From contig CAMEON010000023.1 in assembly GCA_945929845.1 (NCBI GenBank), forward strand, positions 1-32,245: 32,245 nucleotides of DNA. Reading direction: 5' to 3'. Source of the DNA: an uncultured Clostridia bacterium. Lineage in GTDB: Bacteria; Bacillota; Clostridia; Oscillospirales; CAG-272. Below, in pieces: positions 1 to 32,245 of the stretch (within the stretch, counting starts at the first letter, position 1; each line of letters begins with the position of its first letter). The position numbers and the translations under genes are program-made. Under the pieces are notes generated by a model. It was not told where the DNA came from and made no database searches. It saw only the letters and a program-made list of their open reading frames with translations.

Positions 1-791
1 AGTCCCCGGTAGCCCATGCGCCGAGCCAGGGCGGCCCACAGCTTGAGAAAATCATACCAGTTGTCGTCGTCAATGATGACAGACACAGGGAAGCCCAGCT
101 CCACCCGGGCCTCTGTCTTGGTGGCATACTCCCCCCGGAGCCAGCGGAGGCAGGCACTCATGCGGGTCTGAGCCGCCTCTCCCCCCTCCAGGTAGGCCCG
201 GTAGTAGGAAGTGATGACCCGGGCGAAGTCAAAGCCGCCCACCAGGAACTCCAGCTCCCGCATGGTGTCGCTGACCCGGGCACTCATCCGATCGGCGAAG
301 CGGCTGTCCTCCGGGGACAGCCCCTCCCGGAGCAGGTCATCCTGCATCTGCCCGATCCAGCGGGCGATCAGCTTGGGCAGTGCCCCGCCATCCGGGGAAG
401 CCTTGGAGGCCAGATTCTTCATCAGCTCCCGGTAGGTGGCCACGCCGGAGCCGCCGCTGCCGTACAGCCGTCGCTCCGGGGACAGGTCGGCATCGGCGGT
501 CAGGAAATCCCGCTCCAGGGCATACCCCCGGATCAGCTGGATCAGGAAGCTCTTGCCGCTTCCGTACCGTCCGATGAGGAACCGCATGGTACCGCCGCCG
601 CTGTCCAGGTGCTCCAGGTCAGAGAGCAGGGCGGCGATCTCGTCCTTGCGCCCGATGGCAATGTAGGGCGCACCGGCCCGGGGCACCACCCCGGCGGACA
701 CCGAGGACAAAAGGGATCCCAGGATCCGGCGGGGCACCCTGACCTCCCCGGCTCCGCCCGTGGTAGCTGTATTCATATCCGTTCCGCTCAT
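1..791 (-). CDS. BrxD-like / DUF2791-type P-loop ATP-binding protein, truncated at the window edge (C-terminus missing)
   Basis: Manual reverse translation from ATG at 791 (SD AAAGGAGTG just upstream): MSGTDMNTATTGGAGEVRVPRRILGSLLSSVSAGVVPRAGAPYIAIGRKDEIAALLSDLEHLDSGGGTMRFLIGRYGSGKSFLIQLI...; Walker A GRYGSGKS; TEARVELGFPVSVIIDDDNWYDFLKLWAALARRMGYRG resembles the BREX BrxD/DUF2791 family. Open through position 1. Confidence 0.82.
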   Translation of the reverse strand, partial: MSGTDMNTATTGGAGEVRVPRRILGSLLSSVSAGVVPRAGAPYIAIGRKDEIAALLSDLEHLDSGGGTMRFLIGRYGSGKSFLIQLIRGYALERDFLTADADLSPERRLYGSGGSGVATYRELMKNLASKASPDGGALPKLIARWIGQMQDDLLREGLSPEDSRFADRMSARVSDTMRELEFLVGGFDFARVITSYYRAYLEGGEAAQTRMSACLRWLRGEYATKTEARVELGFPVSVIIDDDNWYDFLKLWAALARRMGYRG

Positions 792-843
792 GTGAACACT
801 CCTTTTCCGTGTAAATATCTGCCTGTCCGGCCATACGGACAGG

Positions 844-2742
844 TCAGGGGGCATCTTCCAGCAAGGCTCGGACGGTCTCCCGGTAATCCTCCAGGACGAC
901 ATAGGTGCCGTCCCCCCGATCCTCCAGGATCACATCGAAGATCTCGTTGTCCGCCGTGATGCTGTTGACCCGGTCAGCCAGGGCATCCGGCATGGTGTGC
1001 CAGGCATCCGCCAGCGACCGCTGGCCAGCCCTGTCCTCCGCCAGAGCCAGCCGGACAAAGGCACACAACGGCCCCAATGCCGCCCCCAGGCCCCCTGCTT
1101 CGGGGGCTGTGACGGCGGTGGCCTCTGCGGGGGTAGCCACCGCAGGTGCCGGGGTGGCTGTCTCCCGGGGTGGCTCCGGTGCGGTGTCCGGCTCCTCCCC
1201 GCCGTCCCCTCCGAAAGCCTCGGTCAGGATCCGGGTGGTCTCCCAGGAGTCCCGCTCGATGGCGGCCGCATCGGCCATAGACACCTCCTTGCGGGGCAGA
1301 TCGTACAGAGCCTCGTACGCCGGCCTCGGTGCCGCCTGCGCAGGGGATGCCGCCGGGCGGGCGGGAGCCAGGGGGGCCAGGTAGTCATCCAGCGCATCCT
1401 TCACCGAGGCGGGCAGGGACATGACCGACAGCCGGGAGCGGACGCCGATCCAGCTCCGCAGACGATTCTCCATATGCCTGACCATGTCGCCCACCAAAAA
1501 CCGCAGTTCATGGGAGCGGGAGAAGGAGGTGTAGGACACCAGGATCCGCCGTTTGTTCTGGTAGGCGCAGAGGGCACCGGTGTAGGCATCCCGGATCATG
1601 CCGGAGTCCTGAAGCTGGATGAGGGGCGGCTTCCCGTTCCTACCCAGAAGCAGGGGCAGGACAGCCGAGATCCCGCCGGGGATCACCCTGTCAAAGAGCG
1701 GCCCATGCTCTCCGGCGGCAAATTTGCTTTTATGGTAATCATACTGACAGCAGTAGCGCAGAAGGATCCGGGCACTTTCCATGTCGTGGCCTTCCCCGCT
1801 GACGGTGTCGGACAGGTAGAATTCCTTGAGTTGGCTGATCCGCACGATCTCATCCAGTGCCGGAGCCAGCCGATCCACCGGGGCGTTCAGGTGGTGGAGC
1901 AGGCAGAAGTCACACAGCCACTCGCACATGTAATGATCCAACTGCGGGTACGCCTTGCGGTAGGCCATCCACAGGTCTGCCATGCCGTCCCGGATGCGTG
2001 CCGCCTCCCTGCCTCCGGCGGTCTCCAGGGGCAGGTTGATCAGTTCAAACAGGTAGAGCAGGATGTAGGCATAGTCGGTATCGGGGTAGGAACCGTGCCG
2101 CACCCTGTCCCGCCAGGTCAGGTACCAGGCAAGCTGGCGGCGGCTCAGCTGGGCATACTGGGGAAAGAAGGAGAAGAAGGGCTCCTGCCGGGCTTCCCTC
2201 GTCCGGATCGGCTCCATGGCGGCGTACCGTTCCACATCCTTGGTGAACTGATCAAAGTAGTGGTAATTGGAACGCCAGGCGTACACCTGCACCCGGTGGA
2301 GCAGGACGCCATCCGGGTCGTACTCATCTATGGGCTGAGCTCCCTCCTGCTCCTTGGCCGTGTGGGGCGGTACATAGTGGGGGGTACCCAGCTCCGTCCC
2401 GGACAGCGGGCCGGTGCCCTCCGGCACTGCCTTCTTCGGGGTCGCCCCGGCGGTGGTCTTCCCGGCAGAGGCTGCCCCGGCGGGTGCCGACTGGTCTGGC
2501 CTGACCGTCAGGGGAGCCGGGCGGACAGTCTCTGCCGTGTCTGCGCCCTGCCCCCGGCCGGAGGCAGAGGCAGGGGTAAATTCCACCTCCACCGCCTGGG
2601 GTGCCTGCGTCTTCCCTTGCAACGGGCTTCGGTTCCCCGTGCGGGTCGGGCCGGGCTTTGCGGGAATCAGCCGACTGATGTCCCAGAAATCATCCAGCTC
2701 CCTGTCACGATCCTTCCTGTCCCCGTCCTTTATCTCTGCCAC
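844..2742 (-). CDS. TerB N-terminal (and probable TerB C-terminal) domain protein
   Basis: 632 aa ORF, GTG start. FFSFFPQYAQLSRRQLAWYLTWRDRVRHGSYPDTDYAYILLYLFELINLP is a typical TerB_N signature; the C-terminal part fits a TerB_C-like region. Upstream of and co-directional with the ATPase. Confidence 0.82.
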   Translation of the reverse strand: MAEIKDGDRKDRDRELDDFWDISRLIPAKPGPTRTGNRSPLQGKTQAPQAVEVEFTPASASGRGQGADTAETVRPAPLTVRPDQSAPAGAASAGKTTAGATPKKAVPEGTGPLSGTELGTPHYVPPHTAKEQEGAQPIDEYDPDGVLLHRVQVYAWRSNYHYFDQFTKDVERYAAMEPIRTREARQEPFFSFFPQYAQLSRRQLAWYLTWRDRVRHGSYPDTDYAYILLYLFELINLPLETAGGREAARIRDGMADLWMAYRKAYPQLDHYMCEWLCDFCLLHHLNAPVDRLAPALDEIVRISQLKEFYLSDTVSGEGHDMESARILLRYCCQYDYHKSKFAAGEHGPLFDRVIPGGISAVLPLLLGRNGKPPLIQLQDSGMIRDAYTGALCAYQNKRRILVSYTSFSRSHELRFLVGDMVRHMENRLRSWIGVRSRLSVMSLPASVKDALDDYLAPLAPARPAASPAQAAPRPAYEALYDLPRKEVSMADAAAIERDSWETTRILTEAFGGDGGEEPDTAPEPPRETATPAPAVATPAEATAVTAPEAGGLGAALGPLCAFVRLALAEDRAGQRSLADAWHTMPDALADRVNSITADNEIFDVILEDRGDGTYVVLEDYRETVRALLEDAP

Positions 2743-2790
2743 GGAACCACCCCCCTTTCCTATGCAAAAATGCGTGTTGGGTAATACATT

Positions 2791-2819
2791 ATTGTATCAT
2801 ACATGCGTCCGTTTGTCAA
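2791..2819 (-). promoter_or_regulatory. sigma70-type promoter for the TerB/ATPase operon
   Basis: Minus strand TTGACA-17 nt-TACAAT (TTGACA AACGGACGCATGTATGA TACAAT). Confidence 0.75.
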
Positions 2820-2922
2820 CCGTTCACACGAAAAGGCAGAATAATTTTAGAGACGGGGAGTTACCGTTCAGGCACCTGACCGTGAGGTATCTGGTTTTCC
2901 CATGCATATTGTAAATCTCATA

Positions 2923-3152
2923 GCCCCATCCCCCCACCCCCTTCCCGGCGGGAAGGGGGCAGAGTCTAAGTTTTTTTGCAAGGGGCCTGCGGCCCCTTGC
3001 ATCCCTGCCTTTTTACGCCGGACGCCAGCTGTGCTAACCGGATGTTGTATAACACTGGGCGCATTTGCAGGGGAGCCGGGGACGGCAGTCCCCGGCGAAA
3101 AATCTTTCGTCTCCCCCTTCCCCGCCGGGGAAGGGGGTCGGGGGGATAGGGC
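2923..3152. repeat. MITE-like palindromic intergenic element with ~37-40 bp terminal inverted repeats
   Basis: Left GCCCCATCCCCCCACCCCCTTCCCGGCGGGAAGGGGG (2923-2959) matches the reverse complement of the right end GCCCTATCCCCCCGACCCCCTTCCCCGGCGGGGAAGGGGG (3113-3152). Each end is itself a hairpin; internal hairpins GCAAGGGGC/GCCCCTTGC and GCCGGGGA/TCCCCGGC. Confidence 0.7.
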
Positions 3153-3263
3153 AAAGCCCAGTCAGAAAATCTATCTGGGACATAGGACAATGCAGTTATG
3201 TCATTATCAAGCACCTTAACAATGCTAAGTAAAGAGCAACCTGAATTTTTCGCAAAAAACCTG

Positions 3264-3292
3264 TTGATTTATAAGCGGCTTCCGAGTATAAT
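3264..3292 (+). promoter_or_regulatory. sigma70-type promoter for the HAD gene
   Basis: TTGATT-17 nt-TATAAT, 41 nt upstream of the ATG. Confidence 0.7.
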
Positions 3293-3332
3293 GGTTACGA
3301 TGAATTTCTGACAGGGAGGTGCGTCCGTCCGC

Positions 3333-3812
3333 ATGAAGAACCGTATCATATTCCTTGATATTGACGGGGTGCTGAACAGTGTCGCCTATGACAGGGTCAG
3401 AACCGCAGAGCAGACCAACATTGACCAGACCAGGCTCCCCCTGCTCAAGGGCCTGGTTGATGATACGCAGGCTATCCTGATCCTGTCCAGCTCCTGGCGC
3501 AAGCACTGGAGTCCGGATGAGGCGCAGTGTGACCGGATCGGGCGGGAACTGAACCGTATCTTTGCCGAATACGGGATGGTGATTTCAGGGAAAACGCCCC
3601 AGCGGCCTGACGGCGACCGGGCTGGGGAGATCAGCGACTGGCTGGCCTGTCACGGCGGGATCGCATCGGTTTCGTTTGTCATCCTTGACGATGCGCCCTT
3701 CGGCTGGGGGGTGTTGCAGGATCATCTTGTAAGAACCGATGCCCGCATCGGCAGAGGGCTGGAGGACAGGCACATCCGGAAGGCTGTGGAAATACTGTGC
3801 CGGGACAGCTGA
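3333..3812 (+). CDS. HAD-domain protein, similar to HAD domains of 'Swiss Army Knife' RNA repair proteins
   Basis: MKNRIIFLDIDGVLNSVAYDR (HAD motif I DxDG) ... ILILSSSWRKHW (motif II) ... FVILDDAPFGWG. Confidence 0.75.
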   Translation: MKNRIIFLDIDGVLNSVAYDRVRTAEQTNIDQTRLPLLKGLVDDTQAILILSSSWRKHWSPDEAQCDRIGRELNRIFAEYGMVISGKTPQRPDGDRAGEISDWLACHGGIASVSFVILDDAPFGWGVLQDHLVRTDARIGRGLEDRHIRKAVEILCRDS

Positions 3813-3890
3813 CCGGGCATTGCCGTTCAGCCGGGAACAGGATGCGGCTTCAAAAACTGTCAAAACATTTGCTGTGTCCGGTGCATGCCA

Positions 3891-3919
3891 TTGACAAAGA
3901 CCGACAGACAGTGTATAAT
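3891..3919 (+). promoter_or_regulatory. Perfect-consensus sigma70-type promoter for the ABC operon
   Basis: TTGACA-17 nt-TATAAT. Confidence 0.8.
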
Positions 3920-3957
3920 AGGCATAAAACAGCGGCTAAGAGAAAGGAACAGTCACA

Positions 3958-4908
3958 GTGGAGCAACAGAACAGTTACAGTGGCAAGTACAGCATTGAGA
4001 TCTCCGGTCTGAACAAGTCCTTCGGCGACATACACGCCGTCCGGGATCTGAGCTTCCATGTCAAGTGCGGGGAGCTTTTCGCTTTCCTCGGTGTCAACGG
4101 AGCCGGGAAAAGCACCACCATCTCCATCATGTGCGGACAGCTTGCCCGGGACAGCGGTCGGGTGGTGATCTGCGGGCAGGACACAGACCAGCCGGGAGGC
4201 GGAGCCAGGGAGACTGTGACCCGCAAGCTGGGCGTGGTCTTTCAGAATTCGGTACTGGATCAGCCCCTGACCGTCCGGGACAACCTGCAAAGCCGGGCGG
4301 CCCTGTACGGCATCCGGGGCAAGGCCTTCCGGGAACGGTTGGATCAGCTGTCTGACCTGCTGGACTTCAGGGAGCTGCTGGGGCGCACCGTGGGCACGCT
4401 GTCCGGCGGCCAGCGGCGGCGCATCGACATCGCCCGTGCCCTTCTGCACCGGCCAGAGATTCTGGTGCTGGACGAGCCGACCACCGGGCTGGATCCGCAG
4501 ACCCGGCGGCTCCTGTGGGACATTGTCACCGACCTGCGGCGGCGGGAGAACATGACTGTCTTCCTCACCACCCACTACATGGAGGAGGCGGCGGATGCGG
4601 ACTATGTGGTGATCCTGGACAGTGGCCGGATCGCCGCCGAGGGCACCCCGCTGTCCCTGAAAAACACCTACACCGGGGACTTCATCACCCTGTACGGGGC
4701 TACCCAGGCACAGATCGACACGCTGGGTCTGCCCTGCCAGAGGCTCCGGGACGGGGTACGGCTGGCGGTGCCCAACACGGAGGCGGCCACAAGGCTCATC
4801 GTCCAGCATCCGGATATATTCAAGGACTATGAGATCTCCAAGGGCGGGATGGACGATGTGTTCCTGGCCGTCACGGGGAAAAAACTGCCGGGAGGTATGG
4901 GCGCATGA
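3958..4908 (+). CDS. ABC transporter ATP-binding protein (DrrA/multidrug-type)
   Basis: Walker A GVNGAGKST, signature LSGGQRRR, Walker B LVLDEPTTGLD; GTG start with SD AGAAAGGA. Confidence 0.93.
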   Translation: MEQQNSYSGKYSIEISGLNKSFGDIHAVRDLSFHVKCGELFAFLGVNGAGKSTTISIMCGQLARDSGRVVICGQDTDQPGGGARETVTRKLGVVFQNSVLDQPLTVRDNLQSRAALYGIRGKAFRERLDQLSDLLDFRELLGRTVGTLSGGQRRRIDIARALLHRPEILVLDEPTTGLDPQTRRLLWDIVTDLRRRENMTVFLTTHYMEEAADADYVVILDSGRIAAEGTPLSLKNTYTGDFITLYGATQAQIDTLGLPCQRLRDGVRLAVPNTEAATRLIVQHPDIFKDYEISKGGMDDVFLAVTGKKLPGGMGA

Positions 4909-5828
4909 CTGGTCTGACATCGCTGATCAAACGGAACTGCCGACTTTTCTTCAAGGACAAGGGGATGTTCTTCACCTCCCTGATCACGCCGATCATCCTG
5001 CTGGTTCTGTACGCCACCTTCCTGGCCAAGGTCTACCGGGACAGCTTTGTCTCCGCCATGCCGGAGGGCTTCCATTTGGATGAAGCCCTGATCAACGGCA
5101 CTGTCGGTGCCCAGTTGATCTCCTCCCTTCTGGCTGTTTCCTGTGTGACGGTGGCCTTCTGCTCCAATATGCTGATGATACAGGACAAGATCAGCGGTGC
5201 CCGCCGGGATCTGACCATGACCCCCGTCCGGCCTGCCGCCCTGGCTCTGGGCTACTTTGCGGCCAGCACCCTGGCCACCCTGATCATCTGCTTTGCGGCT
5301 CTGGCGGTCTGCCTGGTATACCTGGCCTTCGTCGGGTGGTACCTGTCCGTGGCGGATGTGCTTCGTCTTGCGCTGGATGTGATCCTCCTGGTGCTGTTCG
5401 GCACCTCCCTGTCCTCCCTGATCAATTACCCGCTGTCCACCAACGGGCAGGGCTCCGCCGTAGGCACCATCGTCAGTGCCGGGTACGGCTTCCTGTGCGG
5501 AGCCTACATGCCCATCTCCAGCTTTTCCGACGGCCTGCAAAAGGTGCTGTCCTTCCTGCCGGGCACCTATGGCACCTCCCTCATCCGAAACCACGCCCTG
5601 CGGGGTGTCTATGAGGAGATGGCGAACCAGGGCGTCCCTGCCCAGGTGCTGGAGGGCATCCGGGACTCGGTGGACTGCAACCTGTACTTCTTCGGGGAAA
5701 AGGTGTCCATCGGTGCCATGTATGCCGTGCTGGTCGGGGCTACGGTAGCCCTTGTGGGCGTGTATGTGCTGATCCAGACGCTGGCCGGCAGGAAAAGAAG
5801 GAAGATTGGGAGGAAGCAAACAGCATGA
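4905..5828 (+). CDS. ABC-2 type transporter permease
   Basis: ATGA overlap with the ATPase gene; multiple hydrophobic helices; ABC-2 membrane layout. Confidence 0.9.
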   Translation: MTGLTSLIKRNCRLFFKDKGMFFTSLITPIILLVLYATFLAKVYRDSFVSAMPEGFHLDEALINGTVGAQLISSLLAVSCVTVAFCSNMLMIQDKISGARRDLTMTPVRPAALALGYFAASTLATLIICFAALAVCLVYLAFVGWYLSVADVLRLALDVILLVLFGTSLSSLINYPLSTNGQGSAVGTIVSAGYGFLCGAYMPISSFSDGLQKVLSFLPGTYGTSLIRNHALRGVYEEMANQGVPAQVLEGIRDSVDCNLYFFGEKVSIGAMYAVLVGATVALVGVYVLIQTLAGRKRRKIGRKQTA

Positions 5829-6280
5829 GCGGGCAGGAAACAGTAAGATCGGAGCAGGACGGTGCCGGAGCAGATGTGGCTCCCCGTCTGGAGGACGGCT
5901 ACACCTGCGTCATCACCCGGGACGGCCGGACGCTGTATGCCAGCCGGGAAAGTGGCATCCGCCCCCTGTTGGAAATTCTCAGGCAGGGGATAGATGTGTC
6001 CGGCGGCGATGCGGCTGACCGGATCGTGGGAAAGGCGGCGGCTCTGCTGTACGCCCGCATGGGTGTGGCCCGGGTCAGGGCGGTGGTCATGAGCCGGAGC
6101 GGCCTTTCGGTTCTGGAGAGCCGGGGCATCCCGGCGCAGTATCAGACCCTGACTGATGCCATTGTCAACCGCCGGGGAGACGGCCCCTGCCCCATGGAGC
6201 AGGCTGTGGCCGACCTGGACGACCCGGACAGGGCCTATGTCGCCCTGGAAGCCAGGGTCAGGGAGCTGGCGGGGGCATGA
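5825..6280 (+). CDS. DUF1893 domain protein
   Basis: TCVITRDGRTLYASRESGIRPLLEIL...GGDAADRIVGKAAALLYARMGVARVRAVVMSRSGLSVLE; ATGA overlap with the permease gene. Confidence 0.8.
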   Translation: MSGQETVRSEQDGAGADVAPRLEDGYTCVITRDGRTLYASRESGIRPLLEILRQGIDVSGGDAADRIVGKAAALLYARMGVARVRAVVMSRSGLSVLESRGIPAQYQTLTDAIVNRRGDGPCPMEQAVADLDDPDRAYVALEARVRELAGA

Positions 6281-6304
6281 ATAAGGGCAAATAGGCAAGT
6301 ATAA

Positions 6305-6353
6305 AGGCCGGGCAGATGCACGCAGGGTGCACTTGCCCGGTCTTGGTTTTTAT
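6305..6353 (+). terminator. Rho-independent terminator after the ABC/DUF1893 operon
   Basis: CCGGGCAGATGCAC gcag GGTGCACTTGCCCGG followed by a T-rich tract. Confidence 0.8.
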
Positions 6354-6423
6354 AATCCATTGGGAAAGCGATCGTCTCCGTCAGGCGGCACGGGATGCGG
6401 CCATGATGCCCGGCTGGCCATGA

Positions 6424-7089
6424 TTATCGGTTCTTGTACCGCCTTTTCAGGAAGTCTGTTGACTGCTTGGTGGGCATCAGATCATACTCGTACAGATCCT
6501 GATATATCCGCGGTATCTTTTTCAGCCGGAGGTTCATATCATCCCTGTCAAAGGCGGTCAGATCCAGCTCGTCCTCCCCCAGCCACTCACAGTATTCCGC
6601 ATACCTTCTGCCGCTTTTGGCGGCGTAAGCCTTGGCGATCTCCTCCAGTCCGCCGACACCTCCACAATCCTCGATGATACCATAGCCCTCCCCCTCCAGC
6701 ACCCGGGGCAGTTCTCTTCCGGGCAGTTCCTTGTCCTCAAATACTTTCTCAAGGGTGAGCGTCACCTTCCACCCGTCTCCGTAATCGTACAGCATTGTCA
6801 GTTGATCCCCGACCCTGTAGATCAGACTGTGCATTTTTTCGGTTGTGGCATCCTTCGCCTCCTCACCGTCGCCGTACTCGTTCGGCACTGCATAAGTCAC
6901 CAGTTCATGGTAGGGACGGAATTCTTTCTGGATGCAAAAGAGATGGCTCGCCTCCATCTCATATAGGGTCATCACGATGTAACCCAGTCTTGCCACCGTG
7001 ATATGTCCGGGAACCTGAATCCGTCTCCATATCTTCGGTTCGTAGTCGTTCAACTCTGTGTAAAACTGATAGATGGGATGGGATGCCAT
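6424..7089 (-). CDS. Plasmid pRiA4b ORF-3 family protein
   Basis: MASHPIYQFYTELNDYEPKIWRRIQVPGHITVARLGYIVMTLYEME...YDYGDGWKVTLTLEKV is the family signature. Start set at 7089 by SD GGAGGAGG. Confidence 0.88.
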   Translation of the reverse strand: MASHPIYQFYTELNDYEPKIWRRIQVPGHITVARLGYIVMTLYEMEASHLFCIQKEFRPYHELVTYAVPNEYGDGEEAKDATTEKMHSLIYRVGDQLTMLYDYGDGWKVTLTLEKVFEDKELPGRELPRVLEGEGYGIIEDCGGVGGLEEIAKAYAAKSGRRYAEYCEWLGEDELDLTAFDRDDMNLRLKKIPRIYQDLYEYDLMPTKQSTDFLKRRYKNR

Positions 7090-7143
7090 AATAACCTCCT
7101 CCATGCCCCAGGCATTCATTCTGTAACTGTACCTGTAGTTGTG

Positions 7144-7172
7144 ATTATAACACATTTCACCGTACAATTCAA
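7144..7172 (-). promoter_or_regulatory. sigma70-type promoter for the pRiA4b ORF-3-like gene
   Basis: Minus strand TTGAAT-17 nt-TATAAT. Confidence 0.6.
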
Positions 7173-7218
7173 TATGATTATTCAATGATTGTCAGACTTT
7201 TTTCATTTCCATGGAACC

Positions 7219-7237
7219 GGGCGACCACAGGTCGCCC
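7219..7237. repeat. Short palindromic intergenic sequence GGGCGACCACAGGTCGCCC
   Basis: 8-bp perfect inverted repeat with 3-nt loop, followed by CTACAATTGTA. Confidence 0.5.
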
Positions 7238-7378
7238 CTACAATTGTAAAAAGCTGTGTGGAACATACCATGGTATATGCGGTCATTCCGCGCCCATCCG
7301 GCTGAACTGTAACTTTCCGTGTCACAGCATCACAAAGAGACCCCCGCAGGCAAGCCTGAATTTTCGTCAGAATTTCCG

Positions 7379-7407
7379 TTGACAGTTCCCGGGAAAAGTG
7401 TTATAAT
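7379..7407 (+). promoter_or_regulatory. Perfect-consensus sigma70-type promoter upstream of the MATE gene
   Basis: TTGACA-17 nt-TATAAT. Confidence 0.8.
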
Positions 7408-7419
7408 ATTTGTTGCAAT

Positions 7420-7467
7420 GAGTAGCTGAAACGGCGTAAGTCCAATTGTTTCAGCTACTCCTTTTTT
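7420..7467 (+). terminator. Terminator/attenuator-like hairpin between promoter and MATE start codon
   Basis: Perfect 13-bp inverted repeat GAGTAGCTGAAAC (7420-7432) / GTTTCAGCTACTC (7448-7460), then CTTTTTT. Confidence 0.75.
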
Positions 7468-7527
7468 ATGCACTACAAAAGGAAAGCAACTGCGGATATC
7501 ATACGCAAGAAAGGAACGGTCATTCCT

Positions 7528-8943
7528 ATGGAGGAAACACAGAATCACGCATTTCTCGGCACCGCCCCCGTGGGCAAGCTGATGTGCAAGTACGCCATCC
7601 CCTGCATCATCTCGCTCCTGGTGGCGGCTCTCTACAACATCGTGGATCAGATCTTCATCGCCAACGCCGACTACCTTGGCTCCTACGGCAATGCGGCCAA
7701 CATCGCCGTATTCCCCTTAACTGTCATCGCCCTGGCCATCGCCGTGATGATCGGCGACGGAGCCTGCGCCTTTGTCAGCATCAGCCTGGGCAGGAACAAC
7801 AAAGAGGAGGCTCACCGCAGTGTGGGCAATGCCATCCTGATCTGCATCGTAGCCAGCGCCCTGCTGACTGCCGTGTACCTGCTGGCCGCTGACCCTATCC
7901 TCAACGCCTTCGGCGGCAACATCAACCAGCGCACCATGGCGTGCTCCCAGGAGTACTTCTTCTGGATCACCCTGGGCATCCCCTTCTACATGTTCGGACA
8001 GGCCATGAACCCCATCATCCGCTCCGACGGAAGCCCGAAGTTCGCCATGGCCTCCACCCTGGCCGGTGCGATGCTGAACATCATCCTTGACCCCCTGTTC
8101 ATCTTCGTCTTCAAGTGGGGCATGATGGGTGCCGCTGTAGCCACTGTCATCGGGCAGATCGTCACCGCCGTCCTCTCTGTGTGGTACCTGTTCCACACCC
8201 GGGCGGTGCGCCTGAATCGGCACAGCTTCCGGCCGGACATCCGGTTGGCTGGTCGCTTCCTGTCCCTGGGCGTATGCAGTTTCCTGGCTCAGGTCTCCCT
8301 GGTGGCAGCCATGGCCGCCATCAACAATATGGTGCGGACATACGGTGCCATGGATCCTGTGTTCGGGCAGGAAGCCTTCGCCCAGATCCCCATGGCCGTG
8401 GTGGGCATCGTGATGAAGGTGTTCCAGATCGTCATCTCCATCGTCATCGGCATGACGGCGGGCTGCATCCCGGTGGTCGGCTTCAATGTGGGTGCCGGTC
8501 GGCCGGACAGAGCCAAGTCTCTGCTCACCCGCCTTCTGATCACGGAATTTGCGGTGGGCGTGGTGGCCTTGCTCATTGTGGAATTGCTCCCCAGGCAGCT
8601 GATCGCCATCTTCGGTGCCCAGAATGAAAGCACCTACTACACCGACTTTGCCATCAAAGCCTTCCGCACCTACCTGTGCATGCTCCCGCTGGCTACAGTG
8701 AACAAGGCCGCCTTCATCTTCCTGCAATCCCTGGGTAAGGCCTGGACATCCACCTTCCTCTCCATGCTCCGTGAGGTGGTGCTGGGCGTGGGTCTGGCTC
8801 TGCTTCTCCCCCTGGCCTTCCAGTTGGACGGTGTCCTGTACTCCATGCCGGTGGCCGACATCCTGACCTTTGTGGCCTCGGTCATCATCCTCGCCCTCAC
8901 CTATCGGAGCTTCCACAGGGACATACAGAAAATGCATGCCTGA
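7528..8943 (+). CDS. MATE family efflux transporter
   Basis: GTAPVGKLMCKYAIPCIISLLVAALYNIVDQIFIAN... MATE signature; ATG 7528 preceded by SD AAAGGAA (the frame is also open from ATG 7468). Confidence 0.93.
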   Translation: MEETQNHAFLGTAPVGKLMCKYAIPCIISLLVAALYNIVDQIFIANADYLGSYGNAANIAVFPLTVIALAIAVMIGDGACAFVSISLGRNNKEEAHRSVGNAILICIVASALLTAVYLLAADPILNAFGGNINQRTMACSQEYFFWITLGIPFYMFGQAMNPIIRSDGSPKFAMASTLAGAMLNIILDPLFIFVFKWGMMGAAVATVIGQIVTAVLSVWYLFHTRAVRLNRHSFRPDIRLAGRFLSLGVCSFLAQVSLVAAMAAINNMVRTYGAMDPVFGQEAFAQIPMAVVGIVMKVFQIVISIVIGMTAGCIPVVGFNVGAGRPDRAKSLLTRLLITEFAVGVVALLIVELLPRQLIAIFGAQNESTYYTDFAIKAFRTYLCMLPLATVNKAAFIFLQSLGKAWTSTFLSMLREVVLGVGLALLLPLAFQLDGVLYSMPVADILTFVASVIILALTYRSFHRDIQKMHA

Positions 8944-8945
8944 AT

Positions 8946-9263
8946 GTTACAGTTCACCTACTCCCCCACAGCGCACTCCCTTTTCCACCGTAGAGCGGGG
9001 CGAGGGGTCCCCGCGATGGCGTTTCTGTTGCTTTCGGTACCAGCAACGCTGGCTCCTCTGGGAAAAAGACAACAAATATACGACAGAATAACGCTCCGAA
9101 TCATACACAATACATGTTTTGAAAGTTCTTGGGGGTCTGGGGTCGGAAGTTTGCCGCATGGCAAACTTCATGCACTGGCAACATCCGGCATCGCCGGTGG
9201 AGCCAGTGCTGTTCTTCTCAAGAAGCCCCCAGGCGTTCTCCCGTACCCTACCTGAACTGTAAC
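8946..9263. repeat. Composite intergenic repeat bounded by inverted GTTACAGTTCA / TGAACTGTAAC
   Basis: GTTACAGTTCA at 8946-8956 and TGAACTGTAAC at 9253-9263. Contains a CCTACTCCCCCACAGCGCACTCCCTTTTCC segment and a GTTTTGAAAGTTCTTGGGGG segment, each with a second copy elsewhere in the window. Confidence 0.7.
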
Positions 9264-9315
9264 GAAAATGGACGCCTGAACTGTACTGCCCCCCGAAAAA
9301 AGCCAAAAGAAATCC

Positions 9316-9344
9316 TTGACATTTGGGGCGGGATGGAGTATGAT
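9316..9344 (+). promoter_or_regulatory. sigma70-type promoter for the class IV aminotransferase gene
   Basis: TTGACA-17 nt-TATGAT. Confidence 0.7.
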
Positions 9345-9408
9345 AGTAGGAGAGAAGACTGAATGAGATACGGTCGGCCCCGGAAGCGGGGAGGCCGGAG
9401 GAGGTAGC

Positions 9409-10257
9409 ATGGAAAATCTGGCATACTATAACGGCAAGTTCGGGCCGGTGGAGGAAATGACAGTGCCCTTCAACGACCGGGTGCACTTTTTCGGGGATGG
9501 GGTATACGATGTGACCTACGCCCGGAATCATGTGCCCTTTGCGCTGGGGGAGCACATTGACCGCTTCTACAACAGTGCGGTGCTTCTGGACATCCGCATC
9601 CCGTACGAAAAGGCCGAGCTGGCCGCCCTGGTACAGGATATGATCAACAAGGTGGACAGCGGGGAGCAGTTCGTGTACCTCCAGGCCACCCGGGGCACCC
9701 AGAACAGGGCGCACACCTATCCCGAGGACATGAAGGCAAACATATGGATGATGCTTCGCCCGCAAAAGGTGCAGGACATCTTCCGGGAGGTCACGGCCAT
9801 CACCGCCGAGGACACCCGCTTCTTCCACTGCAACATCAAGACGCTGAACCTTCTGCCCAGCGTCATGTACGCCCAGGCCGCCGAGCGGGCCGGGGTGTAT
9901 GAGACCATCCTGTACCGCAAGCCGGATCGGGTCACGGAATGCGCCCACGCCAATGTGCACATCATCAACGGCAACGGCGAGTTCCAGACCGCCCCCACCG
10001 ACAACCTGATCCTGCCCGGCATCGCCCGTGCCCACCTGATCAAGGCCTGCCACGCCCTGGGCGTGCCGGTACGGGAGACCCCCTTCACCCTGTCGGAGCT
10101 GATGGAGGCCAGCGAGGTCATCATCTCCTCCTCCAGTGCCTTCGGCCTGCACTGCGTGCAGATCGACGGGCAGCCCGTGGGCGGCAAAGCCCCCGAGACC
10201 CTCCGGGCCATCCAGCAGTGGGTGCTGGATGAGTTCCTGGCAGAAACCGACAGGTAA
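9409..10257 (+). CDS. Class IV PLP aminotransferase, D-amino-acid aminotransferase-like
   Basis: NDRVHFFGDGVYDVTYARNHVPFALGEHIDRFYNSA, LQATRG, CNIKTLNLLPSVMYAQAA, ECAHANVHIINGNGEFQTAP, SELMEASEVIISSSSAFG. Confidence 0.88.
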   Translation: MENLAYYNGKFGPVEEMTVPFNDRVHFFGDGVYDVTYARNHVPFALGEHIDRFYNSAVLLDIRIPYEKAELAALVQDMINKVDSGEQFVYLQATRGTQNRAHTYPEDMKANIWMMLRPQKVQDIFREVTAITAEDTRFFHCNIKTLNLLPSVMYAQAAERAGVYETILYRKPDRVTECAHANVHIINGNGEFQTAPTDNLILPGIARAHLIKACHALGVPVRETPFTLSELMEASEVIISSSSAFGLHCVQIDGQPVGGKAPETLRAIQQWVLDEFLAETDR

Positions 10258-10293
10258 ACCAACGCAGAAACCGACAGGTAAATCAACGCAGAA
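10240..10293 (+). repeat. 24-bp tandem repeat spanning the aminotransferase stop codon
   Basis: GCAGAAACCGACAGGTAAACCAAC / GCAGAAACCGACAGGTAAATCAAC / GCAGAA. Confidence 0.85.
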
Positions 10294-10299
10294 TGAAGA

Positions 10300-10337
10300 C
10301 CCGCCGCTCCCTTCCGGGGCGGCGGGCATTTTTACTG
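10300..10337. terminator. Terminator hairpin between convergent genes
   Basis: CCCGCCGC...GCGGCGGG followed by CATTTTTA. Confidence 0.7.
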
Positions 10338-10363
10338 CTCTGCTGTTACGCAGGGAGACTTCC

Positions 10364-10801
10364 TCACAGCGGCAACTGACCGCTCTCACCGGAGGTGAGC
10401 GTCTCTACCCCAGCGGCGGCCAGGGCAGAGGTGGCCTTCCCGTTGTCGTCCACACGGAGGACGACGCAGGCCCGGCCATGGGACTGGGTCAGGAAGGCAT
10501 AGGAGTATTCCATATTGATCCCGGCTGCCGTCAGGATCTCCACCACACGGGCCAGGCCTCCCGGCTCGTCGGGGATCTCCACGGCGGTGACATCATTGAC
10601 AGCGAGAATATACCCCGCCTCCCGGAGGGCGGCGCAGGCGGCCTCGTGTTCCCGGACGATCAGGCGCAGGATGCCGAACTCCTGGGTGTCTGCGATGGCC
10701 ATGGCCCGCATATCCACCCCGGCCCCGGCCAGTACCCGGACAGCCCCCTCCAGAGCGCCGGCCCTGTTCTCGAGAAAAACGGAAATCTGTTTGATAGCCA
10801 T
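10364..10801 (-). CDS. Tandem ACT-domain protein
   Basis: MAIKQISVFLENRAGALEGAVRVLAGAGVDMRAMAIADTQEFGILRLIV...EIPDEPGGLARVVEILTAAGINMEYSYAF; SD AAAGGAG. Confidence 0.88.
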   Translation of the reverse strand: MAIKQISVFLENRAGALEGAVRVLAGAGVDMRAMAIADTQEFGILRLIVREHEAACAALREAGYILAVNDVTAVEIPDEPGGLARVVEILTAAGINMEYSYAFLTQSHGRACVVLRVDDNGKATSALAAAGVETLTSGESGQLPL

Positions 10802-10883
10802 AGGTAAACTCCTTTCAGTACGGTTCATTATGGTTTTCTGTTTCTGTATCTGTTGCTGTTTTTCGCCCGGACAGCGGTCTGTC

Positions 10884-12203
10884 TCAATCGATCAGCTTGC
10901 GTTTATCCACCACCCGCACGGCCTTGCCCTCGCTCCGGGCGATGGTCTTGGGTGCCACCAGGTGAACCACCGGATTGATACCCAGCATGGTCTTGATGGC
11001 TCCGGCCAGCTTCTTCTCGGCGGCGGTCACGCCCTTGACGGTGTCGGTGAACTGCTCCTCGCTCAGCTCCACATACACATCCAGGGTGTCGGTGTTGTTG
11101 GCTCTGTCCACCTCGATCTGATAGTTGGGCGCATAGCCCTCCTGGAGCAGGACCGTCTCGATCTGGGACGGGAACACATTCACGCCCCGGATGATCAGCA
11201 TGTCGTCACTGCGGCCCATGGGCTTGCTCATCCGGACAAAGGTGCGCCCGCAGGGGCAGGGCGTGCGATCCAGCACGCAGATGTCCCGGGTGCGGTACCG
11301 CAGCAGGGGGAATGCCTGCTTATCCAGCGAGGTGAACACCAGCTCGCCCTTCTCCCCGTCCGGCAGAGGTTCCCCGGTGTCCGGGTCAATGATCTCGGCC
11401 AGGAAGTGATCCTCATTGATGTGCATGCCGTGCTGTTCCCGGCACTCAAAGGACACCCCGGGGCCGCTGGTCTCGGTCAGGCCGTAAATGTCATAGGCCT
11501 TGATGCCCAGGGACTTTTCAATGTCCCGGCGCATCTCCTCCGTCCACGGCTCCGCCCCGAAGATACCGGCCTTCAGCTTGTTATCCTCCGGCTTGTACCC
11601 CTTCTCCTTCAGTGCCTCGCCCAGATAGGCGGCGTAGGAGGGCGTACAGCAGAGGATGGTAGCCCCCAGATCCAGCATGAACTGGATCTGCCGCTCGGTG
11701 TTGCCGGAGGACATGGGCAGGGTCAGGCACCCCACCCGGTGGGAGCCGCCGTTCAGCCCGGGGCCTCCGGTGAACAGGCCGTAGCCGTAGGACACCTGGC
11801 ACACATCCTCCCGGGTGCCGCCGGCCGCCACAATGGCTCTGGCACAGCAGTCCTCCCACAGGTTCACATCCTCCTGGGTGTAGAAAGCCACCACCCGCCG
11901 ACCGGTGGTGCCGGAGGTGGACTGGATCCGCACGCAGTCCGCCTTGGGCACGGCCAGGAATCCGTCCGGGTAGTTGTCCCGCAGGTCAGCCTTGGTCAGG
12001 AAGGGCAGCTTGTGCAGATCCTCCACGCCCCGGATGTCCTCCGGTGTCACGCCTGCCGCCTCCATCTTGGTGCGGTACGGGGGCACATGCTCCCACACAT
12101 GCCGCACCTGCCTGACCAACTTCTCGCTCTGCATCTGCCGGATCTGTTCCACCGGCATGGTCTCTGCCTGTGGTTGATAGTATCTCTCGCTTTCCATGGG
12201 CAT
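10884..12203 (-). CDS. paaK: Phenylacetate-CoA ligase
   Basis: STSGTTGRRVVAFYTQEDV, YDIYGLTETSGPGVSFEC, RTRDICVLDRTPCPCGRTFVRM, RGVNVFPSQIETVLL. Confidence 0.93.
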   Translation of the reverse strand: MPMESERYYQPQAETMPVEQIRQMQSEKLVRQVRHVWEHVPPYRTKMEAAGVTPEDIRGVEDLHKLPFLTKADLRDNYPDGFLAVPKADCVRIQSTSGTTGRRVVAFYTQEDVNLWEDCCARAIVAAGGTREDVCQVSYGYGLFTGGPGLNGGSHRVGCLTLPMSSGNTERQIQFMLDLGATILCCTPSYAAYLGEALKEKGYKPEDNKLKAGIFGAEPWTEEMRRDIEKSLGIKAYDIYGLTETSGPGVSFECREQHGMHINEDHFLAEIIDPDTGEPLPDGEKGELVFTSLDKQAFPLLRYRTRDICVLDRTPCPCGRTFVRMSKPMGRSDDMLIIRGVNVFPSQIETVLLQEGYAPNYQIEVDRANNTDTLDVYVELSEEQFTDTVKGVTAAEKKLAGAIKTMLGINPVVHLVAPKTIARSEGKAVRVVDKRKLID

Positions 12204-12259
12204 ATTTCCTTTCCGTTTTTATTTCATGTTTATCCTCTGCTACAAGCCATCCCGCCGGA

Positions 12260-12850
12260 TCACAGCTCCGCCCCGCCGCTCTCCCGACCCAAAGTGAAGG
12301 CCGCCTTGTTCATGTCCACAAAACGGGGCTTGACGCAGGCCCCGATGGCATCCATCCATTTCTCCACCGGAATGTCCGGGAAAGAGCGGGACAGACGACC
12401 CAGGAGCACCAGGTTCACCGCCTTGGCCGAGCCTGCCTGGCAGGCCAGCGTCAGCGCATCCACGGCATCCACCCGCACACCCCGCTCCCGCAGGCTGTCC
12501 AGCACCCCGTGGGGGTATTCCGCCGCACCGGTGATCACCGGCATGGGATCCGTCTCCCGGTCGTTGACAATGATCAGACCGCCCTCCCGCAGGCGGGGCG
12601 CCCACCGGGCGGCCTCCAGCTTCTCGAAGGAGACCACGAAGTCCGCCTCCCCCTCGTCAATGATGGGCGATGCCACACAGTCCCCCCAGCGGACATAGGT
12701 GACAACACTGCCGCCCCGCTGGCTCATGCCGTGTACCTCGGACACCTTGACATCAAAGCCCTCCCCGCAGAGCAGGTAACCCAACAGCTTGCTGGCCAGC
12801 AGGGTGCCCTGACCGCCTACGCCTACGATCATGATATTTCTGGTTTCCAT
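12260..12850 (-). CDS. iorB: Indolepyruvate ferredoxin oxidoreductase beta subunit
   Basis: METRNIMIVGVGGQGTLLASKLLGYLLCGEGFDVKVSEVHGMSQRGGSVVTYVRWGD. Confidence 0.93.
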   Translation of the reverse strand: METRNIMIVGVGGQGTLLASKLLGYLLCGEGFDVKVSEVHGMSQRGGSVVTYVRWGDCVASPIIDEGEADFVVSFEKLEAARWAPRLREGGLIIVNDRETDPMPVITGAAEYPHGVLDSLRERGVRVDAVDALTLACQAGSAKAVNLVLLGRLSRSFPDIPVEKWMDAIGACVKPRFVDMNKAAFTLGRESGGAEL

Positions 12851-12873
12851 ATGTATTCTCTCTCCTTCCCGCT

Positions 12874-14643
12874 TCACTGCTCGCCGCCCGACGGCTCACG
12901 GATGGCCCCGAAGGCGCAGAGCTGACTGCACACGCCGCATCCCACGCACAGGGTATCGTCCACAGCCGCCCGGCCGCCCTCCATGTGAATGGCAGGGCAA
13001 CCCAGCTTCATGCACTTCTTACAGCCCCGGCAGCTTTCCCGGTCTATGACCACCGGCATCTTGGGCTTGACATACTTCAGCAGGACGCAGGGACGGCGGG
13101 AAATGATCACGCTGGGGCCTTCAAAGGCCAGCTCCTCCGAGAGCACCTGCTCGCAGGCGGCCAGGTCATACGGATCTACCACCCGCACCCGCTGGATGCC
13201 GATGGCGTGGCAGAAGACTTCCAGGTCTACCTTTGTGGCTGGATCGCCGTGGATGTTGTACCCGGTGGAAGGGTTCTGCTGATGCCCGGTCATGCCGGTG
13301 ATGCTGTTATCAAGAATGATGACTGTGGAATTGGAGGCGTTGTAGGAGATGTTGACCAGCCCGGTCATGCCGGAGTGCATGAAGGTGGAGTCGCCGATGA
13401 CAGCCACCGTCTTGCCCTCGGTCTCCTTGCCGCCGACCTTGTTGAAGCCGTGGATGCCGGACACCGATGCGCCCATGCACAGCACCGAGTCCACCGCCTG
13501 GAGCGGCTGAGCCATGCCCAGGGTGTAGCACCCGATGTCACCGATGACAGTGACCTTATGCCGGGACAGCACATAGAACATACCCCGGTGGGGGCACCCG
13601 GCGCACATGACCGGAGGCCGGACGGGGATGGACGGCTCCGCCGCCACCGAGGGCGGCAGGGGCAGGCCGAAGGCCTTCCTGACCGTGTTCTGAGAGAACT
13701 CTCCCTCCAGGGGGAACAGGTTCTTGCCCTCCACGGCAAGACCCATAGCCCGGACATGGGTCTCTATCACCGGATCCAGCTCCTCGATGACCACCAGCCG
13801 ATCCACCCGGGCGGCAAAGTCCCGGATCAGGGTCTCCGGCAGGGGGTTGACCAGTCCCAGCTTGAGAATGCCCACGCTGTTCTCCTGGCTCTGACTGTTT
13901 CCGAACACCTCCCGGACATACTGGTAGCAGGTGCCGGAGCAGATGATGCCCAGCTTCGCCCGCTCCCCCGGCATCTCCAGCCGATTGAGGTCGCAGGTCT
14001 CGGCGAAGGCGGTCAGTGCCCGGGTGCGGGCCTCCACCACCGGGTGGCGGCGGATGGCGTTGGCCGGAGCCATGATGTACTTCTGAGGGTTCTTCACATA
14101 GGGTCGGAGCGGTGTCTCCTCCCGTGCGCCGGTCTCCACCAGGCTCTGGGAGTGGGAAATGCGGGTGCACATCCGCAGGATCACCGGGGTGTCGAACTGC
14201 TCGGACAGGGCAAAGGCCCTCATGGCGAAGTCCCGGGACTCGGCGGCATCGGCAGGCTCCAGCATGGGCACCTTGGCGGCAATGGCGTAGTGGCGGGAAT
14301 CCTGCTCGTTCTGGGAGGAGTGCATCCCCGGGTCATCCGCCACGCAGATGACCAGTCCCCCGTTGACGCCGGTGTAGGACAGGGTGAACAGCGGATCGGC
14401 GGCCACATTCAGTCCCACATGCTTCATGGTGCAGGCCGCCCGTGCCCCGGCCAGGGAGGCTCCGAAGGCGGCCTCCAGTGCCACCTTTTCATTGGGTGCC
14501 CATTCGCAGTACACCTCGGGGTAATTGGCCACGGTTTCGGTAATCTCTGTAGAGGGGGTCCCCGGGTAGCCGGACACCAACCGGCATCCCGCCTCGTAAA
14601 GCCCCCGGGCAACCGCCTCGTTGCCCAACATCAATTGTTTCAT
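12874..14643 (-). CDS. iorA: Indolepyruvate ferredoxin oxidoreductase alpha subunit
   Basis: MKQLMLGNEAVARGLYEAGCRLVSGYPGTPSTEITETVA...CPHRGMFYVLSRHKVTVIGDIGCYTLG; C-terminal 2x[4Fe-4S] CRGCKKCMKLGCP / CVGCGVCSQLCAFGAI; SD GAAAGGA. Confidence 0.95.
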   Translation of the reverse strand: MKQLMLGNEAVARGLYEAGCRLVSGYPGTPSTEITETVANYPEVYCEWAPNEKVALEAAFGASLAGARAACTMKHVGLNVAADPLFTLSYTGVNGGLVICVADDPGMHSSQNEQDSRHYAIAAKVPMLEPADAAESRDFAMRAFALSEQFDTPVILRMCTRISHSQSLVETGAREETPLRPYVKNPQKYIMAPANAIRRHPVVEARTRALTAFAETCDLNRLEMPGERAKLGIICSGTCYQYVREVFGNSQSQENSVGILKLGLVNPLPETLIRDFAARVDRLVVIEELDPVIETHVRAMGLAVEGKNLFPLEGEFSQNTVRKAFGLPLPPSVAAEPSIPVRPPVMCAGCPHRGMFYVLSRHKVTVIGDIGCYTLGMAQPLQAVDSVLCMGASVSGIHGFNKVGGKETEGKTVAVIGDSTFMHSGMTGLVNISYNASNSTVIILDNSITGMTGHQQNPSTGYNIHGDPATKVDLEVFCHAIGIQRVRVVDPYDLAACEQVLSEELAFEGPSVIISRRPCVLLKYVKPKMPVVIDRESCRGCKKCMKLGCPAIHMEGGRAAVDDTLCVGCGVCSQLCAFGAIREPSGGEQ

Positions 14644-14830
14644 GGTATTCTGATCCTTTCTCGGTTTTTCACGATACCTTCTGCTCTCGGACCCAGCTTC
14701 CGACTGCCCATGCAACGCACGGGAGCCGCTCCTGACGCAAAAAGCCCCCTGCGGCTGGGTTTTGTCTGCAAAGGGCAAACGACTCCGGTATCCCGCCGGA
14801 TGCATTCCCGCCCCGGCGGCCTGACACTTC

Positions 14831-14859
14831 ATTATACCTTCTTGCGGCAGGTTTGTCAA
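14831..14859 (-). promoter_or_regulatory. sigma70-type promoter of the iorAB-paaK-ACT operon
   Basis: Minus strand TTGACA-17 nt-TATAAT, about 190 nt upstream of the iorA ATG. Confidence 0.75.
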
Positions 14860-14910
14860 GAGTTTTCACACAATTTCGCCCCGATTCGCCTGCATTTTCC
14901 TGTGAAAAAT

Positions 14911-14999
14911 GTTGCAGTTCACCTACCCCCGCAGTGCGCTCCCTTTTCCGTTGCAGAGCGGGGGCAGGGGAGCGTGCCGGGAGGCAGATGAACTGTAAC
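14911..14999. repeat. ~89-bp MITE-like intergenic element bounded by GTTGCAGTTCA / TGAACTGTAAC
   Basis: Terminal inverted repeats; internal CCTACCCCCGCAGTGCGCTCCCTTTTCCGTTGCAGAGCGGGGGCAGGGG is similar to 8957-9005. Confidence 0.7.
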
Positions 15000-15157
15000 A
15001 ATAGGTACACCGCAAAGGTGTGTCGTTACGACAGCGTACCGTTTCGGGCGGCTTGCCCGAAGGGTTCCGTGGGCTTCCGAGTCCCCTCACCCGCAAACTG
15101 CCCAAAAACAAGGGCTCAGGGTGCGGAAAATTTTCCGTTTGGCTGTATAAAAAAATC

Positions 15158-15186
15158 TTGCAAAGTGTGGCATATTGTGTTATACT
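15158..15186 (+). promoter_or_regulatory. sigma70-type promoter for the rimP-nusA-infB operon
   Basis: TTGCAA-17 nt-TATACT. Confidence 0.65.
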
Positions 15187-15204
15187 ATAGAGGGAAAAGT
15201 ACAA

Positions 15205-15236
15205 GGAGAGTGGGTTTTGAGCGAATCCACTCTTCC
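15205..15236 (+). promoter_or_regulatory. Leader hairpin upstream of rimP
   Basis: GGAGAGTGG...CCACTCTTCC inverted repeat directly after the promoter. Confidence 0.5.
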
Positions 15237-15322
15237 CTTTATGTAGGAGGATCCGGCTGTCGCACGAAGGCGTGCCGGCCCCAAACAAAGCAGGCCGGGT
15301 GTCCGGCCGGGAAGGAAGCCAT

Positions 15323-15838
15323 ATGGCCGAGCAGAACCAACAGCCAAGATCCTACGCAAGACGGGTGCCCTCCCCCGGGCAGAGCCGCATTGCCGAGCAG
15401 GTACGCACGCTGATCACGCCTGTTGTCACAGACCTGGGGTACACGCTCTGGGATGTGGCCTATGTGAAGGAAGGGGCAGACTATATCCTGCGTGTCACCA
15501 TCGACCGGGAGAGCGGCATCACGGTGGACGACTGCGAGACAGTGTCCCATGCCATCGACCCAGTGCTGGACGAGGCCGACCCCATTCAGCAGTCCTACCT
15601 GCTGGAGGTCTCCTCCCCCGGCGTGGAGCGGGAGCTGACCCGGGAGGAGCACTTCGCCGCCTGCACAGGGGAGAAGGTGGAGCTTCGCCTCTTTGCCCCG
15701 GTGGATGGCAGTCGGGTGTATACCGGCGTTCTCCGTGGCCTTGACCCGGACGGGCAGGTGCTGGTAGAAGTGAATGGCACGGTGCGTGCCTTCCCCCGGT
15801 CGTCGGTCTCCAAGGTCAGAACGGTTTTTGACTTCTGA
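15323..15838 (+). CDS. rimP: Ribosome maturation factor RimP
   Basis: LGYTLWDVAYVKEGADYILRVTIDRESGITVDDCETVSHAIDPVLDEADPIQQSYLLEVSSPGVERELTREEHF; start at 15323 by SD GGAAGGA. Confidence 0.95.
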   Translation: MAEQNQQPRSYARRVPSPGQSRIAEQVRTLITPVVTDLGYTLWDVAYVKEGADYILRVTIDRESGITVDDCETVSHAIDPVLDEADPIQQSYLLEVSSPGVERELTREEHFAACTGEKVELRLFAPVDGSRVYTGVLRGLDPDGQVLVEVNGTVRAFPRSSVSKVRTVFDF

Positions 15839-15949
15839 ACACCCGATCCGTTATCGGGCTGCCGCCTGTCGCCGGGCCTTTGACCCGGACAGCCCCGGAA
15901 GCGCAAAGCAAGCATGAAACAGTAAAAATTCCTGAAAGGATGTATAGCA

Positions 15950-16975
15950 ATGAATGCGGAGTTTTTCGGTGCCCTGGAACAGTTGGAAAAGGAAAAGGGC
16001 ATTCCTCAGGCATACATGCTGGAGAAGATCCAGCTGGCTCTCCTGTCTGCCTTCAAGAAGGAGTTCGGCAACGATGCCCTGATGCGGGTGGAGATAGACC
16101 CGGATAAGAAGAAGATGAAGGCATACCTGCAAAAGGAGATCGTGGAGACAGTGGAGAATCCCATCTGCCAGATCTCCCTGGAGGAAGCCAAGGCCAAGAA
16201 CCGTCGGTACGAGCTGGGTCAGTTCGTGGAGACGGAGGTCAAGACCGACTGTATGCACCGGCTCAGCGCCGCCGCCGCCAAGTCCGTCATCATCCAGGGC
16301 ATCCGGGAGGGTGAGCGGCAGGCCATGCAGAACGCCTACGAGAGCCGGAAGGAGGAGCTGATGACGGCCACGGTCAGCAAGATCGACCGGGAGACCGGCA
16401 ATGTCCTCCTGGAGCTGGATCGGGGCACCAACATCCTGACCAAGGCCGAGCAGATCCCCGGCGAAACCTTCCAGGTGGGACAGAAGATCAAAGTCTTCCT
16501 GACGGAGATCAACAAGGAATCCCGGGGGCCGGTGGTCTCCCTCTCCCGGATCCACCCCAAGCTGGTGTGGCGCCTCTTTGAACTGGAGGTTCCCGAAATA
16601 CAGGACGGCACCGTCATCATCCGGAATGTAGCCCGGGAGGCCGGCTCCCGCACCAAGATCTCCGTCTACTCCCGGGATCCCGCCGTGGATGCGGTGGGTG
16701 CCTGCATCGGCACCCACAATATGCGTATCGATGCCATTCTGAGTGAGCTGTCCGGGGAGAAGATCGACATCGTGGAGTACAGCGAGGAGCCTGAAGCATA
16801 CATCGCCGCCGCCCTGTCCCCGGCCACCGTGCTGTCTGTGACCATGACCGGAGAGCGGGCCTGCCGGGTCAATGTGGCCCCCGAACAGCTTTCCCTGGCC
16901 ATCGGCCGGGAGGGACAGAATGTCCGGCTGGCCGCCCGGCTGACCGGTTGCAAGATAGACATCAAGGCAGAGTGA
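15950..16975 (+). CDS. nusA: Transcription termination/antitermination factor NusA
   Basis: S1/KH layout; RIHPKLVWRLFELEVPEIQDGTVIIRNVAREAGSRTKISVYSRDPAVDAVGACIG; SLAIGREGQNVRLAARLTG. Confidence 0.97.
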   Translation: MNAEFFGALEQLEKEKGIPQAYMLEKIQLALLSAFKKEFGNDALMRVEIDPDKKKMKAYLQKEIVETVENPICQISLEEAKAKNRRYELGQFVETEVKTDCMHRLSAAAAKSVIIQGIREGERQAMQNAYESRKEELMTATVSKIDRETGNVLLELDRGTNILTKAEQIPGETFQVGQKIKVFLTEINKESRGPVVSLSRIHPKLVWRLFELEVPEIQDGTVIIRNVAREAGSRTKISVYSRDPAVDAVGACIGTHNMRIDAILSELSGEKIDIVEYSEEPEAYIAAALSPATVLSVTMTGERACRVNVAPEQLSLAIGREGQNVRLAARLTGCKIDIKAE

Positions 16976-17007
16976 CCCTCCCGCAGGGAGGGGAAAGGAG
17001 GCAGACT

Positions 17008-17448
17008 GTGAGCGCAGAAGCAGAAGCCGAAGCCAAACGCACAGCCCCGGCGGAGAAGCCCCCTGCCAAGGGAGCTTCCCCCGGTCAGAAGTCAGGGTTG
17101 CAGTCCGGTCAGAAGGCAGGCTCCAAGCCCGGCCAAAAGCCCGGCCAGAAGCCCGGCCAGAAGCCCGGCCAAAAGGCTCGGAAGATACCCATGCGGCAGT
17201 GCCTTGGCTGTAACCAACATAAGCCCAAAGCAGAGCTTCTCCGGGTGGTACGCACCCCCGAGGGGGAGACGGTTCTGGATTTCACTGGCAAAAAATCCGG
17301 TCGGGGCGCATACATCTGCCGGGATGTGGCCTGCCTGCGGCGGGTGCGCAAGAGCCATCGGCTGGAGCGCAGTCTGGACTGCACCATTTCGGATGCTGTC
17401 TACGACCGCATGGAGGCCGAGCTTTCCGGTCAGGAGGAGCATCCATGA
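17008..17448 (+). CDS. ylxR: YlxR (DUF448) RNA-binding family protein with long GQKP-repeat N-terminus
   Basis: IPMRQCLGCNQHKPKAELLRVVRTPEGETVLDFTGKKSGRGAYICRDVACLRRVRK; GTG 17008 with SD AAAGGAGG. Confidence 0.9.
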   Translation: MSAEAEAEAKRTAPAEKPPAKGASPGQKSGLQSGQKAGSKPGQKPGQKPGQKPGQKARKIPMRQCLGCNQHKPKAELLRVVRTPEGETVLDFTGKKSGRGAYICRDVACLRRVRKSHRLERSLDCTISDAVYDRMEAELSGQEEHP

Positions 17449-17855
17449 CCGCACCGGCTGATCAGGAGAAGCAGGACGCCACACCGGCAGAGAGCCGGGA
17501 GGCCGACACCGGACACCTGCTGTCCACCCTGGGTCTGTGCGCCCGGGCCAGGCGGCTGGTCATCGGTACGCCCATGGTCTGTGAGGCCATGCGGCAGAAC
17601 AGGCAGATCCTCTGCGTGCTGGAGGCATCCGACACCTCCGGGAACACCCACAGCAGGCTGACCTCCAAGTGCGCCTGGTACAAGGTGCCCCTGCACCGAC
17701 TGTGTGCGGACAGCGTGTCCCTGGGTCGGTCGGTGGGCAAGCACGGCCCGGTGGCCGCCGTGGGCATCACGGACAAAGATATGCTCCGGGCGCTGGAGAA
17801 GTACTTCCCCTCCGCAGAGGCGCCGGGGTCAGAATCATCGCAGATCATAAACTGA
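17445..17855 (+). CDS. L7Ae/L30e-family ribosomal-like protein (YlxQ-type)
   Basis: Position between ylxR and inf[59 protein letters not shown]. Confidence 0.88.
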
Positions 17856-17908
17856 CAGTGTTTTACACAACATCATGCAGTGGTAAAACATATTGTGTAG
17901 GAGGAAAT

Positions 17909-20900
17909 ATGGCGGCATTCAATCCACAATTCAAAATTAACCAGATGGCAAAGGACATGGGGCTCAAGACCAAGGATCTGACAGACCTGCTGGCCGGAAA
18001 GGGGCTGGGCGATGTGAAGACCCAGCGGGCTTTGACGGAGCAGGAATTCAGCGTGCTTCTGCAGTCTCTTACCGAGGCAAATCAGGTTGACAACATTTAC
18101 AATTACATGGATGGCATCACCTGTATTCCCTCCAGAAAGGCGGCGCAGGCAAAAGTCGCCGCTGAAAAGGCCGCCGCAGAAAAAGCGGCGGCCGAGAAAG
18201 CGGCGGCCGAGAAAGCGGCAGCCGAGAAAGCGGCAGCCGAGAAAGCCGCTGCTGAGAAAGCGGCCGCCGAGAAGGCCGCCGCTGAAAAGGCCGCCGCCGA
18301 AAAGGCTGCGGCTGAGAAAGCGGCCGCCGAGAAAGCGGCCGCAGAAAAGGCTGCGGCTGAGAAAGCAGCCGCCGAGAAAGCTGCTGCTGAAAAGATTGCC
18401 GCTGAAAAGGCCGCCGAGAAAGCTGCTGCTGAAAAGATTGCCGCTGAAAAGGCCGCCGAGAAAGCCGCCGCCGACAAGGTTGCGGCCGAAAAGGCCGCCG
18501 CCCGGGCCGCCGCCCTGGAGCGGGTAGCCAAGGCCAACAACATCAATCTGAACGGTGCCCGTCGGCCTGCCTCCGGCTCTGCCGCTCCTGCCGCCCGTGA
18601 CGGCAGAGTTGACACCCGGACTGACAGCAGACCGGACGGTCGGACTGCCGGGGACAGAGTGGCCCGCACGGATCGGCCCGGTCAGGGCAGTACCCGGCCT
18701 GCCGGGGATCGGCCCGGTCAGGGCAGTACCCGGCCTGCCGGGGATCGGCCCCAGGGAGGCACCCGCTCCGAGGGCAGACCGACCCAGGCCAGTGCCCCCC
18801 AGGGTGGGATCAGACCGGACAGCCGTCCGGGCGACCGTCCCTCCGGAGATCGCTCCTTTGGCGACCGTCCCTCCGGGGATCGCTCCTTTGGGGATGGAAG
18901 CCGCCAGGGTGCCCGTCCCGACAGTGGCAGGAACGTCGGCAACCGTCCGGCGGGCAACAACAACAACAGGGACAGGGGCGGCATGGACAAGGATAAGGAC
19001 AAGGGCGGCTTCAGCCAGAACGCACCCCGGGAGCACTTCCAGGTGCAGGCCATTGTCCGCGGCCAGACCCCCAAGGGCGGAGACACCCAGAAGGCACCCC
19101 GGGGTGCGACCCGGGTGGTGGATACCCACATGTCCACGGTGGATCTGTCCAAGTACGACGATAAGCTCAACAACTTCGTGTCCGAGCATATGCAGGATGC
19201 CCGGGGCGGCAATCAGAAGCTGACCCGCAAGCCCAGCATGCAGGGCAAGGCCGGACAGCAGAACGGTTCCCGCACCGGTGCCCCCATGCTCCGCAAACCC
19301 AACAGCAAGCCCGGTGCCAAGAAGCAGCCTCCCGTAAAGAAGGCACCCCTCAATGTGCAGATCCCGGATGAGATCGTGGTCAGCGATCTGGCCGCCCGAC
19401 TGAAGGTGACCGCCGCCGAGGTGGTCAAGCGGCTGATGCTCATGGGCGTGATGGCTACGGTCAATCAGTCCATCGACTACGACACAGCCGCCCTGGTCGC
19501 CGAGGAGCTGGGCGCTGTCCCCTCCAAGGAGGTGGTGGTGACCATCGAGGAGAAGCTGTTCGACACCAGCGAGGATTCCGCCGAATCCCTGGTACCCCGT
19601 GCCCCGGTGGTCTGCGTCATGGGCCATGTGGACCACGGAAAGACCTCCCTTCTGGATGCCATCCGGAATACCCATGTGACCGCCGGCGAGGCCGGTGGCA
19701 TTACCCAGCACATCGGTGCCTACCGGGTGCAGATCAACGGTCAGGACATCACCTTCCTGGATACCCCCGGCCATGAGGCCTTCACGGCCATGCGTGCCCG
19801 GGGTGCCCAGGCTACGGATATCGCCATTCTGGTGGTTGCCGCCGACGACGGCATCATGCCCCAGACGGTGGAGGCCATCAACCATGCCAAGGCCGCCGGG
19901 GTGGATATCATCGTGGCCATCAACAAGATGGATAAGCCCGGTGCCGACCCGGAGAATGTGAAGCAGGAGCTGACCAAGTACGATCTGGTACCCGAAGAGT
20001 GGGGCGGCGATGTCATCTGCGTGCCGGTGTCTGCCGTCACCCACATGGGCATCGACGAGTTGCTGGAGAATGTCCTTCTGGTGGCCGAGGTCAAGGAGCT
20101 GAAGGCCAATCCCAACCGCCGTGCCAAGGGTATTGTCATTGAGGCCAAGCTGGACAAGGGCAAAGGCCCTGTGGCCACCGTGCTGGTACAGAACGGTACC
20201 CTGCGCCCCGGCGACATTGTCATTGCCGGCACCTCGGTGGGTCGTGTCCGTAGCATGATGGATCACAATGGCCGCCCGGTCAAGACCGCAGGCCCCTCCG
20301 TGCCGGTGGAGATCACTGGTCTTGCGGATGTACCGGAGGCAGGCGATGAGTTCGAGGCTGTGGTGGACGAGCGGATGGCCCGTGAACTGGCCGACCGCCG
20401 CCGTACCAAGGCCAAGGAGGAAAGCTTCAAGGCCAACGCCCGGGCCAACCTGAACACCCTGTTCGAGCAGTTGAACGCCGGCATCAAGGATCTGAATATC
20501 ATCGTCAAAGCAGATGTGGACGGCACTGTGGAGGCCGTCAAGTCCTCCCTACAGAAGCTGTCCAACGAGGAGGTACGGGTGCAGGTCATCCATGCCGCCT
20601 GCGGCGGTATCACCGAGGGCGATGTCACCTTCGCCGCCGCCTCCAACGCCATCATCGTGGGCTTCAATGTCCGGCCTGACAAGCAGGCACTGGACAGTGC
20701 CGAGCGGCAGGGCGTAGAGATCCGCACCTACCGTGTCATATACGAGTGCATTGAGGAGATCCAGGCCGCCATGAAGGGTATGCTGGCTCCCAAGTTCCGG
20801 GAGAACCTGCTGGGTCACGCCGAGGTGCGCCAGACCATCCATGTGCCCAATGTGGGCACCATCGCCGGTTCCTATATCACCGACGGAAAGGTGACCCGGA

Positions 20901-21091
20901 ACGCCCAGATCCGTGTGGTACGGGACAGCGTGGTCATCTTCGAAGACAAGATTTCCTCCCTGCGCCGCTTCAAGGACGATGTGCGGGAGGTGGCCGAGGG
21001 CTACGAATGCGGTATCGGCCTGGATCGGTTCAACGACATCAAGGAAGGCGATGTGCTGGAAGCCTTCGTGATGGAGGAGATCCCGCAGTAA
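17909..21091 (+). CDS. infB: Translation initiation factor IF-2
   Basis: [78 protein letters not shown] 17909 with SD AGGAGG. Confidence 0.98.
18157..18520 (+). repeat. In-gene 15-bp tandem repeat encoding (AAAEK)n in IF-2
   Basis: More than 15 consecutive AAAEK units plus degenerate IAAEKAAEK units. Confidence 0.95.
18673..18897 (+). repeat. In-gene tandem repeats ([12 protein letters not shown] and [10 protein letters not shown] units) in IF-2
   Basis: Near-identical 36-bp and 30-bp duplications visible in DNA and protein. Confidence 0.9.
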
Positions 21092-21118
21092 GCATCATCG
21101 GGAGGAGGCGTGTGCCGT

Positions 21119-21895
21119 ATGAGAGAAAAGGAAAATAGACCGGCGGACCAAGTCGCTCTGGCGGATCAGGTCGCACAGCTGAAGGGCTTCCTTGACCGTG
21201 CCCGGCACATCGTCTTCTTCGGCGGAGCCGGGGTGTCCACCGAGAGCGGGATCCCGGACTTCCGCAGTCAGGACGGGCTGTACAACCAGTCCTATGACTG
21301 GCCGCCGGAGACCATCCTGTCCCACTCCTTCTTCCTGCGACGCCCTGCCGATTTCTACCGCTTCTACCGGGAGAAAATGATCTTTGACCCGGCGAAGATC
21401 CGTCCCAACCCGGCTCACCTGGCACTGGCACGGCTGGAAGCCCAGGGCAAGATGGAGGGTTGCGGCGTGGTGACCCAGAATATTGACGGACTGCACACAG
21501 CGGCAGGCTCCCGGGTGGTGTACGAGCTGCACGGCTCCATCCACCGGAACCACTGCACCCGGTGCGGGAGGTTCTTTCCTTTGTCCGTTATATCGGACAG
21601 TCAGGGGATCCCCCGGTGCGACTGCGGCGGTATCATCAAGCCGGATGTGGTGCTGTACGAGGAGGCACTGGACGAGCAGGTACTGACCGGAGCGGTGGAG
21701 GCTCTGGGGCAGGCTGATCTGCTCATCATCGGCGGCACCTCCATGACCGTCTACCCGGCGGCGGGTCTGATCCGCTACTTTGGCGGCAACCGCATTGTCG
21801 TGATCAATCGGGATGCAACATCAGCCGATGGGGACAGCGATCTGGTGATCCGTCAGCCCATTGCCGAGGTGCTGGGTCGGGCGATTCTCTCATGA
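21119..21895 (+). CDS. cobB: Sir2-family NAD-dependent protein deacylase
   Basis: IVFFGGAGVSTESGIPDFRSQDGLY, TQNIDGLHTAAGS, ELHGSIHRNHCTRCGRFF...CDCGGIIKPDVVLYEE. Start 21119 preferred by SD GGGAGGAGG. Confidence 0.95.
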   Translation: MREKENRPADQVALADQVAQLKGFLDRARHIVFFGGAGVSTESGIPDFRSQDGLYNQSYDWPPETILSHSFFLRRPADFYRFYREKMIFDPAKIRPNPAHLALARLEAQGKMEGCGVVTQNIDGLHTAAGSRVVYELHGSIHRNHCTRCGRFFPLSVISDSQGIPRCDCGGIIKPDVVLYEEALDEQVLTGAVEALGQADLLIIGGTSMTVYPAAGLIRYFGGNRIVVINRDATSADGDSDLVIRQPIAEVLGRAILS

Positions 21896-21972
21896 TCCGG
21901 ATGGGTGGCCGCTCCGGTTGTGTTCATGGATGGTCAGGCAAAAAATGATTCAGAAAGAAAGGGGTGTTTGGC

Positions 21973-22395
21973 GTGAGATACGAAAAATCCTGCGGAGCAC
22001 TGGTTTTTCGCCAGGATCCCAAGACAGGTCGGAAGTACATACTGATGATCCGCCACAAGCATGGCGGCCATCGCTCTTTTCCCAAAGGTCATGTGGAGGC
22101 AGGGGAAACCGAGCATCAGACAGCCATCCGGGAGGTGGAGGAGGAGACCGCTGTCCGCATCCGCATCACCTCGGATTTCTGCGAGAAGGTGTACTACAGC
22201 CCCATGCCCGGGGTGCAGAAGGAAGTGGTGTACTTCCTGTCCGTCACGGATCAGAAGTCGGTGCACCCCCACGATGGGGAGATCGCCGATGTGGAGTGGG
22301 TGCCGCTGGAAAATGCCGAGCGTTTCCTCACCCATGAGAACGACAAGATCGTCCTGCGCTCTGCGCTGAAGAGTCTGGATCAGTCGGCTGTCTGA
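21973..22395 (+). CDS. NUDIX hydrolase
   Basis: Nudix box G(x5)E(x7)REVEEETAV: GHVEAGETEHQTAIREVEEETAV. GTG 21973 preferred over GTG 21964, which overlaps the SD. Confidence 0.92.
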   Translation: MRYEKSCGALVFRQDPKTGRKYILMIRHKHGGHRSFPKGHVEAGETEHQTAIREVEEETAVRIRITSDFCEKVYYSPMPGVQKEVVYFLSVTDQKSVHPHDGEIADVEWVPLENAERFLTHENDKIVLRSALKSLDQSAV

Positions 22396-22434
22396 TCCCA
22401 CCCTGCCATGTCTGTCCCGAAGAGGAGGATCATT

Positions 22435-23847
22435 ATGTCTCATTCGCCTGCTCAGAATCTGTCGGCGGGCCTGCCCTCGCCGTCCTTCCCTTCCGTCCCC
22501 CTGTTTTCAAGGCCCCTGCGGGTGCTGTACGACCTTTTGGGTACCCTGGTGGTTTTGGGGTGCGCTGTCTGCTACCTGCCCCTGTCCCGGGCAGGCACCG
22601 CCGATCCCCTGTTCTGGATGATCCCCCTGTACCTCCTGTGCGGGATCCTGCCGCCGTTGCTTTTCGTCCGGGTGCCGGGCTGGCGACTGCGGCTTTGTGC
22701 TCATGGGGCCACCATGCTGATCATCTTCCTGCTCTCGGCGACCGTGGCGGTGCTGTACCATCTGGGGCACCTGCCCATGCTCTGGCACGGCCAGTGGAAG
22801 GACTGGCTGTGGAGTGCCGGCGTGGCCATTCTGGCCGAGGCACTGGTCTTCTGGAACGGCATGATCTGCATCTATATCACCTCTACCCAGCTGGGCCTGC
22901 GTTGGCGTGTGCTGGGCGTTTTGTGCGGCCTGATCCCAGTGGTCAACCTGCTGGTGTTGGGCCGTATGCTGTCCGTAGTCATCCGGGAGGTGGACACCGA
23001 GACGGCGGTGGACGACCGCAACAAGGCCCGGGCTACAGAGGCTGTCTGCCGGACCCGGTACCCCCTTTTGCTGGTGCACGGGGTATTCTTCCGGGATTTC
23101 CGCTACCTGGACTACTGGGGTCGGATCCCCAAGGCACTGAAGGCCAACGGAGCCACCGTCTACTACGGCAATCAGCAGTCGGCGGCCTCGGTGGATGACA
23201 GCGGGCGGGAGCTGGCCCAGCGCATCCGGGAGATCGTGGCGGCCACAGGCTGTGGCAAGGTCAATGTCATCGCCCACTCCAAGGGCGGGCTGGATATGCG
23301 GGCCGCCATCGCCCGGTATGGGGTCGGGAACATGGTGGCCTCCCTGACCACCATCAACACGCCCCATAAGGGGTGCGGATTTGCCGACTACCTGCTGTCG
23401 CACATTCCGCAGTCCGTACAGAAGAAGGCGGCGGGTGCCTACAACGCCACCCTGACCCGTCTGGGGGATAAAAATCCGGACTTCATGTCCGCCGTCACCG
23501 ACCTGACCGCCGCCCGGTGCGCCGGGATGCAGACCTCCCTGGCCTTCCCTCCGGAGGCGGACATCTACTGCCAGAGCGTAGGTTCCCGGCTGGATCGTCC
23601 CACCGGAGGACGCTTCCCCCTGAACTTCTGCTACCCGCTGGTGCGCTACTTTGACGGCCCCAACGACGGTCTTGTGGCGGAATCCTCCTTCGCTTTCGGC
23701 TCCTCCTTCACGCTACTCACCGCCCGGGGCAAGCGGGGGATCTCCCACGGGGACATGATCGACCTGAACCGGGAGAACATCCCCGGCTTTGATGTCCGGG
23801 AATTCTATGTGGGTCTTGTGGCCGACCTGAAACAGCGCGGATTGTGA
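22435..23847 (+). CDS. Membrane-anchored lipase-like alpha/beta hydrolase
   Basis: N-terminal ~170 aa with several hydrophobic helices, then LLLVHGVFFRDFRYLDYWGRIPKAL...NVIAHSKGGLDMRAAIARYG...NDGLVAESS; SD AGGAGG before ATG 22435. Confidence 0.85.
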   Translation: MSHSPAQNLSAGLPSPSFPSVPLFSRPLRVLYDLLGTLVVLGCAVCYLPLSRAGTADPLFWMIPLYLLCGILPPLLFVRVPGWRLRLCAHGATMLIIFLLSATVAVLYHLGHLPMLWHGQWKDWLWSAGVAILAEALVFWNGMICIYITSTQLGLRWRVLGVLCGLIPVVNLLVLGRMLSVVIREVDTETAVDDRNKARATEAVCRTRYPLLLVHGVFFRDFRYLDYWGRIPKALKANGATVYYGNQQSAASVDDSGRELAQRIREIVAATGCGKVNVIAHSKGGLDMRAAIARYGVGNMVASLTTINTPHKGCGFADYLLSHIPQSVQKKAAGAYNATLTRLGDKNPDFMSAVTDLTAARCAGMQTSLAFPPEADIYCQSVGSRLDRPTGGRFPLNFCYPLVRYFDGPNDGLVAESSFAFGSSFTLLTARGKRGISHGDMIDLNRENIPGFDVREFYVGLVADLKQRGL

Positions 23848-23888
23848 ATTGATTTCCATTTGAATACATACGAAAGGACCCGACTGAC

Positions 23889-25037
23889 ATGACACACGGA
23901 ATGCGAAAGCAAGCAAGACACATCCGCACACCCCTTCTCATGGCTCTCCTGTCCCTGCTGACCCTGACCCTGGTCATGGTCGTCGCCGCTTGCGGAACCG
24001 AAAAGGCTCCAAATGAAACCGACACCGACGCTGATCCGGCATCCTCTGCCGATCCTTCTTCCGGAACGACACCGGACACCGCAGAGCCTGCCGAAAGCGG
24101 CGAGGAGGCTACAGAAATAGAGAAAGAAAACGAAAAAGAAACGGCAACGGAGACGGCCGTCGAAACGGAGAGCCGGGCAGATACAGAGACAGAACCGGAG
24201 ACGGAACCGGGGACAGAACCAAAGACAGAACCGGAAACAGAACCGGAAACAGAACCGGAGACAGAACCGGAGACCACCCCGGATCCCGCCGAGGAACTGG
24301 CCGCCAAGCTCCGGTCGTCCGCCCTGTTCCGTAGCCGGGTCGCCAAGGTAGCCACGGTGCCCCATGACAATGTGAGCACCACCTCCCAGGGAGGATATAC
24401 CGACGGCACCTACCATTACCAGCTTTTCATCAAGAAGGACACGGAGAACAACGAGGAGAACAACATCGTGCGCCTGGTCAAGTGCGACCTGGCCACCGGG
24501 GAAGTGGTGCAGATCAGCGATCCTCTGCCCCTCAACCATGCCAATGACCTGACCTACAACGCCAAGCGGGGGCTGTTCGTGGCCGTCCACAACAACCCGC
24601 ACCGCAAGTGGGTGTCTCTCATTGACCCGGAGACGCTGACCATCGTAAAAACCGTGAAGATGGGCATAAAGATCTACAGCATTGCCTACAACCAGGCCCG
24701 GGATCAGTATGTGGTAGGGCTGTCCGGCGGGCAGACCTTCTGCTTCCTGGATGCTGACTTCAACAGGGTGGACGATGTGATCTACCAGCCCACCGATCAG
24801 ACCGAAGGCTACATCACCCAGGGTGCGGCCTGCGATGAAAACTTCATCTACTTTGTGCTGTACAAGGAGAATGCCATCACGGTGTACGACTGGGACGGGC
24901 AGTTCGTCACCCTGATCAAGCTGGCTGTCAGCGGGGAGCCGGAGAACCTGAATGTAGTGGACGGGGTCATCTACATCGGTGTCGGCACCGCCGAGGGCAC
25001 GATCGTATACTGTATCAACAAGCTGGTAGCAGGTTGA
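23889..25037 (+). CDS. Secreted lipoprotein with Thr/Glu/Pro-rich linker and beta-propeller-like C-terminal region
   Basis: Signal peptide with VVAAC lipobox; (TEPE)n linker; C-terminus with repeating short strands (LVKCDLATGEVVQISD, LFVAVHNNPHRKWVSLIDPETLTIVKTV, IYSIAYNQARDQYVVGLSGG). Confidence 0.75.
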   Translation: MTHGMRKQARHIRTPLLMALLSLLTLTLVMVVAACGTEKAPNETDTDADPASSADPSSGTTPDTAEPAESGEEATEIEKENEKETATETAVETESRADTETEPETEPGTEPKTEPETEPETEPETEPETTPDPAEELAAKLRSSALFRSRVAKVATVPHDNVSTTSQGGYTDGTYHYQLFIKKDTENNEENNIVRLVKCDLATGEVVQISDPLPLNHANDLTYNAKRGLFVAVHNNPHRKWVSLIDPETLTIVKTVKMGIKIYSIAYNQARDQYVVGLSGGQTFCFLDADFNRVDDVIYQPTDQTEGYITQGAACDENFIYFVLYKENAITVYDWDGQFVTLIKLAVSGEPENLNVVDGVIYIGVGTAEGTIVYCINKLVAG

Positions 25038-25063
25038 AGCCGCTCCTTTCACCTTTCAACTCT

Positions 25064-25141
25064 CACCTGTCACCTTTGACAGGTGTCTCTTCCGCCATAC
25101 AAAAGGCCACCTCTGTCCGGAAGGCAGGGGTGGCGTTTTTT
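25064..25141 (+). terminator. Tandem hairpins, the second a rho-independent terminator
   Basis: CACCTGTCA/TGACAGGTG (25064-25085), then GCCACCTCTG...CAGGGGTGGC (25106-25134) with a T tract. Confidence 0.75.
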
Positions 25142-25233
25142 TGCGTATGCCGTGACGGTTTACCGCATGACGCTACAAAACCAAAAACCGCAACCCCAAC
25201 TACGATCACTCGTATCAGGATCACGGTTTTCTT

Positions 25234-25325
25234 TGGCGGAGAGAAAGGGATTCGAACCCTTGTTGGAGGATTACTCCAAACACGATTTCCAGTCGTGCGC
25301 CTTAGACCAGCTCAGCCATCTCTCC
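25234..25325 (-). tRNA. tRNA-Ser (anticodon GGA), CCA encoded
   Basis: GGAGAGATGGCTGAGCTGGTCTAAGGCGCACGACTGGAAATCGTGTTTGGAGTAATCCTCCAACAAGGGTTCGAATCCCTTTCTCTCCGCCA: 7-bp acceptor, anticodon loop CTGGAAA, long variable arm, TTCGAAT T-loop. Confidence 0.96.
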
Positions 25326-25389
25326 ACGGGACAGCCACACACCGGCGACCGTCGCTTCCCAGCGACCGTCGCTCTCTGGCGACCCGTTA

Positions 25390-25418
25390 ATGATACCACA
25401 AAGCGTGGATTTTGTCAA
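25390..25418 (-). promoter_or_regulatory. sigma70-type promoter for tRNA-Ser
   Basis: Minus strand TTGACA-17 nt-TATCAT. Confidence 0.75.
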
Positions 25419-25447
25419 GGGGTTTTTCAAACTTTTTCGTTTTTTCC

Positions 25448-25531
25448 GTTACAGTTCAGCCGGAATGCGAGATGCGGTGGGGAACTTCTTGAAAGAAGTC
25501 CCCCACACCCCTCAAGAACTTTCAAAACATA
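25448..25531 (-). repeat. Second copy of the GTTTTGAAAGTTCTTG...TGAACTGTAAC intergenic element
   Basis: Reverse complement GTTTTGAAAGTTCTTGAGGGGTGTGGGGGACTTC...GGCTGAACTGTAAC matches both ends of 9115-9263. Confidence 0.75.
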
Positions 25532-25571
25532 TCATATACTGCCCGGAGCGTAAGCATATGATATTTCAGTA

Positions 25572-27773
25572 TCACCGACAGTCTTTTTTCTTTCTGCGCA
25601 TAGCCAGAGGAACGGCGGCAGTCAGAGCCAGCAAACCGACCCCGGCAGAGAGGGCGGACTGACAGCCGCCGGAGGGGGCGGTGTCGGTCGTCCCGGCGGC
25701 GGTTTCACCGGCAGTTCCGTCGCCGGCCAGTGTTTCACTGTCTGTGTCTGTGATCGCCGGGTCGGTGGGTGCCTCGGTGCCGACCTCGGTCTCCGTCTCT
25801 GTCGCTGTCTCTACGGACATCTCCTCCTCGGTCATGTGGATATTGGACAGCACCACAAAGCTGTAGGCAGGCAGGGTGAAGGTGTACACGCCCTCCTCTG
25901 GCTCCACACGACCCCCGGCGGCGATCATGGAGCCATCCGTGGGCAGAGCCTCCTCGGTAAAGAGGTAGGCATTCAGGGCTGTAGACAGAGTCTCCGGATC
26001 CACAGACACCCGAACCGTCTGCTCCGCCCCGGAACGGTTCACAGCCACCAGGCTCCACCGCCCCTCCGTGGTTCTGACCGCCACGGCGTCTATGTAGTGA
26101 TCGGTGTCCCCCGTGATGTTGTACACCTGGGAGCCGAAGGGCATGTAGTTACAGAGCAGACCGTAGGCGTAGTAGGTGGGGCGGTAGCTCCAGGCACCGT
26201 CCGTCTTGTAGCCCATCAGTCCCATGGACATCAGTCCCCCGTTGTCTGCGCCGTTGGGATCGCCCTCATAGTAGTACACATCATGGAGCGGCCAGTAGGA
26301 TGCCCCGGCAGCCCCGGCCTTGAAGGCGTTGACCACGATGGAGGCCACATACAGTCCCCGGCCGTAGGTCTCGGCGGAGCCTGCCACATAGGCTCCCTGG
26401 GTGGATCCGTCTCCGAACTCGCCCAGGTAGAAGGGTATATCCCCGGAAACGGAGGTGCGGTCAGCCACAAAGGACTGGGCGACCACATCCAGGCTGGGCA
26501 GGTCATAGCTCCAGGCATAGTTGTGGGAATTGAACTTGCCGCAGATATCCTTCAGGGCTTCGTAGCTCTTGTAGTACCAGCCGTACTGCTGGGAGTCGTC
26601 GGAGCCGACCATGACGATATCCCCCAGACCCGCCTCCACCAGGCGGTCATGAACCGTCCGATAGTAGGCCACATAGTAGTCAAAATCCACAGCACCCCCG
26701 CTGACACGGAAGGAGTAGCTGGGTTCGTTTTGCAGGATCAGCTCCTTGACACAGTCGTACCCCAGGTCGTCCCGGATGTACTTCAGCAGGTAGACGATAT
26801 TTTCAGCCATCTCGTCCAGGCTGTTGGGGGCACCGATCCAGTCCCCGATGTCCTGACAGGCCATCCAGTACCCGGCCGGGGCACCCCACCAGGTCAGCGT
26901 CACCCGCACGCCCAGCTCCTGGCACACCTTGAGGTAGGCGAACAGGCATTGCATTTCCTGATTGTCCAAGCTGAAGCCGTCCGGGTCAGCCACGGCGGGG
27001 TCGTTGTTGTCGTTCTGCTTTTCAAACCAGTCCGGCATGACCATCATGCGGACAGCCTGGATGCCCAGGGTCTCCATCCGCCCTTTGATGAAGGTCAGAT
27101 CCTCCTCGGTGATCCCCCGCTTCCGGTTGACATCCAGCAACAACTTGGGATCCCACTCACAGCCCAGCGCATTGACAGTGTGGCGGTTGGCGGTGTCGGA
27201 CAGGGTCAGGTCGTAGGTGGCACTGACCGCCGGCTGCTCCACCAGCTCCACCAGGGTGACATTGTCCACATACACCGTCCCGGTAGAGAACCACAGCCGG
27301 GGGCCGACTGTCACCGAGGTGGCCTTATCGTTGATCTTGAAAATGTAGCTGACTGTTCTCCAGTCAGAGGAACCGAACAGGGAGCTACTGATGCCCTCGC
27401 CGATGTTGTTGGAGCCTTCGTAGTTGGCAAGCCCCAAGCAGAACCCGCTGCCCTCGGAGCCGACCTCCTCGCATTTCACATCGCAGGTCATCAGGTAGGT
27501 GCGCCCGGGCTGGCAGTTCACATACTGAAACACGCTGGCTGCCACCGGCTTTGTGTTGGTTATTTTCAGGCAGGGAGAACCGTCCGGCCCCCCGTCCTTG
27601 ACCGCCTGAAAGGTGGTTGCGGCCGTGTCCTGGCTCCAGGTCTGCCACTGATTCAGTCTTTTGTCGAAGCCGCCGTCCCTGATCATGCTGTTTTCCTCCG
27701 CCACCGCAGGCATGGCCAGTACCGATGCCATCAGCCCCAAAAGAAGCCCGATGGCTATGATCCCCTTCTTCAT
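25572..27773 (-). CDS. Secreted clan-A-like glycoside hydrolase with N-terminal CBM4/9-like module and C-terminal membrane anchor
   Basis: Signal peptide MKKGIIAIGLLLGLMASVLAMPAVAEE; CBM-like MIRDGGFDKRLNQWQTW...VYVDNVTLVEL; candidate acid/base ELILQNEPSYSF and nucleophile FYLGEFGDG; C-terminal TETETE linker, GGC and TM-KKKD tail. Start 27773 by SD AGGAGG. Confidence 0.8.
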   Translation of the reverse strand: MKKGIIAIGLLLGLMASVLAMPAVAEENSMIRDGGFDKRLNQWQTWSQDTAATTFQAVKDGGPDGSPCLKITNTKPVAASVFQYVNCQPGRTYLMTCDVKCEEVGSEGSGFCLGLANYEGSNNIGEGISSSLFGSSDWRTVSYIFKINDKATSVTVGPRLWFSTGTVYVDNVTLVELVEQPAVSATYDLTLSDTANRHTVNALGCEWDPKLLLDVNRKRGITEEDLTFIKGRMETLGIQAVRMMVMPDWFEKQNDNNDPAVADPDGFSLDNQEMQCLFAYLKVCQELGVRVTLTWWGAPAGYWMACQDIGDWIGAPNSLDEMAENIVYLLKYIRDDLGYDCVKELILQNEPSYSFRVSGGAVDFDYYVAYYRTVHDRLVEAGLGDIVMVGSDDSQQYGWYYKSYEALKDICGKFNSHNYAWSYDLPSLDVVAQSFVADRTSVSGDIPFYLGEFGDGSTQGAYVAGSAETYGRGLYVASIVVNAFKAGAAGASYWPLHDVYYYEGDPNGADNGGLMSMGLMGYKTDGAWSYRPTYYAYGLLCNYMPFGSQVYNITGDTDHYIDAVAVRTTEGRWSLVAVNRSGAEQTVRVSVDPETLSTALNAYLFTEEALPTDGSMIAAGGRVEPEEGVYTFTLPAYSFVVLSNIHMTEEEMSVETATETETEVGTEAPTDPAITDTDSETLAGDGTAGETAAGTTDTAPSGGCQSALSAGVGLLALTAAVPLAMRRKKKDCR

Positions 27774-27846
27774 AATGCCTCCTGTATTTTTCATCAGTTT
27801 CAGCGGCTGACAGTCGTTCAGGCCGACCGTCCCTCCGCCTGACCCC

Positions 27847-27875
27847 ATTGTACCATGCGGGCATGCCGCTGTCAA
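27847..27875 (-). promoter_or_regulatory. sigma70-type promoter for the glycoside hydrolase gene
   Basis: Minus strand TTGACA-17 nt-TACAAT. Confidence 0.7.
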
Positions 27876-27953
27876 TAGTTTGTCGGACGATCCGGGACAT
27901 TTTTTCGCTACAGTTCAGGTAGGGGATGGAGATACGGTCCCTTCACTTTTCCC

Positions 27954-27982
27954 TTGACAAAACTGCCGGGGCGTGGTATAGT
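27954..27982 (+). promoter_or_regulatory. sigma70-type promoter for thiN
   Basis: TTGACA-17 nt-TATAGT. Confidence 0.7.
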
Positions 27983-28021
27983 ATGGTAGAGCGAAGCGAC
28001 AGAACAGAAAGGAAGAACGCC

Positions 28022-28654
28022 ATGCGTGCATTCATATATACCGGGGGTGTCATCTGCCCGGAGAACATAACAGAACACCCCAAGGCTGACGAGCTGCGGA
28101 TCGCCGCCGATTCCGGCTACCGCAACGCCAAGCGCCTGGGGGAGAGAGTGGATATTCTGGTGGGGGACTTTGACTCCCTGGGGGAGGTGCCCCGGGACGC
28201 GGGGCTGGAGATCCATCAGGTGCCTGCGGAGAAATCCCTGACGGACACCCAGATCGCTTTGGAACTGGCTGTGGAGCGGGGTGCTGATGAGGTCATCCTT
28301 GTCGGTGGCTTGTCCGGGCGGCTGGATCACACGCTGTCCACCCTGTACATTCTGGAGGACATGAAGGAGCGGGGCATACACGGGTACCTGACCGACGGGC
28401 AGAGCCGTGTCCACTACATCCGCTCCTCCTCCATCCTTATCGCCCGCAGTGCCTACAAGTACCTGTCTGTCATTGCCGCCGACGAGCAGGTCAAGGGTGT
28501 TAGCGTAGAGGGGGGCAAGTACCCTCTGAAGAACCAGACCCTGCGTCGGCGGTTGCAGTATGCCGTGTCCAATGAGATCACCGGCAATGTGGCTATGATC
28601 TCCTGCAGGAAGGGCGGACTGTTCATCATCGAATCCCGGGATGTGACCCCCTGA
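28022..28654 (+). CDS. thiN: Thiamine pyrophosphokinase
   Basis: RIAADSGYRNAKRLGERVDILVGDFDSLGEVP...EKSLTDTQIALELAVERGADEVILVGGLSGRLDHTLSTLYIL. Confidence 0.93.
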   Translation: MRAFIYTGGVICPENITEHPKADELRIAADSGYRNAKRLGERVDILVGDFDSLGEVPRDAGLEIHQVPAEKSLTDTQIALELAVERGADEVILVGGLSGRLDHTLSTLYILEDMKERGIHGYLTDGQSRVHYIRSSSILIARSAYKYLSVIAADEQVKGVSVEGGKYPLKNQTLRRRLQYAVSNEITGNVAMISCRKGGLFIIESRDVTP

Positions 28655-28678
28655 GAGGGGCCGTGGCGGAGACTTCCG

Positions 28679-29635
28679 TCAGTCTATATCCTCCACGATT
28701 TCCTGGGGGCGGACGGTCAGCAGGTCGGGATGCTCCACATACCGACGGATGTACTTGAAAGCGGAGGCGTAGTAGAAGCCGTCGCAGATACGCTCGTCCG
28801 TGACCACCTTCAGGTCAATGAACTTCCGTTGCTCCACCGTCCCGTCCCGCTTGATGCGTCCTACCGTGCGCTTGATGCCGTAGGCGAAGAAGATGGGCAG
28901 GTTGCCGAAATTGTATATGTGGTGATATATGGGTCGTATACCCAGCGAACCCATGCTGGTGATGATCATGGAGCCGTGGAAGGGGCTGACATCCCGGACG
29001 GCTCCGGGCAGCCAGTCGTGGTAATCCAGCCAGAAGAGCACTCTCACCACAAAACGGAGGATGGGTCTGGGCAGGGAGGCCAGCCAATTGGCGGTCTTAT
29101 CGAAATCGCTTTCCAGCCCGGCGGTAGCCTTGTTCTCCTCCACCACCTTGTTGAACTTTTCGTATACCTCCTGCACCGTGTCATCCGGCTCGAAGTATAC
29201 CTTGATGCAGGTGTCCGGGGAGGACAGGGACATCTCCTTTTTGATGGTCATGACCACCTCTATGTTCTTCCGGGCATAGATGCGCTGTCCGCTGACAAAC
29301 CGGTTGACCCCCGGCTTCTGGGACACGGTGCGGACATAGGCCGCTAGCATGATGTGGAGGAAGCTGAAATTGACATACCCCTGCTTGATCATCTTCCGGC
29401 AGAAGGCATCAGCCTCGGTCACATCGAACTCATCGGCGTAGGTGTTGCAGGCATCCGACCGCTGGGCCATGATGTAGGGCATGAATTTGTTCATGGGATA
29501 CAGGGTGCGGAGCAGGCGGCCCTCCTTCCGGTCTCCCCAGCGGTGCTTGCGGGGTGCAGGGCGGGGCAGACGGGGTTGGACAGCGTCAGCCGGGGTGGCT
29601 GATACAGTGGTGCTCTCTTGGGTGATCTCACTCAT
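28679..29635 (-). CDS. Stand-alone 2-oxoacid dehydrogenase E2 acyltransferase-like (CAT-fold) protein
   Basis: YVNFSFLHIMLAAYVRTVSQKPGVNRFVSGQRIYARKNIEVVMTIKKE...SMIITSMGSLGI...DLKVVTDERICDGFYYASAFKYI; no lipoyl domain; SD GGGAGGAAA. Confidence 0.75.
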   Translation of the reverse strand: MSEITQESTTVSATPADAVQPRLPRPAPRKHRWGDRKEGRLLRTLYPMNKFMPYIMAQRSDACNTYADEFDVTEADAFCRKMIKQGYVNFSFLHIMLAAYVRTVSQKPGVNRFVSGQRIYARKNIEVVMTIKKEMSLSSPDTCIKVYFEPDDTVQEVYEKFNKVVEENKATAGLESDFDKTANWLASLPRPILRFVVRVLFWLDYHDWLPGAVRDVSPFHGSMIITSMGSLGIRPIYHHIYNFGNLPIFFAYGIKRTVGRIKRDGTVEQRKFIDLKVVTDERICDGFYYASAFKYIRRYVEHPDLLTVRPQEIVEDID

Positions 29636-29696
29636 AGGACATTTCCTCCCTTACACGCATGGACGGGTCTCGCACAGCATGGCTCATTCATCGCAT

Positions 29697-29725
29697 ATTA
29701 TAGCGCAATATCCCCGGAAAATCAA
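29697..29725 (-). promoter_or_regulatory. sigma70-type promoter for the E2-like gene
   Basis: Minus strand TTGATT-17 nt-TATAAT. Confidence 0.65.
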
Positions 29726-29792
29726 GGGCTTTTCAGCATTTTATTAAATTCGATTCATAAATTAAAGTCATTTTAAAATGGAAGGCGATCCT

Positions 29793-30233
29793 ATGAAGCA
29801 TGTGAACATATACACCGACGGAGCCTGCCGGGGAAACCCGGGTATTGGCGGGTGGGGGGCCATTCTGGTCTACAACGGCCATGAAAAGGAGCTGTCCGGC
29901 GGCGAGACCTGCACCACCAACAACCGCATGGAGCTGACCGCCGCCATCCGGGCACTGGAGGTGCTGAAGGAGCCATGCGCCGTCACGCTGACCTCCGACT
30001 CCCGGTACCTTGTGGACGGCGTGACCCGGGGCTGGGCCGCCTCCTGGCGAGCCAGGGGCTGGATCAAGGGGGACAAGACCCCGGCTCTGAACCCGGATCT
30101 GTGGGGACAGCTCCTGGATCTGTTGGAAAAGCACAAGGTGGAATTTGTATGGGTTCATGGCCACGCTGGACACCCGTACAACGAGCGGTGCGATGCGCTG
30201 GCTACCGCCTATGCGGACAGCCTGAAGAGGTAA
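29793..30233 (+). CDS. rnhA: Ribonuclease HI
   Basis: [22 protein letters not shown]...[16 protein letters not shown]...[11 protein letters not shown]...[25 protein letters not shown] before ATG 29793. Confidence 0.97.
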
Positions 30234-30389
30234 GCGGCGGCAGGAGCGCAGCATACGCCCGGTGCTGGCTGTGCGGATAAAAAAAACAGCGCACCGGGGC
30301 TGGGGCGGTATATCGGCGGCGGGAAACACGGCATACTATTACGGAAGCGGAATCTCACCATTCATTCGGAAAGGAACGGTATCACGGTT

Positions 30390-31034
30390 ATGTCGTTAAT
30401 CCAATATTCCCGTCACGCCGGGAAAAAGCTCTCCGCCCGCAGGGCGACCCTGTGCGCCCTGCTCCTCTGCGCCCTGTGCGCTGTGTGCCTGCCGTCCTGC
30501 CGGGACAATGGGTATGCGCCGGAGGTCACACTGCCGGACACCCATCCCGTCGGGGAGGGCTCCGTGCCCGCCGAAAGCTACGCCGCCGGGGAGTCGGCCT
30601 CCGGCGACAGCACCCACACCGCCCCCGACAGTGCCGCCACCCTGCCCGGTGGGGCAGATACCGACCCGGCCGGAGCCACATCCGGCCGTCTGACCTCTGA
30701 CAGCGGGACAAGCCTGAGCCTGATTCTGGATTGGGTGCGCACCCCCTGCGGGGACACCGACACGGTGACTGTGGTCCTGCGCCTGACCTCCTACCGCCTG
30801 TCGGTAAGCGAACGCCCCGGCATGGGTGTGCTGACCGTAGCCGGAGAGACAGTCCACTTCTCCACCCCGACGCTGGACATCCAGGGCAACGATGCACCTA
30901 CCGTCACGGATCTGTATACCCATACCTTCACCGTCCCCGCCGGGGCTACTGTCTCCCTGTCCGCCACCTGGCCCTTCAACGGCACCTACGCCGGCGTGGA
31001 CATCGGTACCCTGACCCTGTCCGGGCAGGCATGA
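30390..31034 (+). CDS. Predicted lipoprotein of unknown function
   Basis: Hydrophobic signal LLLCALCAVCLPSC with lipobox-like Cys; low-complexity Ser/Ala/Thr/Gly linker; C-terminal beta-rich domain. Confidence 0.7.
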   Translation: MSLIQYSRHAGKKLSARRATLCALLLCALCAVCLPSCRDNGYAPEVTLPDTHPVGEGSVPAESYAAGESASGDSTHTAPDSAATLPGGADTDPAGATSGRLTSDSGTSLSLILDWVRTPCGDTDTVTVVLRLTSYRLSVSERPGMGVLTVAGETVHFSTPTLDIQGNDAPTVTDLYTHTFTVPAGATVSLSATWPFNGTYAGVDIGTLTLSGQA

Positions 31035-31061
31035 GCGGGTGAGGAATGTGTCAGTGCGCAC

Positions 31062-31112
31062 AAGGGGCTGTCTCAAATGCAAATTTATCAGCGTTTGAGG
31101 CAGCCCCCTTTC
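31062..31112 (+). terminator. Terminator-like hairpin
   Basis: AAGGGGCTGTCTCAAATGC...GCGTTTGAGGCAGCCCCCTTT. Confidence 0.7.
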
Positions 31113-31136
31113 CGATGGCAGAGCTGCAAAAATCCG

Positions 31137-31165
31137 TTGACAAACCCGGGCTTCCGTGGTATACT
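31137..31165 (+). promoter_or_regulatory. sigma70-type promoter for the PfkB-family kinase
   Basis: TTGACA-17 nt-TATACT. Confidence 0.7.
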
Positions 31166-31203
31166 ACCCATATCATAACTCGTACTGTACAGGGAGGCAT
31201 TCC

Positions 31204-32220
31204 ATGATCTATACTGTCACACTGAACCCCGCCATGGACTACAACCTGACCGTTCATTCCCTGAACCGGGGCGTGACCGGTCGGGCCTCCTCGGCGGTCA
31301 TGACCCCCGGCGGCAAGGGGGTCAATGTGTCCCTCATGCTCCACCGGCTGGGGCTGGGCACAGTCCCCATGGGCATCTGTGCCGGCGTGACCGGCACCTA
31401 TCTGCTGGACGGCCTGCGGGCGGCTGGGCTGTCCCCGGATTTCGTCCACGCCTCGCCCCAGGGCGGGCCGGAGGTATGGACCCGCATCAATGTGAAGATC
31501 GCCGTAGTCGGGGACGGGGAGCGGGAGGTCAATGTGCCCGGCCCGGCCCTCCCGGAGGGCAGCTTTGACACGCTCCTGGAGAAGATAGAGAAGCGGCTGG
31601 AACGCAATGACACCCTGATCCTGTCCGGCAGTGTGCCTCCCGGCGCAGGGGATGACGCCTACGCCCGGATCCTTGACCGGGTCGCCGGGCGGAACATCCG
31701 GGTGATCGCTGACACCACCGGCCCCCGCCTCCGAGCCATCCTGCCCTACCACCCTTACCTCATCAAGCCCAACCGGGCGGAGCTGGAGGAGCTGGCCGGG
31801 GCTACCCTGACAGACGACAAGGCCATTGTCAAGGCCGCCCGGAACCTGCAACGGCAGGGGGCTGGCCATGTGCTGGTGTCCCTGGGCGGGGAGGGTTGCC
31901 TGCTGGTTCCCTCCTTCGACCCTGTCCACAGCCAGGCCGACCGGGGGGACGGGCACCTACGGGGTGCCTGCCTGCGCATGGGTGCCATGGCAGGGACTGT
32001 CCGCTCCACGGTAGGGGCCGGGGACGCCATGATCGCCGGGCTTCTCTGCGGTCTGGAAAAGGGCTGGAACGCCGACAACATCCTCCGTCTGGCCACCGCC
32101 AGCGCCGCCGCCGTGGCCTTCGCCGAGGAGGGAGTGCCTGTGACCGGGCAGGATGTGGACAGGCTCTATGCTCTCTCCGCCGTCTCCGGCAAGACCCCCT
32201 GCCTGCACCTGCCCTACTGA
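31204..32220 (+). CDS. 1-phosphofructokinase-like PfkB-family sugar kinase
   Basis: MIYTVTLNPAMDYNLTV, GGKGVNVSLMLHRLG, ILSGSVPPGAGDDAY, KPNRAELEELAG, STVGAGDAMIAGLLCGLE. Confidence 0.9.
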   Translation: MIYTVTLNPAMDYNLTVHSLNRGVTGRASSAVMTPGGKGVNVSLMLHRLGLGTVPMGICAGVTGTYLLDGLRAAGLSPDFVHASPQGGPEVWTRINVKIAVVGDGEREVNVPGPALPEGSFDTLLEKIEKRLERNDTLILSGSVPPGAGDDAYARILDRVAGRNIRVIADTTGPRLRAILPYHPYLIKPNRAELEELAGATLTDDKAIVKAARNLQRQGAGHVLVSLGGEGCLLVPSFDPVHSQADRGDGHLRGACLRMGAMAGTVRSTVGAGDAMIAGLLCGLEKGWNADNILRLATASAAAVAFAEEGVPVTGQDVDRLYALSAVSGKTPCLHLPY

Positions 32221-32245
32221 TCGGTATAGCGTCGCTGGACTGTCA

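What the first reader, a model, noticed from the sequence alone, without database searches (positions are those of the whole stretch)
1..2819. TerB-domain protein plus BrxD-like ATPase: left edge of a probable Ter/BREX-related conflict or DNA-processing module
Seen: a dedicated promoter, a TerB_N-type protein (844-2742), then a P-loop ATPase with Walker A GRYGSGKS and the IIDDDNWYDFLKLWAALARRMGYRG stretch typical of the DUF2791/BrxD group, both on the minus strand 52 bp apart. Established knowledge: DUF2791 ATPases occur in some BREX types, and TerB domains mark predicted stress/DNA-processing systems. Inference: the operon continues past position 1, possibly with a helicase or further effectors, and may be an uncharacterised defence system.
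Basis: partly seen in the sequence, partly recalled or inferred. Interest (0 to 1): 0.78.

Follow-up and report, generated by a model that had tools for sequence, protein, structure and literature searches.

The report
Left end of a Shango defence operon
The two genes are SngA and a truncated SngB of the known anti-phage system Shango, not a new BREX-like system; the unexpected part is that in this family of gut bacteria Shango is present in about three quarters of good genomes, is inherited vertically and sits among housekeeping genes.

Summary
Window 844-2742(-) is a TerB_N/TerB_C protein and 3-791(-) is the N-terminal 263 residues of a BrxC/BrxD-type ATPase; the contig ends inside that gene. 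Both are best matched by subunits of a known system, Shango: SngA (6.9e-39) and SngB (1.8e-88, 296 bits against 84 for BrxD). The BREX reading fails: the BrxD equivalog cut-off is missed and this is the genome's only BrxC/BrxD match. The third subunit, helicase SngC, is in the same genome on a 4.5 kb contig. So it is a new member of a known kind. What is not ordinary came out on the way. SngB occurs in 140 of 198 family genomes (90 of 119 good ones), against 17 of 299 others in the phylum. SngB and SngC trees follow RpoB. Recurrent neighbours are alaS, ribF/truB/rbfA, nrdR and uvrA. In part of the family SngC has moved away from SngAB, yet 132 of 141 genomes with either have both. This looks like a long-resident, near-core Shango; whether it still works only as immunity is open.

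The parts
844..2742 (-). sngA: TerB-like subunit SngA, 632 aa (TerB_N at residues 181-307, TerB_C at 493-625, low-confidence linkers at 59-118 and 513-548)
   Evidence: PADLOC SngA 6.9e-39; Pfam TerB_N 2.6e-17, TerB_C 1.4e-5; AlphaFold model mean pLDDT 81
3..791 (-). sngB, 5' part: residues 1-263 of about 440-470; ATPase with Walker A GRYGSGKS; the rest lies beyond the contig end
   Evidence: PADLOC SngB 1.8e-88 over profile 5-246 of 439; BrxC_BrxD 4.3e-84; only SngB match in the genome
2791..2819 (-). promoter-like site of the sngAB operon: TTGACA, 17 nt, TACAAT
   Evidence: consensus scan, 11 of 12
792..843 (-). 52 bp sngA-sngB spacer with an AAAAGGAG ribosome-binding-like stretch before the sngB ATG
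   Evidence: sequence

Best explanation
The locus is the promoter-proximal part (SngA and the first 263 residues of SngB) of a Shango anti-phage system. SngC, the SF2 helicase, is encoded elsewhere in the assembly (contig C89) and probably follows SngB after an unassembled stretch, as in the sister genome G003. Shown: domain content, the presence of all three subunits, conserved ATPase and helicase motifs in relatives, near-strict co-occurrence, largely vertical inheritance and housekeeping neighbours in this family. Inferred mechanism: SngB, a BrxC/BrxD-type AAA+ ATPase, and SngC, a helicase, form an ATP-driven machine that engages invading DNA. SngA, the fastest-evolving subunit, is the adaptor or sensor that recognises a phage-specific state or recruits the machine. 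In this family the system has become a long-resident chromosomal form of innate immunity, not a mobile island cargo.
For: SngA and SngB are the best profile matches. SngC is in the same genome (1.3e-239) with DEAD and Helicase_C domains. In the family 132 of 141 genomes with SngB or SngC have both, and SngA was found in as many relatives as SngB (31 and 31 of 58). SngA lies directly upstream of SngB on the same strand in 55 of 57 loci. A Walker A pattern (G-x4-GK-[ST]) was found in all 60 SngB; DE[VIL]H in 54 of 56 SngC and helicase motif VI in 53 of 56. Prevalence is 90 of 119 good family genomes against 32 of 119 for type I HsdR, and 17 of 299 other phylum genomes for SngB. 14 of 28 supported SngB splits and 14 of 33 SngC splits recur in the RpoB tree, shuffles at most 2. 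SngA tree length is 51.0 against 19.5, 16.7 and 9.1 for SngB, SngC and RpoB. Anti-phage activity of Shango is published (PMC10250203).
Against: No phage assay exists for this clade. The molecular mechanism of Shango was not found in the papers held, so the division of labour among the subunits is inference. The C23-C89 join is not proven: the first 107 bases of C89 do not match the end of SngB in G003. Fast evolution of SngA could be weak constraint instead of an arms race. Near-core, vertically inherited and unlinked genes are unusual for an anti-phage system.
Confidence: 0.8

Rival explanations
1. The trio has been domesticated in this family into a chromosomal genome-maintenance machine (for example clearing stalled or damaged DNA), with anti-phage activity secondary or lost.
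For: Near-core prevalence in the family, one copy per genome as a rule, trees congruent with RpoB, and SngC detached from SngAB yet retained. Neighbours are core genes: alaS directly after sngB in 7 genera, ribF/truB/rbfA, nrdR and uvrA.
Against: About a quarter of good genomes lack it, so it is dispensable. SngA evolves 5.6 times faster than RpoB by tree length. Horizontal replacement still happens (G018 and G016).
Confidence: 0.15
2. A new BREX-related or Ter-related conflict module.
For: SngB has a weaker BrxD match (2.1e-24) and the Pfam family is named BrxC_BrxD.
Against: SngB scores 296 bits against 84 for BrxD; the BrxD equivalog cut-off is missed; no other BrxC/BrxD protein is in the genome; the helicase partner is SngC.
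Confidence: 0.03
3. A decaying remnant: the operon in this genome is truncated biologically, not by the assembly.
For: SngB's 3' part was not found anywhere in the assembly and SngC is on a different contig.
Against: SngA and SngB run uninterrupted to the end of the contig; the assembly has 104 contigs and is 93% complete. SngC is full length. Congeners have intact trios.
Confidence: 0.05

Closest known systems
Shango (SngA-SngB-SngC), Pseudomonas aeruginosa PA14 / Escherichia coli
   Same: Same three subunits by profile; order SngA then SngB; TerB, ATPase and helicase as described in PMC10250203.
   Different: In one published gene table the three genes are compact (SngC overlaps SngB by 4 bp, SngB is 4 bp from SngA; PMC11973324). 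In P. aeruginosa Shango sits in a variable defence hotspot. Here SngA and SngB are 52 bp apart, neighbours are housekeeping genes, and in part of the family SngC is unlinked.
BREX types that carry BrxD and a BrxH helicase
   Same: Same ATPase superfamily (Pfam BrxC_BrxD). SngC groups with BREX, Druantia and Dpd helicases in a published tree (PMC12278908).
   Different: Fails the BrxD equivalog cut-off; no other BrxC/BrxD match in the genome.
Hachiman (HamA-HamB) and Bunzi
   Same: Hachiman: helicase-based surveillance of DNA (PMC12278908, abstract). Bunzi: shares a TerB domain (PMC10952713).
   Different: Neither has the SngB-type ATPase as far as I know (own knowledge); no profile match to their subunits here.

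Membership tests
Shango | SngA: TerB-like protein | tested here: met
   PADLOC SngA 6.9e-39; Pfam TerB_N over its cut-off
Shango | SngB: ATPase next to SngA | tested here: met
   PADLOC SngB 1.8e-88, but only residues 1-263 are in the contig
Shango | SngC: DEAD/DEAH-box helicase in the genome | tested here: met
   G000:C89 1515-3914(+), 1.3e-239
Shango | three genes in one operon | tested here: inconclusive
   SngC is on another contig; linked in the sister genome G003 with a GH39-type gene between SngB and SngC; C89's first 107 bases do not match the SngB end of G003
Shango | protection against phages | not testable with these tools
   needs an experiment
BREX | BrxD at NCBI equivalog level | tested here: not met
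   83.6 bits, cut-off 350 (partial protein); SngB 296 against BrxD 84 bits in the same PADLOC search
BREX | separate BrxC (large ATPase) in the genome | tested here: not met
   the only BrxC_BrxD match in the 93% complete genome is this SngB
BREX | PglX methyltransferase and PglZ phosphatase | not tested
   none among the window genes scanned with PADLOC; no genome-wide search was made
TerB/TerC/TerY tellurite-resistance systems | stand-alone Ter proteins with TerC/TerY/TerD partners | tested here: inconclusive
   the protein has fused TerB_N and TerB_C only; no Ter partner among the window genes scanned with Pfam

The most novel reading that the evidence does not exclude
Shango has become a near-core, vertically inherited chromosomal system in a whole family of gut Clostridia-type bacteria. 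Its helicase has separated from SngA-SngB in one large part of the family while co-occurrence was kept, and it may serve a cellular DNA-maintenance role besides or instead of phage defence.
Probability: 0.2. Interest if true: 0.65.

Novelty: new member of a known kind. Interest (0 to 1): 0.4.

Why it matters
Anti-phage systems are usually patchy and mobile. A lineage that fixed one, inherited it with its core genes and let its subunits drift apart on the chromosome gives a natural test of which subunits must work together in trans, and of whether Shango does anything for the cell apart from immunity. It also shows that a TerB plus BrxD-like pair at a contig edge can be Shango and not a new system.

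Tried and rejected
BREX membership was rejected. SngA homologues in the PDB: none by profile and none by fold, best Foldseek E 0.59; the viral fold library was likewise empty, so no nuclease or other effector fold could be assigned. SngB has no solved relative by sequence. Joining C23 to C89 by matching the start of C89 to the SngB tail failed. Reading the window as a defence island was rejected: 20 other window proteins gave only ABC-ATPase matches for one ABC transporter and one PDC-S07 match for a NUDIX-like protein, and the genes include rimP, nusA and infB. Literature searches for a Shango mechanism or for vertically inherited defence systems found nothing usable. The family could not be named: its records carry only MAG titles such as Clostridia bacterium or Oscillospiraceae bacterium.

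Full report
What is there. On the minus strand a strong promoter-like site (2819-2791) precedes a 632-residue protein (844-2742) with TerB_N and a just-sub-threshold TerB_C domain. After 52 bp comes an ATPase gene starting at 791 that runs off the contig end. Against PADLOC the first is SngA (6.9e-39) and the second SngB (1.8e-88), with BrxD a distant second at 84 bits against 296. The NCBI BrxD equivalog is missed by a wide margin and no other BrxC/BrxD protein was found in the genome. The pair is therefore the start of a Shango operon. Shango is a TerB, ATPase and helicase system with published anti-phage activity (PMC10250203).

The missing subunit. A full-length SngC (799 aa, DEAD plus Helicase_C) is on the 4508-base contig C89 of the same genome, preceded by a GH39-type glycosidase gene. 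In the sister genome G003 the order is SngA, SngB, the same GH39-type gene, SngC (a further ORF lies before SngC). This makes C89 the likely continuation, with the rest of sngB unassembled. It is not proven: the first 107 bases of C89 do not match the end of SngB in G003.

How common. In 198 genomes of the family SngB occurs in 140 and SngC in 133 (90 of 119 good genomes each). 132 genomes have both, 8 SngB only, 1 SngC only. Control: 17 of 299 other genomes drawn from the phylum. In a draw of 247 genomes from the order SngB is in 56; matches outside the family fall in about a dozen other families, most often f16 and f17. A type I restriction control in the same family gives 49 of 198 (32 of 119 good).

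Inheritance. Trees of 50 genomes were compared. Fourteen of 28 well-supported SngB splits and 14 of 33 SngC splits recur in the RpoB tree, where shuffled labels reach at most 2. Two family members (G018, G016) carry divergent copies, G018 grouping with G040 from another family, so replacement by transfer does occur. Matrix correlations with RpoB, outliers removed, are 0.61 (SngB) and 0.60 (SngC), and 0.77 between SngB and SngC.

Separation of SngC. In 55 of the 132 genomes SngB and SngC are on different contigs. Some of this is fragmentation, but not all. In G019 the two genes lie inside contigs of 364 and 276 kb, and in seven genomes of distinct genera alaS directly follows sngB in the place of sngC. 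The unlinked state needs 3 changes on the RpoB tree against at least 10 for shuffled labels, so it was inherited. SngB and SngC distances still correlate in the unlinked set (0.61, permutation maximum 0.44; 0.42 after removing RpoB). That fits continued joint function in trans but could also reflect shared ancestry not captured by RpoB.

Neighbours. Recurrent neighbours are core genes: alaS, ribF, truB, rbfA, nrdR, uvrA. In the window itself rimP, nusA and infB lie 12-20 kb away, with no other clear defence gene among the proteins scanned. Of 144 flanking ORFs in relatives each PADLOC family shown was hit by one member only. This ORF set was chosen by length and contains some false ORFs.

How it probably works. 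Shown: in relatives a Walker A pattern is present in all 60 SngB examined, and DE[VIL]H and motif VI patterns in 54 and 53 of 56 SngC; SngA and SngB are adjacent in 55 of 57 loci. SngA changes fastest (tree length 51.0 against 19.5, 16.7 and 9.1 for SngB, SngC and RpoB). Its model is confident outside the linkers (mean pLDDT 81) but matches no solved or viral structure. Inferred: SngB and SngC form an ATP-driven DNA machine, and SngA is the specificity or adaptor part. A published helicase tree puts SngC with BREX, Druantia and Dpd helicases (PMC12278908).

Verdict. The finding is a real, known system in a new host.

Noticed in passing
window 2937-2959 and 3114-3136: Two copies of a G+C-rich palindrome (CCCCTTCCCGGCGGGAAGGGGG type) in the gap between the sngA promoter and the HAD gene; none expected by chance. 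A separate stretch at 9089-9182 is 81% identical to C89 3981-4073 downstream of sngC.
   Followed up: partly
L024 123-1469; L029 6827-8143: A GH39-type glycosidase gene lies between SngB and SngC in G003 and just upstream of SngC in the window's genome.
   Followed up: partly
window 3333-3812: HAD_SAK_2 domain protein (HAD domain of Swiss Army Knife RNA repair proteins) divergent from sngA.
   Followed up: no
L030 (G018) and L035 (G016): Divergent Shango copies that disagree with the RpoB tree; G018 groups with G040 of another family: likely horizontal replacement.
   Followed up: partly
G085:C374 and G085:C240: Three SngC matches in one genome, two of them in tandem on C374.
   Followed up: no
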